Below, one piece after another: positions 1 through 64,000 of a DNA stretch of 64,000 bases. Every line of letters starts with the position of its first letter. Positions within the stretch are counted from its first letter, which is position 1. The notes beneath the pieces are model-generated. The model saw nothing but the letters and a program-made list of their open reading frames with translations, was not told the DNA's origin and did not search any database. The stretch comes from Leeuwenhoekiella nanhaiensis (GTDB lineage: Bacteria > Bacteroidota > Bacteroidia > Flavobacteriales > Flavobacteriaceae). Where the stretch lies: positions 434,001 to 498,000 of the forward strand of contig NZ_KZ319289.1 in NCBI RefSeq assembly GCF_002744755.1. The letters run 5' to 3'. The position numbers and the translations under genes are program-made.

Positions 1-168
1 ATTCATCCCGCGAGCACCACGCATCAGCAATTGCCTGACGAGGCGCAGGAATCAACTGGTGTGACTAAAGATTTGATCCGTCTTTCGGTAGGTCTGGAAG
101 ATGTTGAAGATTTAAAAAATGATTTAAAAGCAGCTTTTGCACAGATTAAACAAACGGCAAATGCTTAA
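1..168 (+). CDS. O-acetylhomoserine sulfhydrylase-type enzyme, C-terminal end only
   Basis: The window opens inside a reading frame whose last 55 residues are visible. They begin with [10 protein letters not shown] and include a conserved [12 protein letters not shown] segment. Both are C-terminal signatures of the Cys/Met-metabolism PLP-dependent enzymes; the His-Pro-Ala-Ser-Thr-Thr-His motif with the following insert is typical of MetY-type O-acetylhomoserine aminocarboxypropyltransferases. These replace the acetyl group of O-acetylhomoserine with sulfide to give homocysteine. The neighbour downstream is the metX-thrA fusion that would make its substrate, and a rho-independent terminator lies between them. 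The catalytic lysine and the start are outside the window, so the exact subfamily cannot be fixed. Confidence 0.85.
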
Positions 169-177
169 AATTTAGAA

Positions 178-207
178 ACAGCCTTTGGGTAACCGAAGGC
201 TGTTTTT
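178..207 (+). terminator. Rho-independent terminator after the sulfhydrylase gene
   Basis: An 11-base-pair stem (ACAGCCTTTGG with CCGAAGGCTGT, one G-U pair) with loop GTAA is followed by a run of five Ts. It sits 10 bases after the stop codon of the sulfhydrylase and 19 bases before the metX-thrA start. Confidence 0.85.
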
Positions 208-225
208 CAAATAAATATCCCTAAA

Positions 226-3200
226 ATGTTACACAAACTGAACCTTCCCGGGTTTAAGACCTTATCCGGTTTTCAACTGGACCTGCCACTCAGCTACGAG
301 ACTTTTGGTCAGCAACTGGGCACGGCGCCGGTGATTTTGGTCAATCACGCCCTTACCGGAAATTCGCACGTAAGCGGTCCTGACGGCTGGTGGAATGAAA
401 TTATAGGTGACGATAAATGCATCGACACCCGCAAATACAGCATCCTGTCTTTTAATATTCCCGGTAACGGCTATGACGGTTTTTTAATCGAAAACTATAA
501 AGATTTTGTTGCACAGGATGTCGCGCGAGCTTTTTTAGAAGGCCTTAAAGCTCTCGAGATTACAGAGCTTTTTGCCATTATTGGTGGTTCACTGGGGGGT
601 GGTATCGCCTGGGAAATGGTGACCCAGCAACCGGCGATTACACAGCATTTGATTCCTGTGGCCTCCGATTGGAAATCAACCGACTGGCTTATTGCCAACT
701 GCCAGATTCAGGAGCAGATTCTCAAAAACTCCTCGCAGCCCGTACACGACGCGCGTATGCACGCGATGCTTTGCTATCGCACACCGGAATCGTTTAAGAG
801 TAAATTTCAGCGCAGCACTAATGAGGACCTCAATATCTTTAATGTGGAAAGCTGGCTCGATCATCACGGCCATAAGTTGAAAGACCGTTTTCAGCTTTCG
901 GCGTATAGGTTGATGAATCAATTGCTGAAAACCATAGATGTCACCCGTGGCCGCGAAGGTTTTAATGAAATCCTGAGTCAGGTTGAAGCCAATATTCATA
1001 TCATCGGGGTAGATTCTGATCTGTTTTTCACGCCTGCCGAAAACCGCGAGACTTACAAGCAGTTGGCTCAGGTTAAAAATAATGTGACCTATGGCGAAAT
1101 CAATTCGGTACACGGGCACGATGCCTTTTTAATCGAATTTGAACAGCTTGAGCAACTGCTGTATCCTGTTTTTAGAGCCGATAGTGCAAAGCTGAAAATT
1201 CTCAAATTTGGCGGAAAATCACTCGCAAACGGAAACGGCCTTGACACGGTTTTGAATATTATTAAAACCAAAGTTGATACCGGTGAGCGCATCGCTGTAG
1301 TGCTTTCGGCACGTGGTGGCGCGACCGATGAATTGGAAGCCATTCTGGAAGCAGCAGCTTCCGGACTTGAGTTTCAGCATCAGTTTGAAGCCTTTAAAAG
1401 CTATCAACAAAGTGATTTTGATGTTGACCTTTCTGAAGAGTTCAGTGAGCTGAAGCGTTTGTTTGAAGGTGTGGCGCTTTTAGGCGATTACAGCAAGAAA
1501 GTAAAAGATGAAATCCTTTCTTACGGCGAATTGATTTCGGTGAAAACCGTAACCCATCTGCTGCAAAAACAAGGCGTCAAAGCCCATTTTGCCGATTCGC
1601 GTAAGCTTATTACCACCAACGGCACTTTTGGTAATGCTCAGCCCAATGACAAGCGCTCCAAAGAGCAGGTGGTGAAGCATTTCGCCAAATACAACGGCGA
1701 TACCGTAAACATTGTGACCGGTTTTATCGCCAGTAATGAAAACAACCAGACCACAACTTTGGGTCGTAATGGCAGTAATTACACAGCTTCGCTACTGGCC
1801 AATTATCTGGATGCGGGCGAACTACAGAATTACACCCATGTTGACGGTATTTTTACCGCCAACCCCGATCTGGTGCCCGATGCTCAGAAGATTGAACGCT
1901 TGACCTATAGTGAGGCAAACGAACTCGCGAATTTTGGGACATCGGTGTTGCACGCCAAGACCATTATTCCGTTGATTGAAAAGAATATTCCATTACGCAT
2001 TCTCAATACTTTTAAGGCCGATGATGCCGGGACCCTGATCACTGCGCAAACCGAGCAGGAAGGGATTAAGTCGCTTTCGGTGCTTAGCGAGATGGCCCTG
2101 ATCAATCTGGAAGGTCGCGGCCTGCTGGGTAAAGTAGGGGTTGATGCCCGTATTTTTAGAGCTTTGGGCAATAGCGGCGTGAATGTAAGCATCATCGCTC
2201 AGGGTTCGTCAGAACGTGGTATTGGTCTGGTGGTGGAAGCCAAACAGGCGCAATTGGCGATTTCTTCGCTGCGTTTTGAGTTTGAAGCCGATTTCCAAAG
2301 TCAGGATGTCAACCGCATCGAGATTATTGATGAAGTTGCGGTAATTTCCATCATTGGGCAGGATCTGAGCAGCTTCCATAAACCGTATAGTGAGCTCATC
2401 AAAAACGGGATTGTTCCGTTGTTGTTTAACAATACGGTGACGGGCAAAAACGTGAGTGTGGTGGTGCGCAAACCCCAATTGACCAAAGCCCTTAATGTGG
2501 TGCACGGCGAGATTTTTGGCATTGCCAAAAAAATAAACATAGCCATTTTTGGCCAGGGTCTGGTGGGCGGTACGCTTATCGACCAGATTGTAGCTTCGGC
2601 GGCCAGCATTCAGGAACGCAAAGGCATTGCGCTTAATATTTTCGCGGTAGCAAATTCTAAAAACGTGTTGCTTAACAAATACGGCGCTACAGAAAACTGG
2701 AAAACAGTTTTTGAAAGTAAGGCGCAGGAAGGCGGTGTGGCTGCGGTTATTGCTTTCGCGAAAGCGAATCACCTTGCAAACCTGATCGCGATTGACAATA
2801 CGGCAAGTGCAACTTTTATTCAGAATTATCTGGAGCTCGCTAAAAATGGATTCGACCTCGTTTCTTCCAACAAAATCGCGAATACTGTTGGTTTTGATTT
2901 TTACCAAAAGCTGCGTTGTGTTTTGGATGAAAACAACAAGCGTTACCTGTATGAAACCAATGTGGGTGCAGGATTACCGCTGATTGATACCATTCGTCTG
3001 TTGCATCTTTCAGGAGATAACATTACCCGAATCAAAGGGGTTTTCAGCGGTTCGTTGAGTTATTTGTTCAATACCTTTTCGGTTGAAGACCAGTCCTTTT
3101 CAGAAGTCCTGCAGCAGGCGATTGATAAAGGCTTTACAGAGCCTGACCCGCGTGAGGATCTTGGTGGAAATGATGTGGGGCGCAAACTGTTAATTCTTGC

Positions 3201-3609
3201 CCGCGAACTCGACTTACACAAAGAGTTTAGCGATGTGCAGATCGAAAACCTGATTCCTGAAAATTTGCGAGAAGGAGCAGCTTCAGACTTTTTAGGAAGG
3301 CTGAAAGAGCTCGATTCGGTTTTTGAAGCGCGTAAAAAAGCCCTGAAAGAGGGTGAGGTTTTGCGATATGTTGGCGACCTTTACGGCGATTTATCTCAGG
3401 AAGACGGCGGAACCCTCGAGGTGAAGCTGGTGACGGTTTCTAAAAATTCGGCCCTGGGTCAGGTTAAAGGAAGCGACAGTATTTTTGAGATTTATACCGA
3501 GTCGTATGGCGAGAATCCGCTGGTGATTCAGGGAGCCGGGGCAGGAGCCGCGGTAACCGCACGAGGGGTTTTTGGCGATATACTCAAACTCGCAGAGCGG
3601 AATAGTTAA
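226..3609 (+). CDS. metX-thrA: Trifunctional homoserine O-acetyltransferase / aspartate kinase / homoserine dehydrogenase fusion
   Basis: A 1127-residue protein with three recognisable parts. Residues 1 to about 315 are a MetX-like alpha/beta hydrolase with nucleophile elbow GGSLGG (Ser122), acid Asp265 in the SDLFF motif and His296 in VHGHDAF, a complete catalytic triad. Residues about 323-765 are an aspartokinase (LKFGGKSLA at its start) with two ACT-type regulatory segments. Residues about 770-1127 are homoserine dehydrogenase, starting with the NAD(P)-binding GQGLVGG (Gly776, 778, 781). It would phosphorylate aspartate, reduce the semialdehyde to homoserine and acetylate homoserine, feeding the two sulfhydrylases on either side. 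The start ATG has no obvious Shine-Dalgarno, as usual for Bacteroidota. AK-HSD fusions are well known; the extra MetX head is the notable feature. The acetyl rather than succinyl donor is inferred from the family. Confidence 0.92.
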   Translation: MLHKLNLPGFKTLSGFQLDLPLSYETFGQQLGTAPVILVNHALTGNSHVSGPDGWWNEIIGDDKCIDTRKYSILSFNIPGNGYDGFLIENYKDFVAQDVARAFLEGLKALEITELFAIIGGSLGGGIAWEMVTQQPAITQHLIPVASDWKSTDWLIANCQIQEQILKNSSQPVHDARMHAMLCYRTPESFKSKFQRSTNEDLNIFNVESWLDHHGHKLKDRFQLSAYRLMNQLLKTIDVTRGREGFNEILSQVEANIHIIGVDSDLFFTPAENRETYKQLAQVKNNVTYGEINSVHGHDAFLIEFEQLEQLLYPVFRADSAKLKILKFGGKSLANGNGLDTVLNIIKTKVDTGERIAVVLSARGGATDELEAILEAAASGLEFQHQFEAFKSYQQSDFDVDLSEEFSELKRLFEGVALLGDYSKKVKDEILSYGELISVKTVTHLLQKQGVKAHFADSRKLITTNGTFGNAQPNDKRSKEQVVKHFAKYNGDTVNIVTGFIASNENNQTTTLGRNGSNYTASLLANYLDAGELQNYTHVDGIFTANPDLVPDAQKIERLTYSEANELANFGTSVLHAKTIIPLIEKNIPLRILNTFKADDAGTLITAQTEQEGIKSLSVLSEMALINLEGRGLLGKVGVDARIFRALGNSGVNVSIIAQGSSERGIGLVVEAKQAQLAISSLRFEFEADFQSQDVNRIEIIDEVAVISIIGQDLSSFHKPYSELIKNGIVPLLFNNTVTGKNVSVVVRKPQLTKALNVVHGEIFGIAKKINIAIFGQGLVGGTLIDQIVASAASIQERKGIALNIFAVANSKNVLLNKYGATENWKTVFESKAQEGGVAAVIAFAKANHLANLIAIDNTASATFIQNYLELAKNGFDLVSSNKIANTVGFDFYQKLRCVLDENNKRYLYETNVGAGLPLIDTIRLLHLSGDNITRIKGVFSGSLSYLFNTFSVEDQSFSEVLQQAIDKGFTEPDPREDLGGNDVGRKLLILARELDLHKEFSDVQIENLIPENLREGAASDFLGRLKELDSVFEARKKALKEGEVLRYVGDLYGDLSQEDGGTLEVKLVTVSKNSALGQVKGSDSIFEIYTESYGENPLVIQGAGAGAAVTARGVFGDILKLAERNS

Positions 3610-3613
3610 ACGT

Positions 3614-3670
3614 ATTCTTTATTGTTATTATCATTATTTATTTAGTGCCAATAGAAATAACAATAAGAAT
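3614..3670. repeat. A/T-rich inverted repeat between metX-thrA and osmC-like gene
   Basis: ATTCTTTATTGTTATT (3614-3629) pairs with AATAACAATAAGAAT (3656-3670) with one bulged base, leaving a 26-base loop. The right arm belongs to an AATANN hexamer tract (3650-3682) that runs almost to the downstream start codon; similar tracts precede cysN, the cupin gene and the hydroxyproline epimerase gene. It lacks a G/C core and a clear T-run outside the stem, so a terminator role is uncertain. Confidence 0.55.
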
Positions 3671-3684
3671 AAAAGTAATAAAAT

Positions 3685-4107
3685 ATGAAAGTAACACTCG
3701 AACGTAAAAACAAAGATTACCTGTTTGAAGCTAAAGGAGCTTCGGGTAATCCGGTGATGATAGATAATAAAACCGGAGATGTGGTTCAGGGCAGCAGCCC
3801 TATGGAACTGCTCTTGATGGGAGTAGGCGGTTGCAGTGCGATTGATATCATTTCGATCTTAAAAAAGCAAAAGCTGGAGATTGATTCCTACCACGTGGAA
3901 GTGGAGGGTGATCGTATTGAAGTAGGTGGAGCAAAACCCTTTAATGCGATGCGCGTTCACGTGTATCTGGAAGGCGACATCCCGCCGGCAAAGGCCCTGC
4001 GCGCCGCCCAACTGAGTTTTGAAAAATATTGTTCGGTTTCTATTACGCTTCAGGCGAGTGTAAACGTGACCTATAAGGTTTTTCTGAACGGGGAAGAAGT
4101 GGAATAG
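3685..4107 (+). CDS. OsmC/Ohr-family protein
   Basis: A 140-residue protein of the usual OsmC length. Two cysteines are in the expected positions, Cys50 in GVGGCSAID and Cys116 in EKYCSVS, the peroxidatic and resolving pair of the family. The SSPMELLLMGVGGC stretch is the OsmC core helix. Family members reduce organic hydroperoxides or act on related sulfur-containing small molecules in the cytoplasm; this one resembles the YhfA-type branch more than Ohr. Its position between methionine biosynthesis genes suggests a role in thiol or sulfur chemistry, but that is inference from context. The start ATG follows an A/T-rich hexamer tract. Confidence 0.85.
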   Translation: MKVTLERKNKDYLFEAKGASGNPVMIDNKTGDVVQGSSPMELLLMGVGGCSAIDIISILKKQKLEIDSYHVEVEGDRIEVGGAKPFNAMRVHVYLEGDIPPAKALRAAQLSFEKYCSVSITLQASVNVTYKVFLNGEEVE

Positions 4108-4420
4108 ACCTTAGATCTGAGACGTGAGATTTTAGAGCAGAGACTAAAGATCTAAGACTTTAGATTTAAGAAAAAAATGTAAAAAGTAAGTGGTAAGAAG
4201 TGACAGGTGGAAAGTTGAAAGTCAGTAAGCAGTCGCAATTGGCAGTCTCAGTTGCAGGTTAAAAGTAATAAACGATTCCACTATTAACCTTTTTTAAATC
4301 TTACGAAAACCGAAAACCGAAAACCGAAAACCAAACTCAAAAACACCAGATTTTAGACAACGCATTTGAGCAAGATAATCCGTCTCAAATCTTACGTCTA
4401 AAGTCTAACATCTAAATACA
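4108..4420. repeat. Repeat-rich intergenic region
   Basis: No gene is apparent in these 313 bases. They hold degenerate copies of a TTAGACTTTAGATTTGAGA-type repeat at 4111-4170 and, inverted, at 4383-4417, plus four perfect tandem copies of CGAAAAC at 4304-4331. The two outer blocks could base-pair with each other. The same repeat recurs near 35747 and 36147, so it is a dispersed element and not a gene-specific regulatory site. Confidence 0.6.
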
Positions 4421-5587
4421 ATGAGTAAACATTTTGAAACCGAAGCAATACGCACCCAATTAAACCGAAGTGAGTTTTTAGAGCACTCTGTGCCTTTGTT
4501 TCTGACTTCGAGTTTTATTTTTGAAGATGCCGAAGATATGCGGGCTTCATTTACCGAAGAAAAAGAGCGGAATATTTATAGTCGGTTTACCAATCCTAAT
4601 ACCAGCGAGTTTGTAGAAAAAATCTGCAAGATGGAAGGTGCAGAAACCGGATATGCTTTTGCAACCGGAATGGCTGCCGTGTTTTCGACTTTTGCGGCTT
4701 TGTTGGATAGCGGCGATCATATCGTTTCGGCGCGTTCGGTTTTTGGTTCTACGCATACCTTGTTTACCAAGTTTTTGCCCAAGTGGAATATTGAAACTTC
4801 GTATTTCAAGGTAGATGAGGTTGATAAAGTAGAAAGCCTCATCAAGCCTGAAACCAAAATTCTTTATGTGGAATCCCCTACCAATCCGGGTTGTGACGTG
4901 TTGGATCTGGAGCATTTGGGTAATCTGGCTAAAAAGCATAACCTCATATTTGTGGTAGATAACTGTTTTGCCACACCCTATTTACAGCAACCTATCAAAT
5001 TTGGAGCAGATATCGTGATCCATTCGGCAACCAAGATGATCGATGGGCAGGGTCGCGTTTTGGGCGGAGTAAGCGTAGGTCGCGCCGATTTGATACGCGA
5101 AATTTATTTGTTCTCCAGAAACACAGGTCCGGCGTTATCGCCTTTTAATGCCTGGGTACTTTCTAAAAGTCTGGAAACCCTGCACGTACGAGCAGACCGG
5201 CATTGCGAGAATGCGCTCAAGGTAGCCGAGTTTTTAGAAGCGCACGACAAGGTTAATTTTGTTAAATATCCATTCCTGAAATCGCACCCCCAATACGAAG
5301 TGGCCAAAAAACAAATGCGACACGGCGGAAACATTGTAGCCTTTGAAGTTAAAGGCGGAATCGATGCGGGACGCAAATTCTTAAATTCGATTAAAATGTG
5401 TTCGTTATCTGCAAATCTGGGCGATACCCGTACGATTGTGACGCATCCGGCTTCTACCACACATAGTAAACTTGCCGAGGAAGATCGTCTTGAAGTAGGT
5501 ATTACCGATGGCCTGGTACGTTGTTCGGTAGGTTTGGAGCACGTAGAAGATGTCATCGCAGATCTGGAGCAGGCGCTAAACGCTTAG
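4421..5587 (+). CDS. PLP-dependent O-acyl-homoserine sulfhydrylase (MetZ-like)
   Basis: A 388-residue Cys/Met-metabolism PLP enzyme. The Schiff-base lysine is Lys205 in HSATKMIDGQG; the YSRFTNPN, TGMAAV and VVDNCFATPYLQQP motifs are present, and the C-terminal STTHSKL and GLVRCSVGLEHVED stretches complete the fold. It is shorter than MetY-type enzymes and fits the MetZ/O-succinylhomoserine sulfhydrylase branch. With a MetX domain upstream, O-acetylhomoserine is the likely substrate, but cystathionine synthase or lyase activity cannot be excluded from sequence alone. It is one of two sulfhydrylases in 5.6 kb. The Rrf2 regulator gene starts 29 bases after its stop and may be cotranscribed. Confidence 0.88.
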   Translation: MSKHFETEAIRTQLNRSEFLEHSVPLFLTSSFIFEDAEDMRASFTEEKERNIYSRFTNPNTSEFVEKICKMEGAETGYAFATGMAAVFSTFAALLDSGDHIVSARSVFGSTHTLFTKFLPKWNIETSYFKVDEVDKVESLIKPETKILYVESPTNPGCDVLDLEHLGNLAKKHNLIFVVDNCFATPYLQQPIKFGADIVIHSATKMIDGQGRVLGGVSVGRADLIREIYLFSRNTGPALSPFNAWVLSKSLETLHVRADRHCENALKVAEFLEAHDKVNFVKYPFLKSHPQYEVAKKQMRHGGNIVAFEVKGGIDAGRKFLNSIKMCSLSANLGDTRTIVTHPASTTHSKLAEEDRLEVGITDGLVRCSVGLEHVEDVIADLEQALNA

Positions 5588-5616
5588 GTTTCTAAGTTTT
5601 TGCCTACTTTTAAGCC

Positions 5617-6027
5617 GTGTTATCCAAGAAAACTAAATACGGTCTCAAAGCGCTTACCTATGTAGCCAAGCATCAGGGTGAAGATCCTGTGCAGATAGGT
5701 GCCATTGCCAAAAGCGAAAACATTTCCCAGAAATTTCTCGAAAGCATTATGCTCACCCTGCGTAAAGCCGGGTTTTTAGGAAGCCGAAAAGGAAAAGGCG
5801 GCGGGTATTATTTACGCCGGCAACCCGAGGATATCAAAATGGTTGAGGTGATGCGGGTGCTTGAAGGGCCGGTATCTATGGTTCCGTGCGTGAGTCTTAA
5901 TTTCTACGAAAAGTGCGACGATTGTCCTGATGAGACTACCTGTTCGGTACACGTACTCATGGCGCAGTTACGCGACAGCAACCTGGCTGTTCTCAATAAG
6001 AATACCCTGGCCGACCTTATCGAGTAA
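5617..6027 (+). CDS. Rrf2-family transcriptional regulator, probable sulfur regulator
   Basis: A 136-residue protein opening with MLSKKTKYGLKAL from a GTG start, the standard N-terminus of Rrf2 proteins (IscR, CymR). The winged-helix DNA-binding region covers residues 1-75 (ENISQKFLESIMLTLRKAG is the recognition part; GSRKGKGGGYYL the wing). Cys91, Cys100, Cys103 and Cys109 lie in the region where IscR binds its Fe-S cluster, though the spacing differs, so cluster binding is possible and not shown. CymR, the Bacillus relative, represses cysteine synthesis genes. Here the gene lies directly before the sulfate assimilation genes, and two matching inverted repeats precede the two cys units, making it the obvious candidate regulator. 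Confidence 0.88.
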   Translation: MLSKKTKYGLKALTYVAKHQGEDPVQIGAIAKSENISQKFLESIMLTLRKAGFLGSRKGKGGGYYLRRQPEDIKMVEVMRVLEGPVSMVPCVSLNFYEKCDDCPDETTCSVHVLMAQLRDSNLAVLNKNTLADLIE

Positions 6028-6101
6028 TGGTTGACAAATTCGGAATAATTGCTTCATTTTCTAAAAATCACTTAAAAATTTAAAAATAACTGCCAAAAGA
6101 T

Positions 6102-6132
6102 TTGGTCACTAAGAAGGCACACAATACTTTTG
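6102..6132 (+). promoter_or_regulatory. Flavobacterial promoter of the DUF2061-cysHDN unit
   Basis: TTG at 6102-6104 and TACTTTTG at 6125-6132 match the Bacteroidota consensus TTG / TAnnTTTG, separated by 20 bases. The predicted transcription start falls inside or next to the inverted repeat at 6138-6162, giving a leader of about 45 bases before the ATG at 6185. Confidence 0.72.
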
Positions 6133-6137
6133 CTTCT

Positions 6138-6162
6138 AAATCCTAGTAATCCGATAGGATTT
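6138..6162. promoter_or_regulatory. Inverted-repeat operator, copy 1
   Basis: AAATCCTA, nine bases, then TAGGATTT: an 8-base perfect inverted repeat placed directly downstream of the -7 box, where a bound protein would block initiation. The spacer contains another AATCC half-site, giving three half-sites. The same arms and the same nine-base spacer recur at 9338-9362 before the sulfite reductase unit. The regulator is probably the Rrf2 protein encoded just upstream; that link is inferred. Confidence 0.68.
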
Positions 6163-6184
6163 AAATAAAAATAGATATTCGGTT

Positions 6185-6457
6185 ATGATTTTAGATCAGG
6201 TATATAGTCCAACAAAGACAGAAGAGACTCCAAAGGTCTCTTATAAAAAAGATACAACTTCAGAAAAGCCGCTGCGCAGCATCGTTAAATCAATAAGCTG
6301 GAGAATTGTGGGAACCATTGATACGGTTTTGATATCGTGGATCATCACAGGGACGCTGGCTCTTGCGTTTTCGATTGGAGCAGTAGAGCTGGTGACTAAA
6401 ATGGCCCTGTACTTTTTTCATGAGCGTATCTGGAATACAATAAACTGGGGTAGATAA
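6185..6457 (+). CDS. DUF2061 small membrane protein
   Basis: A 90-residue protein: a polar N-terminal 35 residues, then two hydrophobic segments (about 43-60 and 62-80) carrying the DUF2061 pattern ISWRIVGTIDT, the short turn WIITGTLALA, ELVTKMALYFFHERIW and a final NWG. Function is unknown for the family. It is the first gene of the cys unit and its TAA stop shares one base with the cysH ATG (TAATG), so the two are translationally coupled. Because no sulfate permease is seen in the window, a role in sulfate or sulfite movement or in anchoring the reductase is possible, but this is inference. Confidence 0.85.
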   Translation: MILDQVYSPTKTEETPKVSYKKDTTSEKPLRSIVKSISWRIVGTIDTVLISWIITGTLALAFSIGAVELVTKMALYFFHERIWNTINWGR

Positions 6458-7080
6458 TGAGTTATTCAGCAGCAGAATTAGAACAATTAAACGCAGATCT
6501 TCGGGAGAAATCACCGGTCGAGATTGCACATTGGGCGGTGGCGCAAGCTAAAAATCCTATAGTGACTACCAATTTCAGACCTTACGAGGCGGCAATTTTA
6601 TTTGCAGCTACTCAAGCCAAACCAGAAATACCGGTTGTTTGGTGCGATACCGGTTATAATACACCCAATACCTATCGTCATGCAGAAGAAGTAATCGCAT
6701 TGCTTCAGCTTCACATTGATCTTTACGTGCCTCAGCAAACCGCAGCACACCGCGATGTAGTAATGGGAATCCCGCAAATTGACGATCCAAGACATAAGGT
6801 TTTCACCGAACAAGTAAAACTGGAGCCTTTCAAACGGGCGATGGCAAATCATAAACCCGATGTTTGGTTTACAAACCTTCGCAAAGGTCAGACAGCGCAT
6901 CGCGATAACCTTGATATCTTAAGTCAGGGTGCTGACGGAGTGCTTAAAGTGAGTCCGTTTTACTACTGGAGCGACGCCCAATTAGATACTTTTTTGGCAG
7001 AGCATAATTTGCCAAACGAACATAAATACTTTGATCCGACCAAAGTGTTGGAAAACCGGGAGTGTGGTTTACACGCCTAA
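6457..7080 (+). CDS. cysH: Phosphoadenylyl-sulfate (PAPS/APS) reductase
   Basis: A 207-residue member of the PAPS reductase family that reduces activated sulfate to sulfite with thioredoxin or glutaredoxin. The substrate-binding core is seen as VVWCDTGYNTPNTYRHAEE, and the catalytic C-terminal ECGLH motif (Cys203) is present. The paired cysteines (CC and CxxC) that hold the [4Fe-4S] cluster of APS reductases are absent; the only other cysteine is Cys63 in the WCDTG segment. By that criterion it should prefer PAPS, yet no APS kinase gene is in this cluster. It overlaps the DUF2061 stop by one base, and cysD starts 11 bases later. Confidence 0.92.
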   Translation: MSYSAAELEQLNADLREKSPVEIAHWAVAQAKNPIVTTNFRPYEAAILFAATQAKPEIPVVWCDTGYNTPNTYRHAEEVIALLQLHIDLYVPQQTAAHRDVVMGIPQIDDPRHKVFTEQVKLEPFKRAMANHKPDVWFTNLRKGQTAHRDNLDILSQGADGVLKVSPFYYWSDAQLDTFLAEHNLPNEHKYFDPTKVLENRECGLHA

Positions 7081-7091
7081 AACCAATTGAG

Positions 7092-7991
7092 ATGAGTACG
7101 ATTTTAAAAACAAATGCATTAGAGAGCGAGGCGATTTACATCTTTAGAGAAGTAGTTGCCCAGTTTGAGAATCCGGTTTTGCTTTTTTCGGGTGGAAAAG
7201 ACAGCATCACACTGGTGCGTTTGGCACAAAAAGCATTTTACCCTGCCAAGATTCCTTTTCCACTATTGCATGTGGATACAGGGCATAACTTCCCGGAAAC
7301 TATAGAGTTTCGTGACAAACTGGTTGAGGAATTAGGATTGAATCTGATTGTACGCCATGTGCAGGATGCTATTGATGAAGGTAAGGTAACTGAAGAAACC
7401 GGGAAATATTCAAGCCGAAATATGCTTCAAACCACCACGCTTTTAGATGCGATTGAAGAATTTAAGTTTGACGCCTGTATTGGCGGTGCCCGTCGCGATG
7501 AAGAGAAGGCGAGAGCCAAGGAGCGTATCTTTTCAGTACGTGATGATTTTGGTCAGTGGGATGAAAAAAACCAGCGTCCGGAATTATTCGACCTGCTTAA
7601 CGGGAAGATTGAAATCGGTCAGAATGTACGGGTTTTCCCAATTTCGAACTGGACCGAACTGGATGTATGGAGTTACATCGAGAAAGAAAAAATCGAAATT
7701 CCTTCGATCTACTTTTCGCATAAGCGCAAAACCTTTGTACGCGATGGTCTGATCTGGAGTGCTTCAAAATATGTGTACCGCGAGGAAGATGAGGAAGTAC
7801 TGGAGCGTATTGTACGTTTCAGAACTGTGGGCGATATGACCTGTACCGCAGCTGTAGAGTCTGAAGCAGATACCATTGCGCGCATTGTGAGTGAGATCAA
7901 AACCTCTACTATTTCAGAGCGAGGTGCTCGTATAGATGACAAGCGCTCTGAAGCAGCAATGGAAAAACGCAAGCAACAGGGATATTTCTAG
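7092..7991 (+). CDS. cysD: Sulfate adenylyltransferase small subunit
   Basis: A 299-residue ATP sulfurylase catalytic subunit. The PP-loop SGGKDS is at residues 33-38, followed by the LLHVDTGHNFPETIEFRD, GGARRDEEKARAKERIFS and WTELDVWSYI blocks characteristic of CysD, and the C-terminal EKRKQQGYF. It makes adenosine 5'-phosphosulfate from ATP and sulfate in a complex with the GTPase CysN encoded next. The ATG at 7092 (MSTILKTNAL) is preferred over an upstream GTG that would run into cysH, because it gives the normal family N-terminus and an 11-base spacing. Confidence 0.95.
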   Translation: MSTILKTNALESEAIYIFREVVAQFENPVLLFSGGKDSITLVRLAQKAFYPAKIPFPLLHVDTGHNFPETIEFRDKLVEELGLNLIVRHVQDAIDEGKVTEETGKYSSRNMLQTTTLLDAIEEFKFDACIGGARRDEEKARAKERIFSVRDDFGQWDEKNQRPELFDLLNGKIEIGQNVRVFPISNWTELDVWSYIEKEKIEIPSIYFSHKRKTFVRDGLIWSASKYVYREEDEEVLERIVRFRTVGDMTCTAAVESEADTIARIVSEIKTSTISERGARIDDKRSEAAMEKRKQQGYF

Positions 7992-8011
7992 GTCCTCGAG
8001 ACGACACCTTC

Positions 8012-8044
8012 AATAATAATAGTAATAGCAATACGAAGAATAAC
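8012..8044. repeat. AATANN hexamer tract before cysN
   Basis: A run of AAT followed by variable triplets (AATAATAATAGTAATAGC and on) ends directly at the cysN GTG start. Comparable tracts lie directly before three other genes in this window (3650, 35797, 42774). Confidence 0.55.
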
Positions 8045-9289
8045 GTGGAAGTTCTAAAAATAGCAACAGCAGGAAGTGTAGATGATGGTAAAAGTACCTT
8101 GATAGGACGCTTGCTTTACGATACGAAGTCATTAACAGATGATAAGCTTGAGGCCATTGAGCGCAACAGCAAAAAGAAGGGTTATGATTATCTGGATTTT
8201 TCGCTGGCAACAGACGGTCTTGTGGCCGAGCGCGAGCAGGGGATTACAATAGATGTAGCGCATATTTATTTTTCGACCAGGAAGAAAAGTTACATCATTG
8301 CCGACACTCCGGGTCACGTAGAATATACCCGTAATATGGTTACAGGAGCTTCTCAGGCGCAGGCATCCATAATTTTGATCGATGCCCGAAAAGGAGTTAT
8401 AGAGCAAACCTACCGTCATTTCTTTATCAATAATTTACTGCGGGTTAAGCATGTAATTGTTGCGGTCAATAAAATGGATTTGGTAGATTATGACCAAAGC
8501 GTTTTTGAAAACATAAAAACCGATTTTGAAAAGCTGAATGCCCAAAGCAGTTATGCCGAGCAGGAAGTGACGTTCATTCCTATTAGCGCCCTAAAAGGGG
8601 ATAATGTTGCGCAGAAATCGGATACTATGCCGTGGTTTAAAGGCGAAAGCGTACTCGATTATCTGGAAGCTTTAAAGCCCGGACAGGAAGAACAGACAGC
8701 CGCGCGTTTCCCGGTGCAAACTGTAATCAGACCAAAGCAGGATGAATTTCATGACTATCGCGGTTATGCCGGAAAAATCTACGGAAGCAGTTTAAAAGTA
8801 GGCGATGCAGTGACGGTTTTACCTTCTTTAACTTCTTCGAAAATCAAGACTATTGAGTTTTTTGATCAAAAGTATGATGAAGCGGTAGCCGGGAGTTCGG
8901 TGACCATCACGTTAGAAGATGACATCAACATCACTAGAGGCGATGTTTTGGTGAAGTCTGATGAAGTGCCACAATCCTCAAAATCACTCACGGCAGCTGT
9001 TTGCTGGATGGATGGTAAAGCGCTGGTTCCGGGAGCGAAATATGAAATTCAACACAATACTAACCGTATTCTTGCTAAAATTGACAGTGTAGAAAGTGTC
9101 ATCGCTACAGATTATTCGGGTGAAGACAGCTCTAAGAATCAATTAACGCTGAATGAAATAGGAAAGGTGAATTTTAAACTGAGTAAAAACCTTTTTTACG
9201 ATACCTATGCCGATAACAAGGCAGGCGGTTCATTTATATTAATCGACACGCAAAGCAACACCACAGCCGGCGTTGGTTTTATAGGTTAA
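8045..9289 (+). CDS. cysN: Sulfate adenylyltransferase GTPase subunit
   Basis: A 414-residue translation-factor-type GTPase. G1 is GSVDDGKST near the N-terminus, REQGITIDVAH is the switch I region, DTPGH is G3 and NKMD is G4; the rest forms the EF-Tu-like beta-barrel domains. It couples GTP hydrolysis to APS formation by CysD. The length matches CysN alone; there is no fused C-terminal APS kinase domain. The GTG start yields the normal MEVLKIATAG N-terminus. It lies 53 bases after cysD, with a low-complexity tract in the gap, and is probably cotranscribed with it. Confidence 0.95.
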   Translation: MEVLKIATAGSVDDGKSTLIGRLLYDTKSLTDDKLEAIERNSKKKGYDYLDFSLATDGLVAEREQGITIDVAHIYFSTRKKSYIIADTPGHVEYTRNMVTGASQAQASIILIDARKGVIEQTYRHFFINNLLRVKHVIVAVNKMDLVDYDQSVFENIKTDFEKLNAQSSYAEQEVTFIPISALKGDNVAQKSDTMPWFKGESVLDYLEALKPGQEEQTAARFPVQTVIRPKQDEFHDYRGYAGKIYGSSLKVGDAVTVLPSLTSSKIKTIEFFDQKYDEAVAGSSVTITLEDDINITRGDVLVKSDEVPQSSKSLTAAVCWMDGKALVPGAKYEIQHNTNRILAKIDSVESVIATDYSGEDSSKNQLTLNEIGKVNFKLSKNLFYDTYADNKAGGSFILIDTQSNTTAGVGFIG

Positions 9290-9337
9290 CAATTAAAATT
9301 AGGAGTATTGCCAAACACTTTGGATGCTCTTTTATAA

Positions 9338-9362
9338 TAATCCTATTATTTCTATAGGATTA
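9338..9362. promoter_or_regulatory. Inverted-repeat operator, copy 2
   Basis: TAATCCTA, nine bases, then TAGGATTA, with the same inner 7-base arms and spacer length as the copy at 6138-6162. It lies in the gap between cysN and the sulfite reductase gene, 30 bases before the ATG. A TTG at 9308-9310 and the A/T-rich TTTATAATAAT that follows could be a promoter, but no good TAnnTTTG is seen. Confidence 0.68.
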
Positions 9363-9392
9363 AAATAATTAAGAATTAAAAAATAACAAGCT

Positions 9393-11486
9393 ATGCAAAG
9401 CTTCAGAACAGAAATAGAAAACCCCGTTGTAGAACGCGATATTATTGAGCTTGAAAGAAAGATCAAGCTCTTTAAAGACGGAAAGATTGATGAGGAGCGC
9501 TTTAGAAGCCTGCGTTTAGCACGCGGTGTTTACGGTCAGCGTCAGGAAGGGGTACAAATGGTGCGCATCAAATTGCCTTACGGTAAGGTGACCAGCGATC
9601 AGCTGTTGCGTATCGCAGATGTTTCTGATGAGTATTCCAAAGGGCGTTTACACATCACCACCCGTCAGGATATTCAGATTCACTATGTGAGTCTCGACCG
9701 TACTCCTGAGCTTTGGGCCGAATTGGAAAAAAATGATGTGACCCTTCGCGAGGCCTGTGGTAACACGGTGCGTAACGTGACCGCCAGTGAAGATAGCGGG
9801 ATCAATCCTGATGAGGCTTTTGACGCAACACCTTATGCACACGCTACCTTTCAGTTTTTTCTGCGAAATCCGGTTTGTCAGGAAATGGGGCGAAAGTTTA
9901 AAATGTCGTTTTCATCAACCGATGAGGACTCGGCTTTGGCATTCATCCACGATTTGGGCTTTATTCCAAAAATCAAAGATGGCGAACGCGGCTTTAAAGT
10001 AATGTTGGGCGGTGGTCTGGGTTCGCAGCCACGCCACGCAGATGTATTAACCGAATTTTTACCGGTTAATCAGCTCATCCCGACTATTGAAGGGGTGCTT
10101 CGGGTGTTTGACCGTCATGGGGAACGCTCCAGACGTTTAAAAGCGCGTATGAAATTTCTTATCAAAGATTTGGGGCAGGAAGGCTTTATGCAATTGGTGG
10201 AAGAAGAGCGAAAAGCATTGGCTTATAAAACGTATGAGATTGATACCGCAGATTTTGATGTGGCTCCAAAAGCTCCGTTAGCCGTAGCTCCGCAGGTTAC
10301 TATAGAAGATATCAAAGCTTATGAAACCTGGAAAGCGACCAATGTGTTTAAGCAAAAACAGGAAGGTCTTGTTGCTATTGGGATTCGCGTAAAACTGGGA
10401 GACTTTTATACCAAAGAAGCACGCGCTTTGGCGGGTCTGATTAAGAAATATGGTGGGGATGAGATGCGTCTTACCCTGCGTCAAAATATACTGTTAAGAC
10501 ATATACCGGAAGGGGCATTGCCTTTCTTTTACTCACAACTAGCCAGCCTCGGCTTTGCCCGCCCGGGATATGAAACCACAACAGACATAACTGCGTGCCC
10601 CGGTACAGACACCTGTAACTTAGGGATTGCAAGTAGTACCGGCATCGCAGTTAAACTTGAAGAAGTGCTCGAGGCGGAATATCCTCAGTACTTAAACAAC
10701 AAAGACATAACTATTAAAATCAGCGGGTGCATGAACGCCTGCGGTCAGCACAATATGGCGCACATAGGCTTCCAGGGAATGTCTGTGCGTACGCCTGAGA
10801 AACTGGTTGCTCCTGCATTGCAGGTGCTTTTAGGCGGTGGCGTTTTGGGTAATGGCGAAGGTCGTTTTGCAGACAAAGTGATCAAAATCCCCAGTAAGAG
10901 AGGACCCGAGGCTTTGCGTGCGATTTTAGACGATTTCAAAGAAAACGCCGGTAATCTGGATTTTTTGAGTTATTACGACGAAAAAGGGCAGCGGTATTTT
11001 TACGATTTTCTAAAACCACTTTCCGATACCGATAATCTGGTGGAGTCTGACTTTGTAGATTGGGGGAATGATGAAAAATACATTCAGGAAGTGGGTGTGG
11101 GTGAGTGCGCCGGTGTCGTGATCGATTTGGTTCAAACACTTTTACTGGAAGCCAAAGACAAACTGGGCAGCGCCATCGAGGCTTTTGAAGAGCAAAAATG
11201 GTCAGACAGTATTTACCACACCTATGCAGGGCTGGTAAATGGAGCTAAAGCCATCTTACTTTCTGAAGACGTAAAAACAAATACCCAGGCCAATATCATT
11301 GCGGAGTTTGATAACACCTTTGGTGAAAACAAAACACTTCTGGCAGAAACTTCGTTTGCTGATTTGGTTTACCAAATTCAAAAAAACGAGCCTACACAAG
11401 AGTTTGCTGAAGCCTATTTAGCTGATGCAAACGCATTTTTTAACCGTGTGGATGCATTCCGCAAAAAACAACTCGCTCATGCTTAA
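9393..11486 (+). CDS. Ferredoxin-type sulfite (nitrite) reductase with C-terminal HEPN domain
   Basis: A 697-residue protein. Two ferredoxin-like half-domain/siroheme-binding repeats occupy residues about 1-560; the siroheme-[4Fe-4S] ligands are Cys402, Cys408 (ACPGTDTC), Cys446 and Cys450 (GCMNACGQH). The remaining 130 or so residues are a helical HEPN-like domain (SDSIYHTYAGLVNGAKAILL) absent from classical sulfite reductases but common in Bacteroidota. It reduces sulfite to sulfide with six electrons. Assignment to sulfite over nitrite rests on the cys gene context and on the siroheme genes that overlap it. The last 8 bases overlap the cobA start, so it heads the second cys transcription unit. 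Confidence 0.92.
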   Translation: MQSFRTEIENPVVERDIIELERKIKLFKDGKIDEERFRSLRLARGVYGQRQEGVQMVRIKLPYGKVTSDQLLRIADVSDEYSKGRLHITTRQDIQIHYVSLDRTPELWAELEKNDVTLREACGNTVRNVTASEDSGINPDEAFDATPYAHATFQFFLRNPVCQEMGRKFKMSFSSTDEDSALAFIHDLGFIPKIKDGERGFKVMLGGGLGSQPRHADVLTEFLPVNQLIPTIEGVLRVFDRHGERSRRLKARMKFLIKDLGQEGFMQLVEEERKALAYKTYEIDTADFDVAPKAPLAVAPQVTIEDIKAYETWKATNVFKQKQEGLVAIGIRVKLGDFYTKEARALAGLIKKYGGDEMRLTLRQNILLRHIPEGALPFFYSQLASLGFARPGYETTTDITACPGTDTCNLGIASSTGIAVKLEEVLEAEYPQYLNNKDITIKISGCMNACGQHNMAHIGFQGMSVRTPEKLVAPALQVLLGGGVLGNGEGRFADKVIKIPSKRGPEALRAILDDFKENAGNLDFLSYYDEKGQRYFYDFLKPLSDTDNLVESDFVDWGNDEKYIQEVGVGECAGVVIDLVQTLLLEAKDKLGSAIEAFEEQKWSDSIYHTYAGLVNGAKAILLSEDVKTNTQANIIAEFDNTFGENKTLLAETSFADLVYQIQKNEPTQEFAEAYLADANAFFNRVDAFRKKQLAHA

Positions 11487-12237
11487 GAATCCAAAATTAA
11501 CTGTAGTAGGAGCAGGACCCGGCGATGTGGAATTGTTTACGTTGAAGGGGGTTAAAGCCTTGCAAAGTGCAGACGTGGTTTTGTATGACGCGCTGGTAAA
11601 TCCCGAGCTGTTAGAATATGCCGCTGATGCCGAGCTCATTTTTGTAGGAAAACGCAAAGGTTGCTATGCGTATCAGCAGGAGCAAATCAACGATCTCATT
11701 ATCTCACGAGCTAAAAGTCACGGTCACGTGGTGCGTTTAAAAGGTGGAGACCCGTTTATTTTCGGGCGCGGTGCAGAAGAGATGGAGATCGCAGCCGAAG
11801 CAGGAATTGAAGCTGCAGTTGTTCCGGGAATTTCTTCATCACTCGCGGTACCGGCTTACCAGAATATTCCGTTGACCAAAAGGGGCAGTTCTGAAAGTTT
11901 TTGGGTAATTACGGGAACCACCCGTGCACATAAACTTTCAGAAGATGTAAAACTTGCAGCGCAATCCTCGGCCACCGTCGTTATTTTAATGGGGATGAGC
12001 AAGCTTGCGGAGATTACGGCATGCTTTCGCGAAAGCGGAAAAAACAACACGCCGGTTGCCATTATTCAAAATGGTACAACGCCCGAAGAACGCATTGGAG
12101 TAGGCACCATTGACAGTATTGAAGAAGTGGTGCAAGAGTTAAAGCTTACTAACCCATCAATTATCGTTATTGGTGAGGTGGTGCGCCATCGCGAGCAATT
12201 GCTTAACTTGCAAAATAAAATGGCATACGCTTCCTAA
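11479..12237 (+). CDS. cobA: Uroporphyrinogen-III C-methyltransferase
   Basis: A 252-residue SAM-dependent methyltransferase starting MLKNPKLTVVGAGPGDVELFT. The motifs GAGPGD, RLKGGDPFIFGRG (residues about 78-90) and VPGISS are diagnostic for SUMT. It converts uroporphyrinogen III to precorrin-2, the first step to siroheme. The ATG at 11479 overlaps the sulfite reductase stop by eight bases and gives the normal family N-terminus. It supplies the cofactor for the enzyme encoded just upstream. Confidence 0.95.
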   Translation: MLKNPKLTVVGAGPGDVELFTLKGVKALQSADVVLYDALVNPELLEYAADAELIFVGKRKGCYAYQQEQINDLIISRAKSHGHVVRLKGGDPFIFGRGAEEMEIAAEAGIEAAVVPGISSSLAVPAYQNIPLTKRGSSESFWVITGTTRAHKLSEDVKLAAQSSATVVILMGMSKLAEITACFRESGKNNTPVAIIQNGTTPEERIGVGTIDSIEEVVQELKLTNPSIIVIGEVVRHREQLLNLQNKMAYAS

Positions 12238-12238
12238 A

Positions 12239-12823
12239 ATGTCGCAGGAAACCAACACACTTTATCCGGTTTTTCTCAAAGTTCGCAATTTGCAGGTGCT
12301 TATTGTGGGTGGTGGTAACGTCGCGCTTGAAAAACTTACGTTTTTGACCAAGTCGAGTCCGGATGCGGTGGTAGAAATGGTGGCCCCGTATTTTAGAGAA
12401 GAAACTCTGGAGCGCGCTAAGCAATACAACGTTAAAATAACCAAAAGAAGGTTTAGAAAGTCGATGCTGAAGAAGCGTCACATTGTGATAGCAACTACAG
12501 ACAGCCCCAAGGTAAACAAACGCGTTTATGAGCTGGCGCGAAAGCGTTTTTTGCTCTGCAACATTGCCGACGTGCCTGAACTTTGTGATTTTTATATGGG
12601 TGGAATTGTGACCAAGGGAAATGTCAAGATTGCGATCTCGACTAACGGAAAGTCACCCACTACCGCAAAACGACTGCGGCAGTTTTTTGAAGAAGTAATA
12701 CCGGATAATATTGATGATCTGGTACAGAATTTAAATGAATACCGAAAAACCATAAAAGGGGATTTTGAAGAGAAAGTAGAAACCCTGAATGAGTTTACCA
12801 AAGGATTGATCAATAAGAATTAA
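12239..12823 (+). CDS. Precorrin-2 dehydrogenase / sirohydrochlorin ferrochelatase (CysG N-terminal / Met8 type)
   Basis: A 194-residue protein starting MSQETNTLYPVFLKV. The NAD-binding motif VGGGNVALEK, then VTKRR-like strand, NIADVPELCDFYMGG and ISTNGKSPTTAKRLR are the defining blocks of the Met8/CysG N-terminal family. It oxidises precorrin-2 to sirohydrochlorin and probably inserts iron, finishing siroheme. The ATG at 12239 begins one base after the cobA stop and is preferred over longer starts that would run inside cobA. It belongs to the sulfite reductase unit. Confidence 0.93.
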   Translation: MSQETNTLYPVFLKVRNLQVLIVGGGNVALEKLTFLTKSSPDAVVEMVAPYFREETLERAKQYNVKITKRRFRKSMLKKRHIVIATTDSPKVNKRVYELARKRFLLCNIADVPELCDFYMGGIVTKGNVKIAISTNGKSPTTAKRLRQFFEEVIPDNIDDLVQNLNEYRKTIKGDFEEKVETLNEFTKGLINKN

Positions 12824-12861
12824 GAGTAGAATGAGGAGCTAAGGCTCAAAGAATAGAACAG

Positions 12862-13917
12862 ATGATAAAGACAGATATTTTAATTATTGGAGCAGGCCCT
12901 ACCGGGTTATTCACCGTTTTTGAAGCAGGATTATTGAAGCTGAAATGTCACATTATTGATGCGCTGGCGCAGCCCGGTGGTCAGTTGGCTGAGATTTATC
13001 CTAAGAAGCCTATTTATGATATTCCCGGTTTTCCTGAAGTGATGGCTGGTGAGCTTGTAGATAACTTACTTGAGCAAGGAAAGCAGTTTCAGCCCGGTTT
13101 TACATTGGGTGAGCGTGCAGAGACTATCGAAAAGCAGGAAGACGGTAGTTTTATCGTAACCACAAATAAAGGCACGCAGCATCACGCGCCTGTGGTAGCA
13201 ATTGCGGGTGGTTTGGGAAGTTTTGAGCCGCGTAAGCCGCTTATTCCAAATATTCACCAGTTTGAAGACAAGGGTGTCGCCTATATGATTAAAGATCCTG
13301 AAGTGTACCGCGGAAAAAAAGTGGTTATTGCAGGTGGTGGTGATTCAGCATTGGACTGGAGTATTTTCCTGGCTGATGTGGCTGATGAAGTTACACTCAT
13401 TCACCGTAGAAACGAATTTAGAGGAGCGCTTGATTCTGTTGAAAAAGTGCGTGAATTAAAAATGCTTGGCAAAATTAATCTTGTGACTCCGGCAGAAGTT
13501 GTAGGTCTTGCGGGTAATGATGAGCTTGAACAGGTTGTGGTAGAACACGCAGATAAATCACAAAGCACTCTTGAAGCGGATGCGTTTATTCCTTTATTTG
13601 GGCTTTCGCCTAAATTAGGTCCCATCGCAGACTGGGGTCTTGAGATCGAAAAGAATGCGATCAAGGTTGATAACTCGTTAGACTATCAGACAAACATTCC
13701 CGGTGTATTTGCAATAGGTGATGTTAACACCTATCCCGGAAAATTAAAACTGATTTTGTGTGGTTTCCACGAAGCTACAATGATGTGTCAGTCGGCATAT
13801 CAAATCATCAATCCCGGTAAGCGCTATGTGATGAAGTATACCACTGTGAGCGGTATTGACGGTTTTGACGGAACGCGAAAAGAAGCTGAAAAAGCAGTAG
13901 TGCAGGCTATTAACTAG
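12862..13917 (+). CDS. Thioredoxin reductase-like ferredoxin/flavodoxin-NADP reductase
   Basis: A 351-residue FAD/NAD(P) oxidoreductase. The FAD motif GAGPTG is at the N-terminus, the second dinucleotide motif GGGDSALDW lies near residue 157, and IGDVNTYPGKLKLI near the C-terminus is the FAD-binding GD motif. The CxxC of thioredoxin reductase is absent, which with the length places it among the TrxR-like ferredoxin-NADP reductases. As last gene of the sulfite reductase unit (38-base gap) it probably passes NADPH electrons through ferredoxin to that enzyme; this partner assignment is inferred. Its stop codon overlaps the stop of the convergent response regulator gene by four bases. Confidence 0.9.
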   Translation: MIKTDILIIGAGPTGLFTVFEAGLLKLKCHIIDALAQPGGQLAEIYPKKPIYDIPGFPEVMAGELVDNLLEQGKQFQPGFTLGERAETIEKQEDGSFIVTTNKGTQHHAPVVAIAGGLGSFEPRKPLIPNIHQFEDKGVAYMIKDPEVYRGKKVVIAGGGDSALDWSIFLADVADEVTLIHRRNEFRGALDSVEKVRELKMLGKINLVTPAEVVGLAGNDELEQVVVEHADKSQSTLEADAFIPLFGLSPKLGPIADWGLEIEKNAIKVDNSLDYQTNIPGVFAIGDVNTYPGKLKLILCGFHEATMMCQSAYQIINPGKRYVMKYTTVSGIDGFDGTRKEAEKAVVQAIN

Positions 13918-14300
13918 CAGGCAGGACGCAATTTATTTTTAAGGTCCAGAATTGTATTCTTGTTGAGCGGTTTTATTAAAAAATCAATCACCTGATTATA
14001 ATTCTGGGCCTTTTCTTTGTCTAAATCGCTCGTACTCGAGGTTACGATTACCACCCGGGTCTGATTGTCTTTCTCTTTTAAAGCGTCCAGAAAACTCCAC
14101 CCGTTTATTTCAGGCATATTTAAATCCAAAAAAATGAGATCGGGTTTTTCCTTCTCCAGCTCAGAAAGAGCCGCACCTGGCAAGGTGTAGTCAATAATGC
14201 TTTCAGCAAAATCAGTAACTTCAATAAGTTTTTTGTTGATGAAATTGGCCATTTTTTGATCATCAACCAGCATTATTTTTAGCAGCTTAGTCATACCCAT
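13914..14300 (-). CDS. Single-domain response regulator (CheY-like)
   Basis: A 128-residue receiver domain with no output domain. Acidic residues are in LVDDQK near the N-terminus, the phosphoacceptor is Asp59 in LIFLDLNMPEINGW, the conserved Thr/Ser is in VIVTSS and the Lys in FLIKPL. Its start overlaps the end of the kinase-like gene upstream by 14 bases (8 if the second ATG at 14294 is used), so the pair is coupled. With no DNA-binding domain it must act by protein contact. The target is unknown. Confidence 0.9.
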   Translation of the reverse strand: MGMTKLLKIMLVDDQKMANFINKKLIEVTDFAESIIDYTLPGAALSELEKEKPDLIFLDLNMPEINGWSFLDALKEKDNQTRVVIVTSSTSDLDKEKAQNYNQVIDFLIKPLNKNTILDLKNKLRPAC

Positions 14301-15156
14301 TTTCGGTTAAATTAGCATTCGAGGCGGTTTGTTCACTCTGGTTTACAACTTGTTTACAAACCAAATCCAGTTCGAGTGCTGCTTCTTTAAGTTTGGGAAA
14401 TATAATCCTGCGCAAATCTGCATCGCTATACAAGTCAGCAATTTCCAGAAAGCCCAGAATACGTGTTAAAGGTTCTCTCAGATTGTGAGCATTCAGTTTC
14501 GAAAGTTCGAGTAATTTTTTGTTTTTATAACGCAATTCTTCGGTTCTCTGCGAAATAATATCCTGTTGATTATTGTTGATCTGTTCAATTTCAGTATTCT
14601 TCAGTTCAATCTGCGTGATAGCATCTTTTAGGCGTAGATTTTTGGTGGTCAACTGCTGACCCAGATAGATTTGAAAATACCTCGAGGTGATGTTATCAAC
14701 CAACAGGTTGAGGATTTCCATATCACTGTGGTTAAAGCTTTCGGTATCATCTGAAATTAAGGAAAAACAAATTTCCCGTTCGCCTGATGTCGTATGCCAG
14801 CCCCATAATTTTGGGGTATTCCAGTTTTCGTAAAGAGGCAAAGCATAACCGGGTAAATCGGTTGTGTTGAGCGCTCTCAAAAGAGGGATTTTTACCAGAA
14901 ACAGTTCCTTTTCGTAATCGAGTAATTCATCACCGTCTACGATCTTTGGCTCTTTCGATTTAAGGAATGTAAAACTTACAGCAGTTTCGTTTTTAAAAAG
15001 CATAACAATCCTAAGCATCCTGAAATTAAACAAATACTTAAGATGCCTGTTGGCAACCGTTCCAAGCTCTTCAAGCGATTCTACTTTGCTGAGACTGCCC
15101 GATAACTTGGAAAATGCCTCGTAGGTAATGCGATACTTGGCTGAAGATAGATTCAC
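14287..15156 (-). CDS. GAF and HisKA-like protein lacking the kinase ATPase domain
   Basis: A 289-residue cytoplasmic protein. Residues about 10-175 look like a GAF-type sensor, residues about 175-215 a coiled coil, and residues about 218-270 a dimerisation/phosphotransfer helix pair with an H-box, LNAHNLREPLTRILGF (His224). The protein ends there: the HATPase domain with N, G1 and G2 boxes is missing, so it cannot phosphorylate itself by the standard route. It may act as a histidine phosphotransfer scaffold or as a non-catalytic partner for the response regulator encoded in the overlapping downstream gene. Confidence 0.78.
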   Translation of the reverse strand: MNLSSAKYRITYEAFSKLSGSLSKVESLEELGTVANRHLKYLFNFRMLRIVMLFKNETAVSFTFLKSKEPKIVDGDELLDYEKELFLVKIPLLRALNTTDLPGYALPLYENWNTPKLWGWHTTSGEREICFSLISDDTESFNHSDMEILNLLVDNITSRYFQIYLGQQLTTKNLRLKDAITQIELKNTEIEQINNNQQDIISQRTEELRYKNKKLLELSKLNAHNLREPLTRILGFLEIADLYSDADLRRIIFPKLKEAALELDLVCKQVVNQSEQTASNANLTENGYD

Positions 15157-15171
15157 AGGAATGTAAAGGTT

Positions 15172-15756
15172 TTAAGCCTGGGCTTCCATCAATTCGTTAT
15201 CAATCTTAATCCCCGAAACATCAGCAAGGGTATTCAGCATATTAACCAGATCAGCCTGAGCCATCAGTTCCTGAATTTCAGACTCGTCAAAGCCTGCATC
15301 GCTCAATGCTTTAAAATCTTCATCGTTGATCTGATTAGAATGCAAGGCTGCTTTGGTAACCACTTTAATAGCGGTTCTAAAGCTTTCAGGAATCATAGGG
15401 CTGTCCAGGTTTTCGGTCACTCTAAAGTTAGCCGTCTCATTTACCAGATTGCTCATACTGTCTGCAAAAATACCGTGAGCTTCGGCACAGTAGGAGCAAT
15501 TGCGTTTTTTAGAAACATTGTAAATAATGAGTTGCTTTAAAACGTTAGGCACATTACCCTGCATTAGGGTAGCTTTTAATTTAGCCCAATTTCCGGCCAG
15601 CAAAATAGGGTTCGATCCCTGGCATTTGAACCAGTTGAGCACAAATGGGATTTGTAGCGTGCGCTTTGTGTCATCATAAATTTCTTTTACGGCATCAGAG
15701 GCATTCTCATAATCCACAATTGGAAATCTAGATTCCTGATAAGTAGTGTTTTGCAT
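15172..15756 (-). CDS. AhpD-like / carboxymuconolactone decarboxylase-family protein
   Basis: A 194-residue, all-helical protein with the AhpD redox motif NCSYCAEAH (CxxC followed by His four residues on), the signature of alkylhydroperoxidase-like members. The YNVSKKRNCSYC context is typical. It probably reduces peroxides or another disulfide-linked substrate. The ATG at 15756 is preferred over a TTG two codons upstream. It is transcribed toward the kinase-like gene (15-base gap), so it may head that three-gene unit. A predicted stress role would fit but is inferred from the family only. Confidence 0.83.
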   Translation of the reverse strand: MQNTTYQESRFPIVDYENASDAVKEIYDDTKRTLQIPFVLNWFKCQGSNPILLAGNWAKLKATLMQGNVPNVLKQLIIYNVSKKRNCSYCAEAHGIFADSMSNLVNETANFRVTENLDSPMIPESFRTAIKVVTKAALHSNQINDEDFKALSDAGFDESEIQELMAQADLVNMLNTLADVSGIKIDNELMEAQA

Positions 15757-15950
15757 AGACAAATAGTTGTGTTTTGTTATAAAAATGGGGACTACAAAAT
15801 TAACTTAATTAATCAAATATACAACTCTGTAAATCAGTCAATTGATTTTTTTACAAGTATATCTTTGTGTTTTTCGTCTGTATATATTGCCATTTATCTA
15901 AAAATAGAAGTGGTGTTTTTTCGATTGTTTAAACATTAATCCCTTAAAAT

Positions 15951-15982
15951 TTGGGTATTCTCCCGTTGTTTTTTAATCTTTG
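15951..15982 (+). promoter_or_regulatory. Candidate promoter of the SAM riboswitch-metH unit
   Basis: TTG at 15951-15953 and TAATCTTTG at 15974-15982 resemble the Bacteroidota -33 and -7 elements with a 20-base gap; the -7 has one extra base between TA and TTTG. The implied start lies about 15-20 bases before the riboswitch P1 stem. Confidence 0.5.
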
Positions 15983-16006
15983 CAGTCCAGTTCATTATTT
16001 AATGCA

Positions 16007-16104
16007 GTTATCAAGAAAGGCAGAGGGATTAGACCCGATGAAGCCTTAGCAACCCTCCTCCCGGAGAAGGTGCTACATTCTACTCATATGTTGAGATAGA
16101 TAAC
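16007..16104 (+). ncRNA. SAM-I (S-box) riboswitch
   Basis: P1 forms between GTTATC (16007-16012) and GATAAC (16099-16104). Inside are the conserved S-box core blocks: AAGAAAGGCAGAGGG, then GACCCGATGAAGCC, then TAGCAACC, and the P3/P4 block with AAGGTGCTACATTC. It binds S-adenosylmethionine and, in the family, turns expression off when SAM is high. It precedes the methionine synthase genes, exactly where it is expected. After it, a short GAGT (16112-16115) and ACTC (16123-16126) stem is followed by five Ts at 16129-16133, a weak possible terminator; the expression platform is otherwise unclear. Confidence 0.92.
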
Positions 16105-16227
16105 AAAAAACGAGTCCTACGAACTCCCTTTTTGCCTTCTTAATAACTTAATTTTGCGCTTTGTTTTGCGCGGATTTAGCTATGCTTAAAATCGCCAGGG
16201 CAAGAAGTGAGCTTCTAGAAATTGATT

Positions 16228-17250
16228 ATGAGTAAAGACACATTATATAAGGCTTTAAAAGAGCGAATTTTGGTATTGGATGGCGCTATGGGAACGATGT
16301 TGCAGCGCTACAAGTTTACTGAGGAAGACTTTAGGGGAGAGCGGTTTAAAGACTGGCCCAGCCCTGTACAGGGTAATAACGATATGTTGAGTATCACCCA
16401 GCCCAAAGCGATTGCAGAGGTACATGCCAAATATTTTGACGCAGGCGCAGATATCGTAGAGACTAATACCTTTAGCGGCACCACCATTGCAATGGCAGAT
16501 TACGGAATGCAGGATTTTGTATACGAACTGAACTACGAGTCGGCTAAAATCGCTAAAAAAGTAGCTCAGGAATTTACAGAGAAAGAACCCAAAAAACCCC
16601 GTTTTGTAGCCGGTGCCATGGGGCCTACCAATAAAACCGCGAGCATGTCCCCAGACGTTAACGATCCCGGTTTTCGGGCAATTTCGTTTGACGAATTACG
16701 CATAGCCTATAAGCAACAGGCCGAGGCGCTGCTAGATGGTGGCGTTGATATTCTTTTAGTAGAAACCATTTTTGATACGCTTAACGCGAAAGCTGCCCTT
16801 TTTGCTATTGAAGAGGTGAAAGACGAGCGTGGTATTGAGGTGCCCGTGATGGTAAGCGGTACGATTACCGATGCTTCCGGAAGAACACTTTCCGGTCAAA
16901 CGGCAGAGGCTTTCCTGATTTCCATAGGCCATATGCCTTTGCTTTCTGTAGGTTTTAACTGTGCTCTGGGCGCAAATCAGCTAACTCCGTATCTTGAAGT
17001 GGTTTCATCCAAATCAGACTTTGCAATTTCAGCGTATCCCAACGCCGGTTTACCTAACGCTTTTGGAGAATATGACGAGACCGCAGAAGAAATGGCAGCT
17101 CAAATAAAAACCTACCTCGATAAACAGCTTATCAATATTGTAGGCGGCTGTTGCGGTACCACACCAGAACACATCAAAGCCATTGCAGATCTTGTCAAAG
17201 ACTATAAACCCAGACCATTGCCCGCATTAGAACAAACGGCAGCTTTATAA
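16228..17250 (+). CDS. metH: Methionine synthase, homocysteine-binding subunit (N-terminal MetH)
   Basis: A 340-residue homocysteine S-methyltransferase domain. It begins MSKDTLYKALKERILVLDGAMGTMLQ; zinc ligands are the cysteine in VGFNCALGA and the pair in VGGCCGTTPEH, as in the first module of E. coli MetH. It binds homocysteine, and the rest of the enzyme is encoded nine bases downstream. The ATG at 16228 is preferred over a TTG two codons upstream. Expression is under the SAM-I riboswitch. A truncated piece of an intergenic repeat (CGCCAGGG..GTGA, about 16192-16210) lies just before it. Confidence 0.93.
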   Translation: MSKDTLYKALKERILVLDGAMGTMLQRYKFTEEDFRGERFKDWPSPVQGNNDMLSITQPKAIAEVHAKYFDAGADIVETNTFSGTTIAMADYGMQDFVYELNYESAKIAKKVAQEFTEKEPKKPRFVAGAMGPTNKTASMSPDVNDPGFRAISFDELRIAYKQQAEALLDGGVDILLVETIFDTLNAKAALFAIEEVKDERGIEVPVMVSGTITDASGRTLSGQTAEAFLISIGHMPLLSVGFNCALGANQLTPYLEVVSSKSDFAISAYPNAGLPNAFGEYDETAEEMAAQIKTYLDKQLINIVGGCCGTTPEHIKAIADLVKDYKPRPLPALEQTAAL

Positions 17251-17259
17251 AAACCAGTT

Positions 17260-19989
17260 ATGAGTACTACTGTACAGGCAGCTAAGCATACTAAAAACTT
17301 CAGGCCCCTTAAATTAAGCGGACTTGAGCCTTTGGTCATCACTCCCGAAAGCAATTTTGTGAATGTGGGGGAGCGAACCAATGTGGCAGGGTCACGCCGG
17401 TTTTTGAGATTGATTAATGAAGAAAAATTTGACGAGGCACTCGCGATTGCCCGCGATCAGGTAGAAGGCGGTGCGCAAATCATTGACGTCAATATGGACG
17501 ATGGTCTTATTGACGGTAAAAAAGCGATGGTCAACTTCCTAAACTTGATTGCCGCCGAACCCGATATTGCCCGGGTGCCCATTATGATAGACAGTTCGAA
17601 GTGGGAAATCATCGAGGCGGGTTTACAGGTCGTGCAGGGTAAGTGTGTGGTAAATTCTATCAGTTTGAAGGAAGGCGAAGCCGAATTCATAAACCATGCT
17701 AAAAAGATAAAGCGTTATGGTGCTGCCGTAATCGTGATGGCGTTTGACGAAGTGGGTCAGGCAGACAACTACGAGCGCCGTATTGAGATTGTAAAGCGCA
17801 GTTATGATATACTGGTCAATCAGGTACATTTTCCTCCTGAGGACATCATCTTTGACCTGAATATTTTTCCCGTTGCTACCGGGATGGAGGAGCACCGGCG
17901 CAATGCTATCGATTTCATCGAAGCCACTCGCTGGGTGAAAGAAAACCTGCCTCACGCTCATGTGAGCGGTGGGGTGAGTAATGTTTCGTTTAGTTTCCGT
18001 GGAAATGATACCGTACGCGAAGCCATGCACTCGGTATTTCTGTATCATGCCATAAAGGCCGGGATGAATATCGGGATTGTAAATCCAACGATGCTTGAGG
18101 TATATGACGACATCCCGAAAGATTTGTTGGAGCACGTTGAAGACGTGATTCTGGATCGTAGGGATGACGCAACTGAACGCCTGCTTGATTTTGCCGAAAC
18201 GGTAAAAGGTAGCGCCAAGGAAAAAACGGTTGACCTTTCATGGCGTGAAGAATCACTTCAGGACCGTATTACACGAGCTTTGGTTAAAGGTATTGACACC
18301 TATATTTTGGAAGATGTAGAGGAAGCCCGGCAGGCTTCAGAAAAGCCGCTGCACGTGATTGAAGGGCATTTGATGACCGGTATGAATGTGGTAGGCGATC
18401 TGTTTGGGGATGGAAAAATGTTCCTGCCTCAGGTGGTGAAATCGGCACGGGTAATGAAAAAGGCTGTGGCTTATCTGCTTCCGTACATTGAAGAAGAGAA
18501 ACGCCTTAATCCGCCCCCCGCATCTGAAAAAGCCAAGTCAAATCTCGTTCTTATGGCAACGGTAAAAGGGGATGTGCATGACATCGGTAAAAATATTGTT
18601 AGCGTGGTTTTGGCCTGTAACAACTATGAGATTATAGACATGGGCGTAATGGTGCCGCCTGAGAAGATAATCGCAACCGCCAAGGAACGCAATGTAGATA
18701 TCATAGGCCTTAGCGGACTCATAACACCATCACTGGATGAGATGGTTTTCCTGGCGAAAGAAATGAAGCGTCAGGACTTTACCGTGCCTTTGCTCATAGG
18801 CGGTGCTACCACCAGTAAGGCGCACACGGCCGTGAAGATTGACCCGGAATATCCGGAAGCGGTGGTTCACGTAAATGACGCGTCCCGCGCAGTGACTGTG
18901 GTGGGCGATTTGCTTAATCCGGAAACCAGACTGAAGTATAAAGCAGATATCAAACAGGATTATGCCTTGTTTCGGGAGCGTTTTTTAACCCGTGGTAAAA
19001 AACGCGACTTTTTAACGCTGGCGCAGGCACGCGAGAATAAATGGAAGCTTGAATGGGATGCTTTTGAAGCTTTTAAACCCAACGAGCCCGGCATACAGGT
19101 AATCGAAGATTTTGAGTTGGATAAACTGGTTGATTATATAGACTGGTCACCGTTTTTCCGCAGCTGGGATTTGCATGGTAAATATCCTGACATTCTCGAA
19201 GATGAGGTTGTAGGCGAGCAGGCACGCGAACTTTTTGCTGACGCGAAAGCGATTCTTAAAAAGATTTTAGACGAAAAGTTGCTGACCGCGAAAGCCGTTT
19301 TTGGTCTTTTTGAAGCCAACACTGTAAACGACGACGATATTGAGGTGGTCACTTCGGGCGCAGGCGAGAAGCAGGAGAAATTCATCTTTAGAACCTTACG
19401 CCAGCAAAGTAAAAAAGCTTCGGGTAAACCGAATATCGCTTTGGCTGATTTCATCGCGCCCAAAGAAACCGGGAAAACCGATTATATGGGTTGTTTTTGC
19501 GTTACTGCAGGTTTTGGTACTCAGGAATTGGCCGAAAAATACGAAGCCGAGCACGATGATTACAACAGCATAATGGTAAAAGCTCTGGCAGACCGTCTGG
19601 CAGAAGCTTTCGCCGAATACCTGCACGAGCGTGTGCGCAAGCAACATTGGGGCTATGCAAGCGATGAGGAGTTGTCTAATGACGAACTCATCAAGGAGGC
19701 GTATAAAGGCATCAGGCCGGCACCGGGTTATCCCGCCTGCCCCGACCATCTGGAAAAACTAACCATTTGGGATGTGCTCGATGTTAAAGAACGCATAGGT
19801 GTTGAATTGACTGAAAGTCTTGCGATGTGGCCGGCTGCTTCGGTAAGCGGGTATTATTTTGCACATCCGGAGGCGCGTTATTTTGGTTTGGGTAAAATCA
19901 AAATGGATCAGGTTGAAGATTTCGCAAAGCGGAAAGATATCGAAGTGCGCACCGCTGAAAAGTGGTTAAACCCGAATATCGCAGATTAA
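17260..19989 (+). CDS. metH: Methionine synthase, folate/B12/activation subunit (C-terminal MetH)
   Basis: A 909-residue protein carrying the remaining three MetH modules: the pterin-binding domain ([17 protein letters not shown] near residue 30, [15 protein letters not shown]), the cobalamin cap and binding domain with the B12 motif DVHDIGKN (lower ligand His440) and [13 protein letters not shown], and the C-terminal SAM-binding reactivation domain ([27 protein letters not shown]). It transfers methyl from methyltetrahydrofolate to homocysteine with B12. It starts nine bases after the homocysteine-binding subunit. Dependence on cobalamin is clear from the motif. The two-gene layout is common in Flavobacteriaceae. 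Confidence 0.95.
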
Positions 19990-19990
19990 A

Positions 19991-20090
19991 AGCGCCAGGG
20001 ATAGCAGTGAAAATCCCGCAGTAAGCCGGAGCGTAGCGTAGGCTTACGAGGAATTGAAACGGATAGCCCGACCCGCAGGGAGGCGCCCAA
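19991..20090. repeat. Palindromic intergenic repeat between metH and metF
   Basis: About 100 bases with outer GCGCC/GGCGC ends and an inner inverted repeat GTAAGCC (20021-20027) with GGCTTAC (20041-20047). It ends in GATAGCCCGACCCGCAGGG and CGCCCAAAA, closely resembling the end of the repeat at 56098-56236. It therefore belongs to a dispersed flavobacterial repeat family. It lies within the met transcription unit and could fold into a stable RNA structure that affects metF expression. Confidence 0.7.
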
Positions 20091-20152
20091 AAATTGAAAA
20101 CATTGTTTAATTAAAATACCCAGCGAATTGCCTTAACGGGCTTGGGGGCATT

Positions 20153-21109
20153 ATGAAAATTACAGATCACATAAAACAGGCAAACGGTAAAACCCTTTTT
20201 TCTTTTGAATTGATACCGCCGCGCAAAGGCCGGAGCATTCAGGAATTGTATGATAATATTGATCCGTTGATGGAGTTTAAACCTCCGTTCATTGATGTGA
20301 CGACTTCGCGTGAGGAGTTTGTATATATCGAGAAAGAAGACGGTCTGCTCGATAAAAAAATCACGCGTATGCGCCCCGGAACTCTGGGTATTTGTGCGTC
20401 GATAAAGCATAAATACGATGTGGATACCGTGCCGCACGTGCTTTGTGGCGGGTTTACCAAAGAAGAAACCGAATACCTGCTGGTAGATTGTCATTATCTG
20501 GGTATTCACAATGTGATGGCTTTGCGCGGTGATGCTATGAAAGAGCAGCAGTATTTTGAACCTACCAAAGGCGGACACGAATATGCACTGGGACTGGTAG
20601 AGCAGATTGCCGATATGAACAAAGGCCGCTACCTCAATAATGTAATTGAAACTTCAGACTGTTCTGATTTTTGCATTGGTGTCGCCGGTTACCCGGAGAA
20701 GCATCTGGAAGCTCCTTCTTTAAAAACCGATTTAAAGCGCCTCATTCAAAAAGTGGAAGCTGGTGCCGATTATGTGGTGACCCAAATGTTTTTTGATAAT
20801 AAAAAGTACTTCGAGTTTGTTGACATGGTGCGCGCTGAAGGAATTGATATCCCAATTATACCGGGAATTAAACCCATCGCGGTTAAACGCCATTTGCAGC
20901 TCTTGCCTCAGGTGTTTAAAATTGACTTACCACAGGATCTCATTGATGCTGTTGATGCCTGCAAAAACAACAATGACGTGCGTCAGGTAGGTATTGAATG
21001 GGCGATACAGCAATCCCGCGAATTGATGGAAGGTGGCGCGCCGGTATTGCACTATTATTCGATGGGGAAAAGCGACAACATCCAGGCTATTGCCGCCGAA
21101 CTTTTTTAA
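20153..21109 (+). CDS. metF: Methylenetetrahydrofolate reductase
   Basis: A 318-residue enzyme of the MetF family. Motifs include FSFELIPPRKG near the N-terminus, FIDVTTSREEF, the folate-binding ALRGDAMKE stretch, GVAGYPEKHLEAP, GADYVVTQMFFDNKKYFEFV and PGIKPIAVKRHLQLLP. It reduces methylenetetrahydrofolate to methyltetrahydrofolate with a flavin, providing the methyl donor for the MetH subunits encoded just upstream. It follows them after a 163-base gap containing a palindromic repeat and is probably part of the same SAM-controlled unit. Confidence 0.95.
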   Translation: MKITDHIKQANGKTLFSFELIPPRKGRSIQELYDNIDPLMEFKPPFIDVTTSREEFVYIEKEDGLLDKKITRMRPGTLGICASIKHKYDVDTVPHVLCGGFTKEETEYLLVDCHYLGIHNVMALRGDAMKEQQYFEPTKGGHEYALGLVEQIADMNKGRYLNNVIETSDCSDFCIGVAGYPEKHLEAPSLKTDLKRLIQKVEAGADYVVTQMFFDNKKYFEFVDMVRAEGIDIPIIPGIKPIAVKRHLQLLPQVFKIDLPQDLIDAVDACKNNNDVRQVGIEWAIQQSRELMEGGAPVLHYYSMGKSDNIQAIAAELF

Positions 21110-21132
21110 AACCGCCTTCGGGGAATATTTGA

Positions 21133-21140
21133 TACATTTG
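21133..21140 (+). promoter_or_regulatory. -7 element before the first PagL-like gene
   Basis: TACATTTG is an exact match to TAnnTTTG, 18 bases before the ATG at 21159. No clear TTG is found at the -33 position, so this is a partial promoter call. Confidence 0.45.
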
Positions 21141-21158
21141 CCCGATAGTTAAAATCGA

Positions 21159-22250
21159 ATGATCTACCGAATCCTGTTTTTAGTGTGTTGCGGCTTTTCT
21201 GTTATGGCTCAGGAAACCGAAGTGAAGCCGTACAGTCTGGATGCTAACTTTTTTTACGGAACCATCCTGCAGCACAATAAAGACATCGCGCATTTAATTA
21301 CCGGGCATCCTACGGGTGTGATTTTAAGCTACAACCGGATGACCTACGGTTTTAACGACTGGGAAGCACGTTACAATTATCCGGATTACGGGTTCTCATT
21401 TATTGCGCAGGATCAGAAGAACGAAAATCTGGGTCAGAATTTTGGACTCTACGGTCATTTTAACTTCTACGCCCTAAATCGCAGATTGATGTTGCGTATT
21501 GGTCAGGGTATTGCAGCGACTACCAAGCCTTTTGACCTGGATGATAATTTTAGAAATAATGCTTACGGTTCTACCTTGTTGAGTTCAACCTTTGTGATGG
21601 TGAACTATAGGCAACCTAATATTATAGATCGAATAGGTTTACAAACCGGTATTTCCTTAATCCATTATTCGAATGCTAATGTAAAGGCACCTAATGCGAG
21701 TACCAACTCGTTTACCTTCAATCTGGGATTGAATTACCAGTTGGATAAGGAGGAGCGACCCGAGTATATCCCAAATGTCAAAAGCCGCTACACTGAGCCC
21801 TTAAAACTGAATCTGGTTTTGCGTGGCGGGGTTAATGAAAGCGACTACATCGGTTTGGGGCAGCGTCCTTTTCTGGTTACTTCTGCATTTGCAGATAAGC
21901 GCATTACCCATAAAAGCACGCTTCAGGCGGGTGTTGACTTTTTCCTGAGTCCGTTTTTGAAAGACCAGATTGAGTACGAGAGCATTGCTCTGGAGCGTCT
22001 GGGTACAACCGGAGATGAGGATTGGAAGCGTTTTGGAGTGTTTTTGGGACACGAACTTCGGTTTAATAAAAACGCTTTTGTGACGCAGTTTGGTTATTAT
22101 GCTTATTATGACTACGATTTTGAAGGCCGGGTTTATTTTAGAGGAGGTTTAAAACGTTATTTTACCGATAAAATCTTCGGCGCCATCACGCTCAAATCTC
22201 ACGGAGCAAAGGCTGAAGCGGTAGAGTTTGGTATAGGTTACCGCTTTTAA
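21159..22250 (+). CDS. PagL-like acyloxyacyl hydrolase / lipid A deacylase family, paralog 1
   Basis: A 363-residue outer-membrane beta-barrel protein with a signal peptide (MIYRILFLVCCGFSVMAQ). The PagL catalytic-type motif HYSNA is at residues 169-173 (His169, Ser171), and the C-terminus ends in aromatic GIGYRF as expected for a barrel. PagL enzymes remove the 3-O acyl chain of lipid A. It is twice the length of classical PagL, like other Bacteroidota members. It is closely related to the protein at 24819-25937, with matching blocks throughout (HLITGHPTG, RYNYPD.GFS, AFADKRI.HKSTL). Substrate is inferred from the family. Confidence 0.8.
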   Translation: MIYRILFLVCCGFSVMAQETEVKPYSLDANFFYGTILQHNKDIAHLITGHPTGVILSYNRMTYGFNDWEARYNYPDYGFSFIAQDQKNENLGQNFGLYGHFNFYALNRRLMLRIGQGIAATTKPFDLDDNFRNNAYGSTLLSSTFVMVNYRQPNIIDRIGLQTGISLIHYSNANVKAPNASTNSFTFNLGLNYQLDKEERPEYIPNVKSRYTEPLKLNLVLRGGVNESDYIGLGQRPFLVTSAFADKRITHKSTLQAGVDFFLSPFLKDQIEYESIALERLGTTGDEDWKRFGVFLGHELRFNKNAFVTQFGYYAYYDYDFEGRVYFRGGLKRYFTDKIFGAITLKSHGAKAEAVEFGIGYRF

Positions 22251-23911
22251 TAATACACCGTCCACTTCTTCATTTTTTCAGCCTGAAAGCCTTGCAACAG
22301 GTATTGTAAACTATCTGGTAAGGACTTTTTTGTTTTTATCAATAAGACGTTGTTTTTATCGCCCAGTAACTTCTTAAGTCGGTCGCTTTGCCCCGGTTCG
22401 TTTAGGGGAAGATAGGTTTCTTTCCAGTGTTCTGTAGTTTCAAAACGGGTATCCCTTTTGGCTTCAAAATTAGAGTTGTAGATGGTAATCACCCGGTCGC
22501 CCAAATAAAATGGGGCAGAAGACAGCAGATTGTCGTAGACCAAAACTTTATAATCACGATCAGTCCTTTCACTTTTAACAAACGCATACTTCGCTTTTGG
22601 CGAATTGATAAGTGTCTGGTTTTGTGCTGCAAAATTAGCGTAGAGTAAAACCAAAATACACGTTATTGCTGTGCTCAAAATAAGTAGCCGCTTTGTCAAA
22701 TCGGAGTTTGACCGAAATAGCAGATAAGTACCAAAGGTCAGAGAGATTATCAGAAAAAACAGTGATTTATACCAACTAAACGTGAATTGCGGAATAAAAA
22801 ACAACGAGATGATAATGAGCAAAAATAATAGGAATGCACCCCTAAAAGAGAACTCGTAGATTTTTGAAAACCGGTTGCCATACTGGATGAAAACACTCCC
22901 GCTAAAGAGCGCCAAAAACGGAAACATCGGGAGAATGTACAGGACTAATTTGGACGAAAAAAGGGAAAAGACAATCAAAATAGACAAAGCCGTATAGCCA
23001 GTAATTTGAGTGGGTTTATCCCACTTTTCCTGTTTCACCTTAAAGAGCGTAATGAGCGTAGGTACAATCCAGGGTAGGGAGAGGGCAGGAACCAAAACCA
23101 GATAAAACCAAAATGGTTTATCGCGGTGAAAGGTTTCGGCGTTTACACTTCGGTCGATGATTTGTTCCTGAATAAAATAATCCCAGAGTTCCGGCTTTTG
23201 CAGGATCAAAATGATAAACCAGGATGCTGAAATGCCAAGCAATAAAAATAGTCCTGGAATAGAATGAATACTCATTTTTGGTTTTTCCCTATTGATAACT
23301 TTATAGCACAGGATGAACAGTGCAACCGGTAAAAAAGCAACCGGGCCTTTGGTAAGACAAGCCAGTCCTAATACGGTGTAGAAGAGGTAGAGATAGACTT
23401 TCCTGCCATTGAGCTTAACCTGAAGCCATAAATAAACAGCCCAGATTATAAAAGTGGTTAAAAACGCATCGGTGGTCAGATTTCGTGCAGCGATGAGGGC
23501 CATTGGAAGCGAAAAATAGATCAAAGCCGAAGCGACTGCAATTTTTTCGTCTTTAAACCAGAGTCGGGCAATTTTAAAGATCAGCAACATTTGCAGGATT
23601 AAAGCCAGGCTTAAAAAGAAACGCGCTCCGAACTCATTGTACCCAAAAATTTTATACCCAATCGCGGTGATGGCATAAGTAACCGGTGGCTTATGATAGT
23701 GAATAATTCCCAGCAGACTGGGGTTGATTAAATCATTACTTATGGCCATTTCTCGGCCAATCTCGGCATAGCGCGCTTCACTGCTTTCGGTAAGACCCCA
23801 GCTTCCCAACTGCAATAGCAAAACACCAAAAAGTGTAGCGAGAAGAACATAGAATTTTTTAGTCAAAATACTCCGGACTTTTATAGAAACTAGAGATTCA
23901 AAGTTGCGCAA
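22247..23911 (-). CDS. ArnT-like membrane glycosyltransferase (GT39/GT83 type)
   Basis: A 554-residue polytopic protein with about 11-12 membrane segments. The first periplasmic loop carries ESSEARYAEIGREM, the acidic catalytic-loop motif of the ArnT/PMT superfamily, followed by HYHKPPVTY. A C-terminal soluble part of about 100 residues follows. Relatives move a sugar from undecaprenyl phosphate to lipid A or to proteins. Its 3' end overlaps that of the first PagL-like gene by four bases, and the next genes are again PagL-like and head-GIN, so lipid A or another surface glycan is a likely acceptor (inferred). The TTG at 23911 is the only usable start near the first membrane segment. Confidence 0.82.
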   Translation of the reverse strand: MRNFESLVSIKVRSILTKKFYVLLATLFGVLLLQLGSWGLTESSEARYAEIGREMAISNDLINPSLLGIIHYHKPPVTYAITAIGYKIFGYNEFGARFFLSLALILQMLLIFKIARLWFKDEKIAVASALIYFSLPMALIAARNLTTDAFLTTFIIWAVYLWLQVKLNGRKVYLYLFYTVLGLACLTKGPVAFLPVALFILCYKVINREKPKMSIHSIPGLFLLLGISASWFIILILQKPELWDYFIQEQIIDRSVNAETFHRDKPFWFYLVLVPALSLPWIVPTLITLFKVKQEKWDKPTQITGYTALSILIVFSLFSSKLVLYILPMFPFLALFSGSVFIQYGNRFSKIYEFSFRGAFLLFLLIIISLFFIPQFTFSWYKSLFFLIISLTFGTYLLFRSNSDLTKRLLILSTAITCILVLLYANFAAQNQTLINSPKAKYAFVKSERTDRDYKVLVYDNLLSSAPFYLGDRVITIYNSNFEAKRDTRFETTEHWKETYLPLNEPGQSDRLKKLLGDKNNVLLIKTKKSLPDSLQYLLQGFQAEKMKKWTVYY

Positions 23912-24060
23912 TTCTCAGCATACGTTAAAATGTAATGACTTTATTTTCCACCTGGTCCAATCCGCCTTATTTCAAAAAGCAATAAATGGGTAGGTTAGCA
24001 CTTTTTTACCGTACTTTGTGCCGGTTTAGTCGAGGCTTGACACGAGAGTTGAAGAAATAT

Positions 24061-24819
24061 ATGAGAAATCTGTTTTTAATTGCCTTTTTGGTTTTTACCG
24101 CCTGTGGTTCAGATAATGCCGGTGATTGTTTTGAGGGAGAAGGCGATCCTGTAGCCATTACCTACGATTTGCCTGAGTTTACCAAACTGCGCAGCGAGAC
24201 CGATGTGATTGTGTACATCAAGCAGGGTCCCGAGCAAAAAGTGGTGCTTAAAACCGGAGAGAATATGGTAAGTGATGCCGTAATCGAAGTGCTTGACGGC
24301 GGTATTTTACGCATCAAAAACGCCAAGCGCTGCAACCTGTTTCGCGATTATCAAAATTTTATCGTATACGTAACCACGCCAAATCTTACCGAAATACGTA
24401 ATGCTTCAGGAAACGATATTTTTAGTGAGGGGGTGCTTAATTTTCCAAGTCTGATTTTGTCGAGCGATACCATCTATAACTTTGGAGATACCACGCCACG
24501 TAAAAGCGGTAATTTTCACCTGGAGCTAGAATCTAACAGGGTTGAAGTTCGGGCTAACGGTAAAAGCGTTTTCTATTTAAGTGGAACCACGGCAAATCTG
24601 ACCGCCTCCTTTTTTAATGAGGCTCCGCGACTGGAAGCCCGTGATCTGGTTGCTCAAAATGTGACCGTAAACCAAACCTCTGCAAACAAGATGATTGTAA
24701 ACCCACAGGCAAGTATTAAAGGAACTATTTTTGGAACCGGCGATGTGATTTCGGTAAACAGACCGGCTGTGGTTGAGGTCGAAGAAAAATACACCGGCCG
24801 CTTAATTTTTGAAAACTAA
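24061..24819 (+). CDS. Head-GIN domain (DUF2807) lipoprotein
   Basis: A 252-residue protein with a type II signal peptide: MRNLFLIAFLVFTAC, the lipobox cysteine being residue 15. The mature part is a repetitive beta-rich DUF2807 or putative auto-transporter adhesin head-GIN domain (FTKLRSETDVIVYIKQGPEQKV, LTEIRNASGNDIF). Such proteins are surface-exposed or periplasmic lipoproteins of unknown role in Bacteroidota. The ATG at 24061 gives the lipoprotein signal; longer starts do not. Its TAA shares a base with the ATG of the second PagL-like gene, so the two are translationally coupled. Confidence 0.83.
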   Translation: MRNLFLIAFLVFTACGSDNAGDCFEGEGDPVAITYDLPEFTKLRSETDVIVYIKQGPEQKVVLKTGENMVSDAVIEVLDGGILRIKNAKRCNLFRDYQNFIVYVTTPNLTEIRNASGNDIFSEGVLNFPSLILSSDTIYNFGDTTPRKSGNFHLELESNRVEVRANGKSVFYLSGTTANLTASFFNEAPRLEARDLVAQNVTVNQTSANKMIVNPQASIKGTIFGTGDVISVNRPAVVEVEEKYTGRLIFEN

Positions 24820-25937
24820 TGCGCAGCATTCAACTTGTCTTTCTTGCCGTATGTAGTTTTTCTTTTTACAGTTTAACCGCTCAGGAAAACCCCGATTTGA
24901 AGGAGAAAAAACCGGTATCACTAGACGCCTCTTTTTTTTACGGAAGCATCCTGGAGCATAATCCGGACATCAATCATTTGATAACCGGTCACCCCACCGG
25001 CTTTATAGTTAGCTACAACCGCCGTACATATGGTTTTAATGAGTGGGAGCGGCGTTACAATTATCCCGATTGGGGATTTTCGGCTATTTATCAGGATCTG
25101 CATAACGAGTATCTGGGCGAAAACCTGAGTTTTTACGGGCATTTCAATTTCTATTTTTTGAATCGTAATGCGTATTTCCGCATTGGGCAGGGAGTTGCGG
25201 TTGCGGGCAGTCCGTATGATCCCGAAACCAATTACATCAACAATGCCTACGGTACCAAATTGCTGAGTTCGACCTACATCGCCCTGCAATACAATAAGCA
25301 AAACCTGTATAAAGGCTTTGGACTTAACGCCGGGTTTACGATTATTCATTACAGCAATGCCAATTTGCGCGCACCCAATAACAGTACCAACACCTTTGCC
25401 TTTAATGTCGGCGCTAACTACAACCTCAATTACGAGGAGTTTCCCGATTATATCCCCGAAGGCGAGCGCACCAAATATACCGATCCGGTACATTTCAACC
25501 TGGCGCTACGCGGCGGGGCCAATGAAAGCGACATTGTAGGTCAGGGGCAGTTTCCGTTTTTTGTGGTTTCGGCTTTTGCAGATAAGCGCATCAACCACAA
25601 AAGCACTCTCGTCGCAGGGACTGATGTGTTTTTTGCCTATTTCTTTAAAGAACTTATTAAGCTTCAGGCCGCTTCTTTCCCCGAAACCGGCGTTACCGGC
25701 GATGAAGATTGGAAACGCGTAGGCCTTTTTGTAGGTCACGAACTGCGTTTCAACAAGATCGCTTTTGTTTCGCATTTGGGTTATTATGTGTATTATCCGT
25801 ACGAATTTGAAAACCGACTTTACAACAGGCTGGGTCTTAAACGCTATTTTACCGAAGATATCTCGGCTGCTGTTACCGTGAAAGCGCACGGCGCAAAAGC
25901 TGAAGGTGTAGAGTTTAGTCTGGGCTATCGTTTTTAA
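24819..25937 (+). CDS. PagL-like acyloxyacyl hydrolase / lipid A deacylase family, paralog 2
   Basis: A 372-residue paralog of the protein at 21159-22250. It has an N-terminal signal peptide (ending near SLTAQ), the catalytic-type HYSNA motif at residues 177-181 (His177, Ser179), and a C-terminal SLGYRF barrel end. The two copies align end to end, differing mainly in loops. It is translationally coupled to the head-GIN lipoprotein upstream. Retention of both copies with intact motifs suggests that they are not redundant, possibly acting on different acyl chains or under different conditions; this is inferred. Confidence 0.8.
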   Translation: MRSIQLVFLAVCSFSFYSLTAQENPDLKEKKPVSLDASFFYGSILEHNPDINHLITGHPTGFIVSYNRRTYGFNEWERRYNYPDWGFSAIYQDLHNEYLGENLSFYGHFNFYFLNRNAYFRIGQGVAVAGSPYDPETNYINNAYGTKLLSSTYIALQYNKQNLYKGFGLNAGFTIIHYSNANLRAPNNSTNTFAFNVGANYNLNYEEFPDYIPEGERTKYTDPVHFNLALRGGANESDIVGQGQFPFFVVSAFADKRINHKSTLVAGTDVFFAYFFKELIKLQAASFPETGVTGDEDWKRVGLFVGHELRFNKIAFVSHLGYYVYYPYEFENRLYNRLGLKRYFTEDISAAVTVKAHGAKAEGVEFSLGYRF

Positions 25938-26021
25938 AAATCGGTAAAAGGCTGTTAGCCGAGTAAGTACTAGTTTTATTCCGCTCGTTTTTACATCTTT
26001 GCCAGTGATTTAAGTCATTCC

Positions 26022-26501
26022 ATGATTCGATTTGTAGTTCTTTTGGCGCTTGCCCTTAACCTGTTTTCGTGTAAAGATCTCGAGACCAAAAAAATCTCTT
26101 CAGACGATCTGGTGCAGGAAGAACTCAAAACCCTCAATATGAATGAGGTTGAGGAGTATCCCACTTTTGCTTCCTGCGAAAACTTAAAAGATCAACAGGC
26201 GCGTTATTCCTGTTTTCAGAACGAATTGCGAACCAATTTTCAGCGTCAGCTTTCTAATAAAACAATGATTGTCGAGACCGAAATCAACGATACGGTCTGG
26301 CTTTACCTGAGCATCAGCGAGCTGGGTGATCTTACTATTGAAAAGGCACAAATTCCCGATACCATCGCCAGTCAATTGCCGCAACTGGAAGGTTGGCTTA
26401 AAGACAGTCTCGATTCGCTTCCTAAAATCATCGCCGCCCACAAAAGAGGTATTCCGGTTAAGACCAGCTTTAAAATGCCGGTAGTTGTGAAAGTGGAATA
26501 A
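26022..26501 (+). CDS. Small lipoprotein with TonB-C-like domain
   Basis: A 159-residue protein with a lipoprotein signal (MIRFVVLLALALNLFSC, lipobox cysteine 17). The mature part has a VEEYPTFASCENLKDQQARYSCF segment, here described by its P-x-F-x-x-C and later C-F pattern, which in Bacteroidota marks short proteins related to the TonB C-terminal domain. No partner ExbB/ExbD genes are adjacent. Function is unknown. A TACATCTTTG element lies upstream near 26000, a near match to the -7 consensus. Two cysteines about 18 residues apart may form a disulfide in the periplasm. Confidence 0.6.
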   Translation: MIRFVVLLALALNLFSCKDLETKKISSDDLVQEELKTLNMNEVEEYPTFASCENLKDQQARYSCFQNELRTNFQRQLSNKTMIVETEINDTVWLYLSISELGDLTIEKAQIPDTIASQLPQLEGWLKDSLDSLPKIIAAHKRGIPVKTSFKMPVVVKVE

Positions 26502-26516
26502 TTACTAGGAAGAAAT

Positions 26517-27635
26517 TTATTTCTTAAAATCCCTCCCTTTCCAGCTAAACTTACCAAACTGACTCACCAAAGCTATATACAGGGTAAAAAACGGATAAAC
26601 AAGTGCAACCCAGACATAATGCTTAAGCTGTTTTTTTTGGGCGAAAAGAGTTGCGGTACACCAGATGAGGAGAAAATCTATAGCGACTTTTAGTATCAAT
26701 AAGTAGTAGATTTCGGCAAAAAATAATCCGGCTACTGCCGAAGCATTTCCCAAAAGAACCAAAACCGAAACCAAAACCGCAAATCGGCTTTTGTAGGCTG
26801 AGGCTTTCGCTGCCCAGCGTTTCCGTTGATTGATCAGCGATTTTAAATCGGGTTGTGGGGCTGTTTCTACCAATGCGTGCCAGGTTTTGAGATATCCCAC
26901 CGCTTTAGCATCGGCTTCTAAAAACTGCTGCATTAAAAACACATCGTCTCCGCTGGCGATGTGATTGTTCGCGGCATAACCATTCAGTCTTAAAAAAGAA
27001 CTTTTTAAAAATCCCAGATTGGCACCATTACACATAAACGGCCTGCTCAATCCAAAACTGCCGATGGTTGCGCCCTGAAGGCTCAAAAAATCCAGCTGTT
27101 GAAAGGCGTCTAGCAATTGGTTTTGATCTTCATAAAAGCAAACCGGTCCGGCGATGAATGTGCAAGCCTCGCGAAGTATTTTGTAATTGTAATGCTTCAG
27201 CCAGTTTGACGGCACCCGGCAATCTGCATCGGTGGTAATGATCCAATCCATTTTCGCTTCAGCAATCCCCAGATTGAGCGCATCTTTTTTTGGTGAACCC
27301 GAAACGCGTTTGTTGTTTAGTGTTTTCAGTTCTAGTCTTTGATGCGCAGCTAGAAAATTTTCAATTACTTCCAAAGACCTGTCTGTAGATCCATCGTTGA
27401 TGAGAATGATTTCATACAGCTCATCCGGATAATCCAAACAATTTAATGTTTCCAGTAAAGCTTCCAGATGCCGGGCTTCATTTCTAAACGGGATGATGAT
27501 AGAAAACCTGGTTTTGGTGTCTGAAAACACCTGATTGTCAAAATTTGTGCTTTCGTTTTTCAGTCTAAAAAAACCAATGCAAAGCCCCGCGATGAGCAAA
27601 ACATAGAAGATTAAGAGGAGGGCAATGACGATCAC
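26517..27635 (-). CDS. Family 2 membrane glycosyltransferase
   Basis: A 372-residue protein: one N-terminal membrane segment (residues 2-23), a cytoplasmic GT-A domain (SIIIPFRNEARHLEALL at its start, the nucleotide-sugar DxD as TTDADC, GDDVFLMQQF, and the Q/RxxRW-type motif NQRKRWAAK), and three C-terminal membrane segments. It is likely a processive or lipid-linked glycosyltransferase for an envelope glycan. The start is a GTG at 27635. It is convergent with the lipoprotein gene at 26022 and divergent from ruvC, 52 bases away. The product cannot be named from sequence alone. Confidence 0.87.
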   Translation of the reverse strand: MIVIALLLIFYVLLIAGLCIGFFRLKNESTNFDNQVFSDTKTRFSIIIPFRNEARHLEALLETLNCLDYPDELYEIILINDGSTDRSLEVIENFLAAHQRLELKTLNNKRVSGSPKKDALNLGIAEAKMDWIITTDADCRVPSNWLKHYNYKILREACTFIAGPVCFYEDQNQLLDAFQQLDFLSLQGATIGSFGLSRPFMCNGANLGFLKSSFLRLNGYAANNHIASGDDVFLMQQFLEADAKAVGYLKTWHALVETAPQPDLKSLINQRKRWAAKASAYKSRFAVLVSVLVLLGNASAVAGLFFAEIYYLLILKVAIDFLLIWCTATLFAQKKQLKHYVWVALVYPFFTLYIALVSQFGKFSWKGRDFKK

Positions 27636-27687
27636 GCTTATAATGGTTAGCTTTGCGAAAGCTTCAAAGATGGAAAAAATTTAGCGC

Positions 27688-28281
27688 TTGAAATCAGAAA
27701 AAATCATTTTAGGGATTGACCCGGGAACCACGATTATGGGTTTTGGTCTCATACGCGTGGTCAATAAAAAAATGGAGTTTCTTCAGATGAATGAACTTCA
27801 GCTTAAAAAATACGACGACCCCTATATCAAACTCAAACTCATTTTTGAACGCACCATCGAACTTATAGACACCTACAATCCTGATGAGATGGCACTCGAG
27901 GCTCCGTTTTTTGGGAAAAACGTACAGTCTATGCTTAAGTTGGGCAGAGCCCAGGGTGTGGCGATGGCAGCCGGTCTCTCGCGCCAGATCCCGGTTACCG
28001 AATACCTTCCGAAAAAAATAAAAATGGCTATCACCGGTAACGGTAATGCCAGTAAAGAACAGGTGGCTAAAATGCTGCAAAGCCTGCTCGGTCTTAAAAC
28101 CCTGCCTAAAAACCTGGACAGCACAGACGGTCTGGCTGCCGCGGTTTGTCATCACTTTAACGCAGGTCGTGTCGAAACCGGTAAAAGTTATACCGGCTGG
28201 GATGCTTTTGTCAAACAGAATGAAAAAAGGGTAGTAGCCCGAAAACTCCCGACAACCCCCAAACCCCCAAAGGGGACTTAA
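27688..28281 (+). CDS. ruvC: Crossover junction endodeoxyribonuclease RuvC
   Basis: A 197-residue Holliday junction resolvase. Catalytic acidic residues are visible: Asp11 in LGIDPGTT, Glu in ALEAPFFGKN, and the pair in NLDSTDGLAAAVCHH; the GRAQGVA block is also conserved. It cleaves four-way junctions with RuvAB. The start is a TTG at 27688, since no ATG or GTG would include the first catalytic Asp. The last ten or so residues (PTTPKPPKGT) are encoded by a C/G-rich intergenic repeat, CCCCCAAACCCCCAAAGGGG, so the C-terminus is extended beyond the domain. hemW follows after 11 bases. Confidence 0.95.
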   Translation: MKSEKIILGIDPGTTIMGFGLIRVVNKKMEFLQMNELQLKKYDDPYIKLKLIFERTIELIDTYNPDEMALEAPFFGKNVQSMLKLGRAQGVAMAAGLSRQIPVTEYLPKKIKMAITGNGNASKEQVAKMLQSLLGLKTLPKNLDSTDGLAAAVCHHFNAGRVETGKSYTGWDAFVKQNEKRVVARKLPTTPKPPKGT

Positions 28282-28351
28282 AGCCTTATTCTATGAAAAT
28301 CAAAGATTTTCTACACGACAGTAAAACTCTCCCTTCGGAGGCCGGGGGGAT
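28245..28351. repeat. C/G-rich repeat spanning the ruvC-hemW junction
   Basis: CCCCCAAACCCCCAAAGGGG near 28255-28275 and CTCTCCCTTCGGAGG with a following run of Gs (about 28327-28350) are two halves of a repeat type also seen at 32479, 40865 and 47466. Here both halves are translated, giving the ruvC tail and part of the hemW head. Confidence 0.6.
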
Positions 28352-29477
28352 CGGTTTGTACATCCACATCCCATTTTGCAAGCAGGCCTGTCATTATTGT
28401 GATTTTCACTTTTCGACTTCGCTAAAGAAGAAAGACCAACTCGTCGAGGCTCTGTGCAACGAACTCATCTTGCGCAAAAACGAAATTCCCGGCGTTCTGC
28501 AAACCATTTATTTTGGTGGCGGAACGCCGAGTTTGCTTGATGCAGACGAACTCGAGCGTATTTTTAAAACCATTGATGCGCATTTCGCGATTACCGAAAA
28601 TCCGGAGATCACTCTTGAAGCGAATCCCGATGATCTTACCGAAGAAAAGCTGAAGATGCTGGCGCAATCACGAATCAATCGACTCAGTATTGGCGTGCAG
28701 TCCTTTTTTGAAGCAGATTTGAAGCTGATGAACCGCGCGCATAATGCAGACGAGGCGGTGCGCTGTCTGGAACTCGCCAAAGCCTATTTTGACAACATTT
28801 CAATCGATCTAATCTACGGTATGCCTGATATGAGTAACGAGCGCTGGAAAGAGAATCTGGACAAGGCATTGCAGTTGGATATTCCGCATATATCAAGCTA
28901 TGCGCTTACGGTGGAGCCCAATACGGCCCTTCAGAAGTTTATAGAAAAGGGTGTTGTGAAACCCGTTGACTATGCGGTGGCACAGGCGCATTTTGAGATT
29001 TTGGTCGATACGATGCAGCAGGCCGGTTTTGAAAATTATGAGTTTTCTAATTTTGGCAAACCCGGCTATTTTTCGCGAAACAACACCGCCTACTGGACCG
29101 GCAAAGCCTATTTGGGCATTGGTCCTTCGGCACACAGTTATGATGGAAATACCCGCAGCTGGAACATCAATAACAACCCCAAATACATTAAAGCTATTGA
29201 GGCCGGCGAGGTTCCGGTGGAGCGTGAAACACTTTCGCTTACCGACAAATACAACGAGTATGTAATGACCGGTTTACGCACCATTTGGGGGATTTCACTT
29301 TCTAAGATTGAAGAATCCTTCGGTCTAAAATTTAAAGAATACGCATTGCAACAGGCCGAAAAGCATCTGGAAGAGCACTTGCTTTTTCGGGATGGCGATC
29401 GCATTGTAGTCACTAAAAAAGGTAAGTTTTTGAGCGACGGTCTGGCGAGCGATCTCTTCCTGCTCAATCTTTCTTAA
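28293..29477 (+). CDS. hemW: Radical SAM heme chaperone HemW (HemN-like)
   Basis: A 394-residue radical SAM protein. The CxxxCxxC cluster motif is in IHIPFCKQACHYCDF, GGGTPS follows, and IGVQSF, YALTVEPNT and GPSAHSYDG are HemW/HemN blocks. The extra fourth cysteine typical of true HemN oxidases is not evident, favouring the heme chaperone HemW. Family members normally begin directly at the GLYIHIPFC strand; here about 21 extra residues precede it and part of these come from an intergenic repeat, so translation may really begin at the TTG at 28356. It is probably cotranscribed with ruvC. Confidence 0.92.
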   Translation: MKIKDFLHDSKTLPSEAGGIGLYIHIPFCKQACHYCDFHFSTSLKKKDQLVEALCNELILRKNEIPGVLQTIYFGGGTPSLLDADELERIFKTIDAHFAITENPEITLEANPDDLTEEKLKMLAQSRINRLSIGVQSFFEADLKLMNRAHNADEAVRCLELAKAYFDNISIDLIYGMPDMSNERWKENLDKALQLDIPHISSYALTVEPNTALQKFIEKGVVKPVDYAVAQAHFEILVDTMQQAGFENYEFSNFGKPGYFSRNNTAYWTGKAYLGIGPSAHSYDGNTRSWNINNNPKYIKAIEAGEVPVERETLSLTDKYNEYVMTGLRTIWGISLSKIEESFGLKFKEYALQQAEKHLEEHLLFRDGDRIVVTKKGKFLSDGLASDLFLLNLS

Positions 29478-29532
29478 TTTTTTTAGCTGTAACTTTTTCT
29501 GAAAAGACTAACTTATAAGGCAACTTAATGAA

Positions 29533-30288
29533 ATGCCTATGCGAGCAACAATTACTCTAAACAATAAACCCGTTACCGTAGATTTTAGCAAACCCATAGA
29601 CATCAGCATTCCTGTAGTGAGTGGTGACGCTAATCCCGTGGCCTGGTATCTCAATCCGCCTAAGATTGAACCGGTAGTCGAGGGCAAATGGGTCGCTGCG
29701 GTGGCTCAGGGAGCGGTTGTGAATTTCAATAATATCTATTACAACCCGCACGCGCACGGCACGCATACCGAATGTGTGGGGCACATTACCGAAAAAGTAC
29801 ACAGCATCAACCAGAATCTAAAAACCTTTATGTTCACTGCGGAAGTAATCACCCTCGTGCCCGAGCCGCATAACGGGGATTTTGTGTTTACCAAAAAACT
29901 GGCTCAGCGTGCCCTTCAGGGAAAGAATCCGGAAGCTGTGGTGATACGAACCTTGCCCAATACGGCAACCAAGAAAAGCAGAAAATGGTCGCATACCAAC
30001 TGGCCATATCTGCTGGAAGAGACGGCGGTTTTCTTTCGCGAAAGCGGAATTAAACACCTGCTTATCGATATGCCCAGCGTTGACCGCGAGGAAGATGGTG
30101 GCGTGCTCGCTGCACACAATGCGTTTTGGAACACCGATGGAAAAATGAGAATGGACGCCACCATTACCGAAATGATTTTCGTTCCCCACACTGTTTCAGA
30201 CGGCTCGTATCTGCTCAATCTGCAAATCGCTTCTTTTGAAAACGATGCCAGCCCCAGTAAACCGGTGCTGTATGCTTTTGAATATTAG
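29533..30288 (+). CDS. Cyclase-family (kynurenine formamidase-like) hydrolase
   Basis: A 251-residue protein of the cyclase/KynB superfamily. The metal-binding motif is seen as PHAHGTHTECVGHI, corresponding to the HxGTHxD motif of the family, and LLIDMPSVDREEDGG with a later His in LAAHNAFW complete the site. Members are Mn or Zn hydrolases, the best known opening formylkynurenine. No other tryptophan catabolism gene is nearby, so substrate is unknown. It starts a tight run of genes (DUF4260, DUF4230, GNAT, TPR protein), with its TAG next to the following start. Confidence 0.83.
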   Translation: MPMRATITLNNKPVTVDFSKPIDISIPVVSGDANPVAWYLNPPKIEPVVEGKWVAAVAQGAVVNFNNIYYNPHAHGTHTECVGHITEKVHSINQNLKTFMFTAEVITLVPEPHNGDFVFTKKLAQRALQGKNPEAVVIRTLPNTATKKSRKWSHTNWPYLLEETAVFFRESGIKHLLIDMPSVDREEDGGVLAAHNAFWNTDGKMRMDATITEMIFVPHTVSDGSYLLNLQIASFENDASPSKPVLYAFEY

Positions 30289-30290
30289 TG

Positions 30291-30638
30291 ATGAAACAAC
30301 TACTTAAACTAGAAGAAATAGGATCACTGCTACTTGGTGTATACTTATTTTCAAGCCTCGATTTGAGTTGGTGGTGGTTTTATGGCTTGTTCTTATTGCC
30401 TGATATTTCGATGTTGGGCTACCTTTTCGGAACCAAAATAGGTGCCTGGTCATACAACTTCTTTCATTTGAAGATTTTGGGCCTCGTGCTGTTTCTTTCA
30501 GGGCTTTATTTTGAAAGCCTTGTTTTGCAGCTAGCCGGAATCATTATTTATTCACACGCGGCATTCGACCGGATTATGGGTTATGGTTTAAAGTATGAAA
30601 CCGGATTTAAGGATACACATCTGGGTAAAATGGGCTAG
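30291..30638 (+). CDS. DUF4260 membrane protein
   Basis: A 115-residue protein with three to four hydrophobic segments. The pattern LLPDISMLGYLFGTKIGAWSYNFFH and the C-terminal AFDRIMGYGLKYETGF with DTHLG are hallmarks of DUF4260. Function is unknown. The ATG at 30291 is two bases after the stop of the cyclase gene, so the two are coupled; an overlapping GTG one codon earlier is also possible. Confidence 0.83.
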   Translation: MKQLLKLEEIGSLLLGVYLFSSLDLSWWWFYGLFLLPDISMLGYLFGTKIGAWSYNFFHLKILGLVLFLSGLYFESLVLQLAGIIIYSHAAFDRIMGYGLKYETGFKDTHLGKMG

Positions 30639-30656
30639 TAACTTTATCTTTGAGGT

Positions 30657-31283
30657 ATGGAATATCTATTCATAGGTCTCGCAGCAGGCAGTATCATTGC
30701 CTATTTTATTTTTTCGCGCTTTTCTAAAAGCCGAAGACAGCAAAATGCCCAGCAACAGTCTGTGGTGTTGATGGAAAAAATACGCAGCGTATGTAAATTC
30801 ATCACTGTGGAAGGGGATTTTTCCGAAATCTACCATTACCAAAATGTAAAAGACAAATGGCTCAATTTATTTCTGGGGAGCAAAAAGGCCCTGGTGCTTA
30901 TTGATGCCAAAGCCTATGTGGGTTTTGATCTCACCAAAATCAAAATGCATCCCGATGTGAAAAACCGTACGATTGTACTGACCGATTTTCCGCAGCCGGA
31001 GTTACTAAGCATCGAGACTGATTTCAAATATTACGACAAAAAAGAAGGTTGGGCCAACCCGTTTACCTCCACAGATTTAACCGAAATCAACCGGGAAGCC
31101 AAACAGCATATTATTGATAAAGTGCCGCAAAGCGGACTCTTTGGCGAAGCTTCAAAGCAGGCATTGAGCACGGTTTCTCTGATGGAAAACCTGGTGCAAA
31201 CCATAGGCTGGAAACTGGATTACAAAGCCTTGGAAACCGCAGCCGAAACCCCAAAATTGAAAGAAGGTGAAGTCTCAGAGTAG
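30657..31283 (+). CDS. DUF4230 membrane-anchored protein
   Basis: A 208-residue protein with one N-terminal membrane segment (residues 3-20), a basic stretch, and a soluble domain fitting DUF4230 (VCKFITVEGDFSEIYHYQN, KALVLIDAKAYVGFDLTKIK). No enzymatic motif is seen. It is probably anchored in the inner membrane with the domain on the periplasmic side. The GNAT gene begins 17 bases before its end. A TATCTTTG string four bases before its ATG is too close to be its promoter. Confidence 0.8.
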   Translation: MEYLFIGLAAGSIIAYFIFSRFSKSRRQQNAQQQSVVLMEKIRSVCKFITVEGDFSEIYHYQNVKDKWLNLFLGSKKALVLIDAKAYVGFDLTKIKMHPDVKNRTIVLTDFPQPELLSIETDFKYYDKKEGWANPFTSTDLTEINREAKQHIIDKVPQSGLFGEASKQALSTVSLMENLVQTIGWKLDYKALETAAETPKLKEGEVSE

Positions 31284-31800
31284 TTTTGAGGTAAAGCCTC
31301 TGGGCGAAAGGGACTGGCCGGTTTTAAAAAGTTTGGTAGACCGCGTCTGGCCGGTGACTTTTAAAGATATTCTGTCTGAAGAGCAGATCGCCTATATGAT
31401 GGAGTTTATGTACAGCACCGCTTCGCTGAAAAAACAGGTAGAGACCGGAAGCCGTTTTTACATTTTGTATGAAGCAGCCGAACCTATAGGATACCTGGCG
31501 TTGATCCCCAATTACCGAAATGAGAAACTTACCAAAGAGGGAAGTTGGATGAAAGTAGATAAACTCTACGTGATGCCCGAAAATCATGGCACGGGAGCAG
31601 GTCGTTTTTTGATGGATTTCGCTTTTGCGGAAGCTAATAAAGAAAACGTTCAGGGCGTAATGCTCAATGTGAACCGAGACAACAAAGCTGTTAAATTTTA
31701 TGAGTATTACGGCTTTAAAACTGCCTATTCAGGGGACTTTGACATCGGTAAAGGCTACCTGATGCAGGATTATATAATGGTGTATCCGTTCAAAGAGTAA
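31267..31800 (+). CDS. GNAT-family N-acetyltransferase
   Basis: A 177-residue acetyltransferase. The acetyl-CoA binding motif A appears as VDKLYVMPENHGTGAGRFLMDFA, followed by the GVMLNVNRDNKAVKFYEYYGF block, both standard for GNAT enzymes. The substrate is unknown. It starts with a GTG that overlaps the DUF4230 gene by 17 bases, which indicates an operon. The VWPVTFKDILSEEQIAYMM region resembles GNATs annotated as amino acid or peptide acetyltransferases, but that is not firm. Confidence 0.88.
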   Translation: MKSQSSFEVKPLGERDWPVLKSLVDRVWPVTFKDILSEEQIAYMMEFMYSTASLKKQVETGSRFYILYEAAEPIGYLALIPNYRNEKLTKEGSWMKVDKLYVMPENHGTGAGRFLMDFAFAEANKENVQGVMLNVNRDNKAVKFYEYYGFKTAYSGDFDIGKGYLMQDYIMVYPFKE

Positions 31801-31802
31801 TT

Positions 31803-32423
31803 ATGGGTGGAGAAGGAAGCATGATGGCTATGATCAATAGCCTGCGGAATAATCGAAAATTACTCCGCAAGAACTCCCGATTTAAAAAAGACCGAAGCTT
31901 TCTTAACCTTAAAGAAACCGATTTAAAAGGTGCAACCGGCAAACCGACTTTCAATGCCTATTCTAAAGAGGCTATTAGAAAAATAAAAATAAAATTTAAA
32001 CGCAGTCGTAAACGTGAGAAGGTCTTTTTTGTTTTTCTGGGATTGATTGGCTTGTTTCTTTTTGTGGCCTTAGGTAGATTTTTAGTTGAAGATGCCTTAC
32101 AGGAGCAAAACGATAGCCGGCTAGAATTAATTCAAAAAAATGAGCGGCTGTATTTAAAGCATATAGAATTTGGAGATCGCTGGTTTTCTCAGGGAAAATG
32201 GAAGAATGCGATTTTCTATTATAAACAAGGTGGTGAGCTATATCCAGACGACTACGAGATCAACTACCGCCTTGTGCGTGCCTATAGTTTGCACTGTAAA
32301 AATGATCTGGAAAATTGTGCTGAAGCAAAAGCCTTGTTGGATGGTATGCTGCTTAAGTTTTCAGATAAGGAAACACAATTATTAGAATTGAAAGAGGTGT
32401 TGAATTTTGAATACGGAATTTAA
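31803..32423 (+). CDS. Membrane protein with N-terminal conserved GGEGSMM motif and TPR-like C-terminus
   Basis: A 206-residue protein. It opens with MGGEGSMMAMINSLRNNRKL, a motif that recurs at the N-terminus of several short flavobacterial membrane proteins. A basic linker (KIKIKFKRSRKREK) precedes one membrane segment (about residues 75-97), and the C-terminal part (RWFSQGKWKNAIFYYKQGGELYPDDYEINYRL) has TPR-like helices. Topology by the positive-inside rule puts the TPR part in the periplasm. It starts three bases after the GNAT gene. Function is unknown. Confidence 0.7.
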   Translation: MGGEGSMMAMINSLRNNRKLLRKNSRFKKDRSFLNLKETDLKGATGKPTFNAYSKEAIRKIKIKFKRSRKREKVFFVFLGLIGLFLFVALGRFLVEDALQEQNDSRLELIQKNERLYLKHIEFGDRWFSQGKWKNAIFYYKQGGELYPDDYEINYRLVRAYSLHCKNDLENCAEAKALLDGMLLKFSDKETQLLELKEVLNFEYGI

Positions 32424-32478
32424 GATTGGGTCAAATTGAGCTTGTCGAAGTTGAGCTAATTTTAAAAATATAAAATTC

Positions 32479-32510
32479 ACTCCCCCTGGGGGAGGGCTAG
32501 GGAGGGGACC
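32479..32510. repeat. C/G-rich intergenic repeat
   Basis: ACTCCCCCTGGGGGAGGG followed by CTAGGGAGGGGACC, ending directly at an ATG. It matches the repeat type at 28327, 40865 and 47466. A further short repeat, TTGAGCTTGTCGAAGTTGAG, lies just before it at about 32432-32452. Confidence 0.6.
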
Positions 32511-32882
32511 ATGAACATAGATAATTTCAGAACATACTGTTTACAAAAACCGGGTACAACCGAAGAATTTCCGTTTGATAACGAGACTTTGGTGTTTAAA
32601 GTAATGGGTAAAATGTATGCCCTAAGCGGACTCGAAAGTTGGGAGGCCGGCACACCGCGCATCAACCTCAAGTGCGATCCTGAGCGTGCACTGGAGCTGC
32701 GTGGGGAGTACCCCGAGAGTGTTTTGCCCGGCTGGCATATGAATAAGCAGCATTGGAATACTGTGCTGTTAAACGGGGAGATTTCGCTAAAACAACTCTA
32801 CGAATTCATCGATCACAGTTACGAGCTTATCGTAAACAGCCTTACCAAAAAGCTAAAAGAAGAATTGAAAGGCCTAAACTGA
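32511..32882 (+). CDS. MmcQ/YjbR family (DUF419) protein
   Basis: A 123-residue protein of the usual family length. The motifs TEEFPFDNETLVFKVMGKMYAL, INLKCDP and LPGWHMNKQHWNTV with HSYELIVNSLTKK are typical of the MmcQ/YjbR fold, which resembles a double-wing DNA-binding motif, though function in bacteria is unproven. It stands alone, 86 bases before the MutS-like gene. The start lies at the end of a C/G-rich repeat, so its promoter is probably upstream of that repeat. Confidence 0.88.
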   Translation: MNIDNFRTYCLQKPGTTEEFPFDNETLVFKVMGKMYALSGLESWEAGTPRINLKCDPERALELRGEYPESVLPGWHMNKQHWNTVLLNGEISLKQLYEFIDHSYELIVNSLTKKLKEELKGLN

Positions 32883-32968
32883 TATGCATAAGTTAATTTT
32901 ACATTTCTTGTTAAATACGTCTGATTGCGATTTAATAGAAAACCAAAAATTATAAAGCTTTTAAGCTT

Positions 32969-34744
32969 ATGCAAAACCCAAAAGATACCTACACTTCCCT
33001 TGTAACCGACTATAAATCGCAGCTGACTAAAGCCCAGTCGGCACTGTTTACCAGCAGTATGATTCGCCTGGCGGTTTTTTTGGCCGGGGTTATCGCGATC
33101 TATTTTTTATGGGCGCAGACGCGGGTGGTCATTGGGATTGTGGTGGCGGAGATTGTGTTGTTTCTCATTTTGGTCTCCCGGCACAGCAAGCTTCAGTACA
33201 AACGCGATTTTTTGCAGGAATTGATTGCTTTAAATGAGACCGAATTGCGCGTATTGAATCGCGATTTTCACGATTTACCTTCCGGCGAAAAATTTAAAAA
33301 TCCGCTTCACGCTTTTAGTCAGGATGTAGATCTTTTTGGCCGCGGATCCTTTTTTCAGTACCTCAACCGCACCGCCCTCGAGAGCGGAACCCGCAAACTG
33401 GCCGAATTCCTCACCGTAAATGAAATTGCAGAAATTCCGCAGAAACAGGAAGCCGTGCAGGAACTTGCCGGGCATTTATCGTGGAGGCAGCAATTTCGGG
33501 CTACGGCTGCACTCGTCAAAGCAGACTATGATGCCAAAGAAATTCTCAGCTGGCTAAAAAACTACAGCAGTTTTATGCCCAGACTTATGCGTTGGGTGCC
33601 CAATACGTACACCAGTATTTCACTCATTGCTTTTGTGTTGGCCTATCTGGGCCTAATATCGGGAAACGTTGTGGTGTGGTTGTTTTTTATCGGTTTGGGG
33701 ATCTCCGGGATTTATGTGAAAAAAGTAAATGACCTCTGGGCCAATGCCAGCAAAATGCAATCTACGTTTGAGCAGTATCACAAACTGATGCTCCTGCTTG
33801 AAAAACAGGAATTTCAGTCGGTCTACCTGCAACGCCAACAGGTTAAAATCAAGTCGCAAAAGGCTAAAGCTTCGGCCGTGATTGAGCAGTTTTCAAAAAT
33901 GCTGGGGATTTTAGACCAGCGTTCCAATATGCTCATGGGTGTTATAATCAATTCTTTTTTCCTTTCCGATCTTAGACAATGCTACAACATCGAGCGTTGG
34001 ATCGAGGCCAATGCATACGAGGTGGCCAATTGGTTTGAAGTCATTGCCTTTTTTGACGCGCAAAACAGCCTGGGGAATTTCAGCTTTAATCATCCCAATT
34101 ACGCTTTCGCGAAAATTACAAAGGCCAGTCAAACGCTGGAAGCTAAAGACCTGTCTCATCCGTTGTTGGATCCTGAGAAGGCAGTGGCAAATGATTTCAG
34201 TATCGAAAATGAGCAGTTTTTTATCATAACCGGGGCCAATATGGCCGGAAAAAGCACCTTTCTGCGTACTGTGTCGCTGGCTATCGTGATGAGCAACACC
34301 GGGCTTCCCATCTGTGCTCCTGAAGCGCATTACCATCCTATTAAACTCATCACCAGTATGCGCACCAGCGACTCACTTACCGATGATGAATCTTATTTCT
34401 TCTCGGAACTGAAGCGCCTGCAGTTTATTGTAAACGCCATTAAAACCGATACCTATTTCATCATTCTCGACGAAATCCTCAAAGGAACGAACAGCACCGA
34501 TAAGGCCATTGGCTCGCGTAAGTTTATTGAAAAACTGGTCGCTTCCAATTCTACCGGAATCATCGCCACGCACGACCTGAGCCTTTGCGAAGCGGCAGAA
34601 GATCTGAAACCTGTAAAGAATTACTATTTTGACGCCCAGATCATCAATGACGAACTCTTCTTTGACTACACTTTTAAAAAAGGAATTTGTCAAAATATGA
34701 ACGCCTCGTTCCTGCTGCGTAAAATGAATATAATCGACGCTTAG
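32969..34744 (+). CDS. Membrane-anchored MutS-like ATPase
   Basis: A 591-residue protein. Two hydrophobic hairpins (about residues 30-70 and 205-245) predict four membrane segments. Residues about 90-190 and 250-400 resemble the MutS core (lever/clamp) region, and the C-terminus is a MutS-type ABC ATPase: Walker A GANMAGKST at residues 422-430, the signature region with SLTDDESYFFSELKR, Walker B YFIILDEILKGTNS, and the ATHDLSL switch. The N-terminal mismatch-reading domain is missing. Known relatives are annotated only as MutS-related; a role at the membrane in DNA handling is inferred. It ends one base pair before the DUF457 gene, so they are coupled. Confidence 0.85.
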   Translation: MQNPKDTYTSLVTDYKSQLTKAQSALFTSSMIRLAVFLAGVIAIYFLWAQTRVVIGIVVAEIVLFLILVSRHSKLQYKRDFLQELIALNETELRVLNRDFHDLPSGEKFKNPLHAFSQDVDLFGRGSFFQYLNRTALESGTRKLAEFLTVNEIAEIPQKQEAVQELAGHLSWRQQFRATAALVKADYDAKEILSWLKNYSSFMPRLMRWVPNTYTSISLIAFVLAYLGLISGNVVVWLFFIGLGISGIYVKKVNDLWANASKMQSTFEQYHKLMLLLEKQEFQSVYLQRQQVKIKSQKAKASAVIEQFSKMLGILDQRSNMLMGVIINSFFLSDLRQCYNIERWIEANAYEVANWFEVIAFFDAQNSLGNFSFNHPNYAFAKITKASQTLEAKDLSHPLLDPEKAVANDFSIENEQFFIITGANMAGKSTFLRTVSLAIVMSNTGLPICAPEAHYHPIKLITSMRTSDSLTDDESYFFSELKRLQFIVNAIKTDTYFIILDEILKGTNSTDKAIGSRKFIEKLVASNSTGIIATHDLSLCEAAEDLKPVKNYYFDAQIINDELFFDYTFKKGICQNMNASFLLRKMNIIDA

Positions 34745-35746
34745 ATGGATTCGCTAACACAAATTGTACTGGGTGCCGCGGTAGGCGAGGCCGTTTTAGG
34801 CAAGAAAGTAGGCAACAAAGCGATGTTGTATGGTGCTATTGCCGGTACAATTCCGGATTTGGATACCATCGTGGGTAAATTCCTTGATCCGCTTACAGCG
34901 ATTGAAATTCACCGCGGCATCAGCCACTCTATTGTGTTTAGTATTGCGATGGCGCCGTTGCTGGGTTGGTTGGTTTCACAAATTCATAGGAAAGTTAATG
35001 CCACTTGGAAAGACTGGTCCTGGCTCTTTTTCTGGGCTTTGATCACACATCCATTGCTGGATGCGCATACCACCTGGGGAACGCAGTTGTTTTGGCCCTT
35101 CGACCTGAGGCTGGCTTATCAAAACATTTTTGTGATCGATCCGCTGTACACCTTGCCGTTTCTGATCTTTCTGATTTTGGCAATGCGATTGCCCAAAACT
35201 TCGCCTAAACGCCGTAAGTGGAACCGCTTAGGCCTGATTGTAAGTTCGGTTTATATGCTGCTTACGCTCGTTCTAAAAGGCATCAGCTATCAAAAATTTA
35301 CCGCTGCGCTTGAGGAGCAAAACATTGAATATACCGCGATTGATACCCGCCCCGCAGCCTTTAATACGATCTTGTGGTATGCAAACATAGATGTGGGAGA
35401 CGCCTATCTGCTGGGGGATTATTCGTTTTTTGATACCAAACCCATTGAATTTCGGTTTGTGCCGAAAGATCATCAGTTTTTAGGCGATTACAAGGATACC
35501 GAAACCATAAAGCGACTGGAAGCCATTGCCCAAAACTGGTACACGATTTCCCGTAAATACGGAAACCTGTATTTTAACGACCTGCGTTTTGGAGTCTACG
35601 ATTTAGATGCAAAGAACCTGAGTTTTGTATTCAGTTATGAATTGATTCCTGCCAAAACCGGACTTACCATAAAGGAAAGCGAGCGTGACCCGGAAGCGAT
35701 GAAGCAGGTGCTGCGCAGTTTGTGGGAACGCATGTGGGGGAATTAG
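34745..35746 (+). CDS. YdjM/DUF457-like membrane-bound metal-dependent hydrolase
   Basis: A 333-residue protein. The N-terminal MDSLTQIVLGAAVGEAVLG, IPDLDTIVG, HRGISHSIVF and HPLLDAHTTWGTQLFWPF are the conserved His/Asp blocks of the YdjM (DUF457) family, in four membrane helices. A C-terminal soluble domain of about 160 residues follows. E. coli YdjM is an SOS-linked inner-membrane protein; the biochemical reaction is not established. It starts directly after the stop of the MutS-like gene. Confidence 0.87.
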   Translation: MDSLTQIVLGAAVGEAVLGKKVGNKAMLYGAIAGTIPDLDTIVGKFLDPLTAIEIHRGISHSIVFSIAMAPLLGWLVSQIHRKVNATWKDWSWLFFWALITHPLLDAHTTWGTQLFWPFDLRLAYQNIFVIDPLYTLPFLIFLILAMRLPKTSPKRRKWNRLGLIVSSVYMLLTLVLKGISYQKFTAALEEQNIEYTAIDTRPAAFNTILWYANIDVGDAYLLGDYSFFDTKPIEFRFVPKDHQFLGDYKDTETIKRLEAIAQNWYTISRKYGNLYFNDLRFGVYDLDAKNLSFVFSYELIPAKTGLTIKESERDPEAMKQVLRSLWERMWGN

Positions 35747-35828
35747 ATTTTAGACGTGAGATTTGAGAATATAGAATAAAGAGAAAAGAGTAGAGACAAT
35801 ATCAATAAAAATAAAAATAGTAATAACA
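35747..35828. repeat. Dispersed repeat and AATANN tract before the cupin gene
   Basis: ATTTTAGACGTGAGATTTGAGA (shown here as two parts, TTTTAGACGTGAG and ATTTGAGA) at 35747-35770 matches the repeat near 4111 and 36147. From 35797 a run of AAT-triplet hexamers leads directly to the ATG at 35829. Confidence 0.55.
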
Positions 35829-36146
35829 ATGAACTATAAACTCTCAGACATTACTCCAAAAGAAATTATGCCGGGTTACCATGGTAAATTGATACATACC
35901 CAGAATACCTCTTTGGCTTTTTGGGAAGTGGAAGAAGGTGCTGAGGTGCCCGAGCACAGTCATATGAACGAGCAAATTATGCACGTAATTGAAGGCGAAT
36001 TCGAATTTACCCTCGACGGAAACACGCAGGTGTATCATCCTGGTGATATTGTCGTGATCGCTCCGCACCTTAAACACAGCGGCAAAGCCCTTACACCTTG
36101 CAAACTTCTGGATGTGTTTAGCCCTACACGGGAGGAGTATAGATAG
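35829..36146 (+). CDS. Small cupin-domain protein
   Basis: A 105-residue single cupin. The first metal motif is EVPEHSHMNEQIMHVIEGEFEF (two His, a Glu/Gln and later His) and the second is PGDIVVIAPHLKHSGKAL. The metal-binding His set appears complete. Such proteins bind small molecules or carry out simple dioxygenase or isomerase reactions; the substrate is unknown. It stands between two repeat-rich gaps and is probably a single-gene unit. Confidence 0.87.
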   Translation: MNYKLSDITPKEIMPGYHGKLIHTQNTSLAFWEVEEGAEVPEHSHMNEQIMHVIEGEFEFTLDGNTQVYHPGDIVVIAPHLKHSGKALTPCKLLDVFSPTREEYR

Positions 36147-36192
36147 ACGTTAGACTTTAGATTTGAGACTTAAGAAAGATTCTTATGTCAGG

Positions 36193-36251
36193 TCGAGCGC
36201 AGTCGAGACCCAATTCAAAAGAGTTGTCGTAAACGTCTCGACTGCGCTCGA
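36193..36251. repeat. Long inverted repeat upstream of the SDR gene
   Basis: TCGAGCGCAGTCGAGAC (36193-36209) and its exact reverse complement GTCTCGACTGCGCTCGA (36235-36251) enclose a 25-base loop. The 17-base perfect stem is very stable. Each arm is itself the TCGAGCGCAGTCGA word common as a dispersed intergenic repeat in Flavobacteriaceae, and here two copies face each other. No T-run follows on either strand close enough for a standard terminator. Confidence 0.75.
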
Positions 36252-36278
36252 GATGACTCATTTTATTAGAAGTAAAAT

Positions 36279-37064
36279 ATGAATATCAATTTAAGCGGAA
36301 AGAGAGCACTGGTAGGCGGAAGCACATCAGGGATTGGGAAAGCAATTGCTATGCAACTTGCGGTAAGTGGTGCGGCAGTGACTTTAATGTCCCGCTCGCT
36401 GGAAAAGCTGGAAGCTGTAAAGGCAGAACTGCCTACTCCTCATAAGCAGCACCACCAGATTATTCAGGTTGATTTTACCGATTTTGAGGCCTACAAAACG
36501 ATTATTTCAACATACTTTGAAAGCAACTCGGTTGATATTTTGGTTAATAACACGCAGGGTCCAGATGCGGGAACCGCGCTTGAGAAAGAGGTAAGCGATT
36601 ACCAGCAGGCTTTTGATTTGTTGTTTAAGAATGTCGTCCTCACTACCGAATTGGCGCTTAAAGCGATGCGCAAGGCGAAATGGGGGCGTGTGATTAATGT
36701 TGCCTCGGTTTCGGTTAAAGAGCCGCTGGCACATTTGGTCCTGTCAAATTCCATAAGGGCTGCCGTGGTAACCTGGGCAAAAAGTCTGGCTACCGAAGTA
36801 GGCCCCGATCAGATCACGGTAAACAGCATTTTGACCGGCTATTTTGATACCGAACGCATCGCTTCCTTAAATGCTAAAAAAGCCCGGGAGCAGGGTATTT
36901 CGGAAGCAGCAGTTTTTAAACAACTCGAAGCCGGGGTGCCTGTACGCCGTATTGGTAAACCGGAAGAATACGGGTTTCTGGTTGCCTTTCTGGCTTCAGA
37001 GCAGGCGGCCTACATCACGGGTACTCAAATTCCCATTGATGGTGGTTTGTTGAGTAGTTTGTAA
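36279..37064 (+). CDS. Divergent short-chain dehydrogenase/reductase
   Basis: A 261-residue SDR. The cofactor motif is GGSTSGIG and the structural VNNTQGP replaces the usual NNAG. The catalytic Ser region VINVASVSVKEPL is present, but at the YxxxK position the sequence reads LVLSNSIRAAV, so the catalytic Tyr and Lys are both missing. This LSNSxRAAV form is known in a subset of SDRs annotated as oxidoreductases. It may use a different mechanism or serve another role. The C-terminal ITGTQIPIDGGLLSSL is normal. It converges with the AraC gene, three bases apart. Confidence 0.85.
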   Translation: MNINLSGKRALVGGSTSGIGKAIAMQLAVSGAAVTLMSRSLEKLEAVKAELPTPHKQHHQIIQVDFTDFEAYKTIISTYFESNSVDILVNNTQGPDAGTALEKEVSDYQQAFDLLFKNVVLTTELALKAMRKAKWGRVINVASVSVKEPLAHLVLSNSIRAAVVTWAKSLATEVGPDQITVNSILTGYFDTERIASLNAKKAREQGISEAAVFKQLEAGVPVRRIGKPEEYGFLVAFLASEQAAYITGTQIPIDGGLLSSL

Positions 37065-37067
37065 TTA

Positions 37068-37913
37068 TTACGCGCTTAAATTTCGGTACTCGCGCGGCGA
37101 CATCCCCTTTTCTTTTTTAAAATACCGGTTAAAGTTGGAAACCGAATTAAAACCTGCGGCATAGGCGATGTTAGCGATAGGTTCCTGCTGATCTGGGGTG
37201 CGCAGCAACTGGCAGGCGTGCTCAATACGCAGGCCGGTCAAAAATTCGCTAAAGGTTTTGTTCGTCCGCTCTTTAAAAAACCGGCAAAAAGCGGTGGGAC
37301 TCATCACAGCGATTTCCGCGATTTCCTCCAGGCTTATGCGCTCCTGAAAATGACTCAGGCAAAAGTCAAAAACCTTACTCATCCGCTGACCTTCCGTATC
37401 GGTATAGCGTGAATTTTCGGTGAAATTGGAGAGCAGTTCTTTGGGAGCTTCAGCGGTTTCGTAAAGCAGGTTGATAAAGTGTAAGAAGCGCTTCATTCCG
37501 GAATTCTTCAGTTGCATAAAGCATTTTTTAAAGCGTAAATCCCGGTCTTTAATGCGGAAACCTGACTGGGCCAGATTAAAAAAGGGTTCAAAATCGCGGA
37601 GTTCTTCGGTCTCAAAAAAATCGGCGCCAAAACTTTCACGGTTAAAAAAAACCGAGAGCATATGCGATTCGCTGTCTTCCTGTATATTGCTTCTAAATAC
37701 ATGCGGCAGATTTCCGCCAAAAACCAAAACTTCACCGGGCTCAAAGCGGGTTACGGTGTTTCCGGTTAACAAGGTGCCGGTGCCACTCAGAACATAGCTC
37801 ATCTGTATTTCGGGATGCTGATGCAGCTTGTCGTAAAAGAGGAATTCGTGATCCTCCTGCACGATGAGGGCCTGCTTGCCCGATTTCGGTATTTTAAACG
37901 GTAAAACTTTCAC
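37068..37913 (-). CDS. AraC-family regulator, probable hydroxyproline regulator
   Basis: A 281-residue regulator with an N-terminal cupin sensor (HQHPEIQMSYVLSGTG, FEPGEVLVFGGNLPHVF) and a C-terminal pair of helix-turn-helix motifs (ISLEEIAEIAVMSPTAFCRFFK, then IANIAYAAGFNSVSNFNRYFKK). It is divergent from the DapA-family gene of the hydroxyproline cluster, with 132 bases between the starts, the usual placement for a local activator. The ligand is not visible from sequence; hydroxyproline or a pathway intermediate is the likely inducer. Confidence 0.9.
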   Translation of the reverse strand: MKVLPFKIPKSGKQALIVQEDHEFLFYDKLHQHPEIQMSYVLSGTGTLLTGNTVTRFEPGEVLVFGGNLPHVFRSNIQEDSESHMLSVFFNRESFGADFFETEELRDFEPFFNLAQSGFRIKDRDLRFKKCFMQLKNSGMKRFLHFINLLYETAEAPKELLSNFTENSRYTDTEGQRMSKVFDFCLSHFQERISLEEIAEIAVMSPTAFCRFFKERTNKTFSEFLTGLRIEHACQLLRTPDQQEPIANIAYAAGFNSVSNFNRYFKKEKGMSPREYRNLSA

Positions 37914-38014
37914 TAAGTAGAATTTGACCTAAATAACAGCCTTAATTTGAAGGTCGCGCTAAAATATGCAAAGATTTGGTTAAATACTACAAAAGAAATG
38001 CTTTAGAACTCCAG

Positions 38015-38022
38015 TAGCTTTG
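38015..38022 (+). promoter_or_regulatory. -7 element before the hydroxyproline catabolic genes
   Basis: TAGCTTTG matches TAnnTTTG exactly, 24 bases before the ATG at 38046. No good -33 TTG is seen, as is common for promoters that rely on an activator such as the AraC protein encoded divergently. Confidence 0.55.
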
Positions 38023-38045
38023 CTAGAGTATTTAAAATTAAACCT

Positions 38046-38978
38046 ATGCAAATCAATTGGGAAGGCGTAATGCCCGCAGTAACCACAAAATTTACTCAGG
38101 ACGATAAACTGGATCTTGAACTTTTTGAACTAAATATTAAAGCGCAGCTTGATGCCGGTGTTCATGGCATCGTACTGGGCGGTACTCTGGGAGAAGCCAG
38201 TACCCTGAGCGATGAAGAAAAAAGTACCTTAACCCGCAAAACGGTTGAAATCGTTGCCAGTAAAGTGCCGGTTATGATGAATATCGCCGAGCAAACCACA
38301 AAAGGTGCAATTGCAGCTGCAAAAAAAGCTGAAGAAGATGGTGCAAGTGGACTCATGATGTTGACTCCTATGCGTTACAAAGCCAGTGATCGCGAGGTGG
38401 TCGCCTACTTTAAAGCGGTGGCGCAAAGTACTTCGCTTCCTATTATGGTTTATAACAATCCCGTTGATTATAAGATTGAAGTGACTCAGGATATGTTTGA
38501 AGAGTTGCTCGAAGAACCCAATATTCAGGCAGTTAAAGAGTCTACACGAGATATTTCAAACGTGACGCGCATCAAGAACCGTTTTGGAGACCGTCTTAAA
38601 ATTATGACCGGTGTTGATACGCTGGCTCTTGAAAGTTTATTGATGGGCGCAGACGGCTGGGTTGCCGGTTTGGTTTGTGCATTTCCTGCTGAAACTGTGG
38701 CGATTTATGAGCTGCAAAAAGCGGGTCGCATTGCCGAAGCACTTGAAATTTACCGCTGGTTCTTACCGCTTTTGGAGTTGGATATAGACGCTCAGTTGGT
38801 GCAAAACATTAAATTGGCAGAAGTACATACCAACATTGGGTCAGAATTCGTGCGGGCGCCGCGTCTTCCGCTTGCGGGAGCACGCAGGGAAGAGGTTCTT
38901 CAGATTATTAAGAAAGGTCTGGAAACCCGCCCCGTATTACCCGAATACAAGAGTTTAAATGCTGGCATAACTGCCTAA
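38046..38978 (+). CDS. DapA-family deaminase/aldolase, probable pyrroline-4-hydroxy-2-carboxylate deaminase
   Basis: A 310-residue dihydrodipicolinate synthase-family protein. The Schiff-base lysine is Lys164 in QAVKESTRD, and the YNNPVDY and GGTLGEAST motifs are typical. In hydroxyproline pathways a DapA-family enzyme converts pyrroline-4-hydroxy-2-carboxylate to alpha-ketoglutarate semialdehyde and ammonia. The next gene is the matching semialdehyde dehydrogenase, and the epimerase and oxidase lie downstream, which is the main reason for this call over dihydrodipicolinate synthase. A hairpin follows the stop. Confidence 0.85.
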   Translation: MQINWEGVMPAVTTKFTQDDKLDLELFELNIKAQLDAGVHGIVLGGTLGEASTLSDEEKSTLTRKTVEIVASKVPVMMNIAEQTTKGAIAAAKKAEEDGASGLMMLTPMRYKASDREVVAYFKAVAQSTSLPIMVYNNPVDYKIEVTQDMFEELLEEPNIQAVKESTRDISNVTRIKNRFGDRLKIMTGVDTLALESLLMGADGWVAGLVCAFPAETVAIYELQKAGRIAEALEIYRWFLPLLELDIDAQLVQNIKLAEVHTNIGSEFVRAPRLPLAGARREEVLQIIKKGLETRPVLPEYKSLNAGITA

Positions 38979-38980
38979 GC

Positions 38981-39017
38981 GTAAAACTACCTCGGGTCAG
39001 GCCTTGAGGTATTTTAC
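38981..39017 (+). terminator. Stem-loop after the DapA-family gene
   Basis: GTAAAACTACCTC (38981-38993) pairs with GAGGTATTTTAC (39006-39017) with one bulge. It begins three bases after the stop codon. Its descending arm is T-rich but no long T-run follows, so it may be a weak terminator, an mRNA-stabilising hairpin or a processing site. The remaining gap to 39281 contains a second imperfect inverted repeat (GGTGAGAAAATGGATC at 39041 with GATCCATTTTTACC at 39119) and no gene. Confidence 0.5.
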
Positions 39018-39281
39018 CCCCTGGTGGTGTCAATTAAATTGGTGAGAAAATGGATCGGAAGCTAGAAACGTACTCAAGTACGGCTAAAACTAACTAACAA
39101 AGCAGAGGCCATGCCGAAGATCCATTTTTACCGATTTACCCTCTTTGAGGGTTTCAAATACAAGCCGGGCACCTTTCAGAGGTGCTTTCGCGCTAAATAA
39201 ATACTGTTTTTGGCAGTTAAAGCTGAAAACTACAAGCTGATTTTTCAAGGTGTTTTTGAAAGTCAGACAATCAAAAATGAT

Positions 39282-40859
39282 ATGATTACAGGAAAAAATT
39301 ACATAGGCAACAGCCTTTCGGCGAAAGGAACACAAACCTACAAAACGGTTAACCCGAAGCTTAACAGCGATAATGAGTGGGATTTTACCGAAGCCACAGA
39401 AGCTGAGGTAGATGAAGCGGCTCAAAAAGCGACGGAAGCTTTCGCAGTATACAAACAAAAAACAGATAAAGAACGCGCTGCATTTTTAAGAGCTATTGCA
39501 GAAGAAATTGAAGCTTTAGGTCAGGAAGTGATAGATGCGTACACCGCAGAGTCAGGCCTGCCCGAAGGGCGTGCGATGGGCGAGCGCGGGCGCACCATTG
39601 GCCAGCTGAATTCGTTTGCAGCTTTGCTTGAGCAGGGAGATTGGGTCCAGGCGACTATAGATCACGGTGACCCGGAGCGCACTCCCGCACCGAAACCTGA
39701 TTTGCGCAAAATGCAAATCGCGGTAGGTCCCGTCGCCGTTTTTGGCGCCAGTAATTTTCCGTTTGCTTTTTCTACGGCTGGCGGTGATACGGCCAGTGCG
39801 CTGGCAGCAGGTTGCCCCGTTATTGTAAAAAGTCACCCGATGCATGCGGGTACGGGCGAACTCGTTTCTTCGGCGATTATAAAAGCTGCGGAAAAAACAG
39901 GGATGCCTGACGGTGTTTTCTCAAATCTGAATAGTAAAGGAATTACCGTAGGTGAGCAATTGGTAAAGCATCCTGCAATTAAAGCGGTGGGCTTTACCGG
40001 AAGCATCAAAGCCGGAACGGCATTGACCAAATTGGGTGCAGGCCGAAAAGAGCCTATCCCGGTTTATGCCGAAATGGGAAGCATTAATCCGGTTGTGATT
40101 TTGCCTGAAGCATTAAAAGCAAATGGTGAGTCATGGGCACAGAAATATGCCGGAAGCATCAATCTGGGAGCGGGACAGTTTTGCACCAATCCCGGACTTA
40201 TTTTAGGAATTGAAGGCGCTGAACTCGATACGTTTGGAAAGCACCTAGCTGCAGCATTAGGTCAGCAACCGGCTAATTGTATGTTGCACCCCAATATTCA
40301 CAGTTCCTACGAGAGCGGAAAGCAAAAAATGCTCGACGCAAACGGCACTGAAGTTCTGGCGGTAGCGCTTGAGGCGGAAGGTGCAAATGACGGCAAGCCC
40401 GCATTGGTTAAAGTAACTGCAGACGATTTTCTGGCTAATTCGGAATTGCATACCGAAGTTTTTGGTCCGTTTTCGATGCTGGTTGCCTGCGCTTCAAAAG
40501 CCCAGTTGCTCGAAGTATTGAATACCTTGGAAGGTCAGTTGACCGGTTCGTTGATTGCCGAAGCCGCAGAAGTTTCAGCATATACAGATGTGATTGACGC
40601 ACTGCGTTCACGGGTAGGAAGAATTTTATTTAACGGGGTGCCAACCGGTGTAGAAGTATGCCCGGCGATGCACCACGGCGGTCCGTTTCCCTCAACTTCT
40701 GATGCGAAGTTTACATCGGTAGGTAATGACGCGATTTACCGCTGGGTACGCCCGGTTTCGTATCAGGACTGGCCTCAGGAACTATTACCCGATGCTTTAA
40801 AAGACGGAAATCCCTTAGGTATTCTGCGTAAGGTGGACGGTATTTATAATAAAGCCTAG
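39282..40859 (+). CDS. Alpha-ketoglutarate semialdehyde (2,5-dioxovalerate) dehydrogenase
   Basis: A 525-residue aldehyde dehydrogenase. It has the KGSADH-type features GPVAVFGASNFPFAFSTAGGD, the SHPMH segment, GFTGSIKAG cofactor loop, EMGSINPV with the general base Glu, and the nucleophile Cys in GAGQFCTNPG. The VGRILFNGVPTGVEV and HHGGPFPSTSD blocks are diagnostic for 2,5-dioxovalerate dehydrogenases. It oxidises alpha-ketoglutarate semialdehyde to alpha-ketoglutarate, the last step of hydroxyproline breakdown. The ATG at 39282 (MITGKNYIGN) is preferred over upstream starts that add a non-homologous extension. Confidence 0.92.
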   Translation: MITGKNYIGNSLSAKGTQTYKTVNPKLNSDNEWDFTEATEAEVDEAAQKATEAFAVYKQKTDKERAAFLRAIAEEIEALGQEVIDAYTAESGLPEGRAMGERGRTIGQLNSFAALLEQGDWVQATIDHGDPERTPAPKPDLRKMQIAVGPVAVFGASNFPFAFSTAGGDTASALAAGCPVIVKSHPMHAGTGELVSSAIIKAAEKTGMPDGVFSNLNSKGITVGEQLVKHPAIKAVGFTGSIKAGTALTKLGAGRKEPIPVYAEMGSINPVVILPEALKANGESWAQKYAGSINLGAGQFCTNPGLILGIEGAELDTFGKHLAAALGQQPANCMLHPNIHSSYESGKQKMLDANGTEVLAVALEAEGANDGKPALVKVTADDFLANSELHTEVFGPFSMLVACASKAQLLEVLNTLEGQLTGSLIAEAAEVSAYTDVIDALRSRVGRILFNGVPTGVEVCPAMHHGGPFPSTSDAKFTSVGNDAIYRWVRPVSYQDWPQELLPDALKDGNPLGILRKVDGIYNKA

Positions 40860-40864
40860 TAACA

Positions 40865-40901
40865 ACTCCTTCCCTTTGAAGGGAAGGTTGGGATGGGATG
40901 T
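40865..40901. repeat. C/G-rich intergenic repeat
   Basis: ACTCCTTCCCTTTGAAGGG then AAGGTTGGGATGGGATG, a relative of the repeats at 28327, 32479 and 47466. The CCCTTTGAAGGG part is palindromic. Confidence 0.55.
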
Positions 40902-40948
40902 TGACGGGAATTTTGATAGTTCTGCAAAGCCGGTAAGTAAAAAGTAAA

Positions 40949-42691
40949 ATGATGATAATGTCTAAACGAATTCAGATGAAAACACGTTGTATACTACTGC
41001 TTGTCTTTTTGATGACAGGAGCTTTAAATGCGCAAAAATCCATTTCCCTGGACAGCATCATTAGCATTTATGAAAACCATCGGGATTACGATTGGCAGGA
41101 TTATCCGCTGGGGCGTTACGATGAAGAATTGTATAAAGAGCGGGCTGCGTTTGCTCAGGAGCTTTTAGATAAGTTGGCGGCCCTGAACGAAGAGAAGCTC
41201 CCGGCAAGCCAAAAGATATCCAGTAAGCTTCTGGCTTTTGTGTTGCAGGATCAGGTAGCTGAGTACACCTACAAGATGCACCTCAATCCCATTCAGGCCG
41301 ATCAGGGCTTTCACCTCAATCTCAATTATCAGGTGCGACCCATTCGCAATTACGATCAGGCGGTGGGGTATCTCAACCGGCTAAAGGCCATTCCGTATTT
41401 TGCTGAAAGTCATTTCGCCCTGATGCGCGAAGGGTTTAAGCAGGGTATTGTGCAGCCACGCGTGATTTTCAACGGGTATGAGTCCACCTACGAGACGCAT
41501 ATTGTCGACAATCCGCTGGAGAGTTATTTTTATTCGCCCTTTTTAGAATTGCCCGATAACATTTCGCAGTCGCGAAAAGATTCGCTGCTTACCGCCGCAA
41601 AGCAGGTAGTTGAAGACAGTGTGATCCCCAGTTTTAAAAAGATCAAAGCCTTTTTTGAGACCGAATATTTACCGGCAAGCCGGGATGCCATTGGAGTTTT
41701 GGCACAACCCGGCGGAGCAGAATTTTACCAAAACCGAATTGATTTTTACACCACTTCGACTGATTATACAGCAAAAAGCATCCACGAGCTGGGCCTGAAA
41801 GAAGTCGCCCGCATCAAAGCCGAAATGCAAAAAATCATCAAGGAAGTCAATTTTGAAGGCAGCTTCGCCGATTTCCTGAAGTTCTTACGTACCGATGCTC
41901 AGTTTTACGTTACTACCGGTGATGCTTTGCTAATGCACGCCCGGGATATTGCCAAGCGTATTGACAACGAGTTGCCAGCTTTCTTTTCGAGATTGCCAAG
42001 GCAGCCTTATGGTGTGATTAAAGTACCCGATGCGATTGCGCCTAAATATACCGGCGGGCGGTATTCCGGCAGCAGTATAATCGGTACGCAGGCCGGGCAT
42101 TATTTGGTGAATACCTATCAGTTAGAGAGTAGGCCGCTGTACACCTTGCCATCGCTTACCGCGCACGAGGCCGTGCCGGGACATCACCTCCAAGGCGCCC
42201 TCAATCAGGAAATGAGTGACAGCATTCCGCAGTTTCGCAGAAATTTATACCTCTCCGCTTACGGTGAGGGTTGGGGGCTTTACTCCGAGTATCTTGCCGA
42301 TGAGATGGGTATTTACAGAACGCCTTATGAGAAATTTGGTCAGCTCACCTATGAGATGTGGCGTGCCTGCCGTCTCGTGGTAGATACCGGGATTCACGCC
42401 ATGGGCTGGAGCCGCCGGGATGTGGTAGACTATATGTCTCAAAATACGGCGCTTTCTATACACGAGATCAATACCGAAACCGACCGCTATATCGCCTGGC
42501 CGGGGCAGGCACTCAGCTATAAAATAGGCGAACTCAAAATACGCGAATTGAGGGAGCGTGCTAAAAAAGCTTTGGGCGAAAACTTTGACATCCGGGCGTT
42601 TCACGAGGTCATTCTCGGCGAGGGCACCGTGACCTTACCCATTTTGGAAGAACAGGTTGACGCCTATATCGCTGAAAATGGGAAAAGTTAA
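40949..42691 (+). CDS. DUF885-family exported metallopeptidase-like protein
   Basis: A 580-residue protein. A signal peptide is seen (MKTRCILLLVFLMTGALNAQ, from Met10); starts at 40949, 40958 and 40976 are all possible. The DUF885 zinc motif HEAVPGHH begins at His406 and the following YGEGWGLYSEYLADEMG supplies further ligands. The family is annotated as uncharacterised, with several members behaving as M32/M3-like peptidases. It lies between the semialdehyde dehydrogenase and the hydroxyproline epimerase genes, so release of amino acids from proline-rich peptides is plausible but inferred. Likely periplasmic or outer-membrane-associated. Confidence 0.85.
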   Translation: MMIMSKRIQMKTRCILLLVFLMTGALNAQKSISLDSIISIYENHRDYDWQDYPLGRYDEELYKERAAFAQELLDKLAALNEEKLPASQKISSKLLAFVLQDQVAEYTYKMHLNPIQADQGFHLNLNYQVRPIRNYDQAVGYLNRLKAIPYFAESHFALMREGFKQGIVQPRVIFNGYESTYETHIVDNPLESYFYSPFLELPDNISQSRKDSLLTAAKQVVEDSVIPSFKKIKAFFETEYLPASRDAIGVLAQPGGAEFYQNRIDFYTTSTDYTAKSIHELGLKEVARIKAEMQKIIKEVNFEGSFADFLKFLRTDAQFYVTTGDALLMHARDIAKRIDNELPAFFSRLPRQPYGVIKVPDAIAPKYTGGRYSGSSIIGTQAGHYLVNTYQLESRPLYTLPSLTAHEAVPGHHLQGALNQEMSDSIPQFRRNLYLSAYGEGWGLYSEYLADEMGIYRTPYEKFGQLTYEMWRACRLVVDTGIHAMGWSRRDVVDYMSQNTALSIHEINTETDRYIAWPGQALSYKIGELKIRELRERAKKALGENFDIRAFHEVILGEGTVTLPILEEQVDAYIAENGKS

Positions 42692-42773
42692 GGGTTAAAA
42701 GTTAATTGTGAATTCTACAAAGGAGAATGCAACCGGAAAATGCAACGTTATTTTAAGTAGAGCTTGAAACCAT

Positions 42774-42809
42774 AATAAGAATAATAATAACAATAAGAAT
42801 AGTAATACC
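42774..42809. repeat. AATANN hexamer tract before the epimerase gene
   Basis: Six or more AAT-triplet units (AATAAGAATAATAATAAC and on) end three bases before the ATG at 42812. This is the longest of four such tracts in the window. Confidence 0.55.
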
Positions 42810-42811
42810 GA

Positions 42812-43819
42812 ATGCCCATCCACACTTTTCAATGTATAGACGCGCACACTTGTGGGAATCCTGTGCGTGTGGTTAAAACCGGCGGTCCCGAGCTGGTAGG
42901 CAAAACCATGAGCGAGAAGCGCCAGCATTTTTTAAAAGAATACGACTGGATACGCAAAGGACTCATGTTTGAACCCCGCGGTCATGATATGATGAGTGGG
43001 AGTATTTTGTTTCCGCCCCATGACCCTGCAAACGACTTTGCGATTTTATTTATTGAGACCAGCGGTTGCCTCCCCATGTGTGGTCACGGAACCATAGGTA
43101 CCATTACCATTGCTATCGAAGAAGGCCTGATCACCCCTAAAGTACCCGGTAAAATCAGGATGGAAGCGCCGGCAGGTCTGGTAGAGATCGAATACCAGCA
43201 AACGGGAAAGAAGGTAGACTGGGTAAAGCTCACCAACGTAAAAAGTTATCTCGCCGCACGCGATTTGACCATTGAATGCCCGGAACTTGGCGAACTCAAA
43301 TTTGATGTGGCCTATGGCGGAAATTACTATGCGATTGTTGATCCGCAGAAGAATTTTAGCGGCGTTCAGGATTTTTCAGCCTCAAAGATTGTACAGCTCA
43401 GTCAGGAATTGCGCCAGCGCATCAATCTGAAATACCCCGATCATTTCATACATCCTGAAAATGATACCATACGCGATGTAAGCCATATGTTATGGACGGG
43501 TTCGCCCATTGATCCTGCTTCAACGGGACGCAACGCAGTTTTTTATGGCGACAAGGCTATTGACCGCTCGCCCTGTGGTACCGGGACGTCGGCACGTATC
43601 GCCCAGTTGCACGCCCGGGGATTGCTACAGCCGCAAACCGATTTTATTCACGAGAGTTTTATAGGGTCCAAGTTTATTGGCCGTATTGAAGAAGTAACCA
43701 CTTTGGGGAATTTTCCGGCGGTTGTGCCCAGCATCAAAGGTTGGGCGCGTATTTACGGGCATAACACAATGACTATTGATACCGAAGATCCGTATGCGTT
43801 CGGCTTTCAGGTGATTTAA
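42812..43819 (+). CDS. 4-hydroxyproline 2-epimerase (proline racemase family)
   Basis: A 335-residue enzyme. The two catalytic cysteines are Cys90 in PMCGHGT and Cys255 in DRSPCGTGTSA, the hallmark of proline racemase/hydroxyproline epimerase; both being Cys excludes the dehydratase branch, which has Thr at the second position. FQCIDAHTCGNPVRVV is the family N-terminus. It converts trans-4-hydroxy-L-proline to cis-4-hydroxy-D-proline, the substrate of the oxidase encoded at 46209. A terminator follows it. The neighbouring catabolic genes support the epimerase call over proline racemase. Confidence 0.93.
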   Translation: MPIHTFQCIDAHTCGNPVRVVKTGGPELVGKTMSEKRQHFLKEYDWIRKGLMFEPRGHDMMSGSILFPPHDPANDFAILFIETSGCLPMCGHGTIGTITIAIEEGLITPKVPGKIRMEAPAGLVEIEYQQTGKKVDWVKLTNVKSYLAARDLTIECPELGELKFDVAYGGNYYAIVDPQKNFSGVQDFSASKIVQLSQELRQRINLKYPDHFIHPENDTIRDVSHMLWTGSPIDPASTGRNAVFYGDKAIDRSPCGTGTSARIAQLHARGLLQPQTDFIHESFIGSKFIGRIEEVTTLGNFPAVVPSIKGWARIYGHNTMTIDTEDPYAFGFQVI

Positions 43820-43840
43820 CCCTCATTGAGGGTTTTATTT
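43818..43840 (+). terminator. Rho-independent terminator after the epimerase gene
   Basis: AACCCTC, loop ATT, GAGGGTT, then TTTATTT. The stem starts within the stop codon of the epimerase gene. The short 7-base stem and interrupted T-run suggest partial termination before the peptidase gene. Confidence 0.65.
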
Positions 43841-43921
43841 GACGGCGCCTACTTCAAAATTGTAAATTGATTGTCAAACCCATATCTCTTCGGCTTGCCC
43901 GAGGTTGTTAATAAATAGAAT

Positions 43922-46207
43922 ATGAAGGTTTTTAAGTTAAATATTCAGTATATCACGCTTACGCTTTTGTTGATTGCGGGTGTTTCTTTCGCCCAGGAAA
44001 AAATGACAAAGGCTGACTATCAGCAGGCGATTGACTATACCTACGGAAATGTGATCAATCAAAAAGCCTTCAACCTCAAAACGGAAGTGCACGAGTTTGA
44101 GGAAGGTTCAGGGATTTGGTTTCTGAACTACGATAAAGCCGGAAAAACCTATCTGGGAGTAAATTACAAGGATCTCAGGACGGCTCCGCTTTTTGATCAT
44201 GCAAAACTGGCGGAATCCTTATCCAAAGAGCTGGACAAAAACGTCGAGGCAACAGATTTAGACCTTTCCCGCCTGGAACGCAAAGCAGAAAGCCTGTATT
44301 TTGTTTTTGATGGAAAGCCTTTTTCGTGGGACGGTGATAGCCTTAAGCCCGTTGATTCAAAAAATGACAAGGCCAGGGATTCCTGGCGCAACCGCGACCG
44401 AAGCACTTCAACTTCACCCGATGGTAAATGGAAAGCTTTTGTAGAAAATCACAATTTATTCCTTGAAGATGCCGGGTCGGGTAAGAGGGTGCAGCTAACC
44501 ACAGACGGGGAGCCGGGTTACGATTATGCCAGCAGTATCGGTTGGTTTGATATCATAGAAGGCGAAGGCACCGAGCGCCCACCGCATTTTGACGTACAAT
44601 GGTCACCTGATTCCAAATACCTGGTGACGCAGGTGGTTGATACCCGCAATGCCGAAAAAATGTATTTGCTGGATTACAGCATAGACAGTCTGTATAAGCC
44701 CAAATTGCTGAGTTATTACCGCGGTTCGCCCGGCGATACCACGATGGTGACTTACAAGCCGGTATTTTTTGATGTGGAAACCAAAGAACAACTCGATATT
44801 GATCTGCCCAAAAAAATACACGTAAACAGTATCTGGCTTAAGTGGATGGATGACGAGCCGCATAAAATGATCGCCTCTTACCGCAGTCGCGGCTATAAAG
44901 ATCAGTACTTAAAAGTGGTTGATCTGGATGCACAAAGCATCAGTCCGCTTTACGAAGAATCGGTTACGACCAGCATCGATAATTTTGAATTCCGTGAGGT
45001 GGAGGGTTGGCAGGATTTCGTTGTGCTTTCAGAGCGCAGCGGCTGGAAGCAGCTGTACCTTCTGAATAAACAAAGCGGCAAGCTAAAACCGCTTACAAAC
45101 GGGGAATTTGTAGTTAATGAGATTGTCAATATCGATACCAAAAACAAGCTGATATACTATCTGGCTTCCGGTGTGGATAAAGCTGCAAATCCCTATCATC
45201 AGCAACTCTATAAAGTTTCCCTAAACGGAAAAATGACGAGCCTTACGCCTGAGCCTGTGAACCATGACATTCAGTTTTTAGAAGGATCAGCGTATTTTGC
45301 AGATGTGCTTTCGGCCGTAGATAAACCTTCTAAAACCCTTTTGCGCAGCAAGAAAACCGGAAAAATTATAGAAACGCTTACCGAAGCAGATGTTGATGCC
45401 CTGACCTGTGAAGGCTGGCAATTGCCGGAAGTGTTCAGCCTAACAGGTAAAGACGGTATAACGCCTATTTACGGGGCCTTTTGGCGACCGGTAAATTTTC
45501 ATGCCACAAAAAAATACCCTGTGATTGATGCGACCTATACCGGGCCGCATACGCAGATGTTTCCGCGTTCGTTTGACCGTGCGCTCAGTCATCAGGCTAT
45601 GGCCAATCTGGGTTTTATCGTAGTGGCCGTTGATGGTCTGGGTACAGCTGCCCGTTCCAAGGCTTTTCGCAATGTCTCGTATAGGAATATGGGCGACAAC
45701 CTGCGCGATCATGTTAATGCGATTCGGTTTTTGGGCGAAAAGTACACCTGGGTAGACACAGACCGGGTCGGGATTTTTGGGCATTCGGCAGGCGGTTATG
45801 ATGCGGCGCATGCGGTTTTGGCCTTTCCTGATTTTTATAAGGTGGCGGTTGCCAGCAGCGGGGATCACGATTTTAGAATGGAAAAAGCCTGGTGGCCCGA
45901 AATGTACATGGGCTACCCCATTGATGAGCGCTACGAGCAGGTCTCAAACGTGACTATGGCGCCCAATCTTAAAGGGAAATTATTGCTGGTTCACGGTGGG
46001 ATTGACGATAATGTAAACCCTTCGGGAACCTTTAAACTGGCGGAGGCTTTAATTAAAGCCGATAAGGAGTTTGACCTGCTTATCATCCCAAGTCAGCGCC
46101 ATGGATACAGTGGTAGTTATAACAGCTATTTTCAGAAAAAGCGCTGGAATTATTTTATAAAAAATTTGCTCAACAAAGAACCTTTGTGGGATTATAACAT
46201 CAACTAA
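43922..46207 (+). CDS. Exported S9 (dipeptidyl peptidase IV-like) serine peptidase
   Basis: A 761-residue protein with a signal peptide (cleavage after GVSFAQ). Residues about 60-480 are a beta-propeller (WSPDSKYLVTQVVD is a blade), and the C-terminal alpha/beta-hydrolase domain carries the triad Ser622 (GHSAGG), Asp695 or Asp696 (GGIDDNV) and His727 (QRHGY). DPP IV-type enzymes release X-Pro dipeptides; the canonical elbow is GWSYGG, so this is a variant. It sits between two genes of hydroxyproline catabolism and ends one base before the oxidase gene, so it is coupled to it. Cleavage of collagen-type peptides is an attractive inference. Confidence 0.88.
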   Translation: MKVFKLNIQYITLTLLLIAGVSFAQEKMTKADYQQAIDYTYGNVINQKAFNLKTEVHEFEEGSGIWFLNYDKAGKTYLGVNYKDLRTAPLFDHAKLAESLSKELDKNVEATDLDLSRLERKAESLYFVFDGKPFSWDGDSLKPVDSKNDKARDSWRNRDRSTSTSPDGKWKAFVENHNLFLEDAGSGKRVQLTTDGEPGYDYASSIGWFDIIEGEGTERPPHFDVQWSPDSKYLVTQVVDTRNAEKMYLLDYSIDSLYKPKLLSYYRGSPGDTTMVTYKPVFFDVETKEQLDIDLPKKIHVNSIWLKWMDDEPHKMIASYRSRGYKDQYLKVVDLDAQSISPLYEESVTTSIDNFEFREVEGWQDFVVLSERSGWKQLYLLNKQSGKLKPLTNGEFVVNEIVNIDTKNKLIYYLASGVDKAANPYHQQLYKVSLNGKMTSLTPEPVNHDIQFLEGSAYFADVLSAVDKPSKTLLRSKKTGKIIETLTEADVDALTCEGWQLPEVFSLTGKDGITPIYGAFWRPVNFHATKKYPVIDATYTGPHTQMFPRSFDRALSHQAMANLGFIVVAVDGLGTAARSKAFRNVSYRNMGDNLRDHVNAIRFLGEKYTWVDTDRVGIFGHSAGGYDAAHAVLAFPDFYKVAVASSGDHDFRMEKAWWPEMYMGYPIDERYEQVSNVTMAPNLKGKLLLVHGGIDDNVNPSGTFKLAEALIKADKEFDLLIIPSQRHGYSGSYNSYFQKKRWNYFIKNLLNKEPLWDYNIN

Positions 46208-46208
46208 C

Positions 46209-47459
46209 ATGAGTAAGAAATGTGTTGTCATAGGCGGTGGGATTATTGGTTTATCCTGTGCTTATTATTTGCAGAAAACCGGTCACGAGGTAACGGTGAT
46301 TGATCAAAGCGCTATGGATAGCGGTGCGTCCTACGTAAACGCCGGTTATTTAACGCCCAGTCACATCATTCCGCTGGCGGCGCCCGGTGTGATGAAACAG
46401 GGCCTAAAATGGATGCTCAGCAGCAAGAGTCCGCTTTACATCAAGCCCCGGCTCAATGCAGATTTTCTGAAGTGGACGATGGCCTTTAATAACTCCTGTT
46501 CCAAAGAAAATGTAGCTAAAGCCATTCCGGCGATACGCGATATCAATTTGCTTTCAAGGGACCTGTATGCAGCTATCAAAGAAGCCGAAGATTTCAGTTT
46601 TCAGCTTGAGAAAAAAGGCTTGCTGATGTTGTGCCAAAGCGATCACATGCTGGAAGAGGAGGGGCATACCGTAGCACTCGCCCATAAAGAAGGTTTGCCT
46701 GCAAAAATGCTGAGCGCTGAAGAAGTACAGCAAAAAATGCCTGATACGAAGTTAAATATCAAAGGAGCGGCTTATTACGAGTGCGACTGGCATACCACTC
46801 CGGGCGAGTTTATGCAGGAGTTTAAAACCCTTTTACAGCAAAATGGAGTTCAGTTTTTAAAAAATGAGCAGGTAACCGATTTTGAAAAGCAGGGCGAAAA
46901 GATCACCAAAGTACAAACCCAATCAGGCGGGCAGATTGAAGCCGATGAGGTGATACTCGCCACCGGAGCCTGGACCGGCACACTAAATAAAAAACTAAAC
47001 CTGAATATCCTGATGCAGGCCGGTAAAGGCTATCGCATCAATTCTACCACAGAAACCGGAATCACACTGCCTTCGATTTTGTGCGAGGCCAAAGTAGCGA
47101 TCACACCCATGAACGGGTTCACGCGTTTTGCCGGAACTATGGAAATCGCCGGGATCAATCACAACATCAACAAAGCTCGGGTAGATGCTATTGCCCAGGC
47201 TGTGCCCCGCTATTTTGAAAATGTAACAATCACCGAAGCCGAAAAGGCAGATGCGCAGTGCGGTCTGCGCCCGGTAACCCCAGATGGTTTGCCGTATATA
47301 GGTCATACCTCAAAATGGCAAAACCTCACGCTTGCAGCCGGTCACGCCATGATGGGCTGGAGTCTGGGCCCTGCTACCGGACTGCTGGTTTCTGAAGTGA
47401 TTAATGGAACAAAGCCTTCGCTGGATTTGAGCGTGTACAATCCGGATCGAAAATTCTAG
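46209..47459 (+). CDS. FAD-dependent D-amino acid oxidase/dehydrogenase, probable cis-4-hydroxy-D-proline oxidase
   Basis: A 416-residue DadA-like DAO-family flavoprotein. The FAD motif VIGGGIIGLSCAYYLQ is at the N-terminus, and CGLRPVTPDGLPYIG with GHAMMGWSLGPATG closes the FAD-binding domain. In this gene context it is the expected oxidase of cis-4-hydroxy-D-proline, giving pyrroline-4-hydroxy-2-carboxylate for the DapA-family deaminase. It starts one base after the peptidase stop. General D-amino acid dehydrogenase activity cannot be excluded from sequence alone. Confidence 0.88.
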   Translation: MSKKCVVIGGGIIGLSCAYYLQKTGHEVTVIDQSAMDSGASYVNAGYLTPSHIIPLAAPGVMKQGLKWMLSSKSPLYIKPRLNADFLKWTMAFNNSCSKENVAKAIPAIRDINLLSRDLYAAIKEAEDFSFQLEKKGLLMLCQSDHMLEEEGHTVALAHKEGLPAKMLSAEEVQQKMPDTKLNIKGAAYYECDWHTTPGEFMQEFKTLLQQNGVQFLKNEQVTDFEKQGEKITKVQTQSGGQIEADEVILATGAWTGTLNKKLNLNILMQAGKGYRINSTTETGITLPSILCEAKVAITPMNGFTRFAGTMEIAGINHNINKARVDAIAQAVPRYFENVTITEAEKADAQCGLRPVTPDGLPYIGHTSKWQNLTLAAGHAMMGWSLGPATGLLVSEVINGTKPSLDLSVYNPDRKF

Positions 47460-47479
47460 GGGCTTCTCCTCATCCCCAA

Positions 47480-47501
47480 CCCTTCTCCCTAAGGAGAAGG
47501 G
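47480..47501. repeat. Hairpin of the C/G-rich repeat family, possible terminator
   Basis: CCCTTCTCC (47480-47488), loop CTAA, GGAGAAGGG (47493-47501): a perfect 9-base stem. A short T-run follows at about 47507. It lies between the convergent oxidase and DUF4407 genes and belongs to the same repeat type as 28327, 32479 and 40865. A second short repeat, TTGAACGTGTTTCAGCATC, follows at about 47519. Confidence 0.65.
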
Positions 47502-47562
47502 AGCTGTTTTGAGTCATGTTGAACGTGTTTCAGCATCGCATCAGCACTGTTTTTATGAATAC

Positions 47563-48663
47563 CTAAAGCAACTTACTCTGGCGTTTGTAAAACGCGTCCT
47601 GCTGTTTTTGCATAAGTTCGCGCGCCATTTTCTTTTTGTAGTTGTAGAGTTCATCTTCCTGAGCCAGATCGCCGTAAACTTTGTCGTTTAGCACATTGTC
47701 TGCATCGATGAGGTTGCGTCGCTGGTTGGCTTTTTGGGTAGCCCAGGATTTGAGTTCGCCCTCAGCATCGGCCAGTTTCAGGTCGTATTCTCCGCGAGGC
47801 GAAATTAGTTTGGCAAAAATAGGTGTAGTCTCAATGGCCAGAAACAGTAAAAAGATAAAGAACGATGGCAGCCAGGGCAATTCGTCTAAAGCTTCAATAC
47901 GCGCCATGAGTCCATCAAAATTATCAATGATCGGCTGGGTTTCGGCAACCCGGGTGTCGTAGACAGTTGCTAATTCGGTTTTTTGGGTTTCAAGTGCTGC
48001 GATTTTTTCGGTATTGGTTTGCTTTAGTTGTTGCAATTCGGCCAGGGCAGCATCGTGTTTGTCGCGTTTTTCTTTATAAACCGGACCTTTACCCAATCTG
48101 CCGGTTCCGGAAGTTCCTTCGGCTTCCGTAATATAGGTGCTGTAAAGCGCATTTACTTCGGCTTCTTTGGTCGTGATTTCGGTTTTTAGCGCTTCAATTT
48201 GCGTATCCAGAGCAGTGATTTCAGGAGTAAACTGGTTTGCAATCTGGTTTTGATTGGCGAGGGTGAGATCGTTCTTTTGTTCGAGCAAAACTCGATCAAT
48301 TTCTTTCTCAAAGATTTTTAATTCCAAAGGCTTGGCGATAACCACAGCGATGATTAGTGCCAAAATCAAACGGGGAACAGCCTGCAGGAATTCGTCTAAA
48401 AAGTTATCCCGTTTTTTGAGGGTTGAAACGATAAAACGATCCAGGTTGAAAATGAGCAAACCCCACAAAAACCCGAAGCCTATTGCGATTGCTACGTTGT
48501 CAAAAACCGTGTACAGCGCGTATCCCGAAGCAATAAAAGCCATTAAGGCGGTAAAGAACACCGTGGCGCCAATACCGGCATATTTGTTTTGCTCGCCGGG
48601 AGCGCAGGTGTCTAATAAGGCGTGATCAGCACCCGAACAAAGAATAAAAAATTTTTTAAGCAT
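47563..48663 (-). CDS. DUF4407 membrane protein with a long coiled coil
   Basis: A 366-residue protein. The N-terminus MLKKFFILCSGADHALLDTC and KYAGIGATVFFTALMAFIASGYAL, then GLLIFNLDRFIVSTLKK, mark DUF4407. Three N-terminal membrane segments are followed by a periplasmic coiled coil (residues about 125-260, rich in Glu, Lys and Gln), a fourth membrane segment (LPSFFIFLLFLAIETTPIF) and a cytoplasmic tail. Function is unknown. It is a single-gene unit facing the hydroxyproline cluster. Confidence 0.87.
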   Translation of the reverse strand: MLKKFFILCSGADHALLDTCAPGEQNKYAGIGATVFFTALMAFIASGYALYTVFDNVAIAIGFGFLWGLLIFNLDRFIVSTLKKRDNFLDEFLQAVPRLILALIIAVVIAKPLELKIFEKEIDRVLLEQKNDLTLANQNQIANQFTPEITALDTQIEALKTEITTKEAEVNALYSTYITEAEGTSGTGRLGKGPVYKEKRDKHDAALAELQQLKQTNTEKIAALETQKTELATVYDTRVAETQPIIDNFDGLMARIEALDELPWLPSFFIFLLFLAIETTPIFAKLISPRGEYDLKLADAEGELKSWATQKANQRRNLIDADNVLNDKVYGDLAQEDELYNYKKKMARELMQKQQDAFYKRQSKLL

Positions 48664-48680
48664 AGTTTGATGATTGATGG

Positions 48681-48749
48681 TTCGACAGGCTCACCACGAG
48701 TTTTTCGACAAGCTCACCACGAGTTTTTCGACAGGCTCACCAGAAGTGG
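48681..48749. repeat. Three tandem copies of a 23-base repeat
   Basis: TTCGACAGGCTCACCACGAG plus TTT, repeated three times with a 23-base period at 48681, 48704 and 48727, then a decayed partial copy. A related word TTGAGCTTGTCGAAG occurs at 32437 in reverse. The 300 bases from 48664 to 48963 hold this repeat and the terminator at 48910, and no gene. Confidence 0.75.
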
Positions 48750-48909
48750 TTTCGCAGGCTTTTTAAAAGTTTATTGAAGGCTCATAACATGTTTTGATAA
48801 GCCTGTTGTTAATAGCTAAATTTAGAATAACCTGCTGAATAAATCCCGCCTTGTTAATAAGAAGTAGAACGCTGAACCAGTGTGGTTTGTTGTATTAATA
48901 GAAAAAAGG

Positions 48910-48939
48910 ATTCCTCAGCTGTTTAAACAGCTGAGGAAT
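48910..48939 (-). terminator. Perfect 30-base palindrome, terminator of the M56 unit
   Basis: ATTCCTCAGCTGTTT and its exact complement AAACAGCTGAGGAAT form a 15-base stem with no unpaired loop in the duplex. Reading the minus strand, it is followed by CCTTTTTTC, a proper T-run, 25 bases after the stop of the last M56 gene. Confidence 0.85.
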
Positions 48940-48963
48940 GAAAATTTGGTCTGAGTTGTATGA

Positions 48964-51165
48964 TCAGTTTGCTTTTTCTGCTTTTTGCTGAAGTTTTAAA
49001 ACCTCCTTTTCGCTAAGTTGTTTTGCATAGCGATCATAATAATTAAAAGCGCCAGATTCCGTTTTTACATAATAATAGGTTTGATCGCCTATTACCAAAT
49101 ACCCGGCCTTTTTGGTCATTTGTTCCGGGCTAAGGGGTGAGCTTTTTTGGGGATTTTCAGATTTCGCCGGAATCAAGGCTTCCTCCTGAGGCTCCCCCGC
49201 AATAATCACTTTGATACTCTTAACACCGTAATCCCGAAGTGCTGATTTCACATCGGTGATGATCCCCATTTTAACCGACGGGTCTACCGTAATCTTTACG
49301 TCCATCACTTTGGCGCGTTCAGCTTTAGTATAGTCTGAATTATACCGGCTTAAGGCTTTTTCAATACGGTCTGAGTCTATCATTTTAGAGTTGATGAAAA
49401 CCTGATGGTTTTTATCAATTTCGATATAAATGTCTTCAAAAACCTGAATGATTTCAGACTCTTCAGGAACGGGTTTGTTTAAGGTTTTATTTGATTTTAT
49501 TGTTTTTGGTTCAGCTGGAGCCGGTGGGGGGATTAATTGTTGTGAAGGATTGATTTTAAACAATTCTGTCTTTTTAAATTCTTTATTTAGCTCTTTCAGA
49601 AACTCATCCATTCCCACTTGTGATTTTACATCAAGGATATAGTTTCTGTAGTCTTCAGGCGACCAGTCTGCCGTCATTGCATTAAGATCTTCTGCAAGTT
49701 TATCTTTTGAACTGGACTGGCTTATTAAGCTTACGCGATTATTTACTACATATACTGTAATAATCTTAGGAGCTTCTTTGATCTTCTTATAGGTATAGCC
49801 CTCTGAGCTGGTCATATGGTTTCCATCAACTGTAAAATAAATATCCTTATCGCCATATGTGAAATAAAATCCCTTAGACGTTAAGACTGGGTAATACCTA
49901 TTTGTACCGAATTGATCTTTTATTGTCCAGATGGTGCCTCCGTTTTCTGAACGGATATAGAATTCCTGATCAACATCAACACCTTCCCAATCCCCGGCGA
50001 AAATTTTTCCGTAGGTATTTTCAGGGCGAATAAAGCTTTTGTCATTTAAAAGAAGTTCATTTTTTTCAGGTTTATAATTTATAAAAATCTGCATTTTACC
50101 AGCAGAAAGTGATTTGTTTTTCTTAGTTACTGCATAAAGGTTTTCACTTTCCTGACGCAACTCAAAGGTGTCTTTATAAGACTTCATCCAAAGCTTTTTA
50201 TCCTGCTCGTATATTGTTAGTTGTGCGAACTCACTTTTGCGGTCAACCCATTTTCCCAATATAGAAAGAGACTCTTTTTGTACTACCGGCTTTGCGACAA
50301 TCTCCTGATTGAAACAGTAGAAGCATAGGGCCAGCACAGGTACAAAAAGCACCAGTCGCAGAAGCATTTTTTTGACCGAGCGGGTTTTTGATAACATAAG
50401 AATTCGTTTTTTGGTTAATGAATAATTGATCGGGCTTGATAACGCGGTGTGATGAGCACCACCCGAATAGGTAAATAAAAGATTGGTATAGTTTTCAGTA
50501 GTTGTATTTTGAGCCAGGGCAGCACGGTCTGCGAGAAATTCGTGATTCAAAGCAATGCTTCTTTTTAAAAAGACCAGCAGCGGATTAAACCAGAAAATTA
50601 CCTGTAGAAATTCGACTGCCAGAATATCCCAGGTGTGCTTTTGCGTGACGTGTGCCTGCTCGTGTGCCAGGATTTCCGGGGCGATGGAGTTGGTTTTAAA
50701 TTCGGTTTTAGGCAGGAAAATGAACTTAAGAAACGAATGCGGAATAACCTTTCCGGCCAATAGGACGTTGATATGGGTTTTCGCCTCTACCTTTTCGTTG
50801 CAGGTTATTTTGTGACGAAGCCTGATCAAATTCCGCAGAAACCGAAACCCAAAAAGCAAAACACCGGCAACATAAACGATTCCTAAACCAACCAGCAGCC
50901 AGTTTGTAGGTTCTGCAACCGGTTCTGCAACCGGAGTTTCGGTAAAAACAGCCGGCTCAAAAACTACGGACTCAGTAACCACCGTTTGTGGTTCTACTTC
51001 AACCGTATAGCTCAGTGTGATCAGCGGTAATGCTAGAGCCAAAATCAGACTTCCCAACAGGTAAATCCGCTTAAAGTGGTGCGCAGCCGTTTGTTCTAAG
51101 GCGATTTTATAAAATCCCCAAAGCACCAGCAGGCACAAGATTGATTTGATGAGGTAGGCTGTCAT
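48964..51165 (-). CDS. BlaR1-like M56 metallopeptidase with ExbD-like C-terminal domain (second of pair)
   Basis: A 733-residue protein. Membrane segments at the N-terminus, near residues 35-54 and 88-112, and near 275-292 surround the cytoplasmic M56 peptidase domain with HEQAH at His168-His172 and the later NHEFLADRAAL. The periplasmic part differs from the neighbour: a beta-rich region (about 300-455, GKWVDRKSEFAQLTIYEQ), one copy of a module ending in LIPPPAPAEPK (about 465-560), and an ExbD/TolR-like segment (HQVFINSKMI, VKITVDPSVKMGIITDVKSA, about 580-660). BlaR1 family members sense a periplasmic signal and cleave BlaI. Its first 290 residues are almost identical to those of the upstream protein. 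Confidence 0.87.
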   Translation of the reverse strand: MTAYLIKSILCLLVLWGFYKIALEQTAAHHFKRIYLLGSLILALALPLITLSYTVEVEPQTVVTESVVFEPAVFTETPVAEPVAEPTNWLLVGLGIVYVAGVLLFGFRFLRNLIRLRHKITCNEKVEAKTHINVLLAGKVIPHSFLKFIFLPKTEFKTNSIAPEILAHEQAHVTQKHTWDILAVEFLQVIFWFNPLLVFLKRSIALNHEFLADRAALAQNTTTENYTNLLFTYSGGAHHTALSSPINYSLTKKRILMLSKTRSVKKMLLRLVLFVPVLALCFYCFNQEIVAKPVVQKESLSILGKWVDRKSEFAQLTIYEQDKKLWMKSYKDTFELRQESENLYAVTKKNKSLSAGKMQIFINYKPEKNELLLNDKSFIRPENTYGKIFAGDWEGVDVDQEFYIRSENGGTIWTIKDQFGTNRYYPVLTSKGFYFTYGDKDIYFTVDGNHMTSSEGYTYKKIKEAPKIITVYVVNNRVSLISQSSSKDKLAEDLNAMTADWSPEDYRNYILDVKSQVGMDEFLKELNKEFKKTELFKINPSQQLIPPPAPAEPKTIKSNKTLNKPVPEESEIIQVFEDIYIEIDKNHQVFINSKMIDSDRIEKALSRYNSDYTKAERAKVMDVKITVDPSVKMGIITDVKSALRDYGVKSIKVIIAGEPQEEALIPAKSENPQKSSPLSPEQMTKKAGYLVIGDQTYYYVKTESGAFNYYDRYAKQLSEKEVLKLQQKAEKAN

Positions 51166-51204
51166 ACCTGATTATTTTTAATTTAAAAGCTATGCTGAAG
51201 TTTG

Positions 51205-53697
51205 TTATTCTTTGTCCTTTATAATTAATGCCTTTCTACCTTTAAAACTAGTCATTAGGATATTATAGTTATCACTTTCTTTCATTAACGATTTAGCTTG
51301 GGCGGAAGAGATCTTTTTATCGTTATAATAAATGTTATCCTTTGCTAGGTCTACCATTTCCAGTGCTGAGGGTGGCGGCGGCGGCGGTGGAGGAGTTCCT
51401 GCTTTTGGTGCAGCAGGCGCTGGTGGCGGAGGTGGAATCAAGCCATGTGCCGGTTGCGCCTGATATAAATCAGTTTTTTTGTATTCGCGTTCTACAGCTG
51501 CTCTTAGTTTAGGATCAGCATTGCTGGTAGATTTACCAATAAGCACCCTACAGTTCTCGAGTTCATCCTGAGTCCATCCGCGAGTTATCGCATTCATTTC
51601 TTTTACGAAGTCCTCAACATTAACTTTCTTAGAGTTCAAAAAAATTTGATCCTCTTCAATCTTAAAAGAAATCACTTTCCCATCCTGCTCTAAACGTGTT
51701 ATCAATTCTTCTTCAGAAAGCTTAGTTTCGCTTGCTGGCGCCGGTGGCGGAGGAGTTCCTGCATTTGGAGCACCAGGTACTGGCGGTGGTGGCGGTAGTA
51801 TTAAACCTTTAGGGTTTGCCTTATATAAGGCAGTTGTCTCAAAGGCGCTTTGCAATTTTTGCCAAATTTTTTCGGCAGGATCTGTGGTTCTCACATGGAT
51901 ACTGTAATTGCGTTTATCACTGAAAGACCAATTTTTACTAAGTGCATCGAGATCCTTTGCAAAATTTTCAATGCTTGTCTCCTGGCCATTAACCGAAACC
52001 TGCGCACCCATTACTATGATATTCAGTACTTTTTCATTTTGAGCGAGATATGTTTTTACTTCCTCAAAAGATGGCGGATTCTGCATCTTTTTATGACTTT
52101 CATAGTATTCAGATGTCATTAAATCAACCTGATAATAATGCGAGCCGTAATTTTTTGCATTTTTCTCAAGCTTGCTTATCGAATAATAGCTGTAATCATT
52201 AGAACTTTTCAAGGAAGCATTGGTAATACGTTTCCCGTCAACCCAAATGCCGTATTGCGAAGCGTCTTTCCATTCAGACAATTGCGATGCTGTTGGCGAT
52301 TTTTTTTCTAAAATGCGATAAGTAGGATTTTTTGAAATTGCATTAAGATCAGCTTGTGTAATTACTTTCTTTTTACCGTCCTGTAGATATATATAGGCTT
52401 TAGGATTAATAGATTTTTCAGCTCCACTGGTTTCATTTTCATAATAGTCACCCTTTTTTAATGTCGATGAATCAATTCTGTTATGATTTTCAAAATAATC
52501 AGGAGTCATTAGTTTTACGACGTAGCCTTTTACAGATTTTGTAAGTCTGTTATCAACTGCGCTTACTTGATACCAAACAAAATCATCTTCGGTTTTATCG
52601 TTTAAAAAGTCACTGGAAACTCTTTCAGCATCAACCCATATTTCATATTTATCGGAGTCTTTCCAGGATTTAAGAAGTGCATCTGCGGGTGGGTGTTTTG
52701 CTAAGAACATAGGTAGCCTATCAGCTTTTTCAAGCTCCTCTTTGATGTTTTTATGAAGTGCTGCATCTGGATCTGCGACTACAGGAACTTCTTTCTGCTG
52801 TAATGATTCTTTGTAAACCGGCTTCGCCAAAATTTCCTCATTAAAGAAATAAACACATAAAGCGAGAACGGGCACAAAGAGTGCAAGACGGGTGGCCAGT
52901 TTTTTGACCGAGCGGGTTTTTGATAACATAAGAATTCGTTTTTTAGTTAATGAATAATTAATCGGGCTTGATAATGCGGTGTGATGAGCACCACCCGAAT
53001 AGGTAAATAAAAGATCAATATAATTTTCAGTAGTGGTATTTTGAGTCAGTGCGGCGCGGTCTGCGAGAAATTCATGATTCAAAGCAATGCTTCTCTTCAA
53101 AAAAACAAGTAGCGGATTAAACCAGAAAATCACCTGTAAAAATTCCACCGCCAGAATATCCCAACTGTGTTTTTGCGTGACGTGTGCCTGCTCGTGCGCC
53201 AGAATTTCCGGGGCGATGGAGTTGGCTTTAAATTCGGATTTAGGCAGGAAAATGAACTTAAGAAACGAATGCGGAATAACCTTTCCGGCGAGCAACACGT
53301 TGATGTGGGATTTCGCCTGCACCTTTTCGTTACGGGTTATTTTCTTTCGAAGCCTGATCAAATTCCGCAGAAACCGAAATCCAAAAAGCAGAACACCAGC
53401 ACCATAAACGATTCCTAAACCAACAAGCAGCCAGTTTGTAGGTTCTGCGACCGGTGCAGCAACCGGAGCTTCGGTAAAGGCAACCGGTTCAAAAACTGCG
53501 GACTCAGCAACCACCGTTTGCGGTTCTACTTCAACGGTATAGCTAAACGTAATCAGCGGTAAAGTGAGAGCCAAAACCAAACTTCCCAGGAGGTAAACAC
53601 GCTTAAAGTGATGCGCAGCCGTTTGCTCTAAGGCGATTTTATAAAACCCCCAAAGCACCAGCAGGCATAAGATTGATTTGATGAGGTAGGCGAGCAT
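51205..53697 (-). CDS. BlaR1-like M56 metallopeptidase with repeated periplasmic modules (first of pair)
   Basis: An 830-residue protein. Residues 1-290 are the M56 membrane-peptidase part (HEQAH at 168-172, NHEFLADRAAL). The periplasmic part is modular: two copies of a 75-80-residue unit with WKDxxxYxIWVD (Trp345 and Trp476) and LMTxxYxExH, then two copies of a unit of about 100 residues (starting near 556 and 676) with a short VxVN or FLNSKKV strand, FxKxxxAxxxxW, and KKTxLYxAxP, each ending in a poly-proline tract. A final 50-residue tail contains IYYNDKKISSAQAKSL. The ATG at 53697 overlaps the BlaI stop by one base (TGATG). The signal sensed is unknown. Confidence 0.87.
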   Translation of the reverse strand: MLAYLIKSILCLLVLWGFYKIALEQTAAHHFKRVYLLGSLVLALTLPLITFSYTVEVEPQTVVAESAVFEPVAFTEAPVAAPVAEPTNWLLVGLGIVYGAGVLLFGFRFLRNLIRLRKKITRNEKVQAKSHINVLLAGKVIPHSFLKFIFLPKSEFKANSIAPEILAHEQAHVTQKHSWDILAVEFLQVIFWFNPLLVFLKRSIALNHEFLADRAALTQNTTTENYIDLLFTYSGGAHHTALSSPINYSLTKKRILMLSKTRSVKKLATRLALFVPVLALCVYFFNEEILAKPVYKESLQQKEVPVVADPDAALHKNIKEELEKADRLPMFLAKHPPADALLKSWKDSDKYEIWVDAERVSSDFLNDKTEDDFVWYQVSAVDNRLTKSVKGYVVKLMTPDYFENHNRIDSSTLKKGDYYENETSGAEKSINPKAYIYLQDGKKKVITQADLNAISKNPTYRILEKKSPTASQLSEWKDASQYGIWVDGKRITNASLKSSNDYSYYSISKLEKNAKNYGSHYYQVDLMTSEYYESHKKMQNPPSFEEVKTYLAQNEKVLNIIVMGAQVSVNGQETSIENFAKDLDALSKNWSFSDKRNYSIHVRTTDPAEKIWQKLQSAFETTALYKANPKGLILPPPPPVPGAPNAGTPPPPAPASETKLSEEELITRLEQDGKVISFKIEEDQIFLNSKKVNVEDFVKEMNAITRGWTQDELENCRVLIGKSTSNADPKLRAAVEREYKKTDLYQAQPAHGLIPPPPPAPAAPKAGTPPPPPPPPSALEMVDLAKDNIYYNDKKISSAQAKSLMKESDNYNILMTSFKGRKALIIKDKE

Positions 53698-54065
53698 CAC
53701 TTTTTAGATTTTAGGCGTTCGTCAATCAGTTTTTTAAGATCCTCCAGTTCCTGCGGGGACAAATCGGTTTCCTTCGTAAAAAAGGAAGCAAACTGCGCGG
53801 CAGAGTCGTTAAAGAAATTTTTGATCATTCCATTCACCTGCCTGGCAAAATAATCTTTCTTCTTGACCAGGGGGAAATACTCCCGCGACCGCCCGTATTG
53901 CACATAGTCCACAAAATTCTTGTCCTGCATGCGCTTTAACAAAGTGGCGACGGTAGTCGTTGCAGGCCGTGGTTCGGGATACGCCTCAATGAGGTCTTTC
54001 ATAAAGGCTTTTTCCTGTTTCCACAAGATTTGCATCAATTGTTCTTCGGCATTGGAGAGGTTCAT
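53697..54065 (-). CDS. BlaI/MecI/CopY-family repressor
   Basis: A 122-residue winged-helix repressor: MNLSNAEEQLMQILWKQEKAFMKDLIEAYPEP, then RPATTTVATLLKRMQDKNFVDYVQYGRSREYFPL is the DNA-binding region, and the helical C-terminal half dimerises. The family binds TACA/TGTA dyads and is inactivated by cleavage by a BlaR1-type M56 peptidase, two of which are encoded directly downstream. Three matching dyads lie directly before its start, so the unit is very likely autoregulated. No beta-lactamase gene is present in the window. Confidence 0.92.
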   Translation of the reverse strand: MNLSNAEEQLMQILWKQEKAFMKDLIEAYPEPRPATTTVATLLKRMQDKNFVDYVQYGRSREYFPLVKKKDYFARQVNGMIKNFFNDSAAQFASFFTKETDLSPQELEDLKKLIDERLKSKK

Positions 54066-54066
54066 T

Positions 54067-54129
54067 TTCTACAAGTTTAGAATGTATTCTACAAATGTAG
54101 AAATAAATTTTAATTCTACAAGTGTAGAG
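54067..54129. promoter_or_regulatory. Three BlaI-type operators
   Basis: TTCTACAAGTTTAGAA (54067-54082, imperfect), TTCTACAAATGTAGAA (54087-54102, perfect 16-base dyad except the centre) and TTCTACAAGTGTAGAG (54114-54129). The TACA/TGTA cores match the known BlaI/MecI site. Centre-to-centre spacings are 20 and 27 bases. They cover the -33 and -7 boxes and the region just before the start codon. Confidence 0.85.
54092..54121 (-). promoter_or_regulatory. Promoter of the BlaI-M56 unit
   Basis: On the minus strand, TTG (54121-54119) and TACATTTG (54099-54092) match the Bacteroidota promoter with a 19-base gap. The -33 lies in operator 3 and the -7 inside operator 2, and transcription would start near operator 1, leaving a leader of roughly 15-20 bases. 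Confidence 0.75.
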
Positions 54130-54164
54130 TAAATTAATTTTGATGTTTAGGGCGATCCTTTGCC

Positions 54165-54322
54165 GGATTTTTTTTGGGGACAGCCGAAAGATGTTGGTCT
54201 CCCGGCAAAGGCAGGCTTTCGGCAGTCGCTTTTTTGTACCCGCAGCGGTTGGATGATTGTACTAAAAGAAAACAGTATCGAAGCGCCGCGGGACAAAAAG
54301 AGCTCCAACAATGCCTCAATCC
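54165..54322. repeat. Palindromic dispersed repeat, copy A (inverted relative to copy B)
   Basis: The stretch 54294-54322 is an exact 29-base inverted match to 56098-56126, and 54214-54236 is an exact 23-base inverted match to 56183-56205; the bases between are similar but not identical. It fills the gap between the BlaI operators and the PhnA gene. The two copies flank the PhnA and DUF1206 genes as an inverted pair. Confidence 0.75.
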
Positions 54323-54379
54323 TTATCGCTTGATTTAACAATAATCTTAACTTTACCGCCCTAACCAATACTTAAAACT

Positions 54380-54961
54380 ATGAGCCTCGAACAGGATTTA
54401 AGAGACCGAAGCGGCAATTTATGTGAACTATGCAGCAGCACAACCGATTTAGACGTGTATGCCGTGCCACATTCACCGGAAGGAGATACCGCAGACACCG
54501 CGATTTTTGCTTGTGGTACCTGCAGAACACAATTGGAAAATCCAGATCAGGTAGAGCCCAATCACTGGCGTTGCCTTAACGACAGTATGTGGAGCCCCGT
54601 GCCGGCGGTACAGGTAGTTGCTTATCGTATGTTGCACCAGCTTAAAGCCGAAGGCTGGCCGCAAGACCTGCTCGATATGATGTATATGGAAGAAGAGACG
54701 CGCGAGTGGGCTAAAGCCGGTGTGGCGCAGGAAACTGCAGCAAACGCACTGGTGCATCGCGACAGCAATGGAGTTATTCTCGAAGCGGGCGATTCGGTGG
54801 TGTTGATCAAAGACCTCAAGGTAAAAGGCAGCAGTATGGTGGCCAAACAGGGTACGGCTGTAAGACGTATTTCGCTAGATCACGAAAACGAAAAATACAT
54901 TGAAGGCAAAGTTGACGGGCAGCAAATCGTTCTGGTAACTGATTATGTGAAAAAAATCTAG
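54380..54961 (+). CDS. PhnA-like zinc-ribbon protein
   Basis: A 193-residue protein. The N-terminus DRSGNLCELCSSTTDLDVYAV and FACGTCRTQLE form a zinc ribbon of two CxxC pairs, and the C-terminal SH3-like part DSNGVILEAGDSVVLIKDLKVKGSSM is the PhnA domain. The historical name links it to alkylphosphonate use, but E. coli PhnA/YjdM is not needed for that and the role is unknown. It stands alone, flanked by repeat copy A upstream. Confidence 0.9.
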   Translation: MSLEQDLRDRSGNLCELCSSTTDLDVYAVPHSPEGDTADTAIFACGTCRTQLENPDQVEPNHWRCLNDSMWSPVPAVQVVAYRMLHQLKAEGWPQDLLDMMYMEEETREWAKAGVAQETAANALVHRDSNGVILEAGDSVVLIKDLKVKGSSMVAKQGTAVRRISLDHENEKYIEGKVDGQQIVLVTDYVKKI

Positions 54962-55119
54962 GTCTCATGGAAGCCTATTCAATTTTACGTTCGTAATCAG
55001 GGGTTTAAGGTTTAATTTTCTGACATTTAGCACTTTGTTTGGTTTATTATAACACGGGGTTGGGATAAGGCTGTGATGCATATCGATATATTGGCATCAC
55101 TAACTAACCTAATACTCCA

Positions 55120-55893
55120 ATGAACAATAAGAAAGAAAAACTGGCCCGTTTTGGTATGCTTGCCAAAGGTGTGGTCTATGCTATAATAGGAACCCTAACC
55201 GCAATGGCGGCCTTCAACCTGGGCGGTTCTAAAAGCGGAAATGAAAACGTACTTCAATTTTTAGCCGGTCAGCCTTTTGGCCAGGTGTTACTCGCACTTC
55301 TGGGGGTGGGGCTTTTTGGCTATACTTTTTACAGGTTTTATGAAGCTTTTAAAGGAAGCGGAGATTCGTGGAGTGAAGTCAAAGGATTTTTTAAGCGTTC
55401 CGGCTTTATCGTAAGTGGTATTTTTTATGGTGCGCTGGGTGTTACTGCACTGCGTATGGTTTTGGGCGAAAGCTCAGGCTCAGGGGGCAGCTCTATAATT
55501 TCTACCCTGATGGATAAATCATACGGACCCTATCTTGTGGGCTTTATTGCCCTATGTCTGGCTGGGAAAGCCATTTTTCAGGTCTATAAAGCCTATTCCG
55601 GAAAATTCAGGGATGATGTGAGTGAAAGCAGCCTCAGCCAGAACGAACGTAAGACCCTTATACGCGCCGGAAAAATTGGTTTTATCGCCAGAGGAATCGT
55701 TTCGGGGATTGTGGCCTTTTTATTCTTTAAGGTGGCTACCGGAAGCGGCGGAGATACCGGTGGTAAAGTTGCCGCCTTTGAGTTTCTGCAGAATAATTTT
55801 GGCGCAACCGTCATGGGAATTGTCGCCTTAGGTCTTGTCGCCTATGCGGTGTTTATGTTTATACAGGCCAAATATGCACAGATTCGGATTTAA
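55120..55893 (+). CDS. DUF1206 membrane protein
   Basis: A 257-residue protein with six membrane segments arranged as three similar two-helix units: RFGMLAKGVVYAIIGTLTAM, KRSGFIVSGIFYGALGVTAL and RAGKIGFIARGIVSGIVAF each start one, the classic DUF1206 triplication. Each unit contains a conserved Gly-rich helix and an Arg or Lys before it. Function is unknown; the family is often near stress genes. A strong terminator follows it. Confidence 0.88.
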   Translation: MNNKKEKLARFGMLAKGVVYAIIGTLTAMAAFNLGGSKSGNENVLQFLAGQPFGQVLLALLGVGLFGYTFYRFYEAFKGSGDSWSEVKGFFKRSGFIVSGIFYGALGVTALRMVLGESSGSGGSSIISTLMDKSYGPYLVGFIALCLAGKAIFQVYKAYSGKFRDDVSESSLSQNERKTLIRAGKIGFIARGIVSGIVAFLFFKVATGSGGDTGGKVAAFEFLQNNFGATVMGIVALGLVAYAVFMFIQAKYAQIRI

Positions 55894-55921
55894 GGTTCAA
55901 AATTTAAAATTCGAAATTAAA

Positions 55922-55957
55922 AAACCCGTAGGCCTGATGCCGTACGGGTTTTTTTAT
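55922..55957 (+). terminator. Rho-independent terminator after DUF1206
   Basis: AAACCCGTA (55922-55930) pairs with TACGGGTTT (55943-55951), with a T-run to 55957. This is a strong stem placed 30 bases after the stop codon. Confidence 0.9.
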
Positions 55958-56097
55958 TGAGTTAATTAATTAGCGAATTTGAATAGTTAAATCGCAAACC
56001 GACTTCGATACGAATTTCAGATCGCTTTCGCTCACGGAAATTCACTCAGTCAGCATGATGCTGCAAAGGGAGACTGCTTACTGAAACACTGCGTGAG

Positions 56098-56236
56098 GGA
56101 TTGAGGCATTGTTGGAGCTCTTTTTGCCCCGCGGTGCTTCGATATTATTTTCTTTCAGTAAAAGCACCCCAAACCGCGGGTGCAAAAAAGCGACTGCCGA
56201 AAGCCCGACCCCGCCTTTTGCGGGGTCACGCCCAAA
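56098..56236. repeat. Palindromic dispersed repeat, copy B
   Basis: Begins GGATTGAGGCATTGTTGGAG and ends in GCCCGACCCCGCC with CGGGGTCACGCCCAAAA. Internal stems include ACCGCGGG with CCCGCGGT-like pairing and GACCCCGC with GCGGGGTC. It lies 10 bases beyond the end of the M20 gene and may also serve as that gene's terminator. Its right end is shared with the repeat at 19991-20090. Confidence 0.75.
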
Positions 56237-56245
56237 AGTTTAAAA

Positions 56246-57643
56246 TTAGTTTTCTGCAGACTTTAGTTTAGTGAACTCGTGGTAAAAATGCGGAATGGTC
56301 TCGATGCCTTTGAGAAAATTCCAAACCCCAAAATGCTCGTTTGGCGAGTGAATGGCGTCGCTATCCAGACCAAAGCCCATCAGGATGGTCTTGCTGTTGA
56401 GTTCGCGCTCAAATAAAGCCACAATTGGAATACTGCCGCCACTGCGCTGCGGGATGGGTGTTTTGCCAAAAGTCTTCTCATAAGCCGCCTCTGCCGCCTG
56501 GTAGCCGATGTTGTCAATGGGCGTTACGTAAGGCTCGCCGCCGTGATGCGGTTTTACCTTGACGCGTACGCCTTTTGGGGCAATGCTTTCAAAATGAGTT
56601 TTGAACAGCTGCGTGATTTCTTTCCAGTCCTGATGCGGTACCAGACGCATACTGATCTTGGCGTAAGCCTTACTGGCGATTACGGTTTTGGCTCCCTCGC
56701 CGGTGTAGCCGCCCCAGATGCCGTTGACATCGAGGGTAGGGCGTATGCTGTTGCGCTCGTTTGTGGTGTAACCGGCTTCGCCATAAACCGCGTCGATATC
56801 GAGCGCTTTCTGATAGTTTTCAAGTGAAAACGGGGCTTCGGCCATTTTTTCGCGTTCGGCGGCGGTGAGTTCATCAACCTGATCGTAAAATCCGGGAATG
56901 GTGATGTGGTTGTTTTCGTCGTGCAGTGAGGCGATCATTTTGGTAAGCACGTTGATGGGATTGGCTACCGCACCGCCGTAAAGGCCGCTGTGGAGATCGC
57001 GGTTGGGGCCGGTGACTTCGACTTCCACATAGCTGAGGCCGCGCAGGCCGGTGGTGATGCTGGGCACGTCTTTGGCGATCATACCGGTGTCTGAAATCAG
57101 GATTACGTCGTTAGCGAGCTTTGCCTGATTTCGGGAAACAAACCAACCCAGATTTTCGCTACCCACTTCTTCTTCGCCTTCGATCATAAACTTGACGTTG
57201 CAGGGCAGGTCGTCGTTTTGGGTCATATACTCAAGCGCTTTGACGTGCATATACATCTGGCCCTTGTCGTCGCATGCGCCGCGGGCAAAAATGGCACCGT
57301 CAGGATGCCCTTCTGTTTTTTTGATAACGGGTTCAAAAGGTGCGCTTTCCCACAAGTCTAGCGGGTCTGGCGGTTGCACGTCATAATGCCCGTAAACCAA
57401 AACGGTGGGCAGATTTTTATCTTTTATAATCTCGCCATATACGATGGGATATCCCGGAGTTTCGCAGATTTCAACTTTGGCACAACCGGCTTCTTTAAGG
57501 CGTTCGGCCACGGCATCGGCGGTGTTGAATACGTCGTCTTTATAGGCTTTATCGGCACTGATAGATGGAATTTTAAGCAGCTCGATGAGTTCGTCGAGAA
57601 AGCGTTTTTGATGGGTGTCTATGTATTTTTTAATGTCTTTCAT
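56246..57643 (-). CDS. M20-family dipeptidase
   Basis: A 465-residue zinc peptidase. Metal ligands and catalytic residues are visible as VYGHYDVQPP (His, Asp), ARGACDDKGQ (Asp), IEGEEEVGSE (Glu pair) and ISDTGM (Asp), with the dimerisation or lid domain from about 200 to 330 and DAIHSPNEHFG near the end. It fits the ArgE/DapE/carnosinase dipeptidase branch and probably finishes breakdown of peptides in the cytoplasm; no signal peptide is seen. It is a single-gene unit. Confidence 0.93.
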   Translation of the reverse strand: MKDIKKYIDTHQKRFLDELIELLKIPSISADKAYKDDVFNTADAVAERLKEAGCAKVEICETPGYPIVYGEIIKDKNLPTVLVYGHYDVQPPDPLDLWESAPFEPVIKKTEGHPDGAIFARGACDDKGQMYMHVKALEYMTQNDDLPCNVKFMIEGEEEVGSENLGWFVSRNQAKLANDVILISDTGMIAKDVPSITTGLRGLSYVEVEVTGPNRDLHSGLYGGAVANPINVLTKMIASLHDENNHITIPGFYDQVDELTAAEREKMAEAPFSLENYQKALDIDAVYGEAGYTTNERNSIRPTLDVNGIWGGYTGEGAKTVIASKAYAKISMRLVPHQDWKEITQLFKTHFESIAPKGVRVKVKPHHGGEPYVTPIDNIGYQAAEAAYEKTFGKTPIPQRSGGSIPIVALFERELNSKTILMGFGLDSDAIHSPNEHFGVWNFLKGIETIPHFYHEFTKLKSAEN

Positions 57644-57897
57644 CTATTTAAATTGTATCAGGAACTTGGGGTTCCGTTATTTAATTTGGTGTGATAACCT
57701 TTATTTACCGGGTGCCCATTATGGGCTTTCATAAGTAAAACTTGAGTTTGGGTAAAAATACGGATTGACTTTCAGATTTGTACTTTTGAAGGGGTGGAAA
57801 GGCTGAGGAAGAACGGGTAAAAAGCGGAGGGATTAAAATTGCTTTCCGGGATTGAAAAAATATTTTGAAAAAGCATTTTCAAATTCAAAATCTTTCC

Positions 57898-57905
57898 TAT
57901 ATTTG
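57898..57905 (+). promoter_or_regulatory. -7 element of the tRNA-Leu promoter
   Basis: TATATTTG matches TAnnTTTG exactly, 68 bases before the first tRNA-Leu sequence. The upstream -33 is not clear. Between it and the tRNA is a perfect 9-base inverted repeat, TTTTTAACG (57936-57944) and CGTTAAAAA (57958-57966). The gap from 57644 to 57897 shows no gene. Confidence 0.6.
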
Positions 57906-57972
57906 CACTCGCATTTTTACAGATAAGGATGCAAGTTTTTAACGGGAGTCCTAAGTACGTTAAAAATAGTAT

Positions 57973-58012
57973 GCAGGCGTGGTGGAATTGGTAGACACGC
58001 TAGACTTAGGAT
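57973..58012 (+). pseudogene. Truncated tRNA-Leu (5' half)
   Basis: GCAGGCGTGGTGGAATTGG, then TAGACACGCTAGACTTAGGAT, is the first 40 bases of a tRNA-Leu: acceptor 5' strand, D-arm, anticodon stem 5' strand CTAGA and the anticodon loop CTTAGGA with anticodon TAG. The 3' anticodon strand should read TCTAG but the sequence goes into unrelated A-rich bases. Its acceptor (GCAGGCG) differs from the intact copy (GCGGGTG), so it is not just a misread of that copy. The break falls at the end of the anticodon loop. Confidence 0.82.
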
Positions 58013-58046
58013 TAAACCAAATAAAAAGTGTTAAATTGCACTTAAT

Positions 58047-58128
58047 GCGGGTGTGGTGGAATTGGTAGACACGTCAGACTTAGGATCTGATGCCGCAAGG
58101 TGTGGGGGTTCGAGTCCCTTCACCCGCA
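58047..58128 (+). tRNA. tRNA-Leu (anticodon UAG)
   Basis: A complete 82-base class II tRNA. The acceptor GCGGGTG pairs with CACCCGC, the anticodon stem is TCAGA/TCTGA around loop CTTAGGA, the variable arm is short and the T-arm holds GGTTCGAGTCC. Discriminator base A at 58128; CCA is not encoded. A strong terminator follows immediately. Confidence 0.95.
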
Positions 58129-58130
58129 CA

Positions 58131-58160
58131 AAAGCCGAAGATTTATCTTCGGCTTTTTTT
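58131..58160 (+). terminator. Rho-independent terminator after tRNA-Leu
   Basis: AAAGCCGAAG pairs with CTTCGGCTTT across a 6-base loop, followed by a run of seven Ts. Confidence 0.92.
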
Positions 58161-58479
58161 ATTGAAAAAACTAAGCGAAAAAATGGACAGGTACAACATA
58201 GGTACAACATTTTGTCTTTTTTTGGATGCTAATAAGAAATGACATCATTTGTGATTTTTAGATATTAATTGCAATGAAAAAGTCTTTTCTTTAGAAAAGT
58301 CTAGTGATTTTTATCATTCCATTCAAGAAATTACAGTTTTAAAGTACTTTGCTATTATCCCTAAAAAAAGTATGAATATGGGACAAATTCTTACCTCAGA
58401 CTTCTGCTTCCTCTAGAGATATGTATTAAAATTAAAAGCATTGGTAAGAAGTTTTTTATCATAAAATATTCCCGAAAGT
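58161..58479. other. Non-coding left edge of the accessory region
   Basis: No convincing gene is seen. The stretch is A/T-rich and holds a direct repeat GGTACAACAT at 58190-58199 and 58201-58210. A 19-codon frame at 58184 (MDRYNIGTTFCLFLDANKK) resembles the opening of Bacteroidota integrases but stops at once; it may be an integrase remnant or chance. Confidence 0.45.
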
Positions 58480-58626
58480 TAAACTCGTAAAATACTTCCA
58501 TCAAAAGACTACGGCATAAAGCCATCGCTTCTGCCCCTACTCATTTATTCCGTTTCCTTTTGAGCCAAGATTTTATCTTCCGTTTGGTTTCTGCTCAAAT
58601 ATTGTTTAATCAAAAATTTGAGTATT
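58480..58626 (+). promoter_or_regulatory. Duplicated 150-base leader, copy 1
   Basis: This leader before the ParB-like gene aligns end to end with 60530-60675 before the small protein gene. Two blocks are identical in both copies: the 29 bases ending at 58526 (CATCAAAAGACTACGGCATA and following) and the 22 or so bases ending at 58565 (TTATTCCGTTTCCTTTTGAG). A conserved inverted repeat TTGAGC...GCTCAA (58561 to about 58597) and a small GGC-ATAAA-GCC hairpin (58513-58523) are kept in both. Distance to the ATG is conserved within one base. Confidence 0.75.
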
Positions 58627-60414
58627 ATGACAACAAAAGCGAGTACCACAAAAAAGCGCAGTAGAGCAAAAGTAACTGCCAAAAAAGAAGTGAATGGAAA
58701 GAAATCATCCGTACTTCAAATTCAGAACTTACCATTGGGCAAAATCAAGACTGACCCAGAACAACCAAGAAAGACTTTCAACAAAAACGCATTACAGCAA
58801 CTTTCTGAGAGTATCGAAGAGCACGGTGTATTGCAACCAATCACGGTAAGGCAATTAAACGCCCATTATATCATCGTGATGGGCGAACGCCGATATCGTG
58901 CAAGCAAGCTGGCAGGAAAAAAGACCATACCCAGTATCGTGAGGACTTATGAGAACAATGATGTATTGGAAGTTCAAATCATCGAGAACTTACAACGGCA
59001 GGATGTTGAGCCTACCGAAGAAGCTGAGTCCATTGCCTATCTCAGCGAGAAATATACGCCCACAGAAATTGCGAAACGATTGGGTAGAACGGACAACTTT
59101 ATCAGACAACGCCTAAAATTGGCAGGTTTGATAGAAGGTTTTAAGCACTTTGTCCGCATTGGCAAAATGACAATATCATTGGGTGTAGGTGTCGCACTTT
59201 TTGAACCAGAGGAACAACAGATGATGTTGGAAACGATGGGCGAAGATTTTAATGCCCATCAGATAAACAGGATGATTAAAGACCAAACCTATGACTTGGA
59301 AAAAGCATCTTTTGATGTAACCGATAAGAAGTTAGTGCCGAAAGCAGGGTCTTGTTTAGAATGTCCATTTAATGCGGCCAATCAAGGCAATTTGTTCGGC
59401 GAGGGTAAAATGGTCTGTACAAAATCAGCTTGTTTTGAAACAAAGAAAAACAAATCGTTTTTGAACCTGATTAAGAAATCCAAAAAAGAGAACATCCTTC
59501 TGATTCCTGAAATACGACAGTACTGGGCAGATGACGAAAACAATCAGCTCATTATTTCACAGTTGGAAAAAAATGGCTTGAAGGTCTATCTACTGGATGA
59601 TGTTGAAATAATCGAAGAACCAATTAAGCCAACAATAGAGGCCATCAAAATAGAATATCAACATTACGATTATTCTGAAGATGAACTAAAAGCTGAGCTT
59701 AAGGAAGCAATTCAGAACTATGAAGAAGAATTGAAAAATTACAATTCAGCAACTGACAATGGATTTGTAAACGGCATCGTGTTCCATCCTGAGACCTACC
59801 AGAACAAAGAAGTGTTTGTCAAGGTAATCGAGAAATCAAAAGATGAAGTAACTGATTATTCAGCACCATTGGCCAATAGAAAAATGGCAGATTGTACACC
59901 TGAAGAACAAATCGTGAAAATCAACGAAAGGGAAATCCGCAAGAAGCACATCGAGAACAACAAGCAGTTTGAAGAAGTTGTCCAGATGATTCGTGAGACC
60001 AAATACATCGAAACGAAGAAGACACTTTCCACAGACGAAATGGTGGCATTCTCGATATCGCTTTTTGAAAATAATGTGGATTATATGAGCCAACAAAAGT
60101 ATTTCTCGAAGTTCTTGGGCGACACTTCCAAGATGACCAAAGTTGAAATGGTCGAGAATTTCAAGAAGAAATTCAAAAAGGAAATCTTTCACAAGCTGAT
60201 ACGCTATAAAATTACAAAGCAAGTGCATTTTGGCGAGAGCAATCACGTGAATAACCTAACGAATATTTCATTCTACAATGCGATGCAAGGATATTACAAA
60301 TCCAAGATTGACGGCATTGAGAAGGAATATGCCGAAAAACGAAACAAGCGTGAAGCACGTTTGAAAGAGCGCATCACAGTTCTTGAAAAGAAAATTAAGG
60401 AACTGAACGATTAG
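58627..60414 (+). CDS. ParB-like DNA-binding protein with cysteine-rich insert
   Basis: A 595-residue protein. Residues about 30-120 are a ParB N-terminal (CTPase-type) domain with DPEQPRKTF, GVLQPITVR and GERRYRAS (86-93), and IIENLQRQDVEPTEEAES; a helix-turn-helix (TPTEIAKRLGRTDNFIRQRLKL) follows. Cys243, Cys246, Cys264 and Cys269 form a C-x2-C-x17-C-x4-C cluster, probably a zinc site. The C-terminal 300 residues are helical with coiled-coil stretches. No ParA gene is adjacent. The ATG at 58627 is preferred over a TTG three codons earlier because of the duplicated leader. Likely a regulator or accessory factor of a mobile element, not a chromosome segregation ParB. Confidence 0.85.
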   Translation: MTTKASTTKKRSRAKVTAKKEVNGKKSSVLQIQNLPLGKIKTDPEQPRKTFNKNALQQLSESIEEHGVLQPITVRQLNAHYIIVMGERRYRASKLAGKKTIPSIVRTYENNDVLEVQIIENLQRQDVEPTEEAESIAYLSEKYTPTEIAKRLGRTDNFIRQRLKLAGLIEGFKHFVRIGKMTISLGVGVALFEPEEQQMMLETMGEDFNAHQINRMIKDQTYDLEKASFDVTDKKLVPKAGSCLECPFNAANQGNLFGEGKMVCTKSACFETKKNKSFLNLIKKSKKENILLIPEIRQYWADDENNQLIISQLEKNGLKVYLLDDVEIIEEPIKPTIEAIKIEYQHYDYSEDELKAELKEAIQNYEEELKNYNSATDNGFVNGIVFHPETYQNKEVFVKVIEKSKDEVTDYSAPLANRKMADCTPEEQIVKINEREIRKKHIENNKQFEEVVQMIRETKYIETKKTLSTDEMVAFSISLFENNVDYMSQQKYFSKFLGDTSKMTKVEMVENFKKKFKKEIFHKLIRYKITKQVHFGESNHVNNLTNISFYNAMQGYYKSKIDGIEKEYAEKRNKREARLKERITVLEKKIKELND

Positions 60415-60426
60415 CTTTTGTTGTTT

Positions 60427-60466
60427 GAAGAAGGGTCGGCATTCGTGCTGGCCCTTCTTCTTTTTT
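60427..60466 (+). terminator. Terminator after the ParB-like gene
   Basis: GAAGAAGGGTC (60427-60437) pairs with GGCCCTTCTTC (60450-60460), with one G-U pair, followed by a T-run to 60466. It begins 13 bases after the stop codon. Confidence 0.9.
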
Positions 60467-60529
60467 ATGATAGTGCTTAAAAATGTATTTACGAGGAAGG
60501 GGATTATCAATCAATAGTTAGCGCAAAGG

Positions 60530-60675
60530 TAAACTCGTAAAATGCACCCATCAAAAGACTACGGCATAAAGCCATCTCACCGTCCTACGCCTATTTATTC
60601 CGTTTCCTTTTGAGCTGTGATTTTAGCTTCCGTTTGGGTACTGCTCAAGTATTGTTTAACTAAAATTTCAACATT
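60530..60675 (+). promoter_or_regulatory. Duplicated 150-base leader, copy 2
   Basis: A direct repeat of 58480-58626, collinear with one indel. It lies between the terminator at 60466 and the 53-residue gene, so it must contain that gene's promoter and any leader structure. Its TTGAGC...GCTCAA inverted repeat and the GGC-ATAAA-GCC hairpin are conserved. Confidence 0.75.
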
Positions 60676-60837
60676 ATGAAACGAGTATCAAGTAAATCCA
60701 CAATCACATTACAAGAAGTTGAAGACCACTACCAATCGAGCCGTGAAAATTACGACATCGAAAGCGCTGAAAGCCACTTGGCTTATTACAGAGAAAGGCA
60801 TCCAGAATATTACGCTCTGTTATTACAAAATGTTTAA
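60676..60837 (+). CDS. Small 53-residue accessory protein
   Basis: MKRVSSKSTITLQEVEDHY opens a 53-residue, Glu- and Tyr-rich protein ending YYALLLQNV. It has no recognisable domain. It is supported as a real gene by the leader duplicated from the ParB-like gene, whose conserved spacing places an ATG exactly here, and by the 17-base gap to the DUF932-like gene, with which it is probably cotranscribed. Confidence 0.7.
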   Translation: MKRVSSKSTITLQEVEDHYQSSRENYDIESAESHLAYYRERHPEYYALLLQNV

Positions 60838-60854
60838 TCTAAAATTCAAAAGCT

Positions 60855-61691
60855 ATGTATTTACAAAATTTGCAACAGGATGAAATCTTCGTTCCATCAG
60901 AAATGAAATCCTTAAAAAGCCTGACCCAGATGGAATCCCGAAGAGGGCTTGAAAATGCCATTATCTCAAATGGCAAAATCGTAAATGTTGTATCAAACAG
61001 CTACGGACACATTCCAAATCAATTGTTCTTCAAGAAAGCTGAAGAAATGCTGACCGATGCAGGACTCAACTATCATAAACGAACTATCAACAAAAATGAC
61101 CGGTCGTTCATTACCGATTTTATCATCGATGACAAAAGCCAGTTTACGGTTAAGAATGATAAGGACTTGATACTACCAATGCTTCGGTTCAAGAACTCGT
61201 ATGATGGTAGCGAAAAGACCTCTGGTCATTTTGGGTTTTATAGAAAAGTATGTTCAAATGGCCTGCACGTTTCACAGGCTGAAATTGAGTTTTCCATCAA
61301 ACATAGTAAGAACAATACCGACCTTATAATGCCAAGGTTGAACAATCTATTCGAGAAATTTCTGGACAATGAGTTCTATACCATTACCAAGAAATTCGAC
61401 AAGATGAAGGAATTTAAAATCATCGACGCGCAGGAATTTGTAAAAGCAGTTCTCGATAAGACTAAGCTCTTTAGATACGAATGTAGCGATAAGAACAGTG
61501 ACCCTTCAAAAAAGTCCCGTGAAGTCATTGAGATATTGAACTACGAAGCCTTGTTGCTTAATGAAGAGCCTAATCTCTGGTTGGGTTACAATGCGTTCAA
61601 TGCAGTATTGCACCATACGTTGAAAAAAACCTTTGGCCAACAGGAACGATTGGATAAAAAGTTGTTCGATGAAGTTTATGCAATGTCATAG
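60855..61691 (+). CDS. DUF932-like (phage/plasmid-related) protein
   Basis: A 278-residue protein. The central block MLRFKNSYDGSEKTSGHFGFYRKVCSNGL, given here by its RFKNSYDGS and RxVCSNGL parts, matches the DUF932 pattern found in proteins of plasmids, phages and integrative elements. Role unknown; relatives are co-carried with ParB-like and anti-restriction genes. It follows the small gene and precedes the AbiE pair, and codon usage is A/T-rich like its neighbours. Confidence 0.78.
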   Translation: MYLQNLQQDEIFVPSEMKSLKSLTQMESRRGLENAIISNGKIVNVVSNSYGHIPNQLFFKKAEEMLTDAGLNYHKRTINKNDRSFITDFIIDDKSQFTVKNDKDLILPMLRFKNSYDGSEKTSGHFGFYRKVCSNGLHVSQAEIEFSIKHSKNNTDLIMPRLNNLFEKFLDNEFYTITKKFDKMKEFKIIDAQEFVKAVLDKTKLFRYECSDKNSDPSKKSREVIEILNYEALLLNEEPNLWLGYNAFNAVLHHTLKKTFGQQERLDKKLFDEVYAMS

Positions 61692-61758
61692 TATAGCATC
61701 AATAAAGGTTCATCCAGTACCTTAAACTGGATTTTTCTACTCACGTAAAATTGTATAA

Positions 61759-61822
61759 TTTCAAATATTTACCACTTTATTTACATAGTGGCAATAATTA
61801 GTTTTCAAATATTCGCCACTTT
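61759..61822. promoter_or_regulatory. Repeat operators upstream of the AbiE pair
   Basis: TTTCAAATATTTACCACTTT (61759-61778) and TTTCAAATATTCGCCACTTT (61803-61822) are direct repeats with 18 of 20 bases alike and starts 44 bases apart. The first also forms an inverted repeat CCACT-N10-AGTGG (61772-61791). The second overlaps the expected -33 region of the toxin-antitoxin promoter. AbiEi antitoxins repress their own promoters through repeats, so these are candidate binding sites. Confidence 0.68.
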
Positions 61823-61826
61823 TTTG

Positions 61827-61834
61827 TATTTTTG
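61827..61834 (+). promoter_or_regulatory. -7 element of the AbiE promoter
   Basis: TATTTTTG matches TAnnTTTG, 23 bases before the ATG at 61857 and five bases after the second operator repeat. Confidence 0.6.
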
Positions 61835-61856
61835 GCAAAATTTTGATATAAAGGTT

Positions 61857-62624
61857 ATGCCAAAGATTTTAGAAAATAAACTTATAGAAGCATTTAAGGA
61901 ACGTGGTTCTTTTGATAGGGAGGAACTATTTCAGTTCTATCTGGACTTTGAACCAGATTTGAAGGAAAGTACCTTTAGTTGGCGAATTTATGACCTGAAG
62001 AAAAAGGACATCATCAAGACTATTGGTCGTGGTGTTTATGTTATATCCTATAAACCGAAGTATAAACCGGTACTGTCTGATTACGTTCTAAAAATAGTAC
62101 GAAAGACCAATGAAAGGTTTGAAGAAATCCAATATGCTATATGGGAGAACCAATGGCTCAATGAATTCACACAGCATCAAGTGTCCAACCAAATGATAGT
62201 TGTGGAAGTAGAGAAGGAATTTACCGAATCAGTCTATTACTATCTAAATGATTCCTTGAAAATGAATTTTTTCTTGAATCCCGATGACAAGGAAATTGAG
62301 TTCTACATTTCCGAGAGTGCTGTTCCTGTGGTCATAAAGCGTCTTGTTACAAGAGCACCCATAAATAAGCTGAAAGACAAAAAAATTGCAGTTCCCGTCG
62401 CCTCACTTGAAAAAATAATGGTGGATTTATTTGCAGATGAAAACCTGTTCCATTTTTACCAAGGCTCTGAACTCATAAACATTTATGAAAAGATACTTGA
62501 GCGATACAATATTAATTTCACAAAACTATTCAGTTATGCGAAAAGACGAAAGAAAGAACTGGAAATCAAGCAATTTATGAATAATCACATACCGAATATT
62601 TTAGAGGACATCATCAATGATTAA
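61857..62624 (+). CDS. AbiEi-like antitoxin of a type IV toxin-antitoxin system
   Basis: A 255-residue protein starting MPKILENKLIEAFKERG. The N-terminal 70 residues look like a winged helix (FDREELFQFYL, STFSWRIYDLKKKDIIKTIGRGVYVI), the usual AbiEi DNA-binding part, and the C-terminal part contains RLVTRAPINKLKDKKIAVPVASLEKIMVDLFAD, a typical antitoxin region given here by its key blocks. It overlaps the toxin gene by eight bases. In type IV systems the antitoxin counteracts the toxin without direct complex and represses the operon. An upstream in-frame start at 61788 would place the promoter inside the gene and is rejected. Confidence 0.83.
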   Translation: MPKILENKLIEAFKERGSFDREELFQFYLDFEPDLKESTFSWRIYDLKKKDIIKTIGRGVYVISYKPKYKPVLSDYVLKIVRKTNERFEEIQYAIWENQWLNEFTQHQVSNQMIVVEVEKEFTESVYYYLNDSLKMNFFLNPDDKEIEFYISESAVPVVIKRLVTRAPINKLKDKKIAVPVASLEKIMVDLFADENLFHFYQGSELINIYEKILERYNINFTKLFSYAKRRKKELEIKQFMNNHIPNILEDIIND

Positions 62625-63720
62625 AAACAAAAGCTTCACAAAAGAATGGTTAGATACTTTCCGAGCAAAAAAAGAACATAAAGGCATTAATGTGACCATT
62701 TTGGAAAAAATGGTTCACGCATTTTCTTTGCTAGAACATCTAAAGATAGAAGGACTTGATTTTGTCTTTAAAGGCGGTACGTCGCTTGTTCTTTTACTTG
62801 AAGAAGGCAATCGGTTTTCAATCGATATCGATATCATATCAAGTACAGAGCGTGAACCGTTGGAAAAAATTCTTGATGCGGTTGTTGCCAATTCACATTT
62901 TAAAAGCCACACTTTGAATGAACGCCGAAGTTATAAAGAAGGCGTTCCAAAGGCACATTATACTTTTGAATTTGATTCGGTTTACAACCCAAACGTTCCT
63001 GGGACCATTCTGTTGGATATACTTTTTGACAGTCCACATTATCCAGAACTTATAGAATCTTCCGTTGAGATTCCTTGGCTATCGGTTGATGAGCCTATCA
63101 TATCAATTGCCACACCTTCGGTAAATTCCATCTGTGGCGATAAGCTTACTGCTTTTGCACCAGAGACCATCGGTATTCCATATTATAAGGGCGACCAGTT
63201 GTTTACAATGGAAATCTGTAAGCAGTTGTTCGATTTAGGAAAGTTGTTTGAAAACATTACAGATATGTCTATTGTTAAGGCTAGTTTTTCCGCTTTCGCG
63301 AAAGCAGAACTATCCTATCGCAGTTCCGATAAAGATTTCGGCAAAAGAAACCTCAAAGAAACAGATGTGCTTTGGGATAGCATAGACACCTGTGCCATCA
63401 TCGCCAAAAGAGAACGCAATCCAACTGCTGAAACGAAAAAGAAGTTTGAGGGCTTAAACCGTGGCATACGCAGTTTTGGAGGTGCTTTTCTTATGACGGG
63501 TAATTTCAGAATCGAGGAAGCTCTTGCAGCTTCGGCCAGAGTAGCTTATTTGAATGCCATCTTGTTACAAGATGAGATAAAAGAAATCGAATATTACGAA
63601 GGACAAGACATAAACGAACTTAACGTTGAAAAAGAGGATTGGGTATTCTTGAACAAATTAAAACGACAACCGGATAAGTCCATATTTTATTATTGGTATA
63701 AGGCGGTGGAACTATTGTAA
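62617..63720 (+). CDS. AbiEii-like nucleotidyltransferase toxin
   Basis: A 367-residue protein of the AbiEii/AbiGii family (DNA polymerase beta-like nucleotidyltransferase). Motif I reads FKGGTSL (Gly53, Gly54, Thr55, Ser56) and is followed by RFSIDIDI (Arg66, Ser68, Asp70, Asp72), the metal-binding pair; GDKLTAFAP (residues about 170-178) is a further conserved block. AbiE systems cause bacteriostasis and abort phage infection; MenT-type relatives modify tRNA 3' ends. It begins within the end of the antitoxin gene. The Ser in motif I where other members have Ala does not affect the call. Confidence 0.88.
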   Translation: MIKNKSFTKEWLDTFRAKKEHKGINVTILEKMVHAFSLLEHLKIEGLDFVFKGGTSLVLLLEEGNRFSIDIDIISSTEREPLEKILDAVVANSHFKSHTLNERRSYKEGVPKAHYTFEFDSVYNPNVPGTILLDILFDSPHYPELIESSVEIPWLSVDEPIISIATPSVNSICGDKLTAFAPETIGIPYYKGDQLFTMEICKQLFDLGKLFENITDMSIVKASFSAFAKAELSYRSSDKDFGKRNLKETDVLWDSIDTCAIIAKRERNPTAETKKKFEGLNRGIRSFGGAFLMTGNFRIEEALAASARVAYLNAILLQDEIKEIEYYEGQDINELNVEKEDWVFLNKLKRQPDKSIFYYWYKAVELL

Positions 63721-63730
63721 ATAAACGTGA

Positions 63731-64000
63731 ATGGAATTTAAGTATATAATAGAAATCTGTGTCGCAATTGACATCGCAATCTTGGGTATTGCCTATCCGA
63801 TAATCGTGGATAAAATATCCAATATAGGCAATAAGTTTTCATCAAACTATCTGGCCAATGCTTTTGAAAATGAATTTCCGCAGACAAAACTCTTTGGAAT
63901 ATTTCCAGGAAGGTCAAGAAGAATAACGGTATTTGAATGGGTTTTGTTTTTAACAATAGGCTCATTTATATTCTTAATACTAGACATTGAACCTCTTTTT
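63731..64000 (+). CDS. Membrane protein, truncated by window end
   Basis: An ATG ten bases after the toxin stop opens a frame that stays open to the window edge (90 codons). It has two hydrophobic segments (about residues 5-25, ending IIVDKI, and 70-87, VLFLTIGSFIFLILDI) and no recognised domain. It may be cotranscribed with the toxin or be an independent gene of the mobile element. Confidence 0.6.
   Translation, partial: MEFKYIIEICVAIDIAILGIAYPIIVDKISNIGNKFSSNYLANAFENEFPQTKLFGIFPGRSRRITVFEWVLFLTIGSFIFLILDIEPLF

Follow-up and report, generated by a model that had tools for sequence, protein, structure and literature searches.

The locus examined here raises the question of why two different genes of one mobile island should be preceded by nearly the same stretch of non-coding DNA, and what such a shared leader might do. 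The window, by which the whole 64,000-nt stretch analysed is meant (Leeuwenhoekiella nanhaiensis, contig NZ_KZ319289.1, positions 434,001 to 498,000, forward strand), carries close to its right end a ParB-like gene and a gene for a 53-residue protein, and a sequence-only reading of the two leaders had proposed a shared regulatory element or structured RNA, perhaps bound by the ParB-like protein, which would synchronise the genes of the element.

The strongest direct repeat found in the region by a repeat search joins 58475-58618 to 60525-60668 (144 nt, 83% identity, ungapped), which is far above chance, given that the runner-up two-copy family unrelated to tRNA covers just 44 nt at 70%. A MAFFT alignment of the two leaders contains a single 1-nt indel within the block, identical blocks of 29 nt (CCATCAAAAGACTACGGCATAAAGCCATC) and 23 nt (ATTTATTCCGTTTCCTTTTGAGC) and, in both leaders, the TTGAGC...GCTCAA arms, with a near-constant spacing to the ATGs at 58627 and 60676. 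The sequence-only reading had thus described the end-to-end alignment with one indel, the inverted repeat and the constant distance correctly, and its second identical block, put at about 22 bases, is 23 nt long. The conserved unit begins at about 58456, slightly ahead of the start first proposed. The features of the locus are collected in Table 1.

Table 1. Features of the two hairpin elements and their neighbourhood (window coordinates)
Feature	Position	Strand	Basis
tRNA-Leu	58047..58129	+	tRNA match
Hairpin element, copy 1	58456..58626	-	covariance model R1 match 58456-58622, 188.5 bits; repeat D1
Outer "downstream duplex" arm AATATT, pairs with AATATT 58598-58603	58465..58470		helix 1
-7 box, copy 1, TAACTTTC(G), one mismatch to TAnnTTTG	58474..58481	-	sequence reading; consensus from PMC9723704
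Spacer stem, gene-distal arm, TAAAATACTT, pairs with AAGATTTTA 58567-58575	58488..58497		helix 3
-33-like TTTG, copy 1, within stem, 20 nt from -7 box	58502..58505	-	sequence reading; alignment A3
Hairpin tip, distal side, ACGGCATAAA, pairs with TTTATTCCGT 58545-58554	58511..58520		helix 4; core conserved across Bacteroidota
ParB-like gene, 595 aa, ParB_N + HTH_ParB	58627..60414	+	domain search; comparison with F
Hairpin element, copy 2	60504..60675	-	R1 match 60504-60672, 172.8 bits
-7 box, copy 2, TACCTTTG, exact TAnnTTTG	60524..60531	-	sequence reading
-33-like TTTG, copy 2, 20 nt from -7 box	60552..60555	-	sequence reading
53-aa gene, homologues follow element in many genomes	60676..60837	+	domain search; genome comparison
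DUF932 gene	60855..61691	+	domain search; comparison with F

Past the tRNA-Leu gene, the probable attachment site, the island opens with copy 1 and the ParB-like gene. The 53-aa protein has no Pfam match, and an SSB gene of the same genome lies just past the window (C3:502740, + strand). Some other features of the neighbourhood may be recorded here. The 5' half of the tRNA-Leu recurs as a partial copy of 42 nt with 90% identity (57971-58012), which stands 74 nt before the intact gene and is probably a relic of an earlier integration or of tRNA-array decay. The DUF932 gene is followed in the same orientation by a DUF6577 and AbiEii-type nucleotidyltransferase gene pair (61863-63720), which resembles a type IV toxin-antitoxin or abortive-infection pair. 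On the minus strand, at 48964-53700, two adjacent and clearly duplicated genes encode large membrane proteins of BlaR1/M56-like type (733 and 831 aa), accompanied by a small BlaI-like regulator gene at 53697-54065; these names come from reading the sequence, not from a search.

The element is by no means confined to this locus. Of 199 Flavobacteriaceae genomes, 41 carry the element, which is present in triplicate on several islands, and the L. nanhaiensis genome itself contains a further pair on a different contig (C18), which sets aside a local duplication found only here. The covariance-model search that had been proposed was run with R1, built from an alignment (A3) of 37 non-redundant copies in minus-strand orientation, and returned relatives outside the Flavobacteriaceae; four of these lie immediately before RadC-like genes and one before an SSB gene. 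The core pattern used for the wider search (CGGCATAAA-N10-40-TTTATTCCGTT) occurs in at least 118 stretches of GTDB genomes, mostly, among the matches listed, in genera of Flavobacteriaceae, Sphingobacteriaceae, Chitinophagaceae and Cytophagales, and in 13 stretches of IMG/VR, which places the core in orders of Bacteroidota beyond that of the Flavobacteriaceae. A DNA similarity search of PLSDB plasmids and INPHARED phages gave no match to the element; in an iterated nhmmer search of this self-complementary sequence, one strand was counted per site. One subfamily (L036 5194, L045 3766, L050 4105) has a rewritten hairpin tip and stem (CAAATTTG...CAAATTTTC) and keeps the outer parts and the -7 box. 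Core-pattern matches at the same position in four Lentisphaerae contigs from one MAG (L168, L182, L190, L203) are probably one repeated sequence or an assembly artefact rather than the element.

What is conserved in these copies is above all a fold. RNAalifold alone recovers a long stem from A3, with double changes supporting 14 of 20 pairs, and the fuller structure is an imperfect hairpin of 37 pairs in which 93.8% of the cells are paired, as opposed to 40-48% when the arms are slid, a control somewhat flattering to the structure because it was drawn from the same sequences. Double changes occur at 15 of the 37 pairs, equalled in none of 500 shuffles, and the doubly changed cells number 74 against 20.8 +/- 4.2 in the shuffles. 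Helix 3, the spacer stem, is paired in 96% of the cells with double changes at 7 of its 10 pairs, and helix 1, the outer AATATT duplex, in 91%. For example, TAAAATaCTT/AAGATTTTA is replaced by TAAAATaCAC/GTGATTTTA and by CCCTAAAAAAT/ATTTTTAGGGG, and TCAAAAG/CTTTTGA by GGAAAAGG/CCTTTCC. The small hairpin first pointed out, GGCATAAAGCC, is not this covarying structure, given that the supported fold is long-range and brings ACGG-CATAAA together with TTTATT-CCGT and further pairs outward. Single-copy folding z-scores are modest (mean -2.0), so that the structural case rests on the covariation. With the repeat, the covariation, the other genomes and an Rfam scan of 57000-64000 in which only the tRNA was significant, the view of the leaders as a shared, conserved, structured and non-coding regulatory element of several mobile-element genes, with no match to any Rfam family, is supported.

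The strand that folds is of particular importance. Read on the minus strand, the wobbles of A3 comprise 49 G.T and 17 A.C (a single column pair supplies 28 of the 49 G.T), and DNA folding gives the minus strand the lower minimum free energy in 36 of 37 sequences. Both results point to the minus strand, not to a plus-strand RNA, as the one that folds, and the evolutionarily supported, stable hairpin is accordingly a property of one strand.

This same strand carries promoter boxes. The gene-distal arm reads TTTG-N20-TAnnTTTG exactly in copy 2 and TTTG-N20-TAACTTTC in copy 1, where structure and boxes lie on the strand opposite to the ParB-like gene, and the TTTG is taken to be a -33 element, as in Bacteroidota promoters. 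The sigma-A -7 box of Flavobacterium psychrophilum is TAnnTTTG at -12 to -5, with TAnnTTGY as a variant class, and both forms occur in the elements, the variants matching sigma-A and SM5 of that species (PMC9723704). Among the matches listed, 84 of 126 distinct elements across Bacteroidota have the -7 box at the expected place on the minus strand, as against two with the box on the opposite strand and a count of 12.4 for shuffles; the exact box at the tested distance is absent in 42, and the -33 box is weak or absent in some subfamilies. The clearest group is formed by 25 elements in which 43-57 nt separate the box from the core. Base-pair probabilities there leave the A-n-n-T-T of the box unpaired (P 0.14-0.37), with paired flanks on either side (0.7-0.95). 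The opening is weaker in the 53 elements in which this separation is 36-41 nt. From the tip outward, the element consists of the tip hairpin, a stem with the spacer and the -33-like box, the -7-box loop, an outer duplex with the predicted start, a short leader and the ATG, so that the boxes of a host promoter are rebuilt in the folded strand and oriented toward the gene, the -33 box less clearly than the -7. Ahead of the SSB gene of genome G113, a large fold exists with no clear box. A small-peptide reading, by which both copies are open in one frame (...PSKDYGIKPS... to a shared TGA), was rejected because copy 1 has no start codon and the loop lengths of the copies differ by non-multiples of three.

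The genes that follow the element are of a recognisable kind. Among the matches listed, 110 distinct first genes were scanned, and Pfam assigned them to RadC (29), ParB_N (16), DUF6943 (8), DUF932 (7), SSB (3), DUF6876 (3), ArdC (2), C5 methylase (C5-MTase, 2) and DUF4942 (1), in agreement with NCBIfam, while the distance from core to ATG peaks at 69-75 nt. These include the types typical of leading regions, i.e., SSB, anti-restriction, methylase, ParB-like and DUF932 genes. An uncharacterised family of about 77 aa (MQKHPRISAGSQSG... / MHKQLRIITSRR...) is repeatedly the first gene after the element (L142, L150, L157, L162, L167, L206, L239, L259). This family, DUF6943, DUF6876 and the 53-aa family are candidate establishment or anti-defence proteins.

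The synteny is equally regular. A gene for a relaxase-like DUF5712 protein lies downstream, on the same strand as the served gene, for 57 of 57 elements, and the order element-SSB-DUF5712 is kept in 54 of 56. Neighbouring copies are co-oriented in all 28 pairs, by which an invertible promoter, with no opposite orientation among them, was rejected. TraN is on the gene-ward side in all 27 islands that have it within 60 kb, on the opposite strand in 22. In the integrative and conjugative element (ICE) of G113, one strand carries, in order, ParB, the 53-aa gene, DUF932, cargo, SSB, DUF6876, an inverted-repeat-rich gap, a MobC-like gene, DUF5712 and the coupling protein, and the tra genes follow on the other strand. 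The gap, at about G113:C1 2542670-2543110, is where the nic site is predicted to lie. The DUF5712 gene between the MobC-like and coupling-protein genes (L084 8548-9576; G113:C1:2543547-2544578) encodes HIHIIVSRKD. This sequence of the DUF5712 proteins resembles the metal-binding motif of relaxases, and DUF5712, a family to which Pfam assigns no function, is probably the relaxase of these ICEs. PF03432 and TrwC relaxases, tried as landmarks, do not represent that relaxase, and DUF5712 was the better choice. An oriT usually adjoins the mob genes. If it does so here, the minus strand would be the T-strand and everything to the left of the oriT the leading region, judging from the position of the relaxase and the analogy with F.

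Taken together, the elements are most probably single-stranded DNA (ssDNA) promoters of leading-region genes, with a mechanism like that of Frpo and no sequence homology to it. When the ICE is transferred by conjugation, its minus strand would enter the recipient single-stranded and fold into the long imperfect hairpin. The gene-distal arm would act as the non-template strand, with the -33-like box in the stem and an internal loop that keeps the sigma-A -7 box (TAnnTTTG or TAnnTTGY) open, so as to mimic an open promoter with the short outer duplex just downstream. The RNA polymerase of the host would start at about 58599 in copy 1 and 60650 in copy 2, as placed by the -12 to -5 position of the box, use the gene-proximal arm as template and pass through a leader of about 27 nt into the gene. 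In this way the recipient would produce the ParB-like and 53-aa/DUF932 proteins, along with others of the leading region, ahead of any complementary strand. Second-strand synthesis would then turn the promoter off, because sigma-A boxes facing the gene are essentially lacking in the double-stranded form. The suggestion that the leaders synchronise element genes may be kept in the sense of early expression during transfer, not in that of control by ParB. Binding of the ParB-like protein to the leader finds no support in the distribution of the elements, which across Bacteroidota precede RadC, SSB, ArdC and methylase genes as well.

In the F plasmid, Frpo1 and Frpo2 are required for the early expression of downstream leading-region genes in recipients and drive ygeA-ygeB and ssb (PMC9849209), and genes for SSBs, methylases and anti-restriction proteins are reportedly overrepresented on the T-strand within leading regions (PMC11541004). 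As in Frpo1/Frpo2 (ssi), an ssDNA hairpin stands before genes that would belong to the leading region, the boxes are rebuilt in the folded strand, the corresponding strand folds, and the copies are repeated and co-oriented. The F leading region has methylase, antirestriction, SSB, ParB-like, PsiB and DUF932 genes in one orientation, and DUF932, ParB-like and SSB genes are shared by both systems in the same geometry; the ParB-like and DUF932 proteins of F are, by their identity to those of the window (26% over 174 aa and 27% over 113 aa), distant homologues. On the other hand, a search of F 48000-67500 with R1 gave nothing up to an E value of 5, and thus shows no sequence homology to Frpo/ssi. 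The box is TATAAT in F and the Bacteroidota-type TAnnTTTG here, the element of about 170 nt is shorter than the F hairpins, and it lies on Bacteroidota ICEs, where its promoter function is predicted.

The physical requirements of an ssDNA promoter are identical to those of a single-strand origin (ssi), at which RNA polymerase on the hairpin would mainly prime synthesis of the complementary strand, with the position of the genes being secondary. Frpo itself reportedly serves transcription as well as primer RNA synthesis, as a 1997 title by Masai and Arai has it. At the ssoA-type origins of rolling-circle plasmids and ICEs, RNA polymerase recognises folded ssDNA and makes a short primer, with no known link to gene starts. 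The Bacteroidota elements share the recognition of folded ssDNA and differ in having several copies per island, most often 69-75 nt before the ATG of a protective or leading-type gene, neither of which an origin needs. Origin function as the main role is therefore unlikely, although a priming role may coexist with that of promoter.

A structured 5'-UTR RNA that would begin at an upstream promoter, span the element and control the translation or transcription of each gene is quite unlikely. The long covarying hairpin directly ahead of genes, at a near-fixed distance from the ATG, is what Rfam cis-regulatory RNA leaders also display, but here fold and promoter box are on the opposite strand, the box at the same place across the phylum. 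Sigma-A boxes facing the gene in double-stranded DNA (dsDNA) are essentially none within 300 nt upstream, within the element, or between core and gene, the most conserved wobble (column pair 73-130) would be a C.A mismatch on the plus strand in 28 of 37 sequences, and no Rfam model matches. The RNA leader of the sequence-only reading is thus probably wrong.

Very unlikely is a site acting in dsDNA, either an operator palindrome for a regulator encoded by the element, such as the ParB-like protein, or a leftward promoter of antisense RNA. Proteins do bind perfect or imperfect palindromes, and the -7 box, together with the -33-like box at a distance of 20 nt, would also read leftward in dsDNA and could double as such a promoter. 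Both readings would nevertheless leave unexplained why 37 asymmetric pairs, those of the outer duplex among them, covary, why the loop is open where the box lies and why the wobbles are biased to one strand, and the two copies of the window have different left neighbours (att/tRNA and the 3' end of parB). A mobile or recombination hairpin (attC-like cassette site or IS200-like end) moving genes in and out would likewise be recognised as ssDNA and adjoin different genes, but is hardly conceivable for copies that stand 5' of genes at a near-fixed distance in one orientation relative to the relaxase (57 of 57), with no association with an integron integrase or transposase noticed in the region read.

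Promoters of ssDNA are so far known mainly from the Escherichia coli F plasmid and its relatives. Samuel et al. 2024 sought Frpo-like candidates through the TTGACA/TATAAT consensus and through BLAST matches to Frpo sequences already known, and such a search would miss the Bacteroidota elements for this very reason; their text makes no mention of Bacteroidota (PMC11541004). No report of ssDNA promoters in Bacteroidota was found in the open-access papers searched. The 31.7 kb read of the Arenibacter plasmid pSMS7, with its RadC, methylase, SSB and ParB genes, had no R1 match. Ahead of RadC and N6-methylase genes of this plasmid (L263), before 11088 and 11983, minus-strand hairpins unrelated in sequence present the -7 boxes TACCTTTG and TAACTTTG, each as a six-base open loop between a paired T and G, in two of the six leaders looked at. 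They are likely a second family of ssDNA promoters, and the same open-loop position in unrelated hairpins suggests that the design with the -7 box in a loop is general. In the ParB leaders of Bacteroides plasmids, a comparable hairpin was not found in the 260 nt tested.

Given this, it seems reasonably probable that the Bacteroidota have a phylum-wide class of ssDNA promoters of their own, in which the sigma-A box TAnnTTTG in a pre-melted loop drives the genes by which ICEs and plasmids counter defence and become established, with at least one sequence-unrelated hairpin type of like geometry (that of pSMS7), so that transcription of leading regions from ssDNA would be ancient or repeatedly invented. 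If this is true, transcription from the incoming single strand would be a general strategy of conjugation, fitted to the sigma factor of each phylum, and not a speciality of enterobacterial plasmids. The hairpin-opened -7 box should, moreover, bypass promoter melting by the unusual sigma-A holoenzyme of the Bacteroidota. The element would also provide a motif for finding leading regions in this phylum, and with them candidate anti-defence genes, such as those of the 53-aa family, DUF932, RadC, DUF6943 and DUF6876.
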